Shown here: piece by piece, positions 1 through 64,000 of the stretch
Layout of the letters: each line of letters starts with the position of its first letter
Numbering within the stretch: the stretch's first letter is position 1
Assembly (NCBI RefSeq): GCF_004785935.1
Contig: NZ_SRRP01000001.1
Location: forward strand, 930,001-994,000
Direction: 5' to 3'
Source: Streptococcus rubneri
GTDB taxonomy: Bacteria; Bacillota; Bacilli; Lactobacillales; Streptococcaceae
Length of the DNA stretch: 64,000 nucleotides
Translations under genes and position numbers: made by a program
Notes under the pieces: model-generated
What the model saw: the letters and a program-made list of their open reading frames with translations, nothing else
Databases searched by the model: none
What the model was told of the DNA's origin: nothing

Positions 1-45
1 TTAGCAAGTGAATTTCGTCAGGCTTTAACCATCCTTGATTGCTAA
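1..45 (+). CDS. C-terminal end of an unidentified upstream gene (partial)
   Basis: This is the only frame open from the left edge; it encodes LASEFRQALTILDC and stops at a TAA. The other two forward frames stop within ten bases. A terminator hairpin follows at once, which is consistent with a real gene end. The fragment is too short to name. Confidence 0.4.
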   Translation, partial: LASEFRQALTILDC

Positions 46-50
46 AAAGA

Positions 51-90
51 AAAAGATTTCGACCCCATAGGGAATCGAAATCTTTTTTCG
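51..90. terminator. bidirectional terminator between the edge gene and the aquaporin
   Basis: AAAAAGATTTCGA pairs with TCGAAATCTTTTT across a short loop, with A and T runs on the outer sides. It can serve the edge gene on the plus strand and the convergent aquaporin gene on the minus strand. Confidence 0.75.
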
Positions 91-100
91 TTAAAATTGC

Positions 101-769
101 TTATGCTTCTGTTTCAAGGAGATTCTTTGCAACAAGGGCTGCAAAGACACCACCAACGATTGGAGCAAGGATAAAGATCCAAATTTGTTGAAGGGCTGCA
201 CCACCTACAAAGAGAGCAGGAGCCAAGCTACGAGCTGGGTTAACAGAAAGACCTGTAATGTTCAAACCAACAAGAATGATCAAGGTCAAGCTCAAACCGA
301 TCACAAGACCAGCGATCTTCCCGTTTCCTTTTGAAGCTGATGTCACTGTCATGATAACCAAGATAAAGATAAAGGAAGCAATCACTTCAAACAAGAAACC
401 GCCAAATGGAGTCACTCCTTTAGCCAAGGCATTTTCACCAAGACTAGCGGTTGACATACCGGAATTGGACAAAAGGAAGAAGACAGAAGCAGTTGCAAGG
501 AAAGCTCCTACTACTTGCGCTACAATGTAGTTGACCAAGTCTTTTGAAGACAAGCGTTTGTTGACAAACATAGCAATGGAAACAGCAGGATTCAAGTGAG
601 CACCAGAAACAGTCCCGATAGAGTATGCAGCTGCAACAATTGACAAACCGAATGCCAAGGCAATTCCTAAATGCCCAAGTCCTTCAGTTCCATTTCCAAA
701 AACAACAGCGCCAGTCCCGATAAAGACAAGCATAAATGTGCCGATTACTTCAGCAAAAAACTTTTTCAT
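101..769 (-). CDS. MIP-family aquaporin (AqpZ-like water channel)
   Basis: A six-helix membrane channel of 222 residues. The two half-helix signatures are visible as HLNPAVS near residue 65 and VNPARS near residue 177. The serine after NPAR resembles water-selective AqpZ, whereas glycerol facilitators usually have NPARD, so water transport is inferred. A reading frame extends 20 codons upstream, but the start MKKFFAEV is preferred: it has a GGAAAC ribosome site, and the promoter lies inside the upstream extension. It is transcribed alone and convergent with the edge gene. Confidence 0.9.
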   Translation of the reverse strand: MKKFFAEVIGTFMLVFIGTGAVVFGNGTEGLGHLGIALAFGLSIVAAAYSIGTVSGAHLNPAVSIAMFVNKRLSSKDLVNYIVAQVVGAFLATASVFFLLSNSGMSTASLGENALAKGVTPFGGFLFEVIASFIFILVIMTVTSASKGNGKIAGLVIGLSLTLIILVGLNITGLSVNPARSLAPALFVGGAALQQIWIFILAPIVGGVFAALVAKNLLETEA

Positions 770-800
770 AATCAAGTTTCCTTTCTTAAAACTGTTGTCT

Positions 801-829
801 AGTTTATCAAAAATCAACTCTTGCCTCAA
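801..829 (-). promoter_or_regulatory. aquaporin promoter
   Basis: On the minus strand, TTGAGG (824-829), a 17-nt spacer and an extended -10 TGATAAACT (TAAACT at 801-806). It lies about 35 nt upstream of the chosen start and argues against the longer frame. Confidence 0.65.
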
Positions 830-858
830 GAAATATGCCTAGTCATTTTCTGTCAGAT

Positions 859-886
859 AAAAAAGCCATCCGAAGATGACTTTTTA
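859..886 (-). terminator. terminator of the cation ATPase gene
   Basis: On the minus strand AAAAGTCATC, loop TTCG, then GATGGCTTTTTT. It lies just past the stop codon of the ATPase gene. Confidence 0.8.
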
Positions 887-889
887 TGC

Positions 890-3574
890 TTAAATCGCGT
901 TTTTATCTTTACCAAGCGCACGTTGAACAGCTTTGACAATCTCAACAAGGACCACAATCATAATTGCACCTACAGCAACCACCAACCATTGCGTCAAACT
1001 CAAATTTGAAACATGGAATAGCTTGTTAAATCCAGGTACCATAATGGTCGCCATTAAAAGAATAAAGGCAACTGGAATAGACCAGTTAAAGGTCTTGTTC
1101 TTGAAAAGTCCCACTTTAAAGATCGATTGGTAAACTGATTTCACGTTAAAAGCATGGAGTAATTGGATCAAACCGAGAGTCGCAAAGGCCATAGTCAGAG
1201 CATCTGCATGAATTTCAGCATGACCTCGGTGCTCTGGGAAGAGAATCGCCCATCCGTAAACGCCAAGTACCAAGATAGTTTGGAAGATTCCTTGATAAAG
1301 GATAGCTCCAAAGACCCCACCGTCAAAGAAGTTGGACTTGCGTCCACGAGGTTTGTGGGTCATGACACCTGGTTCAGCTGGTTCAACGCCAAGAGCGATA
1401 GCTGGGAGAGTGTCCGTTACCAAGTTAATCCATAATAGATGCACTGGTTGAAGAACGTCCCAACCAAAGAGGGTTGCAAAGAAGATGGTAAAGACCTCAG
1501 CCATATTGGCAGACAAGAGGTATTGGATGGATTTTTGGATATTGGAGAAGACCTTACGTCCTTCTTCTACCGCTACGATAATAGTGGCGAAGTTATCATC
1601 GGCAAGGACCATGTCAGAGGCACCCTTAGAAACCTCCGTACCAGTAATCCCCATACCGATACCGATATCAGCTGTCTTAAGTGATGGCGCATCATTAACC
1701 CCGTCACCAGTCATGGCAACGACCTTTCCTTCTTTTTGCCAGGCTTTCACGATCCGAACCTTGTGTTCTGGTGATACACGAGCGTAAACAGAGTACTGCT
1801 TGAAGACTTTTTGGAATTCTTCATCAGAAAGTTCGTTCAACTCAGCTCCAGTGAAGACATGGTCTTCGGTATCATTTGGATCAATGATTCCAAGACGTTT
1901 AGCAATAGCTTCTGCTGTATCTTGGTGGTCACCCGTGATCATGATTGGACGGATACCTGCTTCTTTAGCGATACGAACAGCTTCAGCTGCTTCTGGACGC
2001 TCAGGGTCAATCATGCCGACCAAACCTGAGAAGATGAGGTCAGACTCAACGATTTCAGATTCCAAGGTTGGAATTTCGTTGCTTGTCTTATAAGCCATCA
2101 TCAAGACACGAAGGGCTTGTTTGGCCAAGTCTTTGTTGGTAGCAAGGATAGCTTGTTTGTCTTCTTCTGTGATAGGGCGAACTTCTCCATTGACTTCAAT
2201 ACGCGTCACACGTTTGAGCAATTGGTCAGGTGCCCCCTTGACAGCGATAAAGTAAGAACCGTCAGCTTCCTTATGAATGGTAGACATGAGCTTACGGTCT
2301 GAGTCAAATGGCAATTCAGCCACACGAGGCTCATCCTTCAAGACTTCACGAACGTCAAAGTTGTGGTCCAAGCCAAACTGTACAAGAGCTGTCTCCGTTG
2401 GATCACCAATCAGCTTGCCAGATGGGTCCACTTTAGTGTCATTGGCAAAGTTCATGATACGAAGGGTATTGTTGCTAGCAACAATATCAGCTGCAGAGCT
2501 TTGCAATTGACCGTTTGTATATACTTTTTCAACCGTCATTTGGTTCATGGTCAAAGTACCTGTTTTATCAGATGCGATGATTTCTGTTGAACCAAGAGTT
2601 TCAACCGCTGGTAGTTTACGAACGATTGAATTGCGTTTAGCAAGGGTTGTCGTTCCCAAAGAGAGAACGATGGTTACAATGGCAGGGAGACCTTCTGGAA
2701 TCGCAGCAACCGCAAGAGCAACCGCAACCATCAAGCCTTCCAACGGATGTTCCCCACGAACGAAGACACCAACCAAGAAAGTAATAACGGCAATCACAAC
2801 AATCAAGTAAGTCAAGGCCTTAGATAATTGTTCCAAGCTTTGCTTCAACGGCGTTTCTGTTTCGTCTGCGTTGGCTAACATATCCGCAATCTTACCAACT
2901 TCTGTGTACATACCAGTGTTGGTTACGACACCAATACCACGACCGTATGTTACGTTTGAGTTTTGGTAACCCATGTTAACACGATCCCCGATACCAGCGT
3001 CTGCTTCAACAAGTCCTGTCACATCTTTTTCAACTGGCACAGACTCCCCTGTAAGAGCTGCTTCTTCTATTTTTAGAGAAGCTGCTTCAAACAAGCGCAT
3101 ATCTGCAGGCACGACATCTCCCGCTTCAAGCAAGACGATGTCACCAGGTACCAATTCTTTTGAGTCAATCTCAATCACATGACCATCACGACGAACACGA
3201 GCCATCGGGCTAGACATATTTTTTAGAGCTTCAATGGCTGCTTCTGCTTGCCCTTCTTGGTAAACCCCAAAGGCAGCATTCAAGACAACAACGGCCAAGA
3301 TGATCATGGCATCCGTTAGACCGTCCATTCCTTCTGTAATCACAGAAAGTGCCGCTGCCGCAAGCAAGATGATAATCATCAAATCCTTAAATTGATCAAG
3401 GAATTTAGCTAGTAGGCTACGTTTCTCTCCCTCTTCCAACTCATTACGACCATAAGTCGCTAAGCGTTCTTGGGCTTGAGCAGTTGACAAACCCTCGATA
3501 GATGAGTCCAAATTCTTTAGGACTTCTTCTGAGGTCTGTGTGTAAAACAAGTCTTTATTTTGTTCTTTTGACAA
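890..3574 (-). CDS. P-type cation-transporting ATPase (P2A type; Mn/Ca efflux)
   Basis: An 894-residue P2-type ATPase with the N-terminal cation-ATPase domain, the TGES actuator loop (about residue 175), the phosphorylation motif DKTGTLT (about 338), the hinge GDGVNDAP, and six C-terminal helices. Family members pump Ca2+ or Mn2+ out of the cytoplasm; Lactococcus YoaB and pneumococcal MgtA/CaxP are close functional models. The start is TTG, preceded by AAGGAGGAGAC. The upstream manganese riboswitch strongly suggests Mn2+ is a physiological signal and probably a substrate. It is monocistronic, with a terminator after the stop. Confidence 0.92.
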   Translation of the reverse strand: MSKEQNKDLFYTQTSEEVLKNLDSSIEGLSTAQAQERLATYGRNELEEGEKRSLLAKFLDQFKDLMIIILLAAAALSVITEGMDGLTDAMIILAVVVLNAAFGVYQEGQAEAAIEALKNMSSPMARVRRDGHVIEIDSKELVPGDIVLLEAGDVVPADMRLFEAASLKIEEAALTGESVPVEKDVTGLVEADAGIGDRVNMGYQNSNVTYGRGIGVVTNTGMYTEVGKIADMLANADETETPLKQSLEQLSKALTYLIVVIAVITFLVGVFVRGEHPLEGLMVAVALAVAAIPEGLPAIVTIVLSLGTTTLAKRNSIVRKLPAVETLGSTEIIASDKTGTLTMNQMTVEKVYTNGQLQSSAADIVASNNTLRIMNFANDTKVDPSGKLIGDPTETALVQFGLDHNFDVREVLKDEPRVAELPFDSDRKLMSTIHKEADGSYFIAVKGAPDQLLKRVTRIEVNGEVRPITEEDKQAILATNKDLAKQALRVLMMAYKTSNEIPTLESEIVESDLIFSGLVGMIDPERPEAAEAVRIAKEAGIRPIMITGDHQDTAEAIAKRLGIIDPNDTEDHVFTGAELNELSDEEFQKVFKQYSVYARVSPEHKVRIVKAWQKEGKVVAMTGDGVNDAPSLKTADIGIGMGITGTEVSKGASDMVLADDNFATIIVAVEEGRKVFSNIQKSIQYLLSANMAEVFTIFFATLFGWDVLQPVHLLWINLVTDTLPAIALGVEPAEPGVMTHKPRGRKSNFFDGGVFGAILYQGIFQTILVLGVYGWAILFPEHRGHAEIHADALTMAFATLGLIQLLHAFNVKSVYQSIFKVGLFKNKTFNWSIPVAFILLMATIMVPGFNKLFHVSNLSLTQWLVVAVGAIMIVVLVEIVKAVQRALGKDKNAI

Positions 3575-3603
3575 AATAGTCTCCTCCTTTTTGGCCTCTT
3601 TTT

Positions 3604-3641
3604 ACAAAAAAAGAGACCTGTTTTTTAAAAAAACAAGTCTC
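3604..3641 (-). terminator. riboswitch expression platform (intrinsic terminator)
   Basis: On the minus strand GAGACTTGTTTTTT pairs with AAAAAACAGGTCTC and is followed by seven T. The 5' arm is also the 3' strand of aptamer helix P1, so ligand binding and termination exclude one another: an ON switch. Confidence 0.85.
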
Positions 3642-3713
3642 GCTGTTTAATATAGTGCCGGAAATAATTCGGAATGACGACACTATCGCGGTTTCCCGCC
3701 AGCTACTCCCTTG
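3634..3713 (-). ncRNA. yybP-ykoY manganese riboswitch aptamer
   Basis: The minus strand carries the family signatures: CAAGGGAGTAGC at the 5' end, TCGTCATTCCG and CCGGCAC in the middle, and CAGCGAGACTTG at the 3' end, with CAAG/CTTG closing P1. This family senses Mn2+ and commonly precedes P-type ATPases or Mn exporters. Binding should hold the GAGACTTG strand in P1 and prevent the downstream terminator from forming. Confidence 0.9.
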
Positions 3714-3722
3714 AGTGGTTTC

Positions 3723-3750
3723 ATTATACCACAACTCGTAAAAAAATCAA
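3723..3750 (-). promoter_or_regulatory. promoter of the riboswitch-ATPase transcript
   Basis: TTGATT (3745-3750), 16-nt spacer, extended -10 TGGTATAAT (TATAAT at 3723-3728) on the minus strand. The predicted start point is a few nucleotides before the aptamer. Confidence 0.75.
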
Positions 3751-3767
3751 GAAAAACTATAGATAAA

Positions 3768-4151
3768 TTAGTCTTCCCAAGTCAATTCTAAACGGTAGGT
3801 CGCAAACTGTTGACTTCCATCCACTGTTAATAATTGATAAGACAAGCTGAGAGATTGCTCTTCAAGGAGGTAGTCGACTGTATTAATAACAAACTGCTGC
3901 ATCCCCATAGGAGTCGGAATGAGGGCTTGACTTTTCTCTGAAGCCATAAATTTCATAATGGATTTTGGAGAAGAGAAGCGGGTCATGGTCAATTCTCGGT
4001 CATGAAACTTTAAAGCCACTTTTTCTCCCTCTTCATTGACATAGAGGAGATATTGAAATCCCCCTTTTTCTTTCCAATCTCCCTCATAGAACTGATCTAC
4101 AACTTCGATTTGATCACCGAAACGGATTTGATTTCGTATTCTAATTTTCAA
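3768..4151 (-). CDS. DUF1934 family protein (YwiB-like)
   Basis: About 127 residues, predicted soluble beta-rich protein resembling the DUF1934/YwiB family (lipocalin-like fold, function unknown). The best start is TTG at 4149-4151, preceded by AAAGGAAC at a good distance; a longer ATG-started frame has no ribosome site and runs over the divergent promoter. The protein opens LKIRIRNQIRFGDQI and ends YRLELTWED. It lies divergent from the HD-domain gene, between that gene and the riboswitch promoter. Confidence 0.75.
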   Translation of the reverse strand: MKIRIRNQIRFGDQIEVVDQFYEGDWKEKGGFQYLLYVNEEGEKVALKFHDRELTMTRFSSPKSIMKFMASEKSQALIPTPMGMQQFVINTVDYLLEEQSLSLSYQLLTVDGSQQFATYRLELTWED

Positions 4152-4247
4152 AAGATAAGTTCCTTTCCTTCTTTCTTTTATTTTACCAAAAACTTCCTTC
4201 TTTTTCCCTTCACAACCATCTCTCAATACCAATTTAAGGCGATTTCT

Positions 4248-4255
4248 GCTATAAT
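4248..4255 (+). promoter_or_regulatory. extended -10 promoter abutting the HD-protein start codon
   Basis: TGCTATAAT gives an extended -10 (TATAAT at 4250-4255). Only six bases (AGGGAC) separate it from the ATG at 4262, so transcription should begin at or next to the start codon. No good -35 is visible, as is common for extended -10 promoters. Confidence 0.75.
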
Positions 4256-4261
4256 AGGGAC

Positions 4262-5572
4262 ATGAATGAAAAAGTATTTCGCGATCCCGTTCACAACTAT
4301 ATTCACGTAGATCATCCCGTAATATATCAATTAATCAATACAAAAGAATTTCAACGACTACGTCGCATCAAACAATTGGGGACCTCAGGGTTTACCTTTC
4401 ATGGGGGCGAGCATAGTCGTTTTTCACACTGTCTTGGAGCCTATGAGATTGCTCGTCGCATTCTGTCTATCTTTGATGAGAAATATGCTGATCTTTGGGA
4501 TTCGAAAGACTCTCTCTTAACCATGGTGGCCGCCCTCTTACATGATATCGGACACGGAGCCTACTCTCATACCTTTGAAGGGTTATTTGATACGGACCAC
4601 GAAGAAATGACCCAGGCCATCATCACCTGTCCAGAGACAGAAATCTATCAGATATTAGTGCAAGTTGCTCCCGACTTCCCTCAAAAGGTAGCTAGTGTTA
4701 TCGACCATACTTATCCTAATAAACAGGTAGTACAGTTAATTTCTAGCCAGATTGATGTTGATCGGATGGACTATCTTCTTCGAGATGCCTACTTTACTGG
4801 AGCTTCTTATGGAAATTTTGATTTAACTCGCATTCTCCGTGTTATCCGCCCCATACCAAATGGAATTGCTTTCCAGAGAAATGGCATGCACGCGGTTGAA
4901 GATTATGTCGTCTCCCGCTACCAAATGTATATGCAGGTCTACTTCCATCCTGCTACTCGAGCCATGGAAGTCCTCTTGCAAAATCTACTTAAACGAGCAC
5001 GCCTTCTTTATTCGAAACAAAAGGAATTTTTCCAAGCGACCTCTCCAAAACTACTTCCTTTTTTTGAGCATGAGGTTACTTTATCCGATTACCTTGCTCT
5101 CGATGATGGGGTTATGAATACCTATTTCCAATCCTGGATGGAAAGTTCTGACACTATTCTTTCGGACCTGGCTCAACGCTTTATCAATCGTAAGGTGTTC
5201 AAGTCTATCCTCTTCCAAGATAAGGACGAAAATAAACTACCAATCCTTAGTCAGCTCATTCAAGAGGTTGGCTTTGATCCAAACTATTACACAGCCATCC
5301 ATCGGAACTTTGATCTCCCTTACGATATTTATCGACCAGATTCAGAAAAACCAAGGACTCAGATTGAGATTATCCAAAAGGATGGGAAGCTAGCTGAACT
5401 TTCCCTACTGTCTCCTATTGTGGCTTCACTTGCAGGCAGTCGTCAAGGAGACAACCGCTTCTATTTCCCTAAAGAAATGTTGTTGGAAAACAGTTTATTT
5501 GCACCACAATTACAGCGATTCCAGTCTTATATTGTTAATGATAGCTTTACAGGAGAGATGCATGACTATTAA
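4262..5572 (+). CDS. HD-domain phosphohydrolase (YwfO/dGTPase-like)
   Basis: A 436-residue HD-superfamily protein. Metal-binding motifs are seen as HSRFSHCLGAYE (about residue 51) and LLHDIGHGAYSH (about 94), with a later QIDVDRMDYLLRDA segment. Relatives include B. subtilis YwfO and an Enterococcus dNTP triphosphohydrolase, so nucleotide hydrolysis is likely but the substrate is uncertain. The start MNEKVFRDPVHNYIH matches the normal N-terminus of the family, so the leaderless promoter arrangement is not caused by a wrong start. The next gene overlaps its end by 11 nt, suggesting one transcript through murN. Confidence 0.88.
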   Translation: MNEKVFRDPVHNYIHVDHPVIYQLINTKEFQRLRRIKQLGTSGFTFHGGEHSRFSHCLGAYEIARRILSIFDEKYADLWDSKDSLLTMVAALLHDIGHGAYSHTFEGLFDTDHEEMTQAIITCPETEIYQILVQVAPDFPQKVASVIDHTYPNKQVVQLISSQIDVDRMDYLLRDAYFTGASYGNFDLTRILRVIRPIPNGIAFQRNGMHAVEDYVVSRYQMYMQVYFHPATRAMEVLLQNLLKRARLLYSKQKEFFQATSPKLLPFFEHEVTLSDYLALDDGVMNTYFQSWMESSDTILSDLAQRFINRKVFKSILFQDKDENKLPILSQLIQEVGFDPNYYTAIHRNFDLPYDIYRPDSEKPRTQIEIIQKDGKLAELSLLSPIVASLAGSRQGDNRFYFPKEMLLENSLFAPQLQRFQSYIVNDSFTGEMHDY

Positions 5573-6371
5573 GCTCGTTGCCCTCGATATTGATGGAACT
5601 CTCTTGACCTCTGATGGTCGGGTGACACCTGAAGTTTTCGAGGCCATTCAAGAAGCCAAAGCACAAGGTGTTCATGTCGTTTTAGCGACTGGTCGTCCTC
5701 GTTCTGGCGTTCTTCATTTATTAAAGGAACTACAGTTGGATCAACCAGGTGACTTGGTGATTACATTCAATGGTGGACTGATTCAAGATGTGCATACAGG
5801 GGAGACCCTCTATGAAGAACAATTATCTTATGAGGACTACTTGGACATTGAATATCTTTCTCGAAAATTACTAGTTCCCATGCATGCGATTACTAAAACT
5901 GGGATCTATACAGCCAACCGCAACATTGGAAAGTACACTATCCATGAAGCTAAATTGGTTCAGTCGGATCTCTTTTATCGCACTCCTGAAGAGATGGAAC
6001 AGCATACCATTCTCAAATGCATGTATGTGGATGAGCCAGAGAGATTAGAAGAACTTCTCCCTGCCATCCCAGCAGACTTTTACGAACGCTTTACGATAGT
6101 ACGTTCAGCTCCTTTTTATCTGGAGTTACTTCCTAAGACTGTTAATAAAGGCTTTGCCCTCTTACAATTAGCTTCTAAATTGAACTTAAGTCCAGATCAA
6201 GTCATGGCAGTTGGCGATCAAGAAAACGACCAGGCTATGTTGGAAGTTGCCGGTCTTCCAGTTGCAATGGAAAACGCCAGCCCTGAATTAAAACATTTTG
6301 CAAAAAAGATTACACGATCCAACGATGACTCGGGCGTAGCCTACGCCCTTAGAAAGTGGGTACTCCGTTAA
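5562..6371 (+). CDS. Cof-type HAD-superfamily phosphatase
   Basis: A 269-residue Cof/YkrA-like HAD hydrolase (class IIB). Motif I is ALDIDGTLL at residues 6-14, motif II lies in VLATGRP, and motif IV in AVGDQENDQAM. Such enzymes dephosphorylate small sugar or nucleotide phosphates; the substrate is unknown. The start ATG at 5562 has AGGAGAG upstream and overlaps the HD gene by 11 nt. Its stop TAATG overlaps the next ATG by one base. A longer upstream frame exists but has no ribosome site. Confidence 0.88.
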   Translation: MTIKLVALDIDGTLLTSDGRVTPEVFEAIQEAKAQGVHVVLATGRPRSGVLHLLKELQLDQPGDLVITFNGGLIQDVHTGETLYEEQLSYEDYLDIEYLSRKLLVPMHAITKTGIYTANRNIGKYTIHEAKLVQSDLFYRTPEEMEQHTILKCMYVDEPERLEELLPAIPADFYERFTIVRSAPFYLELLPKTVNKGFALLQLASKLNLSPDQVMAVGDQENDQAMLEVAGLPVAMENASPELKHFAKKITRSNDDSGVAYALRKWVLR

Positions 6372-7585
6372 TGTATAGTTATAAAATCGGTATCTCTTCC
6401 GAAGAACATGATGAATTTGTGAAAAAGAGCTCTCAAACCAATCTGCTTCAAAGCTCTGATTGGGCAAAGATCAAAGATAACTGGGGGAATGAACGTCTAG
6501 GTGTCTACAAGGATCAAGAGCTCGTTGCTGTCGCAAGTATTTTAATTCAACCCCTTCCACTTGGTTTTACCATGCTCTATATTCCACGTGGACCGATTAT
6601 GGACTACCAAAACAAGGACCTAGTAGCCTATATGCTCCAATCCATAAAAACTTTCGCCAAGAGTAAGCGTGCTGTCTTCGCTAAGTTTGATCCCTCTCTT
6701 TTCCTAAGAAAAGGATTAATCGGCCAAGAAGTAGAAGATCAAGAAGTCAGTGTAGCGATTATTCAATTCTTAGAAAAATTCGGAGTTGAATGGGTTGGGC
6801 GGACCAAAGATATGGGGGAAACGATTCAACCACGCTTCCAAGCGAATATCTATAAAGAATATTTCACAGAAGAGCAACTGTCTAAATCCACCAAACAGGC
6901 CATTCGTACTGCTCGAAACAAAGGGGTCGAAGTCGTCTTTGGTGGCCCAGAACTCTTGGATGAATTTGCTGCTTTGATGAAGAAAACAGAAGCTCGCAAG
7001 GGCATCCACCTTCGTGGCAAAGACTATTACGAAAAACTCCTCACAACCTATGCTGGGCAATCATACATCACTCTATCAAGAATTAATCTATCCCAGCGCC
7101 TCACTTCACTAGAAAACCAACTAGAAAAGAATCTACTTGAAGTAAGTCGCTTTAATGAGAAAACAAAACCAGGTAAAATTGACAACAACCGCCAAGAAAA
7201 AGAACGCTTGGAGGAAGAAATTCAATTTCTCAAGCAGGCATTGGATGCAGGCAAAGAAACCGTATCTCTATCTGGAACCTTAACCCTCGAATATGGGGGT
7301 ACTTCTGAAAATGTCTATGCAGGAATGGACGAAAATTTTCGTCGTTATCAACCAGCCATTTTGACTTGGTACGAAACAGCCCAGCATGCCTTTGATAGAG
7401 GAGCCGATTGGCAAAATATGGGGGGGATTGAAAACGATTTGGATGGGGGCCTCTACCACTTTAAATCCAAGTTTAATCCAATGATTGAAGAGTTTGTTGG
7501 TGAGTTTAACCTTCCAACCAGTCTTCTTTATCCCCTCGTCAACAAGGCCTATCAATTACGAAAAAAATTAAGAAATAAACAATGA
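6371..7585 (+). CDS. murM: FemABX-family aminoacyltransferase (MurM-like)
   Basis: A 404-residue Fem-family enzyme with two GNAT-like halves split by a charged coiled-coil arm (about residues 240-300). The N-terminus MYSYKIGISSEEHDEFV and its position just before a second Fem gene match pneumococcal murM. MurM transfers L-Ser or L-Ala from charged tRNA to the lysine of lipid II, building the short cross-bridge of branched peptidoglycan on the cytoplasmic side. Translation is coupled to the preceding HAD gene by a TAATG overlap. Which amino acid it adds cannot be read from sequence. Confidence 0.85.
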   Translation: MYSYKIGISSEEHDEFVKKSSQTNLLQSSDWAKIKDNWGNERLGVYKDQELVAVASILIQPLPLGFTMLYIPRGPIMDYQNKDLVAYMLQSIKTFAKSKRAVFAKFDPSLFLRKGLIGQEVEDQEVSVAIIQFLEKFGVEWVGRTKDMGETIQPRFQANIYKEYFTEEQLSKSTKQAIRTARNKGVEVVFGGPELLDEFAALMKKTEARKGIHLRGKDYYEKLLTTYAGQSYITLSRINLSQRLTSLENQLEKNLLEVSRFNEKTKPGKIDNNRQEKERLEEEIQFLKQALDAGKETVSLSGTLTLEYGGTSENVYAGMDENFRRYQPAILTWYETAQHAFDRGADWQNMGGIENDLDGGLYHFKSKFNPMIEEFVGEFNLPTSLLYPLVNKAYQLRKKLRNKQ

Positions 7586-7593
7586 GGTAACCG

Positions 7594-8829
7594 ATGACTT
7601 TCGCTATTCTAACCAAAGAAGAGTTCGCTAGCCATGCTAATAGCGCCTCCTATCGTTCCTTTATGCAGACACTTGAAATGGCCAGCCTTCTTGAGAAAAG
7701 AGGTTTTAAGACCCAGTATGTCGGTTGGAAAACAGGAACTCAAATTACCATCTCTGCCCTCCTGTATTCAATGCCTATGACGGGGGGCCTTCACTTGGAA
7801 GTTAATTGCGGTCCTGTTATTACTGATCGTTCTCATCTTCAGGACTTCTATCAGTCTTTGCAAGATTATGCTAAGAATCAAGGGGCGCTTGAATTAATTA
7901 TCAAGCCCTACGACACTTATCAAACCTTCGATAGTGATGGGAATCCACGTTCAGAGGCTCGTCAAGACTATATTAACGAATTGGCCCATATTGGCTATTC
8001 CTTTGACGGTTTGCAAACGGGATATCCTGGTGGAGAGCCTGATTGGCACTATGTCAAGGACTTGTCAGGGCTCACACCTCAAACCCTTCTATCTTCCTTC
8101 AGTAAAAAAGGAAAACCCCTCGTCAAAAAAGCCAACACTTTCGGCATTCAATTAAAAAAGTTAAACCGAGATGAACTAAGCATCTTTAAGGAAATCACTT
8201 CTGCTACTTCTGATCGAAGAGAATACAGTGATAAAAGTCTAGACTATTATCAAGATCTCTATGATAGCTTTGGTGAGCAAGCTGAATTTATGATTGCAAC
8301 CCTCAATTTTCAAGATTACCTCCGTCATCTTGATCAAGACCAAGAAAAATTACAGTTCAAAATAACAAGATTAGAAAAAGAGCTCCTGGCTCAGCCTCAA
8401 TCTGAAAAGAAACAAAATCAATTACGCGAATTGTCAAGCCAATTTGAAACCTTTGAAACTCGAAAAACTGAGGCTCATGACTTTATCAAACGCTATGGAG
8501 ATCAGGATGTGGTCCTTGCTGGAAGTCTTTTCCTCTACTTTCCTCAGGAAACAACCTACCTCTTTAGTGGCTCTTATCCTGAATTTAATAAATTTTATGC
8601 GCCAACCCTTCTACAAGAACATGTCATGAAGGAATCTCTACACCGTGGTATTTACCACTATAATTTCTTGGGCATCACCGGACTCTTTGACGGATCAGAC
8701 GGTGTTCTTCGTTTCAAACAAAACTTCAACGGCTATATCGTCCGTAAGATGGGAACCTTCCGCTATTATCCAAATCCTCTGAAATTTAAAGCCTTGTCCT
8801 TGATTAAACGACTCTTAGGACGCTCATAA
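7594..8829 (+). CDS. murN: FemABX-family aminoacyltransferase (MurN-like)
   Basis: A 411-residue paralogue of the preceding gene, again with a helical arm near residues 245-300. It starts MTFAILTKEEFASHA, as pneumococcal MurN proteins do. MurN adds the second residue, normally alanine, to the MurM-modified lipid II. It begins 8 nt after murM, with GAGGTAACCG as ribosome site. Its stop is followed within 6 nt by repeat copy A, whose first hairpin probably ends this transcript. Confidence 0.85.
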   Translation: MTFAILTKEEFASHANSASYRSFMQTLEMASLLEKRGFKTQYVGWKTGTQITISALLYSMPMTGGLHLEVNCGPVITDRSHLQDFYQSLQDYAKNQGALELIIKPYDTYQTFDSDGNPRSEARQDYINELAHIGYSFDGLQTGYPGGEPDWHYVKDLSGLTPQTLLSSFSKKGKPLVKKANTFGIQLKKLNRDELSIFKEITSATSDRREYSDKSLDYYQDLYDSFGEQAEFMIATLNFQDYLRHLDQDQEKLQFKITRLEKELLAQPQSEKKQNQLRELSSQFETFETRKTEAHDFIKRYGDQDVVLAGSLFLYFPQETTYLFSGSYPEFNKFYAPTLLQEHVMKESLHRGIYHYNFLGITGLFDGSDGVLRFKQNFNGYIVRKMGTFRYYPNPLKFKALSLIKRLLGRS

Positions 8830-8834
8830 CAAAC

Positions 8835-9014
8835 AAAGAGGCTGGGACAAAAGTCCTAGCCTCTCAATTGTCTTTGGATTGTCGAGCAAGACGCAGTGGT
8901 TGAGTGGGCTATATACGCTGATTTCATCCACTTTTACAGCCCTACTCAACTGTGCGGAGGTTGGACAACGAAATCGAATTCTAACGAATTACCGATTTCT
9001 GTCCTACTCTCTTT
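8835..9014 (+). repeat. three-hairpin intergenic repeat, copy A
   Basis: First of five copies. The element has three modules: H1 (AGAGGCTGGGAC... pairing with ...TAGCCTCT), H2 (a ~19-bp stem CGCAGTGGTTGAGT.../...ACTCAACTGTGCG enclosing a smaller hairpin), and H3 (GTGGGAC.GAAATCG.AATTC pairing with its complement). The ends form terminal inverted repeats near AAAGAG..TGGGACA, each with an outward T run. In this copy the inner hairpin has decayed (ATCCAC instead of ATCAGC) and H3 has one mismatch. It fills the convergent gap between murN and tpiA. Confidence 0.9.
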
Positions 9015-9060
9015 TAAGACAGAAAAAAGACGAGAAGTCTCTCGCCTTTTTTGTTCTGCA

Positions 9061-9819
9061 TTAGTTTACGAAGTTCAACAATGCCAAGAAGCTTTCTGGA
9101 TCAAGGGATGCACCACCAACAAGAGCTCCATCAACGTCTGGACAAGCCATGTATTCAGCAACGTTTTCAGGTTTCACTGAACCACCGTATTGAACACGTA
9201 CTTTGTCAGCCACTTCTTGACCGAAGTCAGCAGCAACAACGTCACGAACCACTTTACACATTTTTTGTGCGTCGTCTTGTGAAGCTGATTTACCTGTACC
9301 GATCGCCCAAATTGGCTCATAAGCGATGACAGATGCAGCCACTTGCTCAGCAGTCAAACCAGCCAAAGCAGCTGAAACTTGAGCACCTACGAATTCTGCC
9401 GCTTTACCAGCTTCATAAGTTTCTAGGGACTCACCACAACAGATGATTGGAAGCAAACCATTGGCAAAGATTGCTTTTGCCTTCTTGTTAATATCTTCAT
9501 CTGTTTCATGGAAGTAGTCACGACGTTCTGAGTGACCAATTACCACATAGTCAGTACCGATTTCTTTCAAAACTTGTGGGCTAGTTTCACCAGTGAAGGC
9601 ACCTGCATTTTCAAAGTAGCAGTTTTGAGCTGCAACTTTAAGATTTGTTCCTTTTGCTGCTGCAAGAACAGTAGTTAAATCAAGAGCAGGAGCTGCAATC
9701 CCAGCTTCAACAAGTTCAGCTGATGGAAGTTTTGATGCTACTGCTTCAACAAATGCTTTTGCTTCCTCTGGGTTTTTGTTCATTTTCCAGTTACCAGCAA
9801 TAAATGGTTTACGTGACAT
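9061..9819 (-). CDS. tpiA: triosephosphate isomerase
   Basis: A 252-residue TIM barrel that interconverts dihydroxyacetone phosphate and glyceraldehyde 3-phosphate. Substrate and catalytic motifs are present: GNWKMNK at the N-terminus (catalytic Lys), GHSERR (catalytic His) and [12 protein letters not shown] (catalytic Glu and flexible loop). The start [12 protein letters not shown] is chosen over a frame three codons longer because AGGTGTG lies at the right distance. It is transcribed alone, on the minus strand, with copy A of the repeat beyond the stop. Confidence 0.97.
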
Positions 9820-9854
9820 TTCACACACCTCGTTTTTCTTTATTGATATTACCT

Positions 9855-9863
9855 ATTTTATCA
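9855..9863 (-). promoter_or_regulatory. tpiA extended -10 promoter
   Basis: TGATAAAAT on the minus strand (TAAAAT at 9855-9860), followed by AGG, about 36 nt before the start codon. The -35 is weak (TTTCAT at 17 nt). Confidence 0.55.
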
Positions 9864-9941
9864 CAATTTTCAAAATAATGAAAGTTTACACAAGCTTCTA
9901 TTTTCATTTTCTAATTTCTGAACTTCTCTTTAATAAATAAG

Positions 9942-9967
9942 AAAAAACCCCGTCTTCACGGGGTTTT
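9942..9967 (-). terminator. tuf terminator
   Basis: On the minus strand AAAACCCCGTGAAGACGGGG followed by TTTTTTC: a GC-rich stem and T run about 40 nt after the tuf stop. Confidence 0.85.
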
Positions 9968-10008
9968 CTGTCTGTCTTTATAATTGTTAATCTGGGAACT
10001 AGATCGAA

Positions 10009-11205
10009 TTAAGCTTCGATTTCAGTAACCATACCTGAACCAACAGTACGTCCACCTTCACGGATAGAGAATGTAGTACCTTTTTCAACGGCGATTGGGT
10101 GAATCAACTCAACGTCGATAGTCACGTTATCACCAGGCATTACCATTTCAGTTCCAGCAGGAAGTTCAATAGATCCAGTTACGTCAGTTGTACGGAAGTA
10201 GAACTGTGGACGGTAGTTGTTGAAGAATGGAGTATGACGTCCACCTTCCTCTTTAGTAAGGATATAAACTTCACCTTTAAATTTAGTGTGTGGGTTGATT
10301 GAACCTGGTTTAGCAATAACTTGTCCACGTTCAATTTCATCACGTTGGATACCACGAAGAAGCACACCAACGTTGTCCCCTGCAAGACCTTCGTCAAGTT
10401 GTTTACGGAACATTTCAACACCAGTAACAACCGCTTTTTGGATTTCTTCTTTAATACCAACGATTTCGATTTCGTCGTTGACTTTAACGATACCACGGTC
10501 GATACGTCCTGATGCTACAGTACCACGTCCAGTGATTGAGAATACGTCTTCGACTGGAAGAAGCAATGGTTTGTCAGTATCGCGTTCTGGTTCTGGGATG
10601 TACTCATCAACAGTGTTCATCAAGTCCATGATGATGTCTTCGTATTTAGAGTCACCTTCAAGAGCTTTAAGAGCTGAACCTTGGATAACTGGAAGGTCAT
10701 CACCTGGGAAATCGTATTCTGAAAGAAGGTCACGGATTTCCATTTCAACCAATTCAAGCAATTCTTCATCGTCAACCAAGTCAACTTTGTTCATGAAGAC
10801 GATCAAGTGTTTAACACCAACCTGACGTGAAAGAAGGATGTGCTCACGAGTTTGTGGCATTGGTCCATCTGTAGAAGCTACTACAAGGATAGCTCCGTCC
10901 ATTTGGGCAGCACCAGTGATCATGTTTTTAACGTAGTCCGCGTGTCCTGGCGCATCGATGTGAGCGTAGTGACGTTTTTCAGTTTCATACTCAACGTGTG
11001 CAGTGTTGATGGTGATACCGCGTTCGCGTTCTTCTGGAGCAGCATCGATAGACGCATAGTCTTTAGGTTGGTTAACTGATGAAGGCAAGCGACGTGCCAA
11101 AACAGTTGTGATAGCTGCAGTTAGGGTAGTTTTACCGTGGTCAACGTGTCCGATAGTACCAATGTTAACGTGTGGTTTACTACGATCGTATTTTTCTTTT
11201 GCCAT
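10009..11205 (-). CDS. tuf: translation elongation factor Tu
   Basis: A 398-residue EF-Tu. The G-domain motifs are clear: GHVDHGKTT (P-loop), DAPGHADYV (G3) and NKVD (G4), then two beta-barrel domains ending [21 protein letters not shown]. It brings aminoacyl-tRNA to the ribosome. The start [14 protein letters not shown] is normal for the family, and GGAGG lies upstream. Codon use is strongly biased, as expected of a highly expressed gene. It is transcribed alone from its own promoter. Confidence 0.98.
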
Positions 11206-11276
11206 TTGAGTAAAAGCCTCCAATAAAATATATTTTATAGATAGACAGTAGGCAATACAGTCTAACTTTCCTTACT

Positions 11277-11304
11277 ATTTTATCAAATTTCGACTAAATT
11301 GCAA
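11277..11304 (-). promoter_or_regulatory. tuf promoter
   Basis: TTGCAA (11299-11304), 16-nt spacer and extended -10 TGATAAAAT (TAAAAT at 11277-11282) on the minus strand, followed by AGT. The leader would be about 65 nt. Confidence 0.75.
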
Positions 11305-11475
11305 GTGTTTTACTAGCTTTTTTCTTATTTCTTTTTTACTTCAAAGATTTTTATTAAATATCAGTTTGATCCTTGAACCACGTATTTTTCCTGCCTAAAA
11401 AAGCATTCAATTTTGATTATTTATTCGTTCATCTGTGTAGGACCTTTCTCAGAGCCAATGTTTCTAGTAAGCTAA

Positions 11476-11511
11476 AAAGATCCAAAGCCATGAGATGGCT
11501 TTGAATCTTTA
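11476..11511 (-). terminator. ppc terminator
   Basis: On the minus strand AAAGATTCAAAGCCATC pairs with ATGGCTTTGGATCTTTTT, just after the ppc stop. Confidence 0.8.
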
Positions 11512-11532
11512 AAAAAGTATAGAATCCGAAGC

Positions 11533-14358
11533 TTAACCAGAGTTACGCAACCCTGTCGCCACCCCATTAATAGTAATATGAATCAACTTATCTTGATCGG
11601 CTGGAAGTTCTCCTCTACGTTGGCGCTTGATCAATTCCAATTGAATATAATTGAGAACGTTAAAATAAGGCATTCGATAATCCAAACTATCTTTAAGATA
11701 AGGGTTTTCCGCCAAAAGTTCCTCATGTTCTTCAATCTCAAGGATGACTTCTTTAGTCAATTGCCACTCATCCAAAATGATATTGAAAATATTCCGAACC
11801 TCTTCTTCTTCACAAAGTTTGGCGTACTCAAAGGCAATATTCATGTTAGCTTTCGATAGGACCATGTCTACATTAGAAAGTAAGGATCTAAAGAAAGGCC
11901 AGTTTTTATACATGTAGTGTAAGGTTTTGATATTTTCTGGATCTGCATCGATAAATTCCTTAAAGCTAGAACCAACACCGTACCAACCAGGGAACATCAC
12001 ACGACTTTGTGACCATGAGAAGACCCAAGGAATGGCACGCAGGCCACCAATTTCTTTGATGGTTTTACGGGCTGCTGGACGGGAACCAATATTGAAACTA
12101 GAAATAGCCTTAATGGGACTGGATTCGAAGAAGTAATCATAGAAATGCTCATTACCAAACACCAGTTCACGATAAATATCGTAGCTACGATTGACAATCT
12201 GGTCCATTATCTCATTGTACTGATCGGACATGCTCTTTTCACTCTTCTGCTTAGCAATCATCCGGTTAATCGTTGCAGATACCAACATTTCCAAGTTGTA
12301 ATAAGCTGCATCCTTGTTCCCATATTTATTGCCAATGACCTCACCTTGCTCCGTCAAACGAATGCGGTCATTAATGGATCTCAATGGTTGTGAGGTAATG
12401 GCTTCATAGGTTGGACCGCCCCCACGACCAACCGTTCCCCCACGGCCATGGAAAAAGGTAATTTTGACACCAAACTCGTCGCCAATCGCTGTTAATTGTT
12501 GCTGGGCCTTATAAAGAGTCCAACAAGAAGATAGATAACCACCGTCTTTGTTACTATCTGAATAACCAAGCATAATTTCTTGGTAGTTATTCTTAGAAGC
12601 AATCCAGCGCTTAGCAATTGGAAGTGATAGATACTTTCTCATTGTATCTTCAGATTGATCCAAGTCTTCGATCGTCTCAAAGAGGGGAACAATTTGCACA
12701 CGTGCGCTTTCCTTGTCAATCAGTCCCACTTCTTTCAACATGATAGCCAACTCAAGCATATCCGATACACTGGTTGCGTGAGAAATAATGGTTTGGCGAA
12801 TGACATCTTCTCCTAAGCGGTCTTTTAATTCACGCGCTGTTCGGAAAATAGCTAATTCTTTTTCAAGCAATTCTGATTTTTCTGCATGGGTAGCAGATAA
12901 AATCCGAGGATCTTCTAACAACTCTTGTAAAAGCAACTCGCACTTTTCGTCTTCTGACAAATCACTGTAATGGTCATTGATTCCAGCTTCTTTGAGAAGT
13001 TCCGCAACACAGGCTTCATGGACACTCGAATCTTGACGCATATCGATTGAAGCCAAGAAGAATCCAAAGACTTCTACTGCTTCTAATAACTCAGCAAACT
13101 CTCCTGAGATTAAAGCCTCTGCCTTATTTTCAATCAATGACTCTTGAATTAGGATCAAATCCTGTTTAAATTCTTCAACTGTTTCGTAATAAGGAGGACG
13201 GTCTTCTGCTAACTCTTGGATAGCTCCACTGATGCGGTTACCAATATAATCAGAAACCACCCCTTGTTGATGGGTGTGAGCACCGAGGAGACGCTCAACC
13301 GGATGACGGTCATCTACTGTTGAGCCAACTACAGACCATTCCTTGATATTTAATAAGGTTTGGACCAATTTGGATTGAATATAATGGAAGGCCCGACGAT
13401 AAGGTTCTTTTTCACGAAAGACAGAAGTATCACCAGAACGTGCGGCCATCTCTTCTACAGCTTGACTGGTTTTCGAAAGATTGGTTGAGAGTGAGAAATT
13501 ACGATAGAGACTGGAGATCTTACTAATATAATAATTTAAGATTACTTCACTTTGAATAGTGGCTGAACGCTTGAGGGTTTCAGCAGTTACAAATGGATTC
13601 CCGTCTCGGTCTCCACCAATCCACATTCCCATGGTAATTGGTTTTGGTTTCTTCAACTCAATTCCTTGTTCCTTTGCTAAACGTTTATACTCTAACATCA
13701 GATTTGGAACAGCCTGAAGGAAGGAGCTATTATAATACTCCATGACGTTGGTAATCTCATTAGTAACCTTGAGTTTCTTTTCACGAATCATGTCAGTTTG
13801 CATCATAATTTCGATATTGCGACGCAAATTATTATACCATTTGGTCTCATTCATCAGACCAGATTTCACATCCCGATGCTGGCGCAACAAACTATGAATA
13901 TGGGTCGTTAAATCCAACATCGTTTTCCGTTGTACTTGAGTTGGATGAGCTGTTAAAACCGGAACTACATTCAAGTTTTCAAGAATCTCATGTGCATTTT
14001 CTTTTTGGGCTACTTGGCGAATGGTCGAAGATAACTTCCCGAGATAGTCCTCTCCTCGGTTATTTTGACGGTTAATTTCAAAAGCTAAGTCCACGTCCTC
14101 TGAGATATTAATCAACAAAGGTAGGATGGCAAAATAGCGTGAGATAACTATCATCTCTTCATTGGTGAGGTCTTTTACAATCTCATCCAATTTTTGGTAA
14201 TCTTTAGAAACCGAGAGATTTTTCAACTCCAGAATTTTTTCAAAGGTTTCAGAACTGACCAAGTTTTTCGCAATATCTTCCAATATTGTCGTTAAAATTT
14301 CAGCCTCTTCTTTAATAATATCTTTATTAGTGTAGTTTTCAAGTTTCTGTAAGGTCAT
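11533..14358 (-). CDS. ppc: phosphoenolpyruvate carboxylase
   Basis: A 941-residue PEP carboxylase, making oxaloacetate from phosphoenolpyruvate and bicarbonate. Catalytic signatures: [13 protein letters not shown] (about residue 133), [26 protein letters not shown] (about 598) and [14 protein letters not shown] (about 638). The C-terminus [10 protein letters not shown] is typical. In streptococci lacking a full TCA cycle it mainly supplies aspartate-family precursors. It starts 30 nt after ftsW behind AAGGAG, so the two form an operon, as in pneumococcus. Confidence 0.96.
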
Positions 14359-14388
14359 GATTTCTCCTTTTCTATGCTCAGCAAACTC

Positions 14389-15627
14389 TTAGTAGTAAGT
14401 CTGAATCTTGTGAGGCCGTTCATAGGCCGGTTCTTCTTCATAAGCCAGGGCCCGTTTCTCACTAGCATCAATATTTAGAACGAGAGCAATCGCAATCGAC
14501 AGTACCCATAGGCTATTTCCTCCTTGAGAAAGGAAGGGAAAGGTGACTCCTGTTGACGGAATCAAACCAGAAATCCCTCCGATATTGATAAAGGTTTGTG
14601 TTAGTAGCATTCCTCCAATACCGATAGCCATCATAGAATTAAATGGATCTCTCGCTCGGATTCCTACCAAAATGATTCGTAAAATCAAGAAGAACAACAT
14701 GGCTAAGATAAGACTAGCTCCTACAAAGCCCAGTTCTTCAATAACAATAGAGAAGACAAAGTCTGTGTGGGCCTCTGGTAAATAACCTTGCTTTTCAATT
14801 GAATTTCCTAATCCTAAACCAAACCAACCTCCATTACTCATAGCATAGTAGGAATTAGCTAATTGGTGACCCGCATCAGATAAATCAGCAAAGGGATTAA
14901 AAAATGCACTAAAACGCTTAGCGACATAGCCAAAAACAGGGATTTTAGATACTCGTTCTACCCCGATTAATTTAATCGAGTAAAGGATAAAAGTAGATCC
15001 ACCAACCAAAAGTCCTAAGATACTGGTAAACCAACGATAACCAATCCCACTTGCAGTAATTAAGATTATGGTCGTCAATGCAAGAATAGTCGCATTTCCC
15101 AAGTCTGGCATGATCACGACAATCGCAATCAGAAAAAGAACCATCCAACGCCAGTCCGAGAGGTCACGAGGAATCCATTCATTACGAGTAAGAGCTTGAT
15201 AATCATATTGTTTGATTTCTTCCTGTTTTTTTGAAAACACCAAGGATAAATACCAAACTAAGATGATTTTCAAATACTCTGCTGGCTGAATGGAGAACCC
15301 TCCAAAATTCAGCCAACCGTGAGCCCCATTAACTGTATCAGTGGTGAAACGGGATAGCAAGAGGAGAATGGTCTCTATAATAATAAAGATTCCAATAAAT
15401 CCCTTTTTCTTTAGAATATTGAGTTTTACCTTATAAATAAAAAGAATAGATAAGAGACTCAGAACAAAAAAAATACCTTGGCTTCGAATCATCCCAAATG
15501 GACTAATCCCTTTTTGAATGGCAAGCGCGCTTGTTGTGGAGTAAACAACAATCAATCCTAAAACGGATAAAAGTAAATAAGGAATTAGAATAGAATAGTT
15601 TAAAAAATGACGTTTATCTAATTTCAT
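14389..15627 (-). CDS. ftsW: FtsW peptidoglycan polymerase (SEDS family)
   Basis: A 412-residue SEDS protein with about ten membrane helices. Visible family segments are PDLGNATI, GHQLANSYYAMSNGGWFGLGLGNS and the C-terminal PSTGVTFPFLSQGGNSL. FtsW polymerises septal glycan strands from lipid II together with a class B penicillin-binding protein at the division site. RodA is the main alternative; adjacency to ppc, as in pneumococcus, favours FtsW. The ribosome site (GGTATGGGTG) is weak. It is the first gene of the ftsW-ppc transcript. Confidence 0.88.
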   Translation of the reverse strand: MKLDKRHFLNYSILIPYLLLSVLGLIVVYSTTSALAIQKGISPFGMIRSQGIFFVLSLLSILFIYKVKLNILKKKGFIGIFIIIETILLLLSRFTTDTVNGAHGWLNFGGFSIQPAEYLKIILVWYLSLVFSKKQEEIKQYDYQALTRNEWIPRDLSDWRWMVLFLIAIVVIMPDLGNATILALTTIILITASGIGYRWFTSILGLLVGGSTFILYSIKLIGVERVSKIPVFGYVAKRFSAFFNPFADLSDAGHQLANSYYAMSNGGWFGLGLGNSIEKQGYLPEAHTDFVFSIVIEELGFVGASLILAMLFFLILRIILVGIRARDPFNSMMAIGIGGMLLTQTFINIGGISGLIPSTGVTFPFLSQGGNSLWVLSIAIALVLNIDASEKRALAYEEEPAYERPHKIQTYY

Positions 15628-15658
15628 GGAACACCCATACCTTTAATTTTCAAATTTC

Positions 15659-15667
15659 ATTATATCA
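15659..15667 (-). promoter_or_regulatory. ftsW extended -10 promoter
   Basis: TGATATAAT on the minus strand (TATAAT at 15659-15664), about 32 nt upstream of the ftsW start codon. Confidence 0.6.
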
Positions 15668-15718
15668 CCTTTCAATAGTAAAAAAAAGAAAAGAACCAAT
15701 AAGATTCGGATTTTCAAG

Positions 15719-15733
15719 ATGGAGCGCTTTCAT
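15719..15733. promoter_or_regulatory. possible cre (CcpA) site, one mismatch
   Basis: The minus strand reads ATGAAAGCGCTCCAT, matching WTGNAANCGNWNNCW at all but one fixed position. It lies between the divergent ftsW and muramidase promoters. A single mismatch in AT-rich DNA makes this tentative. Confidence 0.35.
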
Positions 15734-15879
15734 CTAACCTACTTGTCAACCATACCAATTCTCACTTCTCCTCTTTTCTTAAAGCTTCAATTTAAATGGA
15801 TGATAAAAATTCATTGTTCCGATTTTATCCTTTTCTGGTCTAAAAATTCGGATTTCCCACTTCAGTCAATCGCTTTCTT

Positions 15880-15908
15880 TTGCCTTTTTCCATGAATTAA
15901 GGTAAAAT
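15880..15908 (+). promoter_or_regulatory. muramidase promoter abutting the start codon
   Basis: TTGCCT (15880-15885), a 17-nt spacer and TAAAAT (15903-15908). Only 8 nt lie between the -10 and the ATG at 15917, with no Shine-Dalgarno sequence. Confidence 0.7.
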
Positions 15909-15916
15909 GATTCTGT

Positions 15917-16780
15917 ATGAGAAAAAGGATTAAACCAATCGTGCTCTTAGTCTTTTTCGCAAGTGTCTTTTCATTCTTATTGATTTCAAAAACAATAGCT
16001 GATATTCATAAAAGTCAACTTGCACAATCCAAGACCATACAAGAGCCAAGAAAAACAACTAAATCTCGTGCTTCCTCCTCATCCACAGAGGAAGAGCCCG
16101 AGCTAGACCAATATTTTTTGAATCGCCCGATAATCGACATTTCCGGTTGGCAACTACCAAGTGAAATTGATTACGACGTCTTGGCACAAAACGTGTCTGG
16201 AGTTATTGTTCGTGTTCACAGTGGGGCTCAAGCCAAAAAGGAAAATGCTGCCACTTATTTGAATGGGATTGATAAGTCATTTGAAACCCATATCAAGGAG
16301 TTCAAAAAACGTGATATTCCTGTTGCAGTCTATGCTTATGTGGCTGCAAAAGATAAAAAGGAAATGGAAAAAGAGGCAGAAGAATTCTATAAGGCAGCTA
16401 AAAAATATAAACCGACATACTACTGGTTAGATGTAGAAGAAAAGACCATGAAGGACATGAATGCCGGAGTCGAAGCCTTTCGCGCTAAGCTTGCCTCATT
16501 GGGGGTTAAGAATATTGGGATCTACATCGGAACTTACTTCATGGAAGAACACAGTATTTCCACTGATAAATTTACGGCTCTTTGGATTCCAACATACGGC
16601 TACGATGACGGTTACTATAATGCTGCTCCTCTCACCGATTCAGAATATGATTTACACCAGTACACTTCCCAAGGACAGTTAAATGGTTTCAGCCATTATT
16701 TGGATTTAAATCAAATTTCGACTGTACAAGACCAAGAAACGATTTATCGAAAATTGTTTACAGTTCCAAAAGACGAATAA
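15917..16780 (+). CDS. secreted or membrane-anchored GH25 muramidase
   Basis: A 287-residue protein with a basic start and hydrophobic stretch (residues 8-26) acting as a signal or anchor, a Ser/Thr/Glu-rich linker, then a GH25 lysozyme domain from about residue 70. Catalytic-face motifs include IIDISGWQ, YYWLDVEE, IGIYIGTYF and the terminal LHQYTSQGQLNGFSHYLDLN. GH25 enzymes cut the MurNAc-GlcNAc bond of peptidoglycan. There is no choline-binding or other wall-binding repeat. It is transcribed alone; a terminator follows the stop. Confidence 0.85.
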   Translation: MRKRIKPIVLLVFFASVFSFLLISKTIADIHKSQLAQSKTIQEPRKTTKSRASSSSTEEEPELDQYFLNRPIIDISGWQLPSEIDYDVLAQNVSGVIVRVHSGAQAKKENAATYLNGIDKSFETHIKEFKKRDIPVAVYAYVAAKDKKEMEKEAEEFYKAAKKYKPTYYWLDVEEKTMKDMNAGVEAFRAKLASLGVKNIGIYIGTYFMEEHSISTDKFTALWIPTYGYDDGYYNAAPLTDSEYDLHQYTSQGQLNGFSHYLDLNQISTVQDQETIYRKLFTVPKDE

Positions 16781-16783
16781 GAT

Positions 16784-16808
16784 AAGAAGCCTCAAGGCTT
16801 CTTTTTTG
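16784..16808 (+). terminator. muramidase terminator
   Basis: AGAAGCCT, loop CA, AGGCTTCT, then a T run, starting 4 nt after the stop codon. Confidence 0.85.
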
Positions 16809-16893
16809 TTTCAACGAGCCCTCTGCTTAGAATATTTTCGGAAAAGAAGAGCGTATGATATAATATGAAAAAAGAAGAAAGTATCTCATCGCT

Positions 16894-17367
16894 ATGGCAA
16901 AGAAACAAAAGATTAAAAAAACATTAGTGGAACAAATTTTGACCAAGGCTAAAATCGACCACCAAGGCATCCAGATCAATGCCTTAGAAGGAAACATTCC
17001 CGAAAGCATCGCTCAAGAACAGATCTATAAAACCCTTGCATTAGCTGGTGACAAAACCGGACCAGTTATTGGTATTGTTCCCATCTCTGCCCATTTGTCA
17101 GAGAAAAAATTAGCCAAACTATCTGGCAATAAAAAAGTTAGTATGATTCCGCAAAAAGATTTAGAAAAGACGACGGGCTATGTCCACGGGGCTAATAATC
17201 CTGTTGGGATTCGACAAAAACACAACTACCCTATTTTCATTGATCAATCCGCCCTGGAACTAGATCAGATGATTGTCTCTGCAGGTGAAGTTGGTCACAG
17301 TATTCAAATCAAAGCGCAAGATTTAGCTGATTTTGTCAAGGCTAGCTTCGAGGACATAGTCGAGTAA
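16894..17367 (+). CDS. YbaK/EbsC-type aminoacyl-tRNA deacylase
   Basis: A 157-residue YbaK-fold protein. Family members hydrolyse mischarged Cys-tRNA(Pro) and related species in trans. Visible landmarks are GPVIGIVPISAHLSEKKLAKLSGNKKVSM, the central GYVHGANNPVGIRQ with the conserved glycine-rich loop, and a C-terminal AGEVGHSIQIKAQDLADFVKA. The -10 TATAAT is at about 16858-16863. The ribosome site is weak (GAAAG). The next gene follows by 14 nt, so they are likely cotranscribed. Confidence 0.88.
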   Translation: MAKKQKIKKTLVEQILTKAKIDHQGIQINALEGNIPESIAQEQIYKTLALAGDKTGPVIGIVPISAHLSEKKLAKLSGNKKVSMIPQKDLEKTTGYVHGANNPVGIRQKHNYPIFIDQSALELDQMIVSAGEVGHSIQIKAQDLADFVKASFEDIVE

Positions 17368-17381
17368 AGGATAAAACCAAT

Positions 17382-18005
17382 ATGAAATTATATTTTGTCC
17401 GTCACGGACGTACTGAATGGAATGAGGAGGGCCGTATCCAAGGGGCAAATGGCGACTCCCCGCTGTTAGAATCTTCCATCCAGCAGTTGGAAGCCTTGGG
17501 CCAGCATCTATCTCAAACATACTTTGACGCAGCTTATTCAAGCGACTTGCCAAGAGCCGTCCATACTGCTCAAATCCTCCTCAAACAAAATCAGCATCCC
17601 ATCACCCTTCAAGAGGTTCCTGCTCTCCGGGAATGGCGACTTGGTAGGCTAGAAGGTAGAAAAATTATGGAGCTGAAAGCTCTCTACCCAGAGGAAATGA
17701 GGGCTTTCCGACACAATTTATCACAATTCCATCACAATCTATTCGATGCGGAATCTCTTTCTGATACGACCAAGCGGACCTGTGATTTTGTAAAAAGCTT
17801 GAAAGGAAAAGAACTCGATACCGTTCTTATCGTTGGACATGGGGCTAATTTAACAGCTTCTATTCGGACTCTACTTGGCTATAAACCAGAGGAACTTCGT
17901 AAAAATGGGGGCTTAGACAATGCAAGTGTGACCATTTTGACAACAGATGATTTTGAGCACTATCACTTAGAAAAATGGAATGATACCTCTTATATAGAGG
18001 ACTAA
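17382..18005 (+). CDS. histidine phosphatase superfamily protein
   Basis: A 207-residue phosphoglycerate-mutase-like phosphatase. The catalytic phospho-histidine motif is FVRHGRTEWNEEGRIQG at residues 4-20; SSDLPRAVHTAQ and the second histidine in VLIVGHGANL complete the site. Length and sequence fit a broad-specificity phosphatase rather than the glycolytic mutase. It follows the YbaK-type gene on the same transcript, which ends at the hairpin beyond the stop. Confidence 0.88.
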   Translation: MKLYFVRHGRTEWNEEGRIQGANGDSPLLESSIQQLEALGQHLSQTYFDAAYSSDLPRAVHTAQILLKQNQHPITLQEVPALREWRLGRLEGRKIMELKALYPEEMRAFRHNLSQFHHNLFDAESLSDTTKRTCDFVKSLKGKELDTVLIVGHGANLTASIRTLLGYKPEELRKNGGLDNASVTILTTDDFEHYHLEKWNDTSYIED

Positions 18006-18037
18006 AAAACACTGATCGCAAGATCAGTGTTTTCTTT
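18004..18037. terminator. bidirectional terminator between the histidine phosphatase gene and lysS
   Basis: AAAAAACACTGATC, loop GCAA, GATCAGTGTTTTCT. A runs and T runs on the two sides serve both convergent genes. Confidence 0.85.
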
Positions 18038-18041
18038 TAGC

Positions 18042-19547
<1,506 letters not shown>

Positions 19548-19559
19548 TTATTCTCCCCT

Positions 19560-19568
19560 ATTTTATCA
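19560..19568 (-). promoter_or_regulatory. lysS extended -10 promoter
   Basis: TGATAAAAT on the minus strand (TAAAAT at 19560-19565), followed by AGG; the -35 is poor. The leader would be only about 20 nt. Confidence 0.55.
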
Positions 19569-19606
19569 TATTTGACGGGGAAATACACTATTCTTGAGCA
19601 GGAAAA

Positions 19607-19661
19607 ATGAAAAAAGGAATGGAAGGAAAGGGTTCCTTCTCCCTTTTCCATCACATTCCAT
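19607..19661 (-). terminator. terminator of the MacAB-like operon
   Basis: On the minus strand GGAATGTGATGGAAAAGGG pairs imperfectly with CCCTTTCCTTCCATTCC and is followed by six T. Confidence 0.65.
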
Positions 19662-19715
19662 TCATTCATGATCAAATTTTACTTCATCCGAATCAACTAT
19701 GTAGGTCATTCATCC

Positions 19716-21068
19716 TTATTCATAGCGAAGAGCTTCAATCGGATCGAGTTTTGATGCCTTGCTTGCTGGTAAGATACCAAAGACAATTCCGACACAAGCT
19801 GAAAAGATGATACTTCCAATAGCCACCGACATGGAGACGACTGGAGGTCCTTCTAGAGCACCTGCAGCTGCTGTGGCGATGAGGGCATTGACACCATAGG
19901 CCAATCCCAGCCCGAGAATTCCTCCCATCATGGTCAAGACCATGGATTCGATGAGGAATTGAATCAAGATTTTTCCACGAGTAGCTCCGAGGGCTTTTCT
20001 CAGACCGATTTCACGTGTCCGCTCAGTCACAGAAACCAACATGATATTCATGACCCCAATCCCACCAACGAGAAGGGAGATTCCTGCAATCGCACCGATG
20101 ACTGTTGTCATAATTCCGAGCATTTGATTGGTCTGCTCCAAGATACTATCCATGTTAAAGATTTGGAACTCTCCTTGGCGAACTCCCGATAACTCGGTTA
20201 ATTTTTTCGCTGCTTCAATTCCAGTTGGTTTAATCTGTTTGACATCCGGGATATGCACCACAATAGTAGAAATTTCTTCTGTTCCAAATTCTGAAGCGAC
20301 TTGGGTATTAGCCATCAAGGCACTCCCTCCAGAAGAAACTCCATACAAAGCAGATCCAGCATTTGGATCCTTGAAGATTCCTACCACCCGATAGTTATTG
20401 TCTCCGACAGCAACCACTTGGTTGAGGGCACTTTCTGTCCCAAACAAGGTCGAAGCTAAACCTTCATCCAACATGATGACCCGTGAGAAACTCTGATAGT
20501 CTGAAGCATTTAGTTTTCTTCCTGAAACCAATTCAAATTTTCTGACAGAGAAATAGGTATCATTGACCCCCATGATATTCACCCCTTCAGATTTTTTCTT
20601 CTGAAAGGAGATAGTGGCATTGGCTGTATTACCAACATAGTAGCCATCAATGCCAGGAATCTTGGTCAGTTCCTTGACCCATTCTTCTTGAACGACGGGT
20701 GGTGTTTCAAGGATTGGGTTGTCAACATCTTCGCTACTTTCCTCTCCATAGCCAGCTGGCGGTGACATTCCTTGGTCTTCTTCACTTGCAACACCGCCTT
20801 CCCCACCACCTTCAGCGCCACCTTCTTCTGAGACAGGTTCTGGGCCAAGATTAAAACCAGTCATGTAGCCACTCTTACGGGCGGAGTACGAAATCTGAAC
20901 ATATTGCTGATCCTTGGTAAAGGTCTTAGTCACTCCAGCTTTCATCCCATCTCCGAGAGCCATGATGACAACGACCGAGGCAACCCCGATGATAATCCCT
21001 ACCATGGTTAAGAACGATCTCATTTTATGTCCCAAAATGGAACTAATGGCGAATTTCCAGTTCTGCAT
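19716..21068 (-). CDS. MacB-like ABC transporter permease
   Basis: A 450-residue FtsX/MacB-type permease: one N-terminal helix (about 15-38), a large extracellular domain, and three C-terminal helices (about 325-440) with the RTREIGLRKALGATRGKI coupling segment. It matches the pneumococcal three-part exporter Spr0693-0695, which has been compared with MacAB. Unusually, a Gly/Glu/Ser-rich stretch of about 45 residues sits at residues 72-118 of the extracellular domain. Its ATG overlaps the ATPase stop by one base (TGATG). Confidence 0.88.
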   Translation of the reverse strand: MQNWKFAISSILGHKMRSFLTMVGIIIGVASVVVIMALGDGMKAGVTKTFTKDQQYVQISYSARKSGYMTGFNLGPEPVSEEGGAEGGGEGGVASEEDQGMSPPAGYGEESSEDVDNPILETPPVVQEEWVKELTKIPGIDGYYVGNTANATISFQKKKSEGVNIMGVNDTYFSVRKFELVSGRKLNASDYQSFSRVIMLDEGLASTLFGTESALNQVVAVGDNNYRVVGIFKDPNAGSALYGVSSGGSALMANTQVASEFGTEEISTIVVHIPDVKQIKPTGIEAAKKLTELSGVRQGEFQIFNMDSILEQTNQMLGIMTTVIGAIAGISLLVGGIGVMNIMLVSVTERTREIGLRKALGATRGKILIQFLIESMVLTMMGGILGLGLAYGVNALIATAAAGALEGPPVVSMSVAIGSIIFSACVGIVFGILPASKASKLDPIEALRYE

Positions 21069-21763
21069 CAGACCCTCCTTTCATTGCGGCTATCCGAGGA
21101 TATAACCCCATCTCGAATGACAATCTGCCGTTTGGCATAAGCGGCAATCTCCGTTTCGTGGGTTACCATGATGATGGTTTTCCCTTCTTGATTGAGTGCT
21201 GTCAAGAGCTCCATAATTTGATCGCCAGTTTTGGAGTCGAGAGCTCCAGTTGGTTCATCCGCTAAGATAATAGAAGGATGATTGACCAAAGCACGCGCAA
21301 TGGCCACCCGTTGTTTTTGCCCTCCAGACAATTCCGAAGGAAGGTGGTGCATCCGCGTATCTAGTTCAACTTTCTTTAAAAATTGTTCAGCTAATTCCTT
21401 TCGTTTAGAAGGATTCACTCCTGCATAAATCAAGGGAAGCTCGACGTTTTGAAAGGCATTGAGTTTTGATAGGAGAAAGAATTGTTGGAAGACAAAGCCA
21501 ATTTGCTCATTGCGAACTTGGGCTAACTTCTTCTCACTGAGGTTCCCAACCTCTTCCCCTTCTAGTCTGTACTCACCACTGGTCGGACGATCGAGAAGTC
21601 CAATGATATTCATTAGGGTCGATTTCCCAGAACCAGAAGGTCCCATAATGGCTAGAAATTCTCCCTCTTCTACTTCTAAATGGATATCCTTTAATACCTG
21701 CAAGGTTTGATCGCCATTTTTATAACTTTTATTGATATTTTTCAGCTCAATCAATTTTGTCAT
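21068..21763 (-). CDS. MacB-like ABC transporter ATPase subunit
   Basis: A 231-residue ABC ATPase of the LolD/MacB class. Walker A is GPSGSGKST, the signature [16 protein letters not shown], and Walker [13 protein letters not shown], followed by a VTHE H-loop. It powers the adjacent permease. The start MTKLIELKNINKSYKNG overlaps the end of the membrane-fusion gene by 17 nt, with GAGG inside that gene; a longer frame adds seven unlikely residues. Confidence 0.92.
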   Translation of the reverse strand: MTKLIELKNINKSYKNGDQTLQVLKDIHLEVEEGEFLAIMGPSGSGKSTLMNIIGLLDRPTSGEYRLEGEEVGNLSEKKLAQVRNEQIGFVFQQFFLLSKLNAFQNVELPLIYAGVNPSKRKELAEQFLKKVELDTRMHHLPSELSGGQKQRVAIARALVNHPSIILADEPTGALDSKTGDQIMELLTALNQEGKTIIMVTHETEIAAYAKRQIVIRDGVISSDSRNERRV

Positions 21764-22904
21764 ATTTTCCGACCTCTTTCCCATCTTCCAAATCTCCAGA
21801 AGGGTTGATGATCACTTGCGCATCTTTCTTCAAGCCAGATAAGACTTCTTGGTTTTCTGCATCTGCATTTCCTAAGGTAACATTGACTTTTTTAGCCTTG
21901 CCAGCTTCAATGGTCCAAACATAGCTTTGATCACCATCTGATAAGACACTTGTCACAGGAACTAAAGGATGGATAGTTGAACTTTTCACTTCAATATTAA
22001 CAGAGAAACCTTGCTTCAAATCACCAATCTCACTGGTAATATCTACCGTAAATGGATATTTAGCTCCCCCTGTTCCTTGGCCAGAACCTGCAGCACTTGC
22101 ACCTGCCTGACCTGCATCGGTCGGATAGTTGGCAACGTAGCTAATTTTTCCAGTCCATTTTTTCCCAGGATAGACCTTAGAGGTTAAAGTCACTTCTTGA
22201 CCAACTGAAATGTTGGCTAGATTGTATTCAGACAACTCACCTTTTACTTGAAGGTTACCATTGCTGACGATATGAACAAGGGTTTGATTGGTTCCGGTTG
22301 TTGATTTTGAAACATCTTTATTAACTTCTACAACCGTTCCATCTGTACTACTTTTTACGGTTGTAGCATCCAACAAAGCTTTAGCTTTTTCCATATTGGC
22401 TACAGCATCCGCACGGGCATCGCGTAAATCACCCACTTGTGTGTCCAAAGAGCGTTGGGCTTGAGAGGCTGATTTGCTATCTGCTTCCTCATCCCCTGTT
22501 GTATCAATGGTCACTCCATTGGTCATGAGATCGTTCAATTGACGATCTGCCTTATTGACCGCACGTACCGCCGCGTCATAGGCAGATTGTGCCTCTGTAC
22601 TACTATATTGGACAATAGCTTGCCCAGCAGTCACTTGATCCCCGACGTTCACTAAGATAGATTGCAAATCTCCCTTGGTTCCGTCAAAGTAAATATATTG
22701 TTCTTGATTGGCCGTGACTTTACCTGTCAATAAGACAGAGGAAGCAATCGACCCTTCTTTCACCGTTTGCACCATAGGCGTCATATCGACCATTTCTTCA
22801 GGGCCAGCGCTTGATGTTCCAAAAGCAAGCCAGCTCCCCATTCCTACAACTGCTAGTGCAGCACCTGTCGCTGTAATAATTTGCCATTTTTTAAATTTCT
22901 TCAT
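21747..22904 (-). CDS. MacA-like membrane-fusion protein
   Basis: A 385-residue periplasmic-adaptor-type protein with an N-terminal membrane anchor (about 10-30), a lipoyl-like domain (KVTANQEQYIYFDGTKGDLQSILVNVGDQV), a helical hairpin rich in Ala, Asp and Gln (about 105-175), and beta-barrel domains. A Gly/Ala-rich loop lies near residues 268-283. In Gram-positives such proteins bridge the permease to the wall side. It is the first gene of the three-gene exporter operon and has a TGATATACT promoter element upstream. Confidence 0.88.
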   Translation of the reverse strand: MKKFKKWQIITATGAALAVVGMGSWLAFGTSSAGPEEMVDMTPMVQTVKEGSIASSVLLTGKVTANQEQYIYFDGTKGDLQSILVNVGDQVTAGQAIVQYSSTEAQSAYDAAVRAVNKADRQLNDLMTNGVTIDTTGDEEADSKSASQAQRSLDTQVGDLRDARADAVANMEKAKALLDATTVKSSTDGTVVEVNKDVSKSTTGTNQTLVHIVSNGNLQVKGELSEYNLANISVGQEVTLTSKVYPGKKWTGKISYVANYPTDAGQAGASAAGSGQGTGGAKYPFTVDITSEIGDLKQGFSVNIEVKSSTIHPLVPVTSVLSDGDQSYVWTIEAGKAKKVNVTLGNADAENQEVLSGLKKDAQVIINPSGDLEDGKEVGKYDKID

Positions 22905-23044
22905 TTCTTTCCTCCAGTATTCGAGAGCGTTTCAAATTATAAGTTTAGTATATCATATTTCCTCATTTTTCAATTCAGAATCATCTGTTTTGCACGTTTT
23001 TTTTGCTATCTTGTTTCCTCCTCCTATTCAACGATGGCAATTCC

Positions 23045-23073
23045 TTGATTTTTGTAACCTATATTGTTACAAT
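23045..23073 (+). promoter_or_regulatory. gor promoter
   Basis: TTGATT (23045-23050), a 17-nt spacer and TACAAT (23068-23073), about 30 nt ahead of the start codon. The right arm of the inverted repeat at 23052-23072 overlaps the -10. Confidence 0.7.
23052..23072. promoter_or_regulatory. palindromic operator within the gor promoter
   Basis: TTGTAAC-CTATATT-GTTACAA: a perfect 7-bp inverted repeat with a 7-nt centre, filling the spacer and the -10 of the gor promoter, where bound protein would block polymerase. The same dyad (TTGTAA-N9-TTACA) lies over the promoter of the Rrf2-family regulator at 58821-58841, which is therefore the best candidate repressor. Confidence 0.65.
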
Positions 23074-23104
23074 GAAAGTGTAAATCAACAAAGGAGTACT
23101 AACC

Positions 23105-24454
23105 ATGAAAGAATTTGATATTATCTCCATTGGTGGAGGTAGCGGAGGGATTGCCACCATGAACCGTGCTGGAGAACATGGAGCCCGCGCCGCTGTTATT
23201 GAAGAAAAACAATTAGGGGGGACCTGTGTCAACAAAGGATGTGTCCCTAAAAAAATTATGTGGTATGGCGCTCAAATTGCAGAAGCCATTCGTGATTACG
23301 GTCCAGATTATGGGTTTACTTTTGAACAGACCAATTTTGATTTTGCGACATTAAGAAAAAATCGCGAAGCCTATATTGATCGAGCTCGTTCTTCTTTTGA
23401 TGGCAGTTTTAAACGAAATGGTGTGGAGTATATCCAAGGTCGCGCTCGCTTTGTCGATGCCCATACGGTTGAAGTCAACGGGGAAACCATCAAAGCTAAA
23501 CATATTGTGATCGCTACAGGGGCTCATGCTTACATCCCAGATCTACCTGGAGCAGACCTAGGAGAAACCTCTGACGATGTCTTTGCTTGGGAAGAACTAC
23601 CAAAATCAGTGGCTATTATTGGCGCTGGTTACATTGCGGTAGAACTGGCTGGTGTCCTCCATGCCCTAGGTGTTAAGACGGATCTCTTCGTTCGCCATGA
23701 TCGTCCCTTAAGAAAGTTTGATTCCTACATTGTCGATGGCTTAATGGAGGAGATGGATAAACAAGGATTGCCTCTCCATCCTCAAAAGGTTCCTGTTCGA
23801 CTCACGAAGGAAGAAAATGGTCAAATCCGAGTTTATTTTGAAGACCAAACATCTTTTGTCGCTGATCATGTCATCTGGGCAACAGGGCGAAAACCAAACG
23901 TCCAAGACCTCCATCTAGAAGCTGCAGGCGTCACCTTAAATGAGAAAGGATTCATTGCAGTAGATGAATACCAGAATACGGTTGTTCCTGGCATCTATGC
24001 CTTGGGAGATGTAACAGGTGAAAAAGAATTAACCCCAGTCGCTATTAAAGCTGGGCGCACTCTATCTGAACGACTCTTTAATGGAAAAACGGATGCTAAA
24101 ATGGACTATTCAACCATTCCGACCGTCGTCTTTTCTCACCCTGCAATCGGTACCGTTGGCCTGACCCAGGAAGAAGCCGAAAAACAATATGGCAAAGAAG
24201 CCATCAAGGTCTATACTTCTAGTTTTGCCTCTATGTATTCAGCTGTGACCCAACATCGTCAGCTGGCTAAATTTAAACTCATCACTGCAGGACCGGAAGA
24301 AACCGTTGTCGGTCTCCATGGTCTTGGATACGGGGTGGATGAAATGATCCAAGGATTTGCCGTTGCTATCAAGATGGGAGCCACAAAAGCTGATTTCGAT
24401 GCGACAGTCGCTATTCATCCAACTGGATCCGAAGAATTCGTTACCATGCGCTAA
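23105..24454 (+). CDS. gor: glutathione-disulfide reductase
   Basis: A 449-residue FAD-dependent disulfide reductase. It shows the FAD-binding [13 protein letters not shown], the redox-active pair in [13 protein letters not shown], an NADPH-binding [12 protein letters not shown] and the catalytic C-terminal HPTGSEE. It reduces glutathione disulfide with NADPH, defending against oxidants; zwf in this window is one NADPH source. AGGAG lies at a good distance before the ATG. It is transcribed alone from a promoter with an operator. Confidence 0.93.
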
Positions 24455-24458
24455 TATC

Positions 24459-24487
24459 AGAAAAGGTTTGTTCGACAAGCCTTTTTC
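24459..24487 (+). terminator. gor terminator
   Basis: AAAAGGTTTGT, loop TCG, ACAAGCCTTTTT, a few bases beyond the gor stop. Confidence 0.8.
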
Positions 24488-24549
24488 TTATGTTTAAATT
24501 TTAATGTATCATCGTTGAAGCTTCCATAGTCTAATCTTTCATTTTACCT

Positions 24550-24579
24550 TTCTTACCTTACATTTTTGTAAGATAAGAA
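24550..24579. other. unexplained 12-bp hairpin downstream of gor
   Basis: TTCTTA-c-CTTACA, loop TTTT, TGTAAG-a-TAAGAA: twelve pairs with a single mismatch. There is no T run after it, and gor already has its own terminator. The 352-nt gap from gor to the cyclase gene otherwise holds repeat copy B. Confidence 0.6.
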
Positions 24580-24621
24580 CCTTCGAAAGAATGAAATCTA
24601 GCTTCTCTTAAGATATTAAAA

Positions 24622-24800
24622 AAAGAGACTGGGACAAAAGTCCGGCCTCTCAATTGTCTTTGGATTGTCGAGTAAGACGCAGTGGTTGAGTGGGCTCTAC
24701 TACGCTGATTTCATCAGCTTTTACAGCCCTACTCAACTGTGCGAAGGTGGGACGACGAAATCGAATTCTAACGAATTACCGATTTCTGTCCCACTCTCTC
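24622..24800 (+). repeat. three-hairpin intergenic repeat, copy B
   Basis: H2 with a perfect inner GCTGAT/ATCAGC hairpin and H3 with a perfect GTGGGAC/GTCCCAC base are intact. The left end is AAAGAGACTGGGACAAAA with an outward T run on the minus strand. It ends 6 nt from the stop codon of the convergent cyclase gene. Confidence 0.9.
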
Positions 24801-24806
24801 TGTTGT

Positions 24807-25538
24807 TTATGGCAAGATAGCAATGGCACGAACAGGTGAACCAGTTGCCTTATCCCAGTGAGGGAAGGCAATTGAAATCAAGGCACCTACTGCTGGTACT
24901 TGATCCAAGTGGTTCAAGACTTCAACTTGGTAGATATTTTGTTCCAAAAGGTAGTATTCATTGACCAAGCCATGCTCTGCTGCTGGAATACCTGCATCAG
25001 TATCGAAGGTTTCATGACCCACAGCCTTGACATGGCGTTCATGAATCAAGAATTCCAAAGCTTCTCGGCTCCATCCTGGACTTTGTTGAACCCCATTTTC
25101 ATCTAGGTTACGCATAGCATCTTGATCTGGCCAACGTTTTGACCAATCACTACGGAAGGCGACAAAGGCCCCTTCTGCAATTTGTCCATATTCAGCTTCA
25201 AAATCTAAAATATCTTGTTTGCTCAAGATAAAGTTTGGGTTGGCTGCTACTTCTTTAGACTTGTCGATAACATAGAGTGGCAAGAGAAAATCTTTGAGGT
25301 CAATCTCATCCAACCAACGGCCACCTTCTACAAAATGAATCGGAGCATCAATATGCGTTCCGTATTGACCAACCACTGTAAATTTTTGGACATGGAAGCC
25401 ATCTTTTAGTGTGAAAAGGTCTTCTTGTTGCAAAGCAGGGAGAGCTGGAAAGTGAGGACTTTCTGCATTGATCTGGTGACTCAAGTCCACCCATTTTTTA
25501 GCTTGCAATTCTTTATAGATACTTAGTAAATCTGACAT
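24807..25538 (-). CDS. cyclase-family metal-dependent hydrolase (kynurenine formamidase-like)
   Basis: A 243-residue member of the cyclase/KynB family (PF04199). The metal-binding signature appears as GQYGTHIDAPIHF (about residue 78), with DLSHQI near the N-terminus and a C-terminal region around GHETFDTDAG. Family enzymes hydrolyse amides such as N-formylkynurenine or related cyclic substrates; the natural substrate here is unknown, and no tryptophan-degradation genes are nearby. It stands alone, bracketed by repeat copies B and C. Confidence 0.85.
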   Translation of the reverse strand: MSDLLSIYKELQAKKWVDLSHQINAESPHFPALPALQQEDLFTLKDGFHVQKFTVVGQYGTHIDAPIHFVEGGRWLDEIDLKDFLLPLYVIDKSKEVAANPNFILSKQDILDFEAEYGQIAEGAFVAFRSDWSKRWPDQDAMRNLDENGVQQSPGWSREALEFLIHERHVKAVGHETFDTDAGIPAAEHGLVNEYYLLEQNIYQVEVLNHLDQVPAVGALISIAFPHWDKATGSPVRAIAILP

Positions 25539-25682
25539 ATGGATTCCTTTCCTATAAGGGCTACACGAAATAAACGAATAAGGTTATTATAACAGTCCAT
25601 CTCATCATCCACAATGATTTGCGTTAATCTTGTTTTCTTGAATGGGATATAGTTTCAAGCTATAGTTATTGAAAGCATCAAA

Positions 25683-25863
25683 AAAGAGAGTGGGACAAAA
25701 GTCCTAGCCTCTCAATTGTCTTTGGATTATCGAGTAAGACGCAGTGGTTGAGTGGGCTCTACCACGCTGATTTCATCAGCTTTTACAGCCCTACTCAACT
25801 GTGCGGAGGTGGGACGACGAAATCGAATTCTAACGAATTACCGATTTCTGTCCCACTCTCTTT
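25683..25863 (+). repeat. three-hairpin intergenic repeat, copy C
   Basis: The least eroded copy. Its left end AAAGAGAGTGGGACAAAA and the inverted right end AAAGAGAGTGGGACAGAA differ at one position in 18. H1, H2 (with inner hairpin) and H3 are all intact. It fills most of the 338-nt gap between the cyclase gene and the PC4-like gene, ending 14 nt from the latter's stop. Confidence 0.92.
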
Positions 25864-25876
25864 CTTACTCAGTCTA

Positions 25877-26089
25877 CTACTGTTTAAATGCATCTAGCAG
25901 AACTTGGAATTCTTCATTGGTCAAAGTGATCCCTTTGCCCATCTTACTATGATCTGGGCTCCAAGTTCGTAGGTCATACTTAGCAGGCGCTCCATTAAAG
26001 CTAACCCGATTTAACTCCTTGGTCCATCCTTTTTCATTTTCAGATAAGACTAATAATTGTTCTTCGATTTCAAAAGTAAAATCTGCCAT
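25877..26089 (-). CDS. YdbC-family PC4-like single-stranded nucleic-acid-binding protein
   Basis: A 70-residue protein resembling Lactococcus YdbC, a PC4-fold protein that binds single-stranded DNA. Conserved features include the N-terminal strand FTFEIEEQLLVLSE, the KYDLRTWSPDHSKMGKGITL segment and the C-terminal helix. Its cellular role (transcription, repair or recombination) is unsettled. AAGGAG precedes the ATG. A sequence close to the competence box lies about 33 nt upstream. Confidence 0.85.
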   Translation of the reverse strand: MADFTFEIEEQLLVLSENEKGWTKELNRVSFNGAPAKYDLRTWSPDHSKMGKGITLTNEEFQVLLDAFKQ

Positions 26090-26121
26090 TTTCTTCTCCT
26101 TTTTCTTTTATTCAACTGAAT

Positions 26122-26129
26122 AATTCGTA
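26122..26129 (-). promoter_or_regulatory. possible ComX (cin) box, one mismatch
   Basis: The minus strand reads TACGAATT, one base off the streptococcal competence box TACGAATA, and lies at a fitting distance from the start of the PC4-like gene. No convincing housekeeping promoter is seen for that gene. The sequence is AT-rich, so chance is a serious alternative. Confidence 0.25.
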
Positions 26130-26158
26130 AAAAATTTTACAAAATGAATGAAATTTTC

Positions 26159-26164
26159 TATAAT
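26159..26164 (+). promoter_or_regulatory. -10 of the small gene at 26195
   Basis: TATAAT, with a TTACAA -35 16 nt upstream. It decides the start of the next gene, since an in-frame ATG at 26144 lies upstream of this -10. Confidence 0.6.
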
Positions 26165-26194
26165 ATATTGTATCAACTTATGGAGAATTATGCT

Positions 26195-26509
26195 ATGAAA
26201 AGATTTCTCGAGATTCTGAAGGACCGAGCGAATGAATTTTTCAACGATAAAACCTCTCAACCAGCTCCTCTCGAGGATGCTAAAATAATTCAGATTATTG
26301 AACTGGCTCTCCGCAAAAAACAAGGGGTCCATGTCATTTTCCAAAATAAGAGTTTTACAGGCGATATCGTGAAATATGACCAAGAACGAAAACAACTCAT
26401 TGTCAAGAATTTTAAAAAGAGTATGTCGACCATTATTCGCATCTCTGATATTCAAAAAATTAGTTTAGTTCCACATACGATTCGAATTGCACAACAAAAA
26501 ACACCGTAG
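26195..26509 (+). CDS. small conserved-looking protein of unknown function
   Basis: A 104-residue soluble protein; not recognised with certainty. The C-terminal half (about residues 45-90), with GVHVIFQNKSFTGDIVKYD followed by a strand and RISDIQKISL, looks like a small beta-barrel resembling YolD-like or Sm-like folds. The start at 26195 is chosen because GGAGA lies 9 nt before it and the promoter excludes the upstream ATG. The stop lies inside the terminator stem. It is divergent from the PC4-like gene. Confidence 0.7.
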   Translation: MKRFLEILKDRANEFFNDKTSQPAPLEDAKIIQIIELALRKKQGVHVIFQNKSFTGDIVKYDQERKQLIVKNFKKSMSTIIRISDIQKISLVPHTIRIAQQKTP

Positions 26510-26542
26510 GCTTTTTAGCAAGAAAAGCAGGCGGTGTTTTTA
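26499..26542. terminator. terminator overlapping the end of the small gene, facing the U32 gene
   Basis: AAAACACCG at the end of the reading frame pairs with CGGTGTTTTT, with a second inner stem TTTT/AAAA. It can act in both directions between convergent genes. Confidence 0.75.
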
Positions 26543-26557
26543 TTCTGTTCAATGTAA

Positions 26558-27844
26558 TCAGGCGCGAACTGTTTGGCTCGTTCCATCTTCCTTATAGAGG
26601 TTAATTAAGCCCTCTTTTAAAGCACGAATCATGTCACCTGGTTCTACACGAGTAGGCATATGGATAGTCAGTAGCTCCATCGGATTTGGAGCACGGTCAA
26701 TTTTATTGCCATTAGCGTCATGCAGATCCTCAATCACAGTTTCAAAATGGCGGAATCCTGGTCCATAAAATTCAACCTGATCTCCTTCATGGATAACATT
26801 CCGTTGACGGATGGTCGCAATTTGCTTATCTGCATCATAAGCAACGACTTCTCCAACAAACTTGTATTCTGGAATCTTGCGACGAGCCCCAAATAATTGC
26901 TCGTTTTCGGAAGGAGTACCATAATAAAAACCGGTCGCTAGCTCGCGTTGAGCCACTTTCCACATCTCATCAATCAAATCTTGCTTGATTGCTTCAAACT
27001 TCTCCGGACTTTCCAAATAAGCATCAACAGCTGCCTTGTAACAGTTTGCTACGGTAGAGACATAGTGAATGGACTTCATCCGTCCTTCAATTTTCAAGCT
27101 GTCCACACCATTTTCAATCATATCCGGGATATGATCAATCATAGACATATCCACAGCTGACATGGAGAACTCTTCTGGGATTTCCCCTTTTAAGCTCTTA
27201 CGTTCTTGTCCAAAAGGCATATCGTAAAGATCATACTTCCAGCGACAGGATTGGGAACAACCACCACGATTGGCATCCCGCATACTCATATGATTGGAAA
27301 GAGTACAGCGACCAGAGTAGGAAATACACATCGCTCCATGAACAAAAGCCTCGATTTCAACATCCGTCCTCTTACGGATTTCTGCCAGTTCTTCCATAGA
27401 GACTTCACGAGCTAATACAACACGTGTCAAGCCCAAGTCTTTCCAGAATTCTAGAGTTTCATAGTTAGTGGCACTGGCTTGTGTCGATAGGTGAATTTCC
27501 AATCCTGGTGCTTCAGTTGCTGCAATAGTAATCAAGGCAGGATCTGACACGATAACGGCTGCGATCCCGATATCTCGCAAACGACGGAACCATTCTCCAG
27601 CTCCAACTTCATTTCCTTCGTGCATGACCATGTTAGCTGCAACATAGACTTTGGCACCAAACTGGGCTGCAAATTGAACCCCTTCTTCCATTTGTTCAAA
27701 TGTGAAGTTCCCTGCACGACTACGAAGACCATAGGCCTGACCACCAATAAATACAGCATCTGCACCATAGCGCACAGCTACTTTTAGTTTTTCCAAGGTT
27801 CCAGCTGGTGCTAAAACCTCAGGTCTTTTCAATTGTTTTGTCAT
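26558..27844 (-). CDS. U32-family protein, TrhP2-like (tRNA hydroxylation)
   Basis: A 428-residue U32 peptidase-family protein matching B. subtilis YrrO/TrhP2 in length and partner. The family signature is seen as EAFVHGAMCISYSGRCTLSNHMS, with conserved cysteines including GGCSQSCRWKYDL. In bacteria this family makes 5-hydroxyuridine at tRNA position 34, using prephenate; it is often mislabelled collagenase. The second of two adjacent ATGs is better spaced from AGGAG. It lies downstream of the shorter partner on the same strand. Confidence 0.85.
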   Translation of the reverse strand: MTKQLKRPEVLAPAGTLEKLKVAVRYGADAVFIGGQAYGLRSRAGNFTFEQMEEGVQFAAQFGAKVYVAANMVMHEGNEVGAGEWFRRLRDIGIAAVIVSDPALITIAATEAPGLEIHLSTQASATNYETLEFWKDLGLTRVVLAREVSMEELAEIRKRTDVEIEAFVHGAMCISYSGRCTLSNHMSMRDANRGGCSQSCRWKYDLYDMPFGQERKSLKGEIPEEFSMSAVDMSMIDHIPDMIENGVDSLKIEGRMKSIHYVSTVANCYKAAVDAYLESPEKFEAIKQDLIDEMWKVAQRELATGFYYGTPSENEQLFGARRKIPEYKFVGEVVAYDADKQIATIRQRNVIHEGDQVEFYGPGFRHFETVIEDLHDANGNKIDRAPNPMELLTIHMPTRVEPGDMIRALKEGLINLYKEDGTSQTVRA

Positions 27845-27977
27845 CATATCTCCTAGTATATTCCAAGTATATTAGTTAGATTATCAATCTTGTATATTTT
27901 ATAGCAAATTCAGCAGAAAGGCAATGATTTGAGCATGTTTTTAAAATTCTTATTGTCTACTCTCTACCAAAAAGGAA

Positions 27978-28003
27978 GGCCTGCTCTTTTTGGCAGGCTT
28001 TTC
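27978..28003 (-). terminator. hairpin after the TrhP1-like gene
   Basis: On the minus strand GCCTGC, loop, GCAGGC, followed by a mixed C/T stretch (CTTCCTTTTT). It may be leaky, allowing transcription into the TrhP2-like gene. Confidence 0.55.
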
Positions 28004-28007
28004 TCCT

Positions 28008-28937
28008 TTATTTAACCATGTCAGGATCATAGTCATAAAATCCAGTGTCAAGGAAACGATTCTTGGGATGCAATTGGTGAATCTGTTCATCCAATAGATA
28101 GGCTTGATCAGAAGTGAAAGTCCCAGCTTCCAATAGCTCCCGAGCTTTCACGAAACACTTAGCAATTTCCACAAAGTTTTGACCAGGTGTGTAAATTCCC
28201 TCCAACTTCCAATGGGTAAAACCATGTTCAACCAGCTCTGGTAGTTTGGTCATCAAATCCAAGTCATTATTGGCAAAGATATGAGTTCCATGTTTGTCTT
28301 CAAAGATGGAGTAATGGCTATCTGGATCTCCAGGTTCGGCAAGAAAGAGGTCACGTTCTCTCGTCTTCTCGTCATCAATATGAGTAAAATTATAATAATT
28401 TTGCAAGAGAGGACGTTTAGAGTGGTGAATGACACTCGCCCCATAAACCAAAACCTCTGCAGGAATCTCCAAAATTTCTGGCATCTGGAAGAGTTCGGCA
28501 GATGGAATTTCTCGAGCAAGAACAGCTTCAGAAACACCTGCTTTTTGTCCCCAGAAATTGATTTGACGACTACTTGTCACCATGGTAGAAGCATCATAGA
28601 TTGTTTTAAAAGTATAGCCATCCCTCTTCAATACATAAAAGACACCGGCATCTCCCACTGTAATATAATCCACCTCAATGGATGCAAGGAAATCTAAAAA
28701 AGGTTTGATATTGTCCATCATATCTTGGTGCATCAAGGCATTGACGGCTACTGTTAATTCTTTTCCAGCCTCATGAACCAGCTCAGAAATTCGACTTAAT
28801 TCGTCATACGAAAAAGTATGGGGAAGTCGTAATCCGTACTCTTTTTCACCAACATAAATACGGTCTACCCCTGCTTCTAGAAGAGCTTGAACCTGTTCGA
28901 TACTCTCAGCTGTAGCTGTAATAATAATCTTATTCAT
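28008..28937 (-). CDS. U32-family protein, TrhP1-like (tRNA hydroxylation)
   Basis: A 309-residue U32-family protein, the same length as B. subtilis YrrN/TrhP1. It has the barrel-type N-terminus IITATAESIEQVQALLEAGVDRIYVG but lacks the cysteine-rich segment of the longer partner. The pair is inferred to act together in 5-hydroxyuridine formation at tRNA wobble positions. About 160 nt separates the two genes. Confidence 0.82.
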   Translation of the reverse strand: MNKIIITATAESIEQVQALLEAGVDRIYVGEKEYGLRLPHTFSYDELSRISELVHEAGKELTVAVNALMHQDMMDNIKPFLDFLASIEVDYITVGDAGVFYVLKRDGYTFKTIYDASTMVTSSRQINFWGQKAGVSEAVLAREIPSAELFQMPEILEIPAEVLVYGASVIHHSKRPLLQNYYNFTHIDDEKTRERDLFLAEPGDPDSHYSIFEDKHGTHIFANNDLDLMTKLPELVEHGFTHWKLEGIYTPGQNFVEIAKCFVKARELLEAGTFTSDQAYLLDEQIHQLHPKNRFLDTGFYDYDPDMVK

Positions 28938-28996
28938 GAAAACTATTATACCAAAAAAATAATTTGGCTATTTAAATTTCTTAATTTTGTAAAAAT

Positions 28997-29013
28997 TGTA
29001 ACATTTTTGTAAC
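28997..29013 (+). promoter_or_regulatory. WalR/VicR box
   Basis: TGTAAC-ATTTT-TGTAAC: an exact direct repeat with 5-nt spacing, matching the WalR consensus TGTWAHNNNNNTGTWAH. A third, less well phased TGTAAA precedes it at 28988. It sits just upstream of where a -35 would be for the -10 at 29036-29041, a typical activator position. Confidence 0.8.
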
Positions 29014-29032
29014 ATTTATAAGCTCAAAAACA

Positions 29033-29041
29033 TGTTAAAAT
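29033..29041 (+). promoter_or_regulatory. extended -10 of the small membrane-protein gene
   Basis: TGTTAAAAT (TAAAAT at 29036-29041), about 28 nt before the ATG, with no recognisable -35: a layout that suits activator-dependent transcription. Confidence 0.65.
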
Positions 29042-29068
29042 AAGAGAGTACTGTTAGGAGAGAGAAAT

Positions 29069-29365
29069 ATGCCCGCAAGAAAAATACGAAAGTTTGAAGA
29101 TTACGACTATCTCGAAGTCCCTCTTCAACAAGAGAATACAACAACTAATTATGATTTTAATCTTGATACTGAACCAGCTCCGCAATTAAGTGAATTACTA
29201 TTTTTCCTTAATATTGCTGTCTTCTGTATCTTAACCGTTTTGTTTAGCTTCATCTTTTTGTCAACGAAGATGAATACCTTCTTTGCTTTTGCCCTAGCAA
29301 TTGTATCTAGCTTCGGAAGTATCCAAGCCTTCCGCTTCTTCAAGCTAAAACGCAAAAAGGACTAA
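29069..29365 (+). CDS. small two-helix membrane protein (DUF3270-like)
   Basis: A 98-residue protein with an acidic, polar N-terminal half (about 1-45) and two hydrophobic helices (about 47-67 and 71-88), ending in a basic tail KLKRKKD. This layout and size resemble the streptococcal DUF3270 family, function unknown. AGGAGAG lies before the ATG. The WalR box upstream suggests it belongs to the cell-wall stress regulon run by VicRK, whose genes lie 19-21 kb away in this window. Confidence 0.75.
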   Translation: MPARKIRKFEDYDYLEVPLQQENTTTNYDFNLDTEPAPQLSELLFFLNIAVFCILTVLFSFIFLSTKMNTFFAFALAIVSSFGSIQAFRFFKLKRKKD

Positions 29366-29378
29366 GAATGAATTTTTT

Positions 29379-29402
29379 AGCCTCCTTCGGGAGGTTTTTT
29401 AG
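29379..29402 (+). terminator. terminator of the small membrane-protein gene
   Basis: AGCCTCC, loop TTCG, GGAGGTTTTTT, close after the stop. Confidence 0.85.
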
Positions 29403-29432
29403 CATTCTCTGACTTCTAATCTATAAGATTAA

Positions 29433-29469
29433 AACAAGAACCCTCACCTAGTGGTGAGGGTTCTTGTTT
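29433..29469 (-). terminator. terminator of the lgt-YtxH operon
   Basis: AACAAGAACCCTCACC, loop, GGTGAGGGTTCTTGTT: a near-perfect 15-bp stem adjoining the YtxH-gene stop, with flanking A and T runs. Confidence 0.85.
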
Positions 29470-29938
29470 ATTCGGCTTCTACATCATCTTCAACAGTCGT
29501 TTTTATTGCTTCTGAAGCTACTGGCTTATCTTCTAAATCTAAAACGATTTCTTCACTTTCTAACTCTGATTTAGAAAGTAAAGGAGCTACTTGACTTCCT
29601 GTCTTTTGTTGAATTTTATCTTTAATCGTTTGGATAGCATCTTGGGAGAAGTCTACAACCTCTTGGGTTTTATCTTTAACGGTTTCCATCACCGTTTCTT
29701 TTGTAATTTCTCCTTTTTCTACCTTCTCCTTGGTTTGCTGAATCGCATCTGTAGCTTGTTTAGAAAAATCTACTGCAGTTTGTTTTACGGACTCATGGAC
29801 ATCTTGTGGGTGTTCCTGGTATTCTTTGACAAATCCTTTGACTTTACCAGTCCATTCTTTCCCTTTTTTTGTTGTCAGGAAATAGGCGGCAGATGCCCCT
29901 GTGATAGTTCCGATTAATAATGATGATAAACGTCCCAT
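29468..29938 (-). CDS. YtxH-domain protein
   Basis: A 156-residue protein with an N-terminal glycine-rich membrane helix (SSLLIGTITGASAAYFLTT), the basic GKEWTGKVK motif of YtxH proteins, then a long amphipathic, Lys/Glu/Gln-rich helical region and an acidic tail. Function is unknown; B. subtilis YtxH is a general-stress protein encoded beside a DUF948 protein, as here. AGAGGTACC precedes the ATG. Confidence 0.82.
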   Translation of the reverse strand: MGRLSSLLIGTITGASAAYFLTTKKGKEWTGKVKGFVKEYQEHPQDVHESVKQTAVDFSKQATDAIQQTKEKVEKGEITKETVMETVKDKTQEVVDFSQDAIQTIKDKIQQKTGSQVAPLLSKSELESEEIVLDLEDKPVASEAIKTTVEDDVEAE

Positions 29939-29953
29939 AGGGTACCTCTTTTC

Positions 29954-30337
29954 TTATTTAAATAATTTCATAGCCATGCGAGCAGCTTTTAAACCAACTG
30001 ACGTTTTGATGGTCTTTTTACCCGCTACAACGGCTTTTTTACTAATTTGACGAGCTTGATCATTAAGATCCGATACCGATACGGACAAATCCGCTACCGC
30101 TGTAAAGAGCGGATCGATGGTTGCAACCTTTTGATTCAAATCTTCTGTCAATACATTGACTTTTGCTAATAATTCGTTGGTATGATGCAAGGTTACATTG
30201 ACATCAGAGGTCAATGTTTTAATCGTAACCTGAGTCTCATCCACAACCTTTCCAATCTTGGAAAGGAAAAAAATCAAGTAGATGACCAAGGCCACCAGAG
30301 CCAATCCTAAAATTCCATAGGCAATTTCAATAAACAT
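29954..30337 (-). CDS. DUF948 (YtxG-like) membrane protein
   Basis: A 127-residue protein with one N-terminal membrane helix (about 4-26) followed by a predicted coiled coil with regular Val/Leu/Thr spacing (about 30-100) and a basic C-terminus. It matches the DUF948/YtxG family and lies 15 nt upstream of its usual YtxH partner and 11 nt after lgt. Function is unknown; cotranscription with hprK and lgt is likely. Confidence 0.82.
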   Translation of the reverse strand: MFIEIAYGILGLALVALVIYLIFFLSKIGKVVDETQVTIKTLTSDVNVTLHHTNELLAKVNVLTEDLNQKVATIDPLFTAVADLSVSVSDLNDQARQISKKAVVAGKKTIKTSVGLKAARMAMKLFK

Positions 30338-30348
30338 TTCTTTTCTCC

Positions 30349-31131
30349 TTAACTTGTTTCAATTTGATAAAAGGACGCCTTCTTTTTCCTTTGATAAATA
30401 ATGATCCCAAGACCCAACATAATGAGGAAGAGGGAGAGCCATTGAGAGACTCGAAATCCTAAGAACATCAGGCTATCCGTTCGCATGCCTTCGATGACCA
30501 TCCGTCCAAAACCATACCAGATTAAGTAGAAGGCTGTGATTTCTCCTTTTCGGAGAAAATATGGACGTCGACGGAGAAGGATTATGAGCACAAAGCCAAG
30601 TAAATTCCAGCTAGATTCGTATAAAAATGTTGGCTGTCGATAATGCCCATCAATATACATCTGGTCTCGAATGAAAGCAGGCAAGTAATCTAAATTCTTC
30701 ACAATAGCCCCATAAGCCTCTTGGTTAACAAAATTGCCCCAACGGCCAATACTTTGAGCAATCATGACACTCGGTGCAGCGATATCTAAAAAATCAACCG
30801 GGTCAATCAAACGACTGCGTGAAAATAGGTAGAGGACTAGAGCCCCTGCAAGGAGTCCACCATAGATAGCAATCCCACCGTTCCATACGGCAAAAATCTC
30901 TCCTGGATTTTCCCTGTAATATGACCATCGAAAAATAACATAGTAGAGACGGGCACCTATAATGGCTACTGGAAAGGCGATTAGAATGAAATCTATGATA
31001 TCGTCTGACTCTATCCCTTTACGAGGGGCTTCTTTCATAGCAAGGATGACCGCTAGGATTAAGCCAAATACAATACAAATTGCGTACCAACGAATACTGA
31101 AGGGACCAAATTGAATAGCCACAGGATTCAT
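30349..31131 (-). CDS. lgt: prolipoprotein diacylglyceryl transferase
   Basis: A 260-residue, seven-helix membrane enzyme that transfers diacylglycerol from phosphatidylglycerol to the lipobox cysteine of prelipoproteins. The Lgt signature [13 protein letters not shown] lies near residue 130; [12 protein letters not shown] and the C-terminal [18 protein letters not shown] are also typical. Its ATG overlaps the hprK stop (ATGA), so the two are translationally coupled, a common arrangement in Firmicutes. Confidence 0.95.
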
Positions 31132-32060
31132 TCTTTCACCTCATTCTGACCAATCAACTGGGTTAGTCGATCTTCAAAGGTTTTGGTAGCATCATATCCC
31201 ATTTCCTTAGCACGATAATTCATAGCCGCTGCTTCAATGACAACCGAAATATTGCGACCTGTTTTAACGGGGATGCGAATTCTTGGTATGGTCACTCCAC
31301 AGAACTCAATTTCTTCTCCATTGTTTCCTAAACGATCATAGGTTTGTTCCTTGGTGTAGTTTTCCAAGTAGACAGCGATTTGAACCTGTGAAGAATCTTT
31401 CACTGCACTGGCACCATAGAGACTCATGACATCAATGATTCCTACTCCCCGAATCTCCAACATATGGCGTAGAATTTCAGCAGGCTCACCCCACAAGGTC
31501 ATCTCATCACGAGCAAAGACATCTACTCGGTCATCCGCCACCAATCGATGGCCTCGTTTGACGAGTTCTAACCCAGTCTCACTCTTCCCGATTCCGCTAT
31601 CTCCTTGGATGAGAACCCCCATTCCATAGATATCCATCAATACTCCATGGACACTGGTTCGTTCAGCAAGGAGAGAATCTAGGTAGCTTGATAGTTCACC
31701 CGACAAGCGACTAGTTGGAACTCGACTGCTTAGAATGGCGATTTGCTTTTCCTCTGCAGCTAGGAGCATTTCTTCAGGAACCTCTAGATCCCGCGCTATA
31801 ATGAGTACGGGCGTTTCCGGCTGAAACATCTTTCTCAATACTTGGTGTCGATTGTGGGAGGTCATCTTGATGAGGTAAGACCACTCTTTCATCCCAACCA
31901 ATTGAATCCGCTCTGGAGTATAGTAATCAAAATATCCTGTCATTTCAAGTCCAGGTCGTGAAATATCTGCCGTTGTAATCTCCTTATCAAAGAGACTTTC
32001 ATTGCCATAAATAACCTTCAAACGAAGCTTTTTAATTAAATCTCGGACTGTTATTGCCAT
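31128..32060 (-). CDS. hprK: HPr kinase/phosphorylase
   Basis: A 310-residue bifunctional enzyme that phosphorylates or dephosphorylates HPr at Ser46 and so controls CcpA-dependent carbon catabolite repression; ccpA itself is at 55.5 kb. The Walker A motif is GDSGIGKSE (about residue 153), with the family signature [10 protein letters not shown] (about 202). It is first in an operon with lgt and the DUF948/YtxH genes. GGGAGAAG precedes the ATG, and TATAAT lies about 30 nt upstream. Confidence 0.96.
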
Positions 32061-32244
32061 AGGCTTCTCCCTTTTTCTTTTCTCTTTCTATTATAGCAAA
32101 TTATTCCCTGGTAAGACTTGCTCAAGCATCATTTTTTAGTATCGAAACTGAGGCTATTATTCTCACACGCATTCCAGTACCCTTTGATTTCCCTATTTAT
32201 CCTTTTTTCCCATTTTTCAATCGTTTCTTCTTTTGAAAAAAAGA

Positions 32245-32423
32245 TGAGAGTGGGACAGAAATCGGTAATTCGTTAGAATTCGATTTCGTCGTCCCACCTC
32301 CGCACAGTTGAGTAGGGCTGGAAAAGCTGATAAAAAGCGTAGTAGAGCTCACTCAACCACTGCGTCTTGCTCGATAATCAAAAGACAATTGAGAGGCTAG
32401 GACTTTTGTCCCAGCCTCACTTT
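32245..32423 (-). repeat. three-hairpin intergenic repeat, copy D (inverted)
   Basis: The only copy in opposite orientation. H1 (CCTAGCCTC/GAGGCTGGG) and H3 are intact; the inner hairpin of H2 has decayed (AGCTGATAAAAAGCGT). It lies in the 386-nt gap between hprK and the PspC gene, with its H1 end 24 nt after the PspC-gene stop. Confidence 0.9.
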
Positions 32424-32446
32424 CTTATTCGATTCATGAAAATTTT

Positions 32447-32722
32447 TTAAAAGAATGGATCGTCATCTTTGATCACTTGAGCATCCTTACGTTTGCGAGG
32501 TCCGAGGCCGTACTTTTCTCTTTCAAGATCTTCTTTATAAGGCAAAGAGAAGGCACACAGGCAATAAATAGCTAAGCCTACAAGCCCATAAAAATGAAAG
32601 ATACTAAAAAGCACAAAGAGAAAACGCAATAGGTTTGCATCGAGCCCAAATCGATCCGCTAGTCCAGCAAATACTCCAAAAACGATTCTGCCTCGACGTA
32701 CTTTATAAAATGTTGGATTCAA
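32447..32722 (-). CDS. PspC-domain membrane protein
   Basis: A 91-residue PspC-family protein: the N-terminal YKVRRGRIVFGVFAGLADRFG motif, one membrane helix (about 32-55), and a charged C-terminal tail. PspC proteins act in envelope stress signalling in other bacteria; the role here is unknown. The start is TTG at 32720-32722, preceded by AGGAGG at good spacing. Confidence 0.85.
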   Translation of the reverse strand: MNPTFYKVRRGRIVFGVFAGLADRFGLDANLLRFLFVLFSIFHFYGLVGLAIYCLCAFSLPYKEDLEREKYGLGPRKRKDAQVIKDDDPFF

Positions 32723-32782
32723 GGGCTTACCTCCTATTATTTTAGAACAGTATATCCCGAAATCAAGTCACTGTCATCAGAC

Positions 32783-33235
32783 TCAAGGCCGATTTCCTAG
32801 TTTAGTTGTACCTTGATACCTGAGTAGTCCTCTGCACTGGCCACAGCGGTACTTTTGAAGATTAATCTGCCGCTTTCTTCTGAATTCTTGCCCACAGCTC
32901 GTACAAACATAAATCTTATAGTTTTCCTTATCAACTGAAGGGGCATAACGCAAGCCATCTACCTCTTTGAGCAAGGCCTTGAAATCTTGGTCCTGATGGC
33001 GATACCCCTTTTTCATGTAATAGAGATGATAGTGGCACAATTCATGGCGAACAATCTTTCGAAAAATTTCCCAGCCAAATTCTTCTAGTATTCTAGGATT
33101 GAAATCTAGATGACCATCTTTAGGAAAGAAGCGACCACCGGTCGAACGCAGGCGATTATTCCAGATGGCTTGATGAAGAAAGGGGCGGCCAAAATCTTCC
33201 AACGATACTTCTTGAACGTATTTAGTCAGATTCAT
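32783..33235 (-). CDS. SprT-like metalloprotease-fold protein
   Basis: A 150-residue SprT-family protein with the zinc-binding motif HELCHYH (about residue 64) and a C-terminal zinc ribbon of two CxxC pairs (CTSCGQEF and CGQCRG). Eukaryotic relatives (Spartan) degrade DNA-protein crosslinks; bacterial roles are poorly known. It overlaps the end of tex by 14 nt and is presumably translated from the tex transcript. Confidence 0.87.
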
Positions 33236-35348
33236 GTGGTGCCAAGAGGGAAAGATTTACTTTTTCCCGTTCTAAATCAATCTTGTAAACCCAAACGGTC
33301 ACTAGGTCGCCAACTGAAACAACTTGACTTGGATGCTTGATAAATTGCTGGCTCATCTGTGAAATGTGGATCAAACCATCTTCATGAATTCCAATATCGA
33401 CAAAGGCCCCAAAGTCAACAACATTGCGGACAACCCCTTCTAATTTTTGACCAATCTTCAAGTCCTTCAAATCAAGAACATCCTGGCGAAGGACGGGAGC
33501 ATCAAAAGAATCACGTAAATCACGACCAGGTTTGAGAAGATCTGCGACAATATCTTTCAAGGTCTCAGGGCCAATTTCAAGCTCCTGGGCCATAGAAACT
33601 ATGTCAATTTGTTTTAATTTGGCTTGGGCTTCTTCATCCATCTCTCTAATCCCTAGTAAGGTAAAGAGCTTCTTAACTGCAAGGTAACTTTCTGGATGGA
33701 CCCCTGTCCGATCAAGGAAATTCTCACTTTCTGGAATCCGTAAGAAACCAGCTGCTTGTTCAAAGGCCTTGGCTCCCAGACGAGGTACTTTTTTAATTTG
33801 CGCCCGAGAGGTGATTACACCTTCTTCTTCCCGGTATTTCACGATGTTCTCAGAAATGGTTTTATTGAGACCAGCCACGTGAGACAAGAGGGCTGGACTA
33901 GCAGTGTTTATATTAACACCGACTTGGTTTACTACGGTATCGACAACGAAATCAAGGCTTTCAGATAATTTCTTCTGGCTGACATCGTGCTGGTACTGGC
34001 CGACTCCGATTGATTTTGGATCAATCTTTACCAACTCAGCCAATGGATCCTGCAAACGACGTGCAATGGAGATGGCTGAACGCTTTTCAACCGTCAGTTC
34101 CGGAAACTCATGGCGAGCCAATTCACTAGCTGAATAAACAGATGCACCACTTTCATTCACAATGACATAACTCACATTTGGAACTTCCTTGAGGACTTCC
34201 GCAACAAAGGCTTCGCTTTCTCGACTTGCCGTTCCATTCCCAATCGCAATGATTTCCACGCTGTATTGACGAATCAACCGTTTCAGTTCTTCTTTGGCAG
34301 CTTCAATTTGTGCTGCTTTAGCCGGTGCAACAGGATAAATCACCTGAGTGGTTAACATCTTTCCTGTTTGATCGACAACAGCCAATTTGGCTCCTGTCCG
34401 GAAAGCTGGGTCAAAGCCTAAGACCACGCGCCCCTTGAGGGGAGCAATCAGCAAGAGGTGACGAAGATTTTCAGAGAAAAGTTGAATGGCCCCATCTTCT
34501 GCCACTTCTGTCAATTCTGTCCGAATTCGACGCTCCATAGCTGGTAGCATCTTCTTTTTCAGAGCCTGGTTAATGACTTCTTCGATGTGGCTATTCTTCG
34601 ATTTAAATCGGGCTTCAAAGTGACGAATCAAACGGTCTACAGGATGCTCAAATCCAACCTTCAATACCCCTAGTTTTTCTCCACGGTTTAAGGCAAGGGT
34701 CCGATAGCCCTGCATATTTGCAATCTTCTCAGAAAAATCATAATAGATTTGGAAGACTTGCTTCTCGTCCTTGCTCTCATCCTTCAAGCTAGAGGTTATC
34801 AAGGAATGCTTGCGGATTTCCTGGTAGGTGAGGTTGCGCAATTGCGGGTCTTCTGCAATCGCTTCGACTAAAATATCGATTGCTCCAGAAAGGGCATCTT
34901 TTACAGTTGGAAAAGCTTCTGATAAAAATTCCTCTGCTACTCTTTCCAAATCCTTTTGATCTTGAAGAATCATCCGAGCAAGCGGGAAGAGCCCTGCCTC
35001 ACGCGCAATGGTAGCCTTGGTCCGGCGTTTTTCCTTGTAGGGAAGATACAACTCTTCTACATCTGCCAGTTTTTCAGCCTGCTCAATCGCTTCTTTTAGG
35101 GCTGGGGTGAGTTTCCCAAGCTCCTCGATCTTAGCCAGGACAGTTTCTTTCCGATCAGCCAAGGCTGTCAAGGACTTGTCCATATCGATAATGGCTTTGA
35201 TCGCTACTTCATCTAGATTCCCAGTAGCATCTTTTCGATAGCGGGCAATAAAGGGGATGGTGGAGCCCTCTGCTGTTAAGGTCAAAACGGTATCAATTTG
35301 TTTAAGACTCACGCCCAATTCCTGGGCTATTTTTTCATATTTTTCCAT
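33222..35348 (-). CDS. tex: Tex-family S1 RNA-binding transcription accessory protein
   Basis: A 708-residue Tex protein of normal length: N-terminal helical domain, YqgF-like nuclease fold ([16 protein letters not shown], about residue 315), helix-hairpin-helix region ([16 protein letters not shown], about 480) and a C-terminal S1 domain ([22 protein letters not shown], about 640). Tex influences transcription in several pathogens; its molecular role is unsettled. The ATG stands 7 nt after the -10, predicting a leaderless transcript. The SprT-like gene follows by overlap. Confidence 0.93.
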
Positions 35349-35355
35349 AGCTTCT

Positions 35356-35364
35356 ATTATACCA
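35356..35364 (-). promoter_or_regulatory. tex extended -10 abutting the start codon
   Basis: TGGTATAAT on the minus strand (TATAAT at 35356-35361), then AGAAGCT and the ATG at 35348. There is no Shine-Dalgarno sequence. Confidence 0.7.
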
Positions 35365-35465
35365 TAGAAAGCCCTCTATTCCGCCCTTCCATCCTGTTTT
35401 GCACTTGATTTCCCCTCTTTTCTGAGAATTTGATATAATGAGAAAAAAGAAAAGGAGACCTATTC

Positions 35466-35612
35466 ATGGCTATTAAATTTTCAAAAACAGACGATTTAGA
35501 TAAACTCTTTGAGGAATTTGCCATCTTACCAGATTCCCCTCAAGTCACTTTCCCAGATGAGAAGAAGGAAGCAACTAAAGGGCAAAAAGAGCAGAAGGAT
35601 TCTGACAAATGA
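35466..35612 (+). CDS. 48-residue protein ahead of the YcgR-like permease
   Basis: A short frame opening MAIKFSKTDDLDKLFEEFAI with AAAGGAGACC 7 nt upstream and its own extended -10 (TGATATAAT, about 35433-35441). It is hydrophilic and highly charged, with no membrane segment or cysteine. Its TGA overlaps the permease ATG (ATGA), which implies coupled translation and argues that it is real. I do not recognise the family; a cytoplasmic partner of the two membrane proteins is an inference. Confidence 0.72.
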   Translation: MAIKFSKTDDLDKLFEEFAILPDSPQVTFPDEKKEATKGQKEQKDSDK

Positions 35613-36514
35613 GTTTCTTCCAACAGCTGCCAACCAGTGTCCTTCAAGCTGGAGCAATTTTTCTTTCAATTATGATTGAAGCCCTTCCTTTTGTTTTGAT
35701 TGGAAGTCTCATTTCAGGGGCAATCGATGTCTATATCACCCCCGAAAAAGTCTACCGAGCTCTTCCCAAAAATAAATGGGCGAGAATTCTATTTGGGACC
35801 TTGATTGGCTTTATTTTTCCTTCCTGTGAGTGTGGTATCGTCCCCATTGTCAATCGCTTTTTAGAGAAGAAGGTGCCTAGCTATACAGCTGTGCCCTTCC
35901 TAGTGACAGCTCCGGTTATTAACCCCATTGTGCTCTTTGCTACTTATTCTGCCTTTGGGAATTCCATTCAAATGGCTCTCCTACGAGCTATCGGATCGAT
36001 CCTGGTAGCGACTGTTCTGGGGATTTTCCTAGGATTTTTCCAAACCGCTTCTATTCAACGGGTCAACCGCAAGGAAGTCCATGTTCATGACTTTTCAAAA
36101 CTATCCGCCGGTCAACGCTTCTTTCAAGTATTTGTCCAGGCCATTGATGAGTTTTTCGATACTGGACGCTATCTGGTCTTCGGTTGTTTATTTGCCAGCG
36201 TGGTTCAGGTTTATGTGCCAACTCGCGTGCTGACTTCTATCTCCGCGACGCCACTCCTAGCCATTCTTCTCCTTATGCTTCTCTCCTTCCTCCTCTCTTT
36301 GTGTAGTGAGGCTGACGCCTTTATTGGCTCTTCCCTCCTCTCAAGTTTTGGCTTGGCTCCTGTTCTAGCCTTCTTGGTTATCGGACCTATGCTAGATGTC
36401 AAGAACCTCTTGATGATGAAGAATTATCTGACCAATCGCTTTATTGTCCAATTCATTAGCATCGTTAGCCTAGTTGTCTTGGTTTATGCTTGGTTTGTGG
36501 GGGTGGTCCTATGA
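35609..36514 (+). CDS. YcgR/YraQ-type permease (DUF318/ArsP-like)
   Basis: A 301-residue membrane protein with about eight helices. The family hallmarks FPSCECGIVPIVNRFL (about residue 71) and CSEADAFIGSSL (about 232) are present; these conserved cysteine/acidic motifs lie in helices and could bind a metal or substrate. Members include the arsenical permease ArsP and B. subtilis YcgR. It is sandwiched by ATGA overlaps between the 48-aa frame and the YcgQ-like gene, so all three act as one unit. The substrate is unknown. Confidence 0.85.
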   Translation: MSFFQQLPTSVLQAGAIFLSIMIEALPFVLIGSLISGAIDVYITPEKVYRALPKNKWARILFGTLIGFIFPSCECGIVPIVNRFLEKKVPSYTAVPFLVTAPVINPIVLFATYSAFGNSIQMALLRAIGSILVATVLGIFLGFFQTASIQRVNRKEVHVHDFSKLSAGQRFFQVFVQAIDEFFDTGRYLVFGCLFASVVQVYVPTRVLTSISATPLLAILLLMLLSFLLSLCSEADAFIGSSLLSSFGLAPVLAFLVIGPMLDVKNLLMMKNYLTNRFIVQFISIVSLVVLVYAWFVGVVL

Positions 36515-37326
36515 TTCGATTTCTCATTTTAGCAGGCTATTTCGAAATTACTATGTATTTGCAGCTTTCTGGCAAGCTCAACCAATACATCAATATGCAT
36601 TATTCCTATTTAGCCTATATCTCTATGATTCTTTCCTTCATCCTGGCTGTCGTCCAGCTCTATATCTGGATGAAGAATCTACCCGTTCATAGTCACCTAA
36701 CCAGTAAAAAAGCTAAAGTCATGAGTATTCTTCTGCTCCTGATTCCCTTAATTGTAGGGATTGGCTTCCCGACTGTGACCTTAGATTCCCAAACGGTTTC
36801 AGCCAAGGGCTATCATTTCCCCATTGCGGCTGGCTCTTCTAAGGATATTCAAAATGACGAGGGAACAACCAACCAATATCTCAAGCCTGATACCAGCAGT
36901 TATTTCACCAAATCCGCTTATGAATCTGAGATGAGGGCTGCAGCTAAGAAGTACCTCAAGCAGGATCATATCCAGATCACGACAGAAAACTATATGGAAG
37001 TCATGGAAGTCATCTACGACTATCCAGATGAATTTGCAGGGAAAACCTTTACCTTAACCGGCTTCATTTATAAGGATCCCCAGGATCCGGGTAGCCAGTT
37101 CCTTTTCCGTTTTGGGATTATCCACTGTATCGCCGACTCGGGTGTCTATGGTTTGTTAACCAAAGGGGCCTCTCAAACCTATGAAGACAATACCTGGGTC
37201 CAAGCGACTGGAACTCTCAAGATCCAGTACCATAAACAACTTGGCCAAAGCCTTCCTGTCTTAGATATAGAGGAAGCTCACTCAGTAGAAAAACCCGCCA
37301 ATCCTTATGTTTATCGGGTATTCTAG
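36511..37326 (+). CDS. YcgQ-like (TIGR03943-type) permease partner
   Basis: A 271-residue protein with helices near residues 1-20, 28-48 and 68-90, then an extracellular C-terminal domain containing the GKTFTLTGFIYKDP strand typical of the family. It usually accompanies the DUF318 permease. The start at 36511 overlaps the permease stop (ATGA); a frame seven codons longer has no support. The operon ends at the hairpin after its stop. Confidence 0.83.
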   Translation: MIRFLILAGYFEITMYLQLSGKLNQYINMHYSYLAYISMILSFILAVVQLYIWMKNLPVHSHLTSKKAKVMSILLLLIPLIVGIGFPTVTLDSQTVSAKGYHFPIAAGSSKDIQNDEGTTNQYLKPDTSSYFTKSAYESEMRAAAKKYLKQDHIQITTENYMEVMEVIYDYPDEFAGKTFTLTGFIYKDPQDPGSQFLFRFGIIHCIADSGVYGLLTKGASQTYEDNTWVQATGTLKIQYHKQLGQSLPVLDIEEAHSVEKPANPYVYRVF

Positions 37327-37340
37327 GCAGTCTATCACTC

Positions 37341-37371
37341 AACAGGTTGTGACCTTTCGGTCCAACCTTTT
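37341..37371 (+). terminator. terminator of the YcgR/YcgQ operon
   Basis: AGGTTGTGACC, loop TTTC, GGTCCAACC, then seven T. Confidence 0.85.
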
Positions 37372-37489
37372 TTTCGTACTTTCTTTCCTTTTCTTTCCTA
37401 TGAAAGTCAGGATACTTTTACTTTCAAAGAGAAATTTTCTGAATTTTATGGTAGAATATGGTTTATCAAGTTAGAAAATAGGTATGAAC

Positions 37490-38956
37490 ATGTCTTCAAA
37501 AGTAATTGTAACCATTTTCGGGGCCAGTGGAGATTTAGCCCACCGCAAGCTCTACCCTTCCCTTTTTAGACTCTACAAAGCTGGAAATCTTTCCGAGCAT
37601 TTTGCAGTGATTGGAACTGCTCGTCGTCCTTGGAGTAAAGAATACTTTGAATCCGTTGTCGTTGAATCCATTTCGGATTTAGCAGATAGTTCTGAACAGG
37701 CGCAAGAATTTGCTAGCCATTTTTACTACCAAAGCCACGATGTCAATGACACGGAGCATTACATCAAGCTTCGTGAACTCCAAAATCAGCTCAATGATAC
37801 CTACCAAGCTGACCATAATAAACTCTTCTTCCTATCCATGGCACCTCAATTCTTTGGAACCATTGCCAAACATTTGAAGTCTGAAGGCATTGTGGATGGA
37901 AAAGGTTTTGAACGTTTGATCGTTGAAAAACCATTTGGTACAGACTTAGAAACAGCTAGCCAGCTCAACAAAGAACTGGAAGAAACATTTGAGGAAGAGC
38001 AGATTTTCCGGATTGACCATTATCTTGGGAAAGAAATGATCCAGTCCATCTTTGCCCTCCGTTTTGCCAACCTGATCTTTGAAAACATCTGGAACCGAGA
38101 CTATATCGACAATGTTCAAATCACTTTCGCAGAACGGCTAGGAGTTGAAGAACGTGGTGGCTACTATGATGAATCTGGTGCCCTCCGCGACATGGTGCAA
38201 AACCATACCCTTCAATTGCTCTCACTCTTGGCTATGGACAAACCAGCTTCCTTCACCAAAGAAGACATCCGTAAAGAGAAGGTCAAGGTTTTTGAACAAT
38301 TGGTCAACCCTTCTGAAGAGGAATTAAAGAAACAATTTATCCGAGGTCAATACCGCTCTGGAAAAATTCAAGGGAAAAAGGACATCTCTTACCGGAGTGA
38401 ACCAAATGTCAACCCTGAATCCATGACCGAGACTTTTGCTTCTGGGGCTTTCTTTGTAGATAGCGATCGCTTCCGTGGAGTACCTTTCTTCTTCCGTACC
38501 GGAAAACGTCTGACCAAAAAGGGAACCCATGTCAATGTCGTTTTCAAACAGATGGACTCTATTTTTGGTCAAGAACTTGCACCAAATGTGCTCACTATCT
38601 ACATTCAACCGAATGAAGGTTTCTCACTCAGTGTCAACGGGAAAGAAGTCGGCGAACAATTCCAGATTGCTCCCATATCTTTTGACTATGAAACGGATGC
38701 GACAGCGACCGGTGCTTCTCCAGAGCCTTACGAAAAGTTGATCTATGATGTCTTGAACAATGACTCTACCAACTTCAGCCACTGGAACGAAGTTAGAGCC
38801 TCTTGGCAGTTAATTGACCGAATCGAACACATGTGGTCTGAAAATCAAGTGCCTCTTCATGAATATAAATCTGGAACCATGGGACCTCAAGCTTCCTTCG
38901 ACCTATTGAAGGATTACAATGCGGAATGGGTCTGGCAACCAGCAATTGAAGAATAA
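37490..38956 (+). CDS. zwf: glucose-6-phosphate 1-dehydrogenase
   Basis: A 488-residue enzyme oxidising glucose 6-phosphate with NADP+ in the first step of the pentose phosphate pathway. Motifs: IFGASGDLAHRKLYPSL (nucleotide binding), EKPFGTD, and the active-site RIDHYLGKE (about residue 180). A second ATG two codons into the frame is preferred, since AGG is then 7 nt away. Promoter: extended -10 TGGTAGAAT about 30 nt upstream. It is transcribed alone and ends at a bidirectional terminator shared with ftsY. Confidence 0.95.
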   Translation: MSSKVIVTIFGASGDLAHRKLYPSLFRLYKAGNLSEHFAVIGTARRPWSKEYFESVVVESISDLADSSEQAQEFASHFYYQSHDVNDTEHYIKLRELQNQLNDTYQADHNKLFFLSMAPQFFGTIAKHLKSEGIVDGKGFERLIVEKPFGTDLETASQLNKELEETFEEEQIFRIDHYLGKEMIQSIFALRFANLIFENIWNRDYIDNVQITFAERLGVEERGGYYDESGALRDMVQNHTLQLLSLLAMDKPASFTKEDIRKEKVKVFEQLVNPSEEELKKQFIRGQYRSGKIQGKKDISYRSEPNVNPESMTETFASGAFFVDSDRFRGVPFFFRTGKRLTKKGTHVNVVFKQMDSIFGQELAPNVLTIYIQPNEGFSLSVNGKEVGEQFQIAPISFDYETDATATGASPEPYEKLIYDVLNNDSTNFSHWNEVRASWQLIDRIEHMWSENQVPLHEYKSGTMGPQASFDLLKDYNAEWVWQPAIEE

Positions 38957-38981
38957 ATCGTTCAACTGACTAAAAGTGCAA

Positions 38982-39018
38982 CAAAAAAACTCATCTCTTT
39001 CTAGAGATGAGTTTTTTG
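38982..39018. terminator. bidirectional terminator between zwf and ftsY
   Basis: AAAAAAACTCATCTCT, loop, AGAGATGAGTTTTTT: a perfect stem with A and T runs, between convergent genes. Confidence 0.9.
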
Positions 39019-39019
39019 C

Positions 39020-40744
39020 TTATATCAAGCCTTCTAACAAGCCACGCATAAAGTTTTCAGAATTGAATTCACCGATATCATCGATTTTTTCACCAAAACC
39101 GATTAATTTCACTGGAATATCCAATTCTTCTCGAATCGCAAGAACCACTCCTCCTCGAGCTGTTCCATCAATCTTAGTGAGAACGATACCGGTAATCGGA
39201 GTAATCTTTGAGAATTCCTTAGCTTGAACCAGTGCATTTTGTCCTGTGGAAGCATCTAGGGCCAAGAAGGTTTCATGAGGGGCCGTAGGATCCACCCGTT
39301 TGATAATGCGACCGATTTTTTCTAATTCGGCCATCAGATTGTCTTTGTTCTGCAGGCGACCAGCTGTATCAATCATCAAAACATCGACTTGCTCTGCCAC
39401 GGCCCGTTCCATTCCATCAAAGACTACACTTGCAGGATCTGATTTTTCAGGACCTGTGACAACGGGCACATCCACACGGCGTCCCCATTCAGCCAACTGA
39501 GCAACGGCGCCTGCTCGGAAGGTATCTGCTGCGACCAACATCACCTTTTTTCCTTCCTTCTTGTACTTATGAGCCAGTTTTCCGATTGAGGTTGTTTTCC
39601 CAACGCCATTTACTCCCACAAAAAGCATGACGGTCAAGCCGTCTTTAAAGTTGATTTGCTCATTGTATTGGCCATCTTTTTCATAGAGATCCACCAATTT
39701 TTCAATAATCACGCGACGCAAAGCATCCGGTTTTTTGGCATTTTCCAAGCGTGCTTCATATCGGAGCTCTTCCGTCAGATTCGAAGCGACCTGGACTCCG
39801 ACGTCACTCATAATCAAGAGTTCTTCTAACTCTTCAAAGAATTCTTCATCGACAGAACGGAAGTTAGCAAAGAAGGCATTAAGAGCTGCTCCAAAGCCGG
39901 TCCGAGTTTTCTTCAAGCTCCGATTGTATTTTTCTTGAACCGTTTCTGTTGGTTCAGCAATCTCTGGATCACTTGTCGTTTCTTCTACTACAGACTCTTC
40001 TTCAACTTCTTCTGAAATTTCAGGTTCGCTAGTAGGTTCCTCTACTGACAATTCTGCTTCAACCCCTTCTGAAAAATCGGATTCGTTAGTAGGGGCCTCT
40101 ACTGGTGATTCTACTTCAAGCTCTTCGGTTACTGCCTCTGAACTTTCAGCTGTTTCTTCTTCAAGAATTGGTGCTTCCTTTACCACTTCCAATTCTGGCA
40201 CAACTTCAGACTCTTCTTCAACTACCTCCTCAGGTTCTTTGGAAGAGCTTGAAGTCTCAGCTTCTGTATCTGGCCTTTCAAGAACTTCTTCTTCAAGGGT
40301 TTCTTGGGCAAGATCTGATGAAGAATCTAGCTGCTCCTCATTCACACTCACTTCTTGTGAAGCTTCTAGTTCTAAAGTCTGGTCTTCAGTCACAGGAGCT
40401 GGCTCAGCTACTTCCTCAGGAGAGGTATCCTGCTCTACTTGAGAAGGGGCCTCTTCCTCGACAGCTGTATCCTGTTTGACAGGCTCTTCTGTAGGTACTT
40501 CTTCACTAAATGCTTTCGACTCTTGAGCTGATTGCGCTGATTCGGCAGCCATTCGCTCTTTCAATTCCGCATAGTAGGCTTCCATTGCCGAAATCTTAGC
40601 ATCATCACTTTGTGAAGCCTTACTTGTTTCTGGCTCAACTAAGGAACTTGCTTCCTCAGGACTTTCCACAAGCTCTTCTGTATGATCTTGGGCTTGTGGT
40701 TTTGCTTCTTCTTTTCTTCCAAATAGTCGGTCAAATAATCCCAT
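39020..40744 (-). CDS. ftsY: signal recognition particle receptor FtsY
   Basis: A 574-residue FtsY. The C-terminal NG domain (about 290-574) carries GVNGVGKTTSIGKLA, DTFRAGAVAQL, DTAGRLQNK and the TKIDGTARGG segment; it receives SRP-ribosome complexes at the membrane. The N-terminal 265 residues form a very acidic, Glu/Ser/Val-rich domain with degenerate tandem units such as EEPTSEPEISEEVEEES, longer than in many relatives. Its ATG overlaps the stop of the upstream HAD gene (TAATG), so it is the last gene of the rnc-smc-HAD-HAD-ftsY run. Confidence 0.94.
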   Translation of the reverse strand: MGLFDRLFGRKEEAKPQAQDHTEELVESPEEASSLVEPETSKASQSDDAKISAMEAYYAELKERMAAESAQSAQESKAFSEEVPTEEPVKQDTAVEEEAPSQVEQDTSPEEVAEPAPVTEDQTLELEASQEVSVNEEQLDSSSDLAQETLEEEVLERPDTEAETSSSSKEPEEVVEEESEVVPELEVVKEAPILEEETAESSEAVTEELEVESPVEAPTNESDFSEGVEAELSVEEPTSEPEISEEVEEESVVEETTSDPEIAEPTETVQEKYNRSLKKTRTGFGAALNAFFANFRSVDEEFFEELEELLIMSDVGVQVASNLTEELRYEARLENAKKPDALRRVIIEKLVDLYEKDGQYNEQINFKDGLTVMLFVGVNGVGKTTSIGKLAHKYKKEGKKVMLVAADTFRAGAVAQLAEWGRRVDVPVVTGPEKSDPASVVFDGMERAVAEQVDVLMIDTAGRLQNKDNLMAELEKIGRIIKRVDPTAPHETFLALDASTGQNALVQAKEFSKITPITGIVLTKIDGTARGGVVLAIREELDIPVKLIGFGEKIDDIGEFNSENFMRGLLEGLI

Positions 40745-41565
40745 TATTGACCCTCCTTCAATACATATTCTTCAATCGCTCTTCCGACTGCATCTTCATC
40801 ATTGGTGTAGTCCGAAACAAGGGTAGCGATTTTCTTCACCTCATCCACCGCATTGGCCATGGCGATTCCTAGTCCTGCCCATTTTAACATGCTGGCATCG
40901 TTGGCCTCATCACCACAAGCCATGACTTGACTAGCATCGATTCCTAAATACGCAACCAAAGCCTCCAAGCCTCGATCTTTTTGAACACCTTTGGGGCACC
41001 ATTCCAAGAGCATGTCTCTGGATTTAAAAATCTCAAAACGCTCCCCTAAGTCAGGAGAAATCTTTGAAATAGCTCCATCCAAATAGTCCTGTTGAAAGGC
41101 TGTCACACACTTATTATAAGCTATCTGACTGGACAAATCCTCAATAGAAACAGGAATAAAGTTCAAGTAAGGATTATAGAGAGGGTAAAGAGATTCTTGA
41201 TCAGATGCCAGTGTATAAACATTCCCCTCACTAATGGCGTCTAGGGGCAAACCAAGGGCCTCTGTCTCTTCATAAATGCGGACGACATCATCTCGAGAGA
41301 AAACTGTTTTCGCAATGATCTCTCCTGTATTCTTTTGTACCAAGCCTCCATTAAAGGTAATGGTGTATTCATCCGACAAGCCGGCTGTTCCAATCTCTTG
41401 GAGCAGAAAATCCATGGCCTTGAGAGGACGTCCCGTCGTCAAAACCACCTTGACCCCTTTTTCTTGAGCTGCACGAATGGCAGCCAGGTTCCGAGGGGAG
41501 ATTTTCTTTTCTGAATTTAAGAGAGTACCGTCCAAGTCTAGTGCGATAACCTTAATCTGATTCAT
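40744..41565 (-). CDS. Cof-type HAD-superfamily phosphatase
   Basis: A 273-residue Cof-family HAD hydrolase: motif I ALDLDGTLL, motif II in LTTGRP, motif IV ACGDEANDASM. Sugar-phosphate phosphatase activity is likely but the substrate is unknown. It overlaps its upstream HAD neighbour by 4 nt (ATGA) and ftsY by 1 nt, so translation through the three genes is coupled. Confidence 0.9.
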   Translation of the reverse strand: MNQIKVIALDLDGTLLNSEKKISPRNLAAIRAAQEKGVKVVLTTGRPLKAMDFLLQEIGTAGLSDEYTITFNGGLVQKNTGEIIAKTVFSRDDVVRIYEETEALGLPLDAISEGNVYTLASDQESLYPLYNPYLNFIPVSIEDLSSQIAYNKCVTAFQQDYLDGAISKISPDLGERFEIFKSRDMLLEWCPKGVQKDRGLEALVAYLGIDASQVMACGDEANDASMLKWAGLGIAMANAVDEVKKIATLVSDYTNDEDAVGRAIEEYVLKEGQ

Positions 41566-42359
41566 AATTCTTCCTCCATATAGCGCAGGACAGATCCTGT
41601 CGAATGATGGGGCAATATGGTTTCAGCCAATTCCAAAATCTCTGGACGGGCATTTTCTGGTGCAATTGGATGGCCAACAACCTGCATCATATGAAGATCA
41701 TTGAGATTATCTCCAAAAGCTAGGACTTGGTCTCGACTAATGCCCAACTTATCCATTAGGGCTTGAATGGCGACTCCCTTGTCCACATAATCCAAGACAA
41801 TATCAATACACTCATAACCCGTCGTCATGGCCTTAACACCCTCAACATTTTGGGTAACCCAGGCCTCACCTTCCGCTAATACTTCTTGGTCAAAATTGGT
41901 GGTCATCTTAAAGACAAGATCATCAATTTCTGAAAAATCTGACACCATTTGAATGTTTTCATTGTAATTTTGCGAAGCAGTTAGATAGTCTGGATCAACG
42001 GTCTTTAAAACATAGCTCCCGCGTTTTCCCGTTAATAAGCACTTATTTTTATCAAAATAGGGACTTTCCTGCAACTTAGCAAACATGGCTTGATAAAAAT
42101 CTGGACTCATGGTCGCTTCATAGACATCTTCACCATGAAACTCAACAACACTGCCGTTTTCAGCTATGAAAATAATCTGATCCTGGACCTCTTTAAAGAT
42201 TGTCTTCAAAGAGAGGAGAGGCCGACCACTTGCTGCCACAAAGTAGGTCCCTTTTTCTTGAAACTTCTTTAGTACCTTTAGGAATAAAGCTTGATCAAAT
42301 TCATGATTTTCATCCAAAAAGGTCCCATCCATGTCTGTTGCGACTAATTTAATTTCCAT
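41562..42359 (-). CDS. Cof-type HAD-superfamily phosphatase
   Basis: A 265-residue HAD hydrolase, clearly diverged from its neighbour. Motif I is VATDMDGTFL, motif II in AASGRP, motif IV AFGDNLNDLHM. It starts inside the end of smc (11-nt overlap) behind AAGGAATGG. A housekeeping phosphatase role is inferred. Confidence 0.9.
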   Translation of the reverse strand: MEIKLVATDMDGTFLDENHEFDQALFLKVLKKFQEKGTYFVAASGRPLLSLKTIFKEVQDQIIFIAENGSVVEFHGEDVYEATMSPDFYQAMFAKLQESPYFDKNKCLLTGKRGSYVLKTVDPDYLTASQNYNENIQMVSDFSEIDDLVFKMTTNFDQEVLAEGEAWVTQNVEGVKAMTTGYECIDIVLDYVDKGVAIQALMDKLGISRDQVLAFGDNLNDLHMMQVVGHPIAPENARPEILELAETILPHHSTGSVLRYMEEEL

Positions 42360-45300
42360 TATCCATTCCTTCTATATCTTTCAGCTTCACAGATACAATC
42401 TTAGAGACTCCGGATTCTTGCATGGTCACTCCATAGATGGAATCTGCTGCAGCCATGGTTCCCTTACGGTGGGTAACCACGATAAACTGACTTTCCTTAT
42501 CAAAACGATTAAGATAATCTCCAAACCGTTTTACATTGGCTTCGTCTAGAGCCGCTTCTACCTCATCCAAGATGACAAATGGAATAGTCTTGACACGAAT
42601 GATTGAGAAGAGTAACGCCAATGCTGACAAGGCTTTCTCCCCACCACTCATCAAATTCAAGGATTGAATTTTCTTACCAGGCGGTTGGACAGAAATCTCG
42701 ACCCCAGCTGACAAGAGATCTCCATCCGTCAAGATAAGATCAGCTGATCCTCCCCCAAACATCTGTTTAAAGGTGACTCGGAAGGATTCACGAATCGCTT
42801 CGAATGTAGATTTAAAGCGTTCTTTCACCTCATCATTCATGTCATTAATGGTTTCGAGAAGAAGATTTTTGGCTGCCAAGACATCTTCTCGTTGTCCGGA
42901 AAGGAAATCAAATCGCGTCTTGACCTCATCGTATTGTTCGATAGCATCAATATTGACAGGTCCTAAGGCTTTAATCGCTTTCTCCAAGTCTTTTAAGGCT
43001 TGCTCAGACTGGGCTAGATTTTCTAGCTCATTGGCCTGTTTAGACGCTTCCTCAAAACTCATCTTGAATTCATCGGTCAGAGCTAACATCAGTTTATTTA
43101 GCTTATCTGCCAAGCGATCGCGATTGGATTCTGCTTTAGCCTGGAGACGAATCCACTCCTCATTTTGACGACGGGCTTGTTCCATATGACCCGCCACATC
43201 TTCAGACTGACCTTCCAAATCCTCTAATTCAAATTGCTTACGAATCACAGCTTGTTCCAGAGCGGTTTTCTCTTGAAGGCTTGCTTGCAGTTGTTTTTCA
43301 AGGATAGAAACATCGATTTGCTCATGTCGATCTTCTCCCTGCTCAATCGCATATTGGAGAGCCTGGATTTCCCGTTCAGTAGAAGCCAACTCTTGCTGCA
43401 AGCGTTCGGCATCTGTCTGGTCATAGGTCAATCGACTCTTCAACTCTGTTTTCTGTAATTGGAGCTTGGCAATGGCTGCTCGTAAATTTTCAATTTTCTC
43501 GACAACGACATCTTTATTGAGCTTAACTTCTTCAATCTCAGCAGTGACTTGCTCTTTTTCCGCCCCAATTTCTTTCAGTCGCGCTTGCAAGTAATCCCGT
43601 TTTTGGAGAAGCTCTTGGTCGCTACCTTCATCCAGCTCTGTACGGATAACTTCTAACAGTTCTTGGGCATCCAAGAGTTGCTGGTGAGCTTGCTCAAAAA
43701 CCAGTTGAAGGCGTTGCTCTTCTAGTCGAGCCCCTTCTCCTTGGCCTTTCAAAGATTCTAGTTTTTCTTGCGATTGACTCACTTGGTCCTGTTGCTCTTG
43801 CACTTGTCCTTCTACTTCTCGCAAGTTCTTCTGAAGAGAAGCCAATTCTTGGTTCAAGCGATCCAGTTCTGGCTTGATAAAAATCGAATTATTGGTTCGA
43901 TTCGCACCCCCTGCATAGGATCCACCTGTGCGAAGCTCAGTTCCATCGAGCGTTACAATACGAACTTGGTAGGCAACCTTGCGGGCAGCCGCCTTGGCGT
44001 GCTCAATCGTATCAAAAATAGCCGTGACACCCAAAAGGTTTTGGAAAATCGACTCGAGGGAAGGATCATAGTTCACCAAACTGCTAGCCATCCCTAGGAA
44101 TCCTGGACAGGCTTCAATCAGTTCTTGATTCTTTCCTGCAAGGAAGCGTGGTTTAATAGTAGTCAAAGGAAGGAAGGTTGCCCGACCCGAGCGATTCTTC
44201 TTCAGATGTTCGATTGCCCGTGTTGCTGCTCCTTCGTCTTCTACGATAATATGCTGACTGCTGGCTCCCAGAGCAATCTCTAAGGCAGTCTGATACTCTG
44301 GTGAAAAGGAGAGCTTTTCACTGACAGCCCCCACGATCCCACCTAAGCGAGCCGCTTCTTGTAAGACACTCTTCACACCCGCATAAAAATTGCTATGATT
44401 TTTTTGAATCGCCTCTAAACTGTTAATGCGAGCCTGTTTTTCCTTACTTTGATCCAGTAAATCAAACATCTTGGCTTGCGCCCTTTGATAAGCCTGGCGA
44501 GCTTCCTCAAACAATTTTGCCTCTGACTGATAGGTTTCAAGCAAGTGTTTCAGATGCTCTTGAGCTCCTTGATAAGCTTCTTGAGCAACCTGCTCTTTTT
44601 CCTGCAATTCTGTCACCATTTGGATTTGATTTTTGTAATCTTCCTTTTTACTTTGTGACAATTGAACTGAGGCTTCCAATTGATTTTCAATGGTTGTTAA
44701 CTCGTTTGACCGCTCCGCTTCATCCTGCATCAAGGCCACGTATTTTTCACGTAAATAATCAATCACCTGATCTGGATCTTCTGAGAAGCTGGCCAACTCT
44801 TTCTCCAGACCTTCAAGAGCTTCTTGACTCTTTTGCAATTCTTCTTGAAGACTCTTTGTATTGGCTTGTTTTTCTTCCAACTGATTCCGAAGAACTTGTA
44901 GGCGTTCTTCCAGACTATTGACCCGCTCTTGATTTTCCTGACGGCTTCGGGCGACCTGTTGCGACTCCAAGCGTGCCAATTCGATTTGTTTTTCCAAATC
45001 ACTTAAAAGGCGAGTCAATTCTAAGAGACTAGCTTGATCATCCGATAATTGGTGCTGAAGGGCCTGACGACTCTGTTTCAAGCGGAGGCTTTCTGCTTCA
45101 TACTCTTCTCTTTTCTGGTAATAAGCCTTTAATTGTTCCTGAATGGTAGCTTCTTCTTGGACGGCTTGATCATAGTCTTTTTTATTGACTTCAATTTGTG
45201 CGATCAAAACATCCAAATAGAGAATTTGGCGTTGTTGATCCAATTTTAAGAAACGTTTGGCCACAAGCGCTTGCTTTTCAAGAGGTTTTATTTGCCCTTC

Positions 45301-45894
45301 TAATTCAAAAATAATGTCTTCCAGACGGTCCAAATTATCTTGGGTCTGAACCAACTTAGCTTCCGTTTCCTTGCGACGAGTCTTAAATTTAAGAACTCCC
45401 GCCGCTTCCTCAAAAATAGCCCGTCTCTCTTCTGGTTTGGAGTTGAAGATTTCCTCGACCTTCCCTTGGGAAATAATAGAGAAAGAATCTCTCCCAAGTC
45501 CAGTATCCATAAAGAGATCATGGACATCTCTCAAACGGACTTTCTTACCATCAATCTTGTACTCACTATCACCCGAGCGATAAATATGGCGCTCCACTCG
45601 AATTTCCTTAGCAGCATGTTTGATAAAAGCGTCTCGGTTATCGAGCACCACTGTTACACAGGCATAGTTTAAGGGTTTACGGGTTTCAGTCCCTGCAAAA
45701 ATAACGTCAGGCATCTTGCCACCACGCAAACTCTTGACGCTTGACTCTCCTAAAGCCCAGCGCAAACTTTCCGTAATATTCGATTTTCCAGATCCATTTG
45801 GGCCAACAACTGCCGTTACCCCTTGGTCAAAGACGACTCGAGTCTTGTCTGCGAAAGACTTAAATCCTTGAATCTCAATTTCCTTTAAATACAT
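42349..45894 (-). CDS. smc: chromosome partition protein SMC
   Basis: An 1181-residue SMC protein with the full architecture: N-terminal Walker [10 protein letters not shown] (about 32-40), a long coiled coil, a hinge (about 500-680, with the GG-rich [12 protein letters not shown] end), a second coiled coil, and the C-terminal signature [16 protein letters not shown] with Walker B in [13 protein letters not shown]. It condenses and helps segregate the chromosome together with ScpA and ScpB, which are not in this window. It starts inside rnc (10-nt overlap). Confidence 0.97.
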
Positions 45895-46586
45895 GAGGGA
45901 TCCACCTTATTCTCCACAGCTTTTTTAGCTGCCTCTTGTTCTGCAGCCTTTTTTGACCGGCCACGGCCTTCACCGATTACTTTTCCATTTACAGTGACCT
46001 GAACTTCAAATTCTTTAGCATGAGCAGGACCTGACTCGCTCGTCACTTCGTAGCTAATTAGCACATCACCATGAATCTGGAGCAATTCTTGTAAGCGTGT
46101 CTTATAGTCTATCACTTGTTCAAATTGTCCCGCTTCAACTTTAGGAATCATGACTTGTTGAATGAATTCTCGAACAGCCTCCACTCCCTTATCCAAGAGC
46201 AAGGCTCCTAGAAAAGCTTCAAACAAATCTCCTAAGATGGTGTCGCGGTTCCGTCCACCAGATTTTTCCTCTCCCTTGCCAAGTTTGATAAATTGATCGA
46301 AACCACAATCACGGGAAAAACCTGCCAGGCTTTCCTCACGAACAATCATGGAACGCATTTTTGACAAATCACCCTCTGGCTTACTTGGGTAGAGGGCAAA
46401 TAAATATTCGGAAATCACTAACTGGAGAACAGCGTCTCCTAAAAATTCCAAACGTTCATTATGTGAAATTTTTAAGAGGCGATGCTCATTCGCATATGAG
46501 GTATGTGTAAAAGCTGTTTCCAACAATTCTGTATCGTCAAAAGTCAGACGAAATTTCTCAGCAAGGAGGTTATATAAGGCTTGCAT
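45885..46586 (-). CDS. rnc: ribonuclease III
   Basis: A 233-residue RNase III that cleaves double-stranded RNA in rRNA and mRNA processing. The catalytic domain signature is [15 protein letters not shown]; the second acidic cluster is [11 protein letters not shown]; a C-terminal dsRNA-binding domain runs from about residue 155 ([19 protein letters not shown]). The start [12 protein letters not shown] is preferred by similarity to pneumococcal Rnc; an ATG eight codons upstream (46610) has no ribosome site either. First gene of the rnc-smc-HAD-HAD-ftsY group. Confidence 0.93.
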
Positions 46587-46665
46587 CACGTTACTACTTT
46601 CTTTCTTCATTTATGCATCTGGATCGAATCCTGTGACCTATTCTGTCCAAAAGATACACCCCTCT

Positions 46666-46674
46666 ATTATACCA
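46666..46674 (-). promoter_or_regulatory. rnc extended -10 promoter
   Basis: TGGTATAAT on the minus strand (TATAAT at 46666-46671). The preceding terminator's T run occupies the place where a -35 would be. Confidence 0.65.
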
Positions 46675-46702
46675 AAAAAGAGTGCGTATCGCACTCCTTT
46701 CC
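46674..46702 (-). terminator. terminator of the DUF454 gene
   Basis: On the minus strand GGAGTGCG, loop, CGCACTC and six T, running directly into the extended -10 of rnc. Confidence 0.8.
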
Positions 46703-46744
46703 CTTGTTTTCAAGATAGGATTTAGGACCTTTTCTTTCCTTATC

Positions 46745-47134
46745 TTATTCTTCTTTATCCGGAATCACTTTGAACAAATAATAGCTTATAAAAATAGTTA
46801 ATCCCACTAGACCTAATTTCACAAACCAGAGTGGAGCCAGGTAAATGGAAATCCCCATCAAAAGATAAATTTGTAAAATAATTCGTTTTTTCCGCTTCTT
46901 AGAGATCGACTTTGTTTCCCGATAATCTGCTACATAAGTTTGGTACAACTTGGTCCCATGCAACCATTTTTCAAAGCGTTGAGAACTCTTGGCAAAACAA
47001 GCCATAGCTAATAAAAGAAATGGGGTCGTTGGTAAAATAGGTAATGGAATCCCAATAATCCCTAATCCTAAGGAAATAAACCCTACTGTTATATACACAT
47101 ATTTCAAACTAACTGCTCCTATCCTTCCACTCAT
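46745..47134 (-). CDS. DUF454 (YbaN-like) membrane protein
   Basis: A 129-residue inner-membrane protein. The DUF454 signature is seen as GIIGIPLPILPTTPFLLLAMACFAKSS in the N-terminal third, followed by a WLHGTKLYQTYVADYRE loop and two further helices. Function is unknown. It lies between vicX (with repeat copy E in between) and rnc and has its own terminator, so it is probably a separate unit. Confidence 0.82.
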   Translation of the reverse strand: MSGRIGAVSLKYVYITVGFISLGLGIIGIPLPILPTTPFLLLAMACFAKSSQRFEKWLHGTKLYQTYVADYRETKSISKKRKKRIILQIYLLMGISIYLAPLWFVKLGLVGLTIFISYYLFKVIPDKEE

Positions 47135-47157
47135 TTCAAGCTTACACTACTGACCTA

Positions 47158-47337
47158 AAAGAGGCTGAGACAAAACTCCTAGCCTCTCAATTGTCTTTGG
47201 ATTGTCGAGCAAGACGCAGTGGTTGAGTGGGCTCTACTACGCTGATTTCATCAGCTTTATAGCCCTACTCAACTGTGCGGAGGTGGGACGACGAAATCGA
47301 ATTCTAACGAATTACCGATTTCTGTCCCACTCTCTTT
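47158..47337 (+). repeat. three-hairpin intergenic repeat, copy E
   Basis: All three hairpins are present; H1 is slightly altered (GCTGAGACAAAACTCC). The H3 end faces vicX, 8 nt from its stop codon, so vicRKX transcripts would read H3-H2-H1 before the DUF454 gene. The 47135-47345 gap contains little else. Confidence 0.9.
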
Positions 47338-47345
47338 TTAATCAT

Positions 47346-48155
47346 TTAGATATCTACTAATGGAGTCGCTGTATCCGGAGATGTATCCAACACTTCAAAA
47401 TCATGACCTACTGCCAAATCTGCTCGAGCCAGTTGATTAACCATGGTCATATGGGCCAATTCCTTGATATTGTTTTCCTTGGATAAGTGGCCCAGATAAA
47501 TTTTCTTAGTCTTATTGCCTAGGGTCCGAATCATGGCATCCGCACCATCTTCATTAGAGAGGTGACCCAAATCGGATAAAATCCGCTGCTTTAATCGCCA
47601 AGCATAAGAGCCAGCTCGTAGGATTTCCACATCGTGGTTGGACTCGATCAAATAGCCATCTGCATTTTCAACAATCCCTGCCATTCGATCACTGACATAA
47701 CCTGTATCCGTCAGCATGACAAAACTCTTACCGTCTTTCATGAAACGATAGAACTGGGGAGCAGCTGCATCGTGGCTGACACCAAAACTTTCCACATCCA
47801 GATCTCCAAAGGTTAGGGTCTTGCCCATCTCAAAAAGATGTTTCTGGGAGTCATCCACCTTCCCAAGGTACTTGCTTCCCTCCATAGCCTTCCATGTAGC
47901 TTCATTGGCGTATAGGTCCATCCCGTATTTGCGTGCTAGCACACCAATTCCATGGATGTGATCCGAATGTTCATGTGTGATAAGAATCGCATCCAGATCT
48001 TCAGGTTTGCGATCAATCTCTGCAAGCAAACCTGTAATTTTCTTCCCGGATAAACCTGCATCTACAAGTATTTTTTTCTTAGGTGTTTCTAGATAGAAGG
48101 AATTCCCACTTGATCCAGAAGCTAGGATACTGTATTTAAATCCTTTTTCATCCAT
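47346..48155 (-). CDS. vicX: VicX, metallo-beta-lactamase-fold protein
   Basis: A 269-residue metallo-beta-lactamase-fold protein (YycJ-like). The metal-binding motif THEHSDHIHG lies near residue 60, and SNHDVEIL and a GHLS histidine complete the site. VicX is the third gene of the streptococcal vicRKX operon; a modulating role on VicRK and DNA-related functions have been proposed. It starts 9 nt after vicK with no strong ribosome site, suggesting coupled translation. Confidence 0.93.
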   Translation of the reverse strand: MDEKGFKYSILASGSSGNSFYLETPKKKILVDAGLSGKKITGLLAEIDRKPEDLDAILITHEHSDHIHGIGVLARKYGMDLYANEATWKAMEGSKYLGKVDDSQKHLFEMGKTLTFGDLDVESFGVSHDAAAPQFYRFMKDGKSFVMLTDTGYVSDRMAGIVENADGYLIESNHDVEILRAGSYAWRLKQRILSDLGHLSNEDGADAMIRTLGNKTKKIYLGHLSKENNIKELAHMTMVNQLARADLAVGHDFEVLDTSPDTATPLVDI

Positions 48156-48163
48156 TGGTTTTC

Positions 48164-49510
48164 TTATTCATCCTCATTATCCCATCCATCATCTAGGATA
48201 GCATCTTTATCATATGGTAGAACAATCGTGAAAGTAGAACCTTTTCCATATTCACTCTTGGCCCAAATAAATCCTTTGTGCTGCTTGATAATTTCCTTCG
48301 CAATGGCAAGTCCTAAACCAGTCCCACCCTGGGCGCGACTACGTGCCTTATCCACGCGATAAAAGCGATCAAAAATACGAGGCAGGTCTTTCTTAGGAAT
48401 ACCCAATCCTTCATCAGATATGGAAATAATCAATTGGGCATCTGTCGTCTTCATCCCTACTCGAATTTCCCCACCATCAGGAGAATACTTAATGGCATTA
48501 TTCAGGATATTGTCAAGGACCTGTGTCATCTTATCCGTATCAATTTCTACCCAAATTGGAGAAATAGGATATTCACGAATGATATCATATTTTTTTTCAC
48601 CTGCCTGACTCTTCATTTTATCAAAACGGTTCAAAATGAAGGTAATGAAGGCTGTAAAATTGGTCAACTCAATATCTAACTGACTGGTCTCATTGTCAAT
48701 CCGTGAAAGACTCAACAAATCCGTCACCATCCGCATCATACGATTGGTTTCCGTCAGGGAAACCTTGACAAAATCTGGAGCTACTGGCTCTGAAATGGCC
48801 CCATCATCTAAGGCTTCTAAGTATGATTTGACACTGGTCAAAGGAGTCCGAAGCTCATGGCTAACATTCGAAACAAACAAGCGACGTTCCCGTTCTTCTT
48901 TGTCTTGTTCTGTCGTATCGTGCAAGACGGCTACTAAACCAGAAATGAAACCAGATTCTCTCCGAATCAAAGCAAAGCGAACCCTCAAAGAAATGTATTC
49001 ACCATTCTCATCTAGAGAATCGATGGTCAACTCTGGAACATTGGTAATTAGATCTCGTAGTTCATAATCTTCCCCAATCCCTAACAAATCCAGAATACTG
49101 GTATTCATAACCTCTTCGACAACCACATTGAGCTGTTTAGCTGCCATCTCGTTGACCAAGATAATTTGTCCACGACGGTTGGTAGCCAAAACTCCATCCG
49201 TCATATAGGACAGGATACTAGTCAATCGCTTGGTCTCTTGCTCTAAATTTTCATGGGTCAAACGAATGACTTCGGATAAATCATTGATATTATTAGAAAT
49301 CTCTGTTAGTTCTGGACTTCCTTGCAAATCGATAATATCCGAATATTCACCCGAAATCAGACTCTTAATTTTTTCATTCAATAGACGTAGCTTTAGATTG
49401 TCTCGTCGATTCTCTAAAACTAATAAAGCAACTACAATAATAAATCCAAGTGTGATTAGAACAAAGACAAAATTGTAGGAGGTGAAAAATTCCTTTAATT
49501 GATTAGTCAT
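48164..49510 (-). CDS. vicK: VicK (WalK) sensor histidine kinase
   Basis: A 448-residue kinase with a single membrane helix (about 13-30) and almost no extracellular loop, the streptococcal form of WalK. HAMP (about 33-85), PAS (about 92-200), HisKA with the phospho-acceptor in [13 protein letters not shown] (about 218) and a HATPase domain with N ([10 protein letters not shown]) and G boxes (GTGLGLAI) follow in order. It phosphorylates VicR to control wall hydrolases. It overlaps vicR by 8 nt. Confidence 0.96.
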
Positions 49511-50204
49511 TGTTTCTCATATAATAGCCAACACCACGGCGCGTTAAAATATACTCTGGACGTCCAGGAATATCCTCAATTTTTTCACGTAAACGACGAA
49601 TGGTAACATCCACTGTCCGAACATCTCCAAAATAATCGTAACCCCAGACTGTCTCAAGCAAGTGCTCACGGGTCATTACTTGTCCCACATGAGTAGCAAG
49701 ATGGTAGAGCAATTCAAATTCCCGATGCGTTAATTCTAATTCTTTTCCTTTTTTCTGAGCCAGGAAAGCATCTGGAATAATTTTTAATTCCCCAATACTG
49801 ATCTCTGATTCCGACTTAGAATCTGTTTTCACTTCCACAACTAATTCTGTCCGACGTAGCAAAGCTTTAACCCGAGCTTGCAACTCACGATTTGAGAAAG
49901 GCTTCGTTACATAGTCATCCGCACCTATCTCAAGACCAATGACCTTATCAAATTCTGTATCTTTCGCAGAAAGGACAATAATCGGAACATTACTGGTCTT
50001 GCGAATGGTACGAGCTACTTCTAAACCATCAATCTCAGGCAACATGAGATCCAAAATCAAAATATCTGGATTCTCTGCCTCAAAAACAGCCAAGGCCTCT
50101 TTTCCATCAAAGGCTGTTAGCACTTCGTACCCTTCTTTAGCCATGTTAAATTTAATAATATCCGAGATTGGTTTTTCATCGTCTACGACAAGGATTTTCT
50201 TCAT
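49503..50204 (-). CDS. vicR: VicR (WalR) response regulator
   Basis: A 233-residue OmpR-family regulator. The receiver domain has VDDEKP, the phospho-acceptor in LILDLMLPE (Asp52) and the [11 protein letters not shown] switch region; the winged-helix domain ends [12 protein letters not shown]. VicR is essential in pneumococcus and activates cell-wall genes through direct TGTWAH repeats; one exact such box lies at 28997-29013. The start is the second of two close ATGs, since AGG is then 7 nt away. An extended -10 TGCTATAAT lies at about 50265-50273. Confidence 0.96.
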
Positions 50205-50371
50205 TCCCATACCTACTTCTTTTTTTATTTTTGTTCTTTTACTTCTTCAAATCTCTGTCTTTTCATTATAGCAAAATTCTAGAAAAAAGTGGAGTACTGG
50301 CTTAATTTGTTTTGAAAGATAAAAGCACTAATTTGAAAGAATTACCCAGATTTACTAGCAAATAACAACCT

Positions 50372-50420
50372 GATTCAAGTTGAAACTTGCGGACAAGTCT
50401 TCCTATATTTTCTAAGGAAG
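50372..50420. other. two small inverted repeats between vicR and the thrS terminator
   Basis: CAAGTT-GA-AACTTG (50376-50389) and CTTCCT...AGGAAG (about 50399-50420). Neither has a T run and neither overlaps an evident promoter. The meaning is unclear; the 264-nt gap otherwise holds the vicR promoter and thrS terminator. Confidence 0.45.
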
Positions 50421-50426
50421 TAAGCA

Positions 50427-50461
50427 AAAAGCTGAGACAAAAATCCTCAGCTTTCCTTTTA
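50427..50461 (-). terminator. thrS terminator, similar to H1 of the repeat
   Basis: On the minus strand AAAGCTGAGGATTTTTGTCTCAGCTTTTT, a stem and T run just after the thrS stop. Its plus-strand core GCTGAGACAAAAATCCT closely matches H1 of repeat copy E (GCTGAGACAAAACTCCT). Confidence 0.8.
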
Positions 50462-50468
50462 ATCATAT

Positions 50469-52412
50469 TTATTCTGATACACGAGATTTGTTAGCAATAT
50501 CTGCAAGAATCGCTTCAACAAATTCATTAACAGATACAGTTTGCGTTTCTTTTTGTCCATAGCGACGAACGTTGACAGTTCCATCTTCCATTTCCTTGTC
50601 ACCAACAATCAATTGATAAGGAATCTTGCTAGTTTGCGATGCACGAATCTTGTATTGCATTTTTTCGTTCCGTTCATCCACCTCTGCACGGACACCACGG
50701 TCACGGAGCTTCTTCGCCACTTCCCAAGCGTAGTCCACGTGTTTTTCGTTAGATACTGGGATGAGAGTTACTTGGTGTGGCGCAAGCCATGTTGGGAAGG
50801 CACCCTTGTAGTTCTCAATCAAGATAGCTGTGAAGCGTTCCATAGTCGAGATCACCCCACGGTGAATCATGACTGGACGGTGCTCTTCACCATCTGCTCC
50901 AATATATTTAAGGTCGAAGCGTTCTGGCAACAAGAAGTCAAGCTGAATCGTAGAGAGGGTCTCTTCTTTTCCAAGAGCAGTCTTAACCTGGATATCCAAT
51001 TTTGGTCCGTAGAAGGCTGCTTCCCCTTCAGCTTCAAAGTAGTCCACGCCCATCTCATCAAGGGCAGCACGAAGCATCGTTTGGGCATTTTCCCACATTT
51101 CATCGTTATCAAAGTACTTGTGAGTATCTTGAGGGTCACGAAGAGAGAGGCGGAAACGGTACTCGTCTAGGTTGAAGTCTCCGTAAACATCAATAATCAA
51201 TTGAAGAGCACGTTGGAATTCTTCTTGGATTTGTTCTGGAGTCACAAAGAGGTGGCCATCATTCAGAGACATTTCACGGACACGTTGAAGCCCTGTAAGA
51301 GCACCAGATTTTTCAAAACGGTGCATCATTCCAATTTCCGCAATACGGATTGGCAATTCACGGTATGAGTGAACATGGTGTTTGAAGACCTGGATGTGGT
51401 GTGGGCAGTTCATTGGACGAAGGACGAATTCTTCACCATCTCCCATATCCATAGTAGGGAACATGTCTTCTTGGTAATGATCCCAGTGACCAGAAGTCTT
51501 GTAAAGTTCTACAGAAGCAAGTGGTGGAGTGTAAACGTGTTGGTAGCCTGAAGCTAGCTCCTTATCTACGATGTAGCGTTCCAATTCACGACGGATTGTC
51601 GCCCCATTTGGCAACCAGAAAGGCAAACCTTGTCCGACTTCTTGAGAAATCATGAAGAGATCCAGTTCTTTACCGAGTTTACGGTGGTCACGTTCTTTGG
51701 CTTCTTCTCGCATTTGAAGGTAGTTTTTCAGATCTTTCTTGTCAAACCAAGCTGTACCATAGATCCGTTGCATCATCGCATTATCACTATTCCCACGCCA
51801 GTATGCACCAGCCACGTTGAGAAGGTGGAAGATTTGGATGCGACCAGTTGATGGAACGTGAGGCCCACGGCAGAGGTCAACGTACTCACCTTGACGGTAG
51901 ATGGTCAAACCACCCTCGTCTTCTGAGTGCTCTTCGATCAATTCCAATTTGTATGGGTCATTTTTAAAGATTTCACGAGCTTCATCTTTGGTTACTTCTT
52001 CACGAATTGATGGGAAGTTTTCTTTAACGATTTTCTTCATTTCTTCTTCGATGCGAGGAAGATCTTCGTTAGAGATTTGACCAGCTTCATTGTCCGTATC
52101 GTAGTAGAAACCATCTTCGATAGCTGGACCTACACCCAAGTGAATATCTGGGAAAAGGCGACGAGCTGCTTGTGCAAACAAGTGTGCTGCGGAGTGACGT
52201 AAGATTGGTAGAGCATCTTCGTGATCTGGTGTCACGATTTCGATGCTTCCATCTTCAGTGATCGCACGAGTAGTGTCGATGAGTTTGCCGTTAAATTTAC
52301 CAGCAAGAGCTTTTTTAGCTAGAGAATTGCTAATTGATTGAGCAATTTCAAAAGTTGTAACGCCAGATTCGAATTCACGAACAGCGCCATCTGGGAAAGT
52401 AATTTGAATCAT
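50469..52412 (-). CDS. thrS: threonyl-tRNA synthetase
   Basis: A 647-residue class II synthetase with the N-terminal TGS domain (about 1-62), the editing domain with [10 protein letters not shown] (about 73), the catalytic core with RPMNCPHH and [11 protein letters not shown] motifs, and the anticodon-binding C-terminus (about 540-640). It charges tRNA(Thr). AAGGAG precedes the ATG. No promoter is evident in the 55 nt upstream, so it is read from the T-box promoter through the broken MazG-like gene. Confidence 0.97.
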
Positions 52413-52467
52413 GATTTTCTCCTTTTATTGTTTCATAGTTTCTAAGCATTGACTTTTTATTAGCAGA

Positions 52468-52791
52468 CTACTTCCTAGTCTGAATGTTCAGCTGCTTTTC
52501 TTTATCAGAGAGGAAGTTTTCCATTTCCGTCAGGATGTCTATCTCCAAACGTTGAGAAAGTTCTACTAGCCACCAGATATTTTCTGAAAGTTTATGTTCC
52601 AGTGTGTATGGTGTTTCATCCTAGTAGCGTCCTTGCTTGGTCATCACTAATCGTTGGAAATTTCCAATATCATTCGATAAAGCCAAGAGGTCTTCTTCTA
52701 CCGTCCACTTGGAATCATGATGCTTAACTTCCAGATCGTGATAAGCTTGTCGGATTGCCCAACTGCGCTCCACTAATTCTTGCAACTCCAT
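52468..52791 (-). pseudogene. MazG-like nucleotide pyrophosphohydrolase gene interrupted by an in-frame TAG
   Basis: From an ATG at 52791 behind GAGGAG the frame encodes MELQELVERSWAIRQAYHDL and onward for 56 residues, ending QGRY at TAG (52621-52623). The same frame continues for 50 more codons as DETPYTLEHKLSENIWWLVE, ending NIQTRK at a TAG at 52468-52470. Together they give a ~107-residue protein like small streptococcal MazG-type proteins, whose conserved KLxExIWWL helix lies beyond the stop. A real nonsense mutation, a sequencing error, or a tolerated truncation are all possible. Confidence 0.8.
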
Positions 52792-52803
52792 AGTAAGTCT
52801 CCT

Positions 52804-53016
52804 CATAAAAAAATTGCGACATCCAAAAAGGACGTCGCAACGTGGTTCCACCTTCATTTATGTTCCTCAAAAAAGAGGGACACCTCTGATTGGCTCTAAC
52901 GTGGCCACCGTTTTATGTTTGCATAAAAGTATCTTGAGTAGTCCCAAATCTATCCTCTACGCGATTTCCAGCTCCACGCGCTCTCTATCAGATTTCCTAG
53001 ATTTGATATGTCTCTG
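52804..53016 (-). ncRNA. T-box leader (threonine type inferred)
   Basis: The minus strand has the T-box bulge sequence AAGGTGGAACCACG (52841-52854), an AGAGAG motif in stem I, and a perfect TTTTATG/CATAAAA hairpin between. Stem I and linker features fit a tRNA-sensing leader. A threonine type is inferred from thrS downstream and from an ACT triplet in the 3' side of stem I; I could not fix the specifier loop with certainty. It fills most of the 323-nt gap upstream of the MazG-like gene. Confidence 0.88.
52806..52840 (-). terminator. T-box terminator
   Basis: On the minus strand TTGCGACGTCC, loop TTTTT, GGATGTCGCAA and a T run. The T-box antiterminator, stabilised by uncharged tRNA, would compete with it. 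Confidence 0.88.
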
Positions 53017-53022
53017 ACTAGT

Positions 53023-53050
53023 ATTATAGCACGATTGGAATATTTTGCAA
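53023..53050 (-). promoter_or_regulatory. promoter of the T-box/thrS transcript
   Basis: TTGCAA (53045-53050), 16-nt spacer, extended -10 TGCTATAAT (TATAAT at 53023-53028) on the minus strand. Confidence 0.75.
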
Positions 53051-53071
53051 GTGGAAAAATCTTCTCCCATC

Positions 53072-53100
53072 ATCAAGAGGCCCTATTAAGGACCTCTTAA
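53072..53100 (-). terminator. probable terminator of the glycosyltransferase pair
   Basis: AAGAGG-CCC and GGA-CCTCTT pair across a TATTAA loop just beyond the stop; the T run is poor. Confidence 0.5.
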
Positions 53101-53114
53101 TTCTATCGTTATCT

Positions 53115-54437
53115 CTAATCTAACAATTTGGTGATGTTGCGAATCTTTTTCACCTGTTTAAAGGATCCTTTCATGATTCTCACAGAACCATTCACAGGCA
53201 TAGCAATGACTTTTTGTGGGATTTTTACGATCGACTTGGTTACCCGTTTGGTACGACTTTCTTCCGGATGACGTTCGTTATAAAAATCTTTAGAAATGAT
53301 GGCGTCTAGATAGAATTCATAAACTCTGCGACCAAAGTTTGTAGCGGAGATCTCGTATAGTTTATTCTCCCACTTACTTTCATCCTTTGCTGGTGTGGCT
53401 AAGGTCGCATCCAAAATAGCTGCTGCCAAATCCTCTTCATGATTATACAAGGTTCCAAACATTCGATCATCGATAACATTTTTTAAATACGGATTGTTAT
53501 GAGCAATTAATGGCGTCCCACTGGCGATGCTTTCCAAGTAGGTCAGGCCTTGGGTCTCACTAGTCGAAGCTGAGATAAAGAAATCCGCAGCCTTATAGTA
53601 GAGGGCTGTTTCATTTGGTGGGATCATTCCTGTAAAGACGACCGACTGCTCAATTTCCAATTTTTGCACCTGGTTCTTTAAATCCCCTAAATAAGGTCCA
53701 TCCCCTGCTACAATCAGTTTAACCTTTGGATTTTCAGCTAAGACTTCAGGAAACGCTCCAATGACCGCTTGGATATTTTTCTCATAGGAAACTCGAGACA
53801 AACTTAGAAGCATAATCTCGCCCTCTAGAATCCCCAATTTCTCACGTAGTGCTTGTGTCTCAACACTAGTAATTTCTGGCCGCTCAAATTTAGCTAGTTC
53901 AATCCCAGTCGGAATAATCCGCTTTTCAGCCTTAACCTTATATTTCAGCAAGAGGTCATACACAATTTCACTCGGGCAGATTACCCCATCCAAGTCATTC
54001 ATATAACCACGAACGATGTATTTGACCATACTCGGTCGGATGACCAACCCTTTGGCAATATAGCGCACATAATCTTCGTACTGAGTATGATAGGTATGAA
54101 TCACTGGGATCCGTAACTCCTTAGCGATCCAAACCCCTAGTAACCCTAAGGAAAACTCTGTTTGCGTATGAATGATATCCAGTTGATATTGCTTGGCAAT
54201 GGCTAAAGCCTTGGTAAATCCACGATAGGCAATCCGCCGATCCTTAAAAGCAAAAAAGGGAACACTTGGAATTCGAATAATCTGCCAATCTTCATAACGA
54301 TTAACATCTTTGTCAGTTGTCGTAAAGATAAAAACAGTATGCCCCAATTTCTCTAACTCTGTTTTAAGAGTTCGAATACTGGTCGCAACACCAGAAACTT
54401 GAGGAAAATATGTATCTGTAAATAATCCAATACGCAT
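53115..54437 (-). CDS. GT4 glycosyltransferase, monoglucosyl-diacylglycerol synthase-like
   Basis: A 440-residue GT4 enzyme opening MRIGLFTDTYFPQVSGVATS, with the nucleotide-sugar binding region around SASTSETQGLTYLESIASG (about 290) and a basic C-terminal tail suited to membrane contact. Length, sequence and pairing match pneumococcal Spr0982, which makes monoglucosyl-diacylglycerol, the lipid on which glycolipids and the lipoteichoic acid anchor are built. It starts 2 nt after the cpoA-like gene, so the pair is coupled. Assignment rests on synteny and remembered similarity. Confidence 0.82.
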   Translation of the reverse strand: MRIGLFTDTYFPQVSGVATSIRTLKTELEKLGHTVFIFTTTDKDVNRYEDWQIIRIPSVPFFAFKDRRIAYRGFTKALAIAKQYQLDIIHTQTEFSLGLLGVWIAKELRIPVIHTYHTQYEDYVRYIAKGLVIRPSMVKYIVRGYMNDLDGVICPSEIVYDLLLKYKVKAEKRIIPTGIELAKFERPEITSVETQALREKLGILEGEIMLLSLSRVSYEKNIQAVIGAFPEVLAENPKVKLIVAGDGPYLGDLKNQVQKLEIEQSVVFTGMIPPNETALYYKAADFFISASTSETQGLTYLESIASGTPLIAHNNPYLKNVIDDRMFGTLYNHEEDLAAAILDATLATPAKDESKWENKLYEISATNFGRRVYEFYLDAIISKDFYNERHPEESRTKRVTKSIVKIPQKVIAMPVNGSVRIMKGSFKQVKKIRNITKLLD

Positions 54438-54438
54438 A

Positions 54439-55437
54439 TTACATCTCCAATACTTGCTGGTAGGCTTTTACTAATTGATCAGCGACCAAATCAATTGATC
54501 GACTTTGAGCTACTCGGTAACCAGCGTCCCTCTTGTCCACTTGTCCAGACAAAACTTTTTCAAGGGAGTCTACAAATTCATCCACTGAATGACAGAGCTC
54601 CGCAGACTGGTCATCTACCCATCCATGATAGACAGGAATATCTCTCAGAACAACATGCTGGTGACCTGCTAAAGCTTCTAAAACGACAATCCCTTCTGTC
54701 TCTTCGTAGGAAGGGAAAAAGAAGGCGTCCGCTCCTGTCATCGCCCCTTGGAAAACAGCTCCTTTAAAGTAGCCTGGAAATTCGACATTGCTTGGATGAT
54801 CTTTCTCAACAAGCCTCCTGATCTTGCGAGGAATAATCCATTTATTGATGGAACCTAGCCAAATAAAGCGGACATCTGGCATTCTACGAGCCACCTCAAC
54901 AAAGTCCTCAATCCCTTTTCGTCTAAAGTAGAGCCCTGCACAAAGTACGACCTTCTGTCCTTCCTGAATCTTGAAGTGTTTCCGAAAAACCTCTTCTTTT
55001 TTGGGATCTTTTTTGTATTTGGACAAATCAATCCCATTGGAAACAGCGACAATCGGGGTTTTCACCCCATAAGATTGGATCAATTGCTTGGAATACTCAG
55101 AGGGTGTAATAATAAAGTCCGCTTTTTTATACATATGGGCTAAATATTTTCCAAATAAAGGAGCAAATAAATTGGACCCAATAAAGGAATTTTGGAAATC
55201 CTCTCGTGTCGAATGCCCATGCATAATGACCTTTTTTCCACGGCGTTTGGCAGCATGTAAGAGCAACAAACTCCGAGGTCCATAGGTATTTATGTGAACG
55301 ACATCATAGTCTCCTAAAATATCTGTTGTGTATGGAATCCCTGCCAAGTCCAAAGCATGCATTTGATGCTGGAGGGCACGACCAATCCCTGACTTTTGTA
55401 GGACAGATTTTCCTTCTAAATACAGTAATACTTTCAT
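54439..55437 (-). CDS. cpoA: CpoA-like glycolipid glycosyltransferase
   Basis: A 332-residue GT4 enzyme with the conserved nucleotide-sugar site FFPSYEETEGIVVLEALAGH (about residue 247). In pneumococcus CpoA adds galactose to monoglucosyl-diacylglycerol, and mutants show changed beta-lactam tolerance. The start MKVLLYLEGKSVLQ is chosen: a longer frame would begin upstream of the promoter. The ATG is 7 nt after the -10, predicting a leaderless transcript. It heads a two-gene operon. Confidence 0.8.
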   Translation of the reverse strand: MKVLLYLEGKSVLQKSGIGRALQHQMHALDLAGIPYTTDILGDYDVVHINTYGPRSLLLLHAAKRRGKKVIMHGHSTREDFQNSFIGSNLFAPLFGKYLAHMYKKADFIITPSEYSKQLIQSYGVKTPIVAVSNGIDLSKYKKDPKKEEVFRKHFKIQEGQKVVLCAGLYFRRKGIEDFVEVARRMPDVRFIWLGSINKWIIPRKIRRLVEKDHPSNVEFPGYFKGAVFQGAMTGADAFFFPSYEETEGIVVLEALAGHQHVVLRDIPVYHGWVDDQSAELCHSVDEFVDSLEKVLSGQVDKRDAGYRVAQSRSIDLVADQLVKAYQQVLEM

Positions 55438-55444
55438 ACCATCT

Positions 55445-55473
55445 ATTATACCTGATTTAGAAACCCCCTTCAA
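55445..55473 (-). promoter_or_regulatory. cpoA-like gene promoter abutting the start codon
   Basis: TTGAAG (55468-55473), 17-nt spacer, TATAAT (55445-55450) on the minus strand, then AGATGGT and the ATG at 55437. There is no usable Shine-Dalgarno sequence. Confidence 0.72.
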
Positions 55474-55500
55474 GTTTTACCCAGATTTCATAGATGTAAA

Positions 55501-55529
55501 GAAAAAAAGGAAGCTCCTAACTTCCTTTT
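55501..55529 (-). terminator. ccpA terminator
   Basis: On the minus strand AAGGAAG, loop TTAGGAG, CTTCCTTTTTTT, just past the stop. Confidence 0.85.
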
Positions 55530-55535
55530 CAATTC

Positions 55536-56540
55536 TTATTTTTTTGTCGTTCCACATTGACTGATGGTATGAGCAAGAAGAACTTCTCTTTCTTCCAATT
55601 CTTCCTTATGCATAATCTTGGTCAACATACGCATGCTAATAGCCCCCAAATCATAAAGAGGTTGTCCAACTGTTGAAAGATTTGGACGGGTGTAACGGGT
55701 GATTTGAGAATCGTCGCTGGTAATCAACTCAAAGTCTTCTGGAATCTTCACTCCTTGATCTGCAAGACCATTGAGCAAACCTGCTGCTAATTCATCCCCA
55801 GTCACAAAGGCTGCCGTTGCTTTTGAAGCAATAATTCGTTCTGCTAAATTATATCCTTCTTCATAACGGTATTTGGATTCAAAGACCAAGCCTTCGCTAT
55901 AAGATAATTTCTTAGCTTTAAGAGCTTCTTTGTATCCCGTTAAACGAATCTTGCCATTGATATCATCCACCAAGGGACCACTGACAAAAGCAATTTTCTT
56001 ATTACGTTTTGCCAAATGAGTCACCGCATCAATAGTAGCTTGTTGGTAATCAATGTTAACACTTGGCAATTGATGTTCCACATCAACTGTCCCCGCCAAA
56101 ACAACAGGGGTCCGTGAACGTGAGAATTCAGAACGAATCTTCTCTGTCAAATGGTAGCCCATAAAGATAATGCCATCCACTTGTTTTGAGAAAAGAGTAT
56201 TTACAACAGAAACTTCCTTGTCATCATCTTCGTCACTATTAGCAAGGACAATATTGTATTTATACATTTCCGCGATATCATCAATCCCTTTTGCCAAAGT
56301 AGAAAAATAACTATTGGTAATATTCGGGATGACAACACCAACAGTTGTTGTTTTCTTGCTGGCAAGTCCACGAGCAACTGCATTCGGACGATAATCTAAG
56401 CGTTCAATGACTTCCAATACTTTTTTGCGAGTATTTTCTTTAACGTTCTTATTTCCGTTTACTACACGGCTAACAGTCGCCATTGAGACCCCTGCTTCAC
56501 GCGCGACATCATAAATGGTTACGGTATCGTCTGTATTCAT
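55536..56540 (-). CDS. ccpA: catabolite control protein A
   Basis: A 334-residue LacI/GalR-family regulator. The helix-turn-helix VTIYDVAREAGVSMATVSRVVNG is followed by the hinge helix RPNAVARGLA and a periplasmic-binding-like domain. Near-identity of the N-terminus with pneumococcal CcpA makes the name secure. With HPr(Ser-P), made by HprK (31.1 kb), it binds cre sites to adjust carbon metabolism. The start MNTDDTVTIYDV has AAAGGAAG upstream. It is divergent from pepQ, with a cre-like box between. Confidence 0.96.
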   Translation of the reverse strand: MNTDDTVTIYDVAREAGVSMATVSRVVNGNKNVKENTRKKVLEVIERLDYRPNAVARGLASKKTTTVGVVIPNITNSYFSTLAKGIDDIAEMYKYNIVLANSDEDDDKEVSVVNTLFSKQVDGIIFMGYHLTEKIRSEFSRSRTPVVLAGTVDVEHQLPSVNIDYQQATIDAVTHLAKRNKKIAFVSGPLVDDINGKIRLTGYKEALKAKKLSYSEGLVFESKYRYEEGYNLAERIIASKATAAFVTGDELAAGLLNGLADQGVKIPEDFELITSDDSQITRYTRPNLSTVGQPLYDLGAISMRMLTKIMHKEELEEREVLLAHTISQCGTTKK

Positions 56541-56606
56541 AATACTTCCTTTCATTTTTTGAAAATATCGTTTTCAGTCTCCTACAACAACCATTTTACC
56601 ACTTCT

Positions 56607-56620
56607 TGTAAACACTTTCA
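56607..56620. promoter_or_regulatory. cre-like site between ccpA and pepQ
   Basis: TGTAAACACTTTCA matches TGWAANCGNTNWCA at all fixed positions but one (CA for the central CG). A cre between ccpA and pepQ is usual in lactic acid bacteria and suggests autoregulation. Confidence 0.6.
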
Positions 56621-56701
56621 AGCTTTTTAACATCTTTTTGCAAACTCTTGATTTTTTAGGGAAAATTTGCCAAAATAATATCAATAGAAAGAAGGTAGCT
56701 T

Positions 56702-57784
56702 ATGTCTAAATTAGATCAAATTGTAGCATTTCTTGAAACTGAAAATGCAGATATCGCCGTTATCTCCGATCCTGTTACGATAAACTACTTAACAGGATTC
56801 TATAGCGATCCTCACGAACGTCAACTCTTCTTGTTCGTCTACCCCAACCACGAACCACTTCTGTTTGTTCCTGCTCTTGAGGTAGAACGGGCGACAGCAG
56901 TTGTGAACTTCCCTGTCGTTGGCTATGTTGACTCAGAGAATCCTTGGGAAAAAATCAAAGGTGCTAGCAACAATCCAGAAGCCAAAAAAGTCGCTCTTGA
57001 ATTTGATAATCTCATCTTGACTAAATACAATGGTCTTCGTTCTGTCTTTGAAAAAGCAACATTTATCAATCTTAGCCCTCGGATCAACCGTATGCGCTTG
57101 ATCAAATCAGCTGACGAAATTCAAAAGATGTTGGTTGCCGGTCAATATGCAGATAAGGCTGTCAATATGGGCTTCCAAGCTATTTCATTAGACAAAACCG
57201 AGACTGATATCGTCGCAGAAATCGACTTTGGCATCAAACGCTTGGGCTACGAGATGAGCTTTGAAACTATGGTCTTGACTGGTAACAATGCAGCCAATCC
57301 TCACGGTATTCCTGGAAGTAACAAAATTGAAAAGGATGCCCTCTTGCTCTTCGACTTGGGATGTATGGTCAACGGCTATGCTTCAGACATGACGCGAACA
57401 GTTGCAGTTGGAAAACCAGATGATTTCAAAAAAGAAATCTACCACTTAACTCTAGAAGCTCAACAGGCTGCCCTGGATATGATCAAACCTGGTGTGACAG
57501 CTCACGACGTCGATCGCGCTGCTCGCAGTGTCATTGAAAAAGCAGGCTACGGCGAGTACTTCAACCACCGCCTCGGTCATGGAATCGGGATGGATGTTCA
57601 CGAATTCCCATCTATTATGGAAGGAAATGATCTGGTTATTGAAGAAGGAATGTGTTTCTCTGTTGAGCCCGGTATCTACATTCCGGGAAAAGTAGGAGTT
57701 CGGATTGAAGACTGTGGTTATGTGACAAAAGACGGTTTTGGTCTCTTCACTGAAACTAGCAAAGATTTGCTATATTTTGATTAA
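56702..57784 (+). CDS. pepQ: Xaa-Pro dipeptidase
   Basis: A 360-residue M24 metallopeptidase that splits X-Pro dipeptides. The five metal ligands can be followed: the aspartates in LLFDLGCMVNGYASDMTR, the histidine in NHRLGHGIGMDVHE, and glutamates in FSVEPGIYIP and GVRIEDCG. The N-terminal creatinase-like domain covers about residues 5-130. Position divergent from ccpA is the classic pepQ arrangement. Promoter: TTGATT, 17 nt, CAAAAT with a TG extension. Confidence 0.95.
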   Translation: MSKLDQIVAFLETENADIAVISDPVTINYLTGFYSDPHERQLFLFVYPNHEPLLFVPALEVERATAVVNFPVVGYVDSENPWEKIKGASNNPEAKKVALEFDNLILTKYNGLRSVFEKATFINLSPRINRMRLIKSADEIQKMLVAGQYADKAVNMGFQAISLDKTETDIVAEIDFGIKRLGYEMSFETMVLTGNNAANPHGIPGSNKIEKDALLLFDLGCMVNGYASDMTRTVAVGKPDDFKKEIYHLTLEAQQAALDMIKPGVTAHDVDRAARSVIEKAGYGEYFNHRLGHGIGMDVHEFPSIMEGNDLVIEEGMCFSVEPGIYIPGKVGVRIEDCGYVTKDGFGLFTETSKDLLYFD

Positions 57785-57805
57785 GATAGAAAAGGAGATT
57801 GTTTT

Positions 57806-58144
57806 ATGATTGTTTGGCGTGGTAAAGGTTTACTCGTTGTACTTGCTTTATTTATTGGAGGAGCTGTCTCCAACCTTGCTATTTATGTCCTTCATTTTAA
57901 TGCCACAAATCGAGTTCATGGCTTTCTGATGGGGATCATGTTCAGCCTATTTACAGCAGCTACAAATTATTTATTAACAAAAAAATTTGTTTCAGATGAA
58001 GTTCGTTATCTTATTGATGAAGAGACAGGGCAACGAATTGCTTACCGTGATTCTTCTTCTTTCATGTTTATTCCCAATCGCTATTGGACCTGGATCTTCT
58101 TAGGTTTATCCCTCATTCCATTATTAGTGTCCTTCATCAATTAA
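57806..58144 (+). CDS. small membrane protein of unknown function
   Basis: A 112-residue protein with three predicted helices (about 7-27, 37-58 and 91-110) and a charged loop, EVRYLIDEETGQRIAYRD, between the second and third. I do not recognise a family. It starts 21 nt after pepQ behind AAAGGAGA and is probably cotranscribed with it; a terminator follows the stop. Confidence 0.78.
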   Translation: MIVWRGKGLLVVLALFIGGAVSNLAIYVLHFNATNRVHGFLMGIMFSLFTAATNYLLTKKFVSDEVRYLIDEETGQRIAYRDSSSFMFIPNRYWTWIFLGLSLIPLLVSFIN

Positions 58145-58185
58145 TAAAAAAATTTCAGTATCTAAGGTACTGAAATTTTTTATTT
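58145..58185 (+). terminator. terminator of the pepQ operon
   Basis: AAAAAATTTCAGTA, loop, TACTGAAATTTTTTATTTT: a long AT-rich stem with T run. Confidence 0.8.
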
Positions 58186-58270
58186 TAACGTATCTATCAA
58201 TGAATCAGCAAGTTCCTATCGGTAACTTTTTCTCTTGCTTACCAGAGATTGATAGCTTCTGTTTATTGGA

Positions 58271-58714
58271 CTAAGAGGCTACTTCCATCTTCATTTTAGC
58301 TTCTTTCACTACTTGCTCTAGACTTATTTGTGCCATTTCTTTTTCCATGGCTAACTGAATCTCTTTGAGTTTTCCATCAAGCACTCCATGAATATTATTT
58401 CCAATCGGACAGGCTGGATTTGGATGCTCGTGAAAGCCAAATAATTGACCTGTCTTCCCAAGGCACTCTACCGCTCGATAAACATCTAGTAAGGTAATAG
58501 TTTCCAACTCTTTTGCCATCTCAGCCCCACCAGTTCCCCGCGCCACATGGATTAATCCAGCCTTTTTTAGTTGAGACAAGGTCTTTCGAATAATGACCGG
58601 ATTCACACCAACACTTTCAGCAATCATATCACTGGTCACTTTAGTGCAATCTCCTTTTAAGGCAATCATGACTAATACATGGGTTCCAATCGTAAAACGG
58701 CTTGAAATTTGCAT
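58271..58714 (-). CDS. Rrf2-family transcriptional regulator
   Basis: A 147-residue Rrf2 protein: winged helix in the N-terminal 70 residues (SSRFTIGTHVLVMIAL, VGVNPVIIRKTLSQLKKAGLI), wing RGTGGAEMA, then the dimerisation helix. Only isolated cysteines are present (KGDC, VEC, NPACPIG), not the three-cysteine cluster of Fe-S members, so thiol sensing as in S. aureus HypR or a YwnA-like role is more likely. ATG 58714 has GAGGAGAATCA upstream. Its own promoter carries the dyad also found at gor. Confidence 0.88.
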   Translation of the reverse strand: MQISSRFTIGTHVLVMIALKGDCTKVTSDMIAESVGVNPVIIRKTLSQLKKAGLIHVARGTGGAEMAKELETITLLDVYRAVECLGKTGQLFGFHEHPNPACPIGNNIHGVLDGKLKEIQLAMEKEMAQISLEQVVKEAKMKMEVAS

Positions 58715-58731
58715 TGATTCTCCTCTCTTTC

Positions 58732-58797
58732 CTACAGAATAGTCCATCCTCCACTGATGAGAAATCCATCAATCACGAACAATTTCAGTTCTTCCAT
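58732..58797 (-). CDS. possible 21-codon leader ORF ahead of the Rrf2 gene
   Basis: An ATG 7 nt after the consensus -10 opens MEELKLFVIDGFLISGGWTI and one more residue, then TAG. The stop lies 17 nt before the Rrf2 start codon, just before its ribosome site. There is no Shine-Dalgarno sequence, so translation would be leaderless. It could influence expression of the regulator or be a chance frame; the sequence is not a known attenuator peptide. Confidence 0.35.
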   Translation of the reverse strand: MEELKLFVIDGFLISGGWTIL

Positions 58798-58804
58798 TGA
58801 ATCT

Positions 58805-58832
58805 ATTATACCCTTATTTGTTGTAATGTCAA
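58805..58832 (-). promoter_or_regulatory. Rrf2-gene promoter
   Basis: TTGACA (58827-58832), 16-nt spacer, TATAAT (58805-58810) on the minus strand: both hexamers perfect, the strongest promoter seen in the window. Confidence 0.85.
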
Positions 58833-58841
58833 CTGTTACAC
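58821..58841. promoter_or_regulatory. dyad operator over the Rrf2-gene -35
   Basis: TTGTAA-TGTCAACTG-TTACAC, centred on the TTGACA hexamer. It shares TTGTAA-N9-TTACA with the gor operator at 23052-23072 (15 of 21 bases identical). Placement implies negative autoregulation. It also overlaps the end of the metallophosphoesterase gene. Confidence 0.65.
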
Positions 58842-59683
58842 TAATTAAAATAATCTCTTAACCAAGCATCTACTTCTGCATTGTGCCCTTCTCGTTCAGC
58901 AATTTCATACAGAAGCTCATGATTATGGGTATGGTGGATCCCATTAACTAAACTTTCAACGTAGACTTGGTAGTAGGGAAGCCTCAGGTCTCTAGCCAAT
59001 TTCAGTTCTTTTTCCACACCGTAATCCACTCGTCTCAGATCTACATTCTTTAGACCTTTCTCATCAAATTCCATTATGGCATACATGGCCCGGAGGTCTT
59101 TTCGAAGATTGGCCTGTAAAAAGAAGGGTTGTCCAATGGAACCCGGATTCACTATCAACTCTCCTCCACTTCCATATCGAAAAAATTGTTGATGGATATG
59201 ACCATAGATAGCGATATCACAAGCGGGATTCGTTACTAGCCGATCAAAATTTTTCTGGTCTCCTACATGAATCAATTCCCGTCCCCAGTTTTTGTCCGGC
59301 AAATGATGGGTAATCCCAACTCTTAACCCTGAAACTTCTCGATGCACTTGCATGGGCAGGCTTTTCATGGCCTCTATTTCTTCTGGGCTAACTTCTTCTA
59401 AGATATATTGACAATGGCGTATCAAATAGCGATGGCTAGCCCTTGATGGATCCAACAATCCCTTCATCGCTCTCCACAAGCTATCCTCCCAATTTCCAAG
59501 AATCTTAACTGTTATGGGGAGCTCTCCTAAAAGTTCTAAAAGGTAACGCCTACCTGTCCCCGGCATGAGGACATCCCCTAACAGCCAATATTCCTCCACG
59601 TTAGCTCTTTTGGCATCTTCGAGCACAGCCTCTAAAGCTGTTGTATTTCCATGAATATCTGAAAGCAAAGCAATTTTTGTCAT
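58841..59683 (-). CDS. metallophosphoesterase
   Basis: A 280-residue calcineurin-like phosphoesterase. The metal-ligand blocks are SDIHGN (residues 8-13), LLGDVLMPGTG, ILGNWED, ITHH and YGHIHQQ, in the expected order. Such proteins act as phosphodiesterases or phosphatases on nucleotides; the substrate is unknown. It is related to the YfcE/MPP class. It lies directly upstream of the Rrf2 promoter on the same strand and appears to be its own unit. Confidence 0.87.
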   Translation of the reverse strand: MTKIALLSDIHGNTTALEAVLEDAKRANVEEYWLLGDVLMPGTGRRYLLELLGELPITVKILGNWEDSLWRAMKGLLDPSRASHRYLIRHCQYILEEVSPEEIEAMKSLPMQVHREVSGLRVGITHHLPDKNWGRELIHVGDQKNFDRLVTNPACDIAIYGHIHQQFFRYGSGGELIVNPGSIGQPFFLQANLRKDLRAMYAIMEFDEKGLKNVDLRRVDYGVEKELKLARDLRLPYYQVYVESLVNGIHHTHNHELLYEIAEREGHNAEVDAWLRDYFN

Positions 59684-59779
59684 CTATTTTCTCCTCCTTT
59701 CATTATACCAAAGCTCTAAAAAACTTCCACCCAAGAGTAGAAGTTTCGTGATTGATACATGGAAAGAGAGCCTCATTTC

Positions 59780-62503
59780 TTACTCGACTGATTTTAATGC
59801 TTCCAGCATATCAACCTTGCGGAGATGATGATTGACGAAAACTCCTAGTAGAGCCAAAATGGTGGTCACACTAAGAACCGGATAGAGATAGACTCCGAGA
59901 CTCACCTTGGGATAAAATAGAATGGAATCTGGAGCTACCATCGCAATTAAGAAGCGATGAAGATAAAAACCACCCAATAAGCCAGTCGCTATTCCAACCA
60001 TGGATAGGAGAATGGTCTCCCGATAAATGTAGAGGGTCACTTCTTTATTATGAAACCCAAGAACTTTGATGGTAGACAGCTCACGAATCCGTTCTGCTAA
60101 ATTGATATTGGTTAAATTGTATAAAATGACAATGGCCAATAATATCGAAACGACTACCAAAATCATCATGGTATTGTTCAGAGATTGAGCAACTGAGTTA
60201 AAGAGTGAAATCAAAGAAGCATTTTGCGTCACTCCTTTCACTGCGGCAAGACCCATTAAGGACTCGCTGACCGATTGGATGGATTCCTTCGAGCTATCCT
60301 TCAATGCAAGCAAGTAGCTATTGCTTGAAGGGATTGTCCCGAAAACACTTTGATAGGTCGTGTTATCCATATAGATATAATGCCCGACATAATTCTCTGC
60401 AATGCCTGCAACCTTAATTTTGTGACCATCAAGGAGCAATACATCTCCTATTTTAACCTTAGCCAGTTGGGCAAGTTTGCTCGTAATCACAGCTCCTTTG
60501 GTCAGAGTCAACTTAGCGTGATCGTCTTCAGAGCGTAAGTCCACAAAAGGAGCAAAAGTCTCCCGATCCGTCACCATGAGAGTTAGGGTCTGCTTCCCTC
60601 GAGTTCCTTTATAAGAGGCTTCAAAAGCCTTGATATAAATCGCTTCAAGATCTTGGATATCTGACTGATGCAATCGTTTCTTTAAAGCCTTCTGCTCCTT
60701 AGGGGAGGCATTGGACTTGTTAGACAGGATAATTTCATACTTGAAAATCTGATCAAATTGACGGCCCGAAACTCCACTAACAGATGATTGGATGCCAAGG
60801 CCTGCAAATAATAGGGCCACTGAGCCCGCTACTCCAAAAATAGTCATCACCATCCGCTGCTTATAGCGAAAAATGTTGCGGGCTGTCACCTTTTGTGTAA
60901 AGCTAAGACGCTTCCAGATAAACCTTAAATTTTCCAATAGAATCTTGGAACCTGAGACTGGCGGTTTCGGAAGCAAAAGTACACTAGCTTCTTCTTTTAA
61001 TTCTTTACGAGCCACTAGATAAGCAGGGAGAACGCTCGAAATCAAGGAAAGTCCTAAGGCTAATAAACTATAGTTCCAATAAAAATAGGCTTTACTTCTA
61101 CCAACAACCATTCCTTGAGTAATGATTTTTGACATCACTCCTGATAAGTAATAGTGACCAAGTAGAGTTCCAATAATAGTTCCAAGAGTGCCTGCTACAA
61201 AACCGTAAATAACAAATTTTGACAAAATATCGTTGGTTCGATAACCGAGCGCTTTAAAAATCCCAGCATTCCCTCGTTCTTCATCCACAAAACGAGTCAT
61301 CGTCGTAAAGGTTACCATAGCTGCTACTGCGTAGAGCACCACTGGAAAAATATTCCCCACCGCAGCAATACTAGCACTCGCATTGCTGTACATGAGATAT
61401 CCCTGCCCTCCCGGCATGGTCTTACGATCATAGATGTGGTAGCTCGGCTGCACAAGCTTCTCTAGATTTAACTTAGCCTGAACGAGTTCTTCCTCTTTCT
61501 CAGAAAGCTCCTTCTCTCCCTTTTGAATCTCTACCACCCGCTGATTTACTTGCTCTTGAGCTTGATCCAGTTGAGCTTGTCTCTTGCCCAACAATTTTTG
61601 AGGCAGGAGGCCAGATAGTTTTTCGAACGATGCTCTTTCTTGTTTCAGTTGACTTTGAGCGTGGAGGATTTCTTCCTTAGCTGTCCCTATCTTACTTTTT
61701 GCACTTACAAGCTCCTTTTCTCCCTTTTGAATCTCTTGGCTAGCAACTGCTTTTAGTCGTTGATAACGTTGCTCTCCATTGTCTTTCAATTGTTTTTCCA
61801 AGTCCTGCTGATGGTCTTCCAATCGCTTTTGGTAAGTAGACGTAAATGGATCTACCTTCTCTAAATCCTTAAACCGAAGTCGAGCTAAGCTATATACTTC
61901 CGTATCAAAGATATCCTTAGAAACCACTCCATAAGCCGTTAAAGAGCCACTCCCGCTAGTAGCAGTTCCCAAATCTTTCTCAGACCATAGATCAGAAGAA
62001 TTGACAAAGCCAACAATAGTGAATTGATGTTTCGTTAAAATAGATGGAGCCCCTGATTTTTCTTCAAAGCTAATGGACTCGCCTATTTTATACCATTTAG
62101 CCCAGTGGCTTGCTAGGGCTATCTCGTTTTCTTTTTGAGGAAGACGCCCTGAAGTCAACCTAAAAAGCGAAATCTCACTAGGCTTAGAAAAAAGACGGAC
62201 AGCTCCTTTCTTGCCTTTCACCGTCACATCTGTTAGATGGGAAAATTCGACTTGAGTGTTTTTCAGCTCCTTTAATTCCTTTTGATCCGCTTTATCTAGC
62301 CCGAGGTCGCCCAAAACTTCCAGGTCCATCATTTTTTGTTGGCTCATATAGCGGTTGGCTGTTCGGGTCATATTGGGTGGTGTAACCTTTAGCCCCACAA
62401 GAGCTAAACTTCCCAGCATCATCAAGGTTAGAATCGATAGAAAGCGCCCCTTTGATCTCGTGAAGGAGCTTACAATATCCTTCCAATAAACTGTTCGCTT
62501 CAT
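59780..62503 (-). CDS. large FtsX-domain ABC transporter permease
   Basis: A 907-residue permease with two FtsX modules: one helix near the N-terminus (about 17-40), an extracellular region with a long Lys/Glu/Gln coiled coil (about 215-350), three helices (about 370-500), a second helix after the KVTARNIFRYKQR segment (about 550), another extracellular domain, and three final helices (about 770-890). This resembles Gram-positive exporters that handle peptides, antibiotics or lipids. It pairs with the ATPase 15 nt upstream. The substrate is unknown. Confidence 0.87.
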   Translation of the reverse strand: MKRTVYWKDIVSSFTRSKGRFLSILTLMMLGSLALVGLKVTPPNMTRTANRYMSQQKMMDLEVLGDLGLDKADQKELKELKNTQVEFSHLTDVTVKGKKGAVRLFSKPSEISLFRLTSGRLPQKENEIALASHWAKWYKIGESISFEEKSGAPSILTKHQFTIVGFVNSSDLWSEKDLGTATSGSGSLTAYGVVSKDIFDTEVYSLARLRFKDLEKVDPFTSTYQKRLEDHQQDLEKQLKDNGEQRYQRLKAVASQEIQKGEKELVSAKSKIGTAKEEILHAQSQLKQERASFEKLSGLLPQKLLGKRQAQLDQAQEQVNQRVVEIQKGEKELSEKEEELVQAKLNLEKLVQPSYHIYDRKTMPGGQGYLMYSNASASIAAVGNIFPVVLYAVAAMVTFTTMTRFVDEERGNAGIFKALGYRTNDILSKFVIYGFVAGTLGTIIGTLLGHYYLSGVMSKIITQGMVVGRSKAYFYWNYSLLALGLSLISSVLPAYLVARKELKEEASVLLLPKPPVSGSKILLENLRFIWKRLSFTQKVTARNIFRYKQRMVMTIFGVAGSVALLFAGLGIQSSVSGVSGRQFDQIFKYEIILSNKSNASPKEQKALKKRLHQSDIQDLEAIYIKAFEASYKGTRGKQTLTLMVTDRETFAPFVDLRSEDDHAKLTLTKGAVITSKLAQLAKVKIGDVLLLDGHKIKVAGIAENYVGHYIYMDNTTYQSVFGTIPSSNSYLLALKDSSKESIQSVSESLMGLAAVKGVTQNASLISLFNSVAQSLNNTMMILVVVSILLAIVILYNLTNINLAERIRELSTIKVLGFHNKEVTLYIYRETILLSMVGIATGLLGGFYLHRFLIAMVAPDSILFYPKVSLGVYLYPVLSVTTILALLGVFVNHHLRKVDMLEALKSVE

Positions 62504-62518
62504 AAGAAGAACCTCCCT

Positions 62519-63220
62519 CTAATACTCTAAAGTATCAATATCTTGAGGAGAAGGGTTTAGACGAATCTCTTTCACCCCGGCATCATGCATGTGAATAACC
62601 CGATCTGCAATGGGAGCTAAGGAAGCATTGTGGGTTACAATAATTACCGTTGCTCCTTTAGCGTGAGACATTTCTTGAAGAATCTTAAGGACCTGTTTAC
62701 CTGTTTGGTAATCTAAGGCTCCAGTCGGTTCATCGCAGAGTAAAATCTTTGGATTTTTCGCAACTGCCCGAGCAATAGCTACCCTTTGCTGTTCACCTCC
62801 AGACAATTGAGCAGGAAAATTGTTCATCCGATTACCTAAGCCAACTTCGATTAATACCTGTTCGGGATTGAGTGCATCCGCTACAATTTCAGAAGCCAAT
62901 TCAACATTCTCTTTTGCCGTCAAGTTAGGCACTAGGTTATAGAATTGGAAAACAAAACCGACATCATCCCTTCGATAGTTGGTGCGCTGATGAGAATTGA
63001 ATTGAGCAATGTCAATCCCATCAATAAAGACCTGGCCTTCATCATTGGTATCCATTCCACCTAAAATATTTAGGACCGTTGATTTCCCAGCTCCAGATGC
63101 ACCAAGAATGATCACCAATTCTCCCTTTTCAATTTCAAAACTAACATCTTTGTTGGCAATGATTTCGGTATCACCTGTCTGATAGCGTTTAGAACTATTC
63201 TTCATTTCTATGTAGGCCAT
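62519..63220 (-). CDS. ABC transporter ATPase of the FtsX-type exporter
   Basis: A 233-residue ABC ATPase: Walker [10 protein letters not shown], signature [15 protein letters not shown], Walker [13 protein letters not shown], and an H-loop VTHN. The start [17 protein letters not shown] has AAGGAGTAAG upstream; a longer frame begins at the -35 of its promoter and is excluded. First gene of a two-gene exporter operon, divergent from a TetR regulator that probably controls it. Confidence 0.9.
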
Positions 63221-63254
63221 CTTTCTTACTCCTTCGCCTCCACTTTCTATTCCC

Positions 63255-63283
63255 ATTATAGTCCTTTTTACAAAGAAGACCAA
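63255..63283 (-). promoter_or_regulatory. promoter of the ABC exporter operon
   Basis: TTGGTC (63278-63283), 17-nt spacer, TATAAT (63255-63260) on the minus strand, about 35 nt before the ATPase start. Confidence 0.75.
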
Positions 63284-63687
63284 GCAAAACTCTACTTGCT
63301 TACACTTGAATCACAGACTAAATGAAGAATCATGTAAAAGGGGCCTCTGATTTATTTTTAAAAAACTCCTCTATTCTTATCTCTCCCTCAAACTCCTCAT
63401 TTTTATCCCCTTACAAAAAAGAACGAATAAGAATTCGTCTCGCTTCAATTAGTTACTCTTTTACTGATACTTTTCTATGGATACCCATCTATGCTTCTTT
63501 GTTCGTTATTCATTTCCTATTGCCAACTCATTTCTTATGTCATGGGAAAATGGACTGTCTACTAATAAATCCGCATCGTTAAACAGTTTTTATAAAGCCT
63601 TATAGATACAGTGTTTTCTTAACTTGATCTCGTTTATATAAAATTCCCTTTTAGTTTTCTTATGGGAAAAATTTTTATAAAAAAACG

Positions 63688-63702
63688 AGAAAACGTTTGC
63701 AA
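63688..63702. promoter_or_regulatory. cre (CcpA) site upstream of the TetR gene
   Basis: The minus strand reads TTGCAAACGTTTTCT, an exact match to WTGNAANCGNWNNCW. It lies about 55-70 nt upstream of the TetR promoter, suggesting CcpA influence on the regulator. Confidence 0.6.
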
Positions 63703-63729
63703 AACTATCGATTTTAAGCGTTTTTTATT

Positions 63730-63741
63730 GTACAATTGTAC
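63730..63741. promoter_or_regulatory. perfect palindrome GTACAATTGTAC, candidate TetR operator
   Basis: A 12-bp perfect palindrome directly before a TATAAT (63742-63747) and 15 nt upstream of the -35 of the main TetR promoter. The position suits autoregulation. It has no copy at the ABC promoter, which weakens the link. Confidence 0.4.
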
Positions 63742-63756
63742 TATAATTTTATTCCG

Positions 63757-63785
63757 TTGATGGATTTCATAATTTTCTGTATAAT
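63757..63785 (+). promoter_or_regulatory. TetR-gene promoter
   Basis: TTGATG (63757-63762), 17-nt spacer, TATAAT (63780-63785), leaving a leader of about 47 nt. Confidence 0.7.
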
Positions 63786-63838
63786 GTGATAGTCATAAAA
63801 TTAAAACTATTTAAAAATCAAAGTATGAAGGAGGAAAC

Positions 63839-64000
63839 ATGACAAGAAGAAAAAGACAAACAAATTCAAAAAAATCAATTCGGTCCGCTCTTTCTCGTTT
63901 GCTTCTTAGTCAGTCATTTGATACCATTACCATTAGTCAATTAACCAAAGAAGCTGGGATCAACCGAGGAACTTTTTACCTCCACTACGTAGACAAGCAA
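63839..64000 (+). CDS. TetR/AcrR-family regulator (N-terminal part)
   Basis: The first 54 codons are visible, opening MTRRKRQTNSKKSIRSALS. The helix-turn-helix is clear: ITISQLTKEAGINRGTFYLHY is the TetR signature around recognition helix 3. GGAGG lies 5 nt before the ATG. The ligand-binding part is outside the window. By position it probably regulates the divergent FtsX-type exporter, itself, or a gene beyond the edge. Confidence 0.88.
   Translation, partial: MTRRKRQTNSKKSIRSALSRLLLSQSFDTITISQLTKEAGINRGTFYLHYVDKQ

Follow-up and report, generated by a model that had tools for sequence, protein, structure and literature searches.

The repeat of about 180 bases at positions 25683-25863 of the window (the whole stretch of 64,000 nucleotides analysed, G000:C1:930001-994000, from a 2.16-Mb Streptococcus genome designated G000) raises the question of what kind of element it is, how it reaches its sites and what it takes the place of. 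All five copies listed in the preliminary description proved to be real, the four others being 93-97% identical to the one at 25683-25863 (copy C, plus strand; these coordinates include flanking AAA/TTT, which may be target-derived). Copy A (8835-9014, plus strand) lies between the convergent genes for a FemAB-family protein and triosephosphate isomerase, and is adjoined at about 9023-9050 by a hairpin that constitutes a second terminator, found also in relatives. Copy B (24622-24799, plus strand) directly follows the stop codon of a putative cyclase gene encoded on the minus strand; the oxidoreductase gene on the plus strand, upstream of this copy, retains its own terminator at 24460-24486. 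Copy D (32246-32423, minus strand) is located near the HPr kinase gene, and copy E (47158-47337, plus strand) between a DUF454 gene and a gene for a metallo-beta-lactamase-fold protein. The number five holds for the window but is an effect of its size, since the whole genome yielded 53 candidates, 40 of which were scored and all matched, so that at least 40 scored copies are present.

The element is bounded by GAGGCTGGGACAAAA (also written GAGGCTGGGACAAAAG) on one side and GAGAGTGGGACAGAA on the other. In copy C the left terminal inverted repeat (25686-25697, plus strand) reads GAGAGTGGGACA and the right one (25849-25860) reads GAGAGTGGGACA on the minus strand. The near-identity of the inverted ends that had been pointed out earlier is thus a true feature of copy C, but not a general one: most copies listed have GAGGCTGGGACA at the left end and GAGAGTGGGACA (reversed) at the right end. 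Within the element three hairpins can be delineated: H1 (25686-25713), which is imperfect in copy C and together with the A run upstream of it appears terminator-like on the minus strand; H2 (25740-25805, plus strand), a bulged stem with an inner hairpin; and H3 (25806-25860, plus strand), a long hairpin followed by a T run and therefore terminator-like. The same H1/H2/H3 layout was recovered in the predicted fold of copy E (z -7.6). The predicted fold of copy C is more stable still (z -9.5, with none of 200 shuffles as good), because its near-perfect inverted-repeat ends pair together.

Analysis of an alignment of 23 sequences (21 of the 27 listed members plus two window copies, with near-duplicates and two oddly shortened or diverged members omitted) revealed that the stems covary. 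The RNAalifold consensus comprises H3 and H2, the latter together with its inner hairpin, but not H1, which does fold in individual sequences, copy E being an example. Of the 36 consensus pairs, 15 (11 of 20 in H2, 4 of 16 in H3) show a compensatory double change at least once, and 94.9% of 820 alignment cells can pair. Sliding the partner strand lowers the pairing to 37-49%, and none of 500 shuffles of the alignment matched both the 15-pair and the 94.9% values, a count that does not amount to a probability, since the aligned sequences are related. Two consensus pairs are G-U in 21 of the 23 sequences, which suggests that the relevant folded form may be that of the plus strand, whether RNA or single-stranded DNA. 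Since the ends by themselves would not call for the degree of conservation observed, a force additional to a transposase may act on the element.

The outward-directed T runs noted originally turned out to be general. After exclusion of 7 of 84 elements that were diverged or not parsed, at least five T residues in the eight bases past H3 were found in 65 of 77 elements, and, in mirror image, at least five A residues in the eight bases ahead of H1 in 64 of 77, compared with 7% of background eight-base windows that contain at least five T. The median predicted energy is -25.5 kcal/mol for H3 (72 parsed) and -16.7 kcal/mol for H1 on the minus strand (49 parsed). In a simple scan for terminators over positions 23000-34000, copies B, C and D were all passed over. 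Judging from its anatomy and from what it replaces (see below), the element would terminate transcription in both directions.

Its genomic position is in keeping with the position of terminators. Among the 84 copies with at least 150 aligned bases, which occupy 45 sites in five genomes (G000, G024, G135, G169 and G191), 43 are flanked by convergent genes, 35 by tandem and 5 by divergent ones, and 1 falls within an ORF call; in the background, 139 of 944 gaps measuring 40 bases or more are convergent. Where a gene points at the element, the distance from its stop codon is at most 25 bases in 75 of 78 cases. Four of the five "divergent" elements correspond to the site of copy C, where we suspect a minus-strand gene missed by the simple ORF caller. 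The region 25868-26500 next to this copy is matched by relatives, yet only short ORFs were called in it, and the gene that follows copy C may be broken or may have its start elsewhere.

A consensus search, which had been proposed as a check, was carried out in 197 Streptococcus genomes (one per species, G000 included). It yielded a match at E <= 0.001 in 145 genomes and none in 52; first-look candidates numbered as many as 150 in a genome, of which only about four per genome were scored. Some of these matches are weak; many of the listed ones are 96-99% identical across most of the element. Among 80 named loci of 21 kb, nine contain a match: S. cristatus BCC41 and Streptococcus sp. Marseille-P6264 are 96% identical to the element, the matches in S. 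equinus, S. vicugnae, S. porci, S. ferus, S. massiliensis and Streptococcus sp. 'caviae' are more diverged, and that in S. orisasini is short. Presence is patchy between the relatives in the five-genome comparison. G024 carries 11 full elements in 229 kb, and several contigs of its assembly start or stop within copies. Carriage by phages or plasmids was rejected, with matches in only 2 of 50,697 phage records (to a part of the element) and 2 of 72,556 plasmid records.

To see what occupies the corresponding position when the element is missing, we compared 400 kb each of G000, G135, G169 and G191 and 229 kb of G024 on the matching contig, accepting alleles in which both flanks aligned to within 25 bases of the junction and allowing gaps of -40 to 1500 bases. 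This mapping of empty sites, suggested in the preliminary description, revealed 75 element-lacking alleles, all of which hold at least 24 bases; a gap shorter than 24 bases was found in none of the 75. In 59 alleles, from 26 sites, the element's place is taken by an unrelated segment of 24-47 bases that looks like an intrinsic terminator, i.e. A tract, stem, loop, stem, T tract. The sequences of these segments are unrelated across sites and often common to relatives at one site. A hairpin score of at least 12 was obtained for 49 of the 59, the corresponding rates being 0.25% for shuffles and 7.2% for intergenic windows taken at random; the other 10 score below the threshold and appear by eye to be imperfect hairpins. 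The native hairpin is found, for instance, at the site of copy A in G191, at that of copy D in G135, and at that of copy E in G024 and G135, where it is a 26-base terminator, AAAAGGAGATGAGCTCATCTCCTTTT, differing by one base in G135. Likewise, among the 52 of 80 named loci listed for the region after the femAB-like gene, many have a plain terminator, L040 has the element on the plus strand and L034 on the minus strand.

The remaining gaps are longer. At the copy C site, where the element is also present in G024, G135 and G191, G169 has a gap of 60 bases occupied by a solo H3-like palindrome, which is composed of the outer H3 sequence plus its complement and possibly arose by template switching. 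Two alleles of 72 bases have a hairpin inside, as judged by eye, two (126 and 155 bases) are shortened elements, one is 191 bases long, and one of 1353 bases is an insertion sequence judging by its tail. Nine alleles of 273-466 bases all contain, by eye, a second repeat with the core GTGAGTACGGACGTCAGCGAACTTC. This repeat is about 230-250 bases long (e.g. G000:C1:868091-868340 and ~1073189-1073400), occurs also in G135, G169, G191 and G024, and occupies the same terminator sites; at G135:982464 it sits between two hairpin copies. At its ends it is similar to another IS1182 subgroup (TCAGATTGAAGACAAAG), in which many copies likewise have a hairpin on either side.

No target duplication was seen at the aligned sites of the five genomes. 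The junctions share AAA(G)/(C)TTT, and at some sites a few letters of the foot of the old hairpin are left (e.g. AGG at G169:1463182). Since there are alleles with a hairpin and none with a clean gap, the element stands in the place of the terminator and not in or beside it, i.e. it appears to replace the native intrinsic terminator hairpin. Because native hairpins are common to several element-lacking genomes, we infer that the element was gained. At 7 of 19 shared sites the copies are in opposite orientations, which indicates repeated insertion or inversion.

As a control, we compared 32 convergent gene pairs of G000 with their counterparts in the four relatives. Where hairpins without the element were present on both sides, they were the same in 40 of 49 comparisons, intermediate in 7 and different in 2. 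In 17 comparisons the element in one genome was opposed by a hairpin in the other, and in 2 of the 19 with the element on one side only the other genome had no hairpin; both genomes had the element in 11 comparisons, and one or no hairpin was found in 16. Native hairpins thus remain mostly unchanged, and wholesale change is largely tied to the element. A generic swap of terminators independent of the element is accordingly disfavored as the main cause, with a single counter-example site, G024:C12:13371, at which G000 and G135 have one native hairpin and G169 and G191 another, unrelated one, all without the element.

A comparable choice of target has been published for the IS1182 family. The available text of Furi et al. 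(2016, PMC4923244) describes IS1272 and TnSha1 as inserting into hairpins, mostly terminators, without a sequence consensus; the stem-loop is deleted bluntly, the target is not duplicated, and both orientations occur within one target. On account of this, we searched Streptococcus for IS1182 transposases: NF033551 matched in 137 of the 197 genomes at E <= 0.001, in 63 of them over the cut-off. Examination of 20 stretches around such genes, with the borders determined by two-copy alignment in G196, G095, G071 and G036 and by the motif elsewhere, revealed GAGnnTGGG or GAGnnTGAGACA at both ends of 16 IS1182-family copies in 15 loci (L452-L457, L461-L468, with two copies in L468, and L471). The motif is absent from the other five stretches (L458-L460, L469 and L470), which represent other subgroups or are cut by contig ends. 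Examples of the ends are GAGTCTGGGACAATAG and GAGGCTGGGCAAAAAGTAG, and some, such as GAGGCTGGGACAAAAGTC in L468, are nearly identical to those of the element. A plasmid-borne insertion sequence of E. hirae has AAAGAGAGTGGGACAATAG at both ends, and those on plasmids of S. haemolyticus and S. aureus (ISSau3) have GAGGCTGGGACAT at one end, the other end being a near match to it. The terminal inverted repeats of the element therefore match the ends of IS1182-family insertion sequences from streptococci and an Enterococcus plasmid. Its target, a hairpin lost without duplication, is also as published for IS1272, other IS1182 members being possibly different; in the other streptococcal subgroup hairpins flank both sides instead. 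Directly downstream of the stop codon of one gene, three states were encountered: a native hairpin in G000, the miniature element in G024 and a full IS1182-type insertion sequence in G196.

The shared ends, taken together with the insertion of IS1272 into hairpins, make an IS1182-type MITE the best reading of the element. We put at roughly 0.84 the probability that it is a gene-less MITE of this type, which replaces hairpins, was spread in trans and acts as a bidirectional terminator; the earlier proposal of a mobile bidirectional terminator or MITE is supported by the exchange of hairpin for element, the IS1182-type ends and the outward T runs. As we picture it, a non-autonomous element with IS1182-family terminal inverted repeats would be mobilized in trans by an IS1182-type transposase of the GAGnnTGGGACA kind that recognizes folded hairpins rather than a sequence. 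The enzyme would cut close to the base of the stem of an intrinsic terminator, the rest of the hairpin would be dropped, and the element would be joined between the leftover A tract and T tract, with no target duplication. The lost terminator would be replaced by a bidirectional one, both ends of the element being hairpins that face outward T runs; the insertion would therefore be nearly harmless, and dozens of copies could accumulate directly after stop codons.

The source of the transposase is less straightforward. An intact matching transposase is lacking in G000 (the best match to the alignment of transposases of this type has E 1.6e-10), and G024 has no match to that alignment at all. The IS1182-family transposase encoded at G000:C1:676139-677422 (minus strand) belongs to another subgroup. 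Decayed transposases of the matching type are present in two close relatives of G000 (G135:C1:903385-903954 and G140:C2:117232-117801), as remnants of model positions 323-507 with 3 and 4 stops, respectively. Across the 197 genomes the element is not predicted by a strong transposase match, defined as E 1e-200 or below and including a few matches with stop codons: it was found in 20 of 26 genomes with such a match and in 125 of 171 without (p 0.81). As G000 and G024 have no intact matching transposase, present-day mobilization is no more than a possibility; the elements could be leftovers of earlier activity, could move during the passage of an insertion sequence, or could spread between strains by recombination. 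No larger autonomous copy with a transposase between the same ends was found in 1.83 Mb of the five genomes. A longer pair of ends in G024 (1236 bases, with an ORF of 243 residues) proved to be two neighboring elements enclosing the gene found between copies B and C of the window, and not an autonomous copy. A hairpin-acting Y1 (IS200-type) transposase as the needed partner was also rejected: the element-rich genomes G024, G027, G030 and G038 lack any, G001 has nine and no element match, and the element is present in 92 of 122 genomes with such a transposase and in 53 of 75 without (p 0.51).

The missing transposase of G000 and G024 is one of several observations that would fit an exchange of terminators through natural transformation and recombination at matching A and T tracts, with no transposase involved. 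The shared AAA(G)/(C)TTT junctions would provide such matches, the two unrelated native hairpins at G024:13371 would represent an exchange without the element, and copies in the same site and orientation in different genomes are only slightly more alike (median 0.967) than those at different sites (0.950-0.956), as expected from gene conversion. Nevertheless, the exchange is largely tied to the element, in view of the constancy of native hairpins (40, 7 and 2 of 49), and the ends of the element match a transposon family at the borders of that family. We therefore regard recombination as an unlikely primary mechanism, which could still move established alleles between strains.

The preferential location after stop codons, where terminators occur anyway, would also be obtained if an ordinary MITE inserted next to a terminator and the redundant native terminator were lost afterwards. 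That scheme is disfavored and in our opinion very improbable, as slow loss should leave intermediates, a clean short gap was observed in none of the 75 alleles, and the flanks mostly align to the hairpin on both sides. Hardly more credit can be given to an immobile bidirectional terminator cassette made by the host, copied and kept by selection: the covarying structure and the terminator-like ends are what such a cassette would possess, but the ends are of the transposon type, both orientations occur at one site, and the distribution is patchy among relatives, with 52 of 197 genomes lacking a match.

A model of the repeat (R1) searched in 299 genomes of the class matched in 35, including 16 of Streptococcus, 18 of one other family (f17) and, weakly, one of a further family (f18). 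Sixteen of the f17 genomes belong to a single genus (g27), which is probably Staphylococcus, and one each to g69 and g120; most of the listed f17 matches cover model positions 1-182. In g27, too, G306 has an element of this homologous kind where G598 has a hairpin, at one site with flanks 88-90% identical. Two Staphylococcus phage records match H3. In an Enterococcaceae-like family (f3) 27 of 98 genomes matched at E 0.01 or less, all weakly (best E 3e-7), and the sequences examined have ends similar to those of the streptococcal element and different cores. One locus from an Enterococcaceae-like genus (L353) has a 175-base repeat family with the ends AAAGAGCGTGGGACAAAAG.

The nearest named repeat is EFAR of Enterococcus, reportedly a family of palindromic miniature elements of about 170 bp, whose empty sites are said to be unrelated stem-loops of 24-37 bp, each losing most of its length on insertion. 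Going by this description, EFAR would resemble the streptococcal element in inserting by stem-loop replacement; the EFAR-like repeats of f3 have the same kind of ends, whereas their internal modules differ. The streptococcal element is best classed as a MITE of the IS1182 type whose way of operating would be that of EFAR. IS1272 and TnSha1, as characterized in the available text on them, share with it the hairpin targets, the deletion of the stem-loop, the absence of duplication and both orientations, but are autonomous and carry a transposase gene, whereas the element has no gene and a structured core of its own.

BOX, RUP and SPRITE are, like the element, small intergenic repeats of streptococci. 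In the available text of Croucher et al. (2011, PMC3049150) BOX and RUP are reported to generate target duplications, SPRITE to be terminator-like and near the 3' ends of genes, and all three to be almost absent outside S. pneumoniae and S. mitis, with BOX relatives in S. suis. The suspicion that the element differs from BOX and RUP agrees with these published descriptions, as no target duplication was seen at its sites. The intergenic stem-loop families Efa-1, Sta-1 and Sta-3 of E. faecalis and S. aureus, as described in the available text of PMC2267715, have a similar length and may be relatives. A S. aureus paper among the hits (PMC9093591) was discarded, the hit being to a primer only. In the openly accessible literature searched, judged by titles and the beginnings of abstracts, no published name was found for the streptococcal repeat, and the possibility that it would prove to be a named one did not materialize there.

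If the element is what we propose, a very common and apparently unnamed streptococcal repeat receives a mobile-element explanation, and both it and, by their ends, the EFAR-like repeats become tied to a transposase family with a published unusual choice of target. Terminators could then turn over through wholesale replacement by mobile DNA, which would bear on how 3' ends are annotated, how the 3' untranslated regions of different strains are compared, and how assembly breaks are interpreted. More tentatively, and with the odds somewhat against it, Streptococcus, Staphylococcus-like and Enterococcus-like genomes may have in common an ancient superfamily of elements that replace terminators and descend from IS1182-type transposons, with the transposase since lost in many hosts. 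The H2-H3 core, whose homology between Streptococcus and the Staphylococcus-like genus extends along its whole length, would now be selected in its own right as a standard bidirectional terminator; a sizeable share of the terminators of those genomes would in that case be domesticated mobile DNA.

Two further observations concern the window itself. At the Rfam gathering score the element is unmatched, and the sole match in the window is the Streptococcus small RNA SSRC10 at 3608-3715 on the minus strand (66 bits). Copies B and C, which are in the same orientation, flank the single putative cyclase gene (24807-25538), with the same arrangement in G024, and to judge from this layout the two copies and the gene might form a composite unit.
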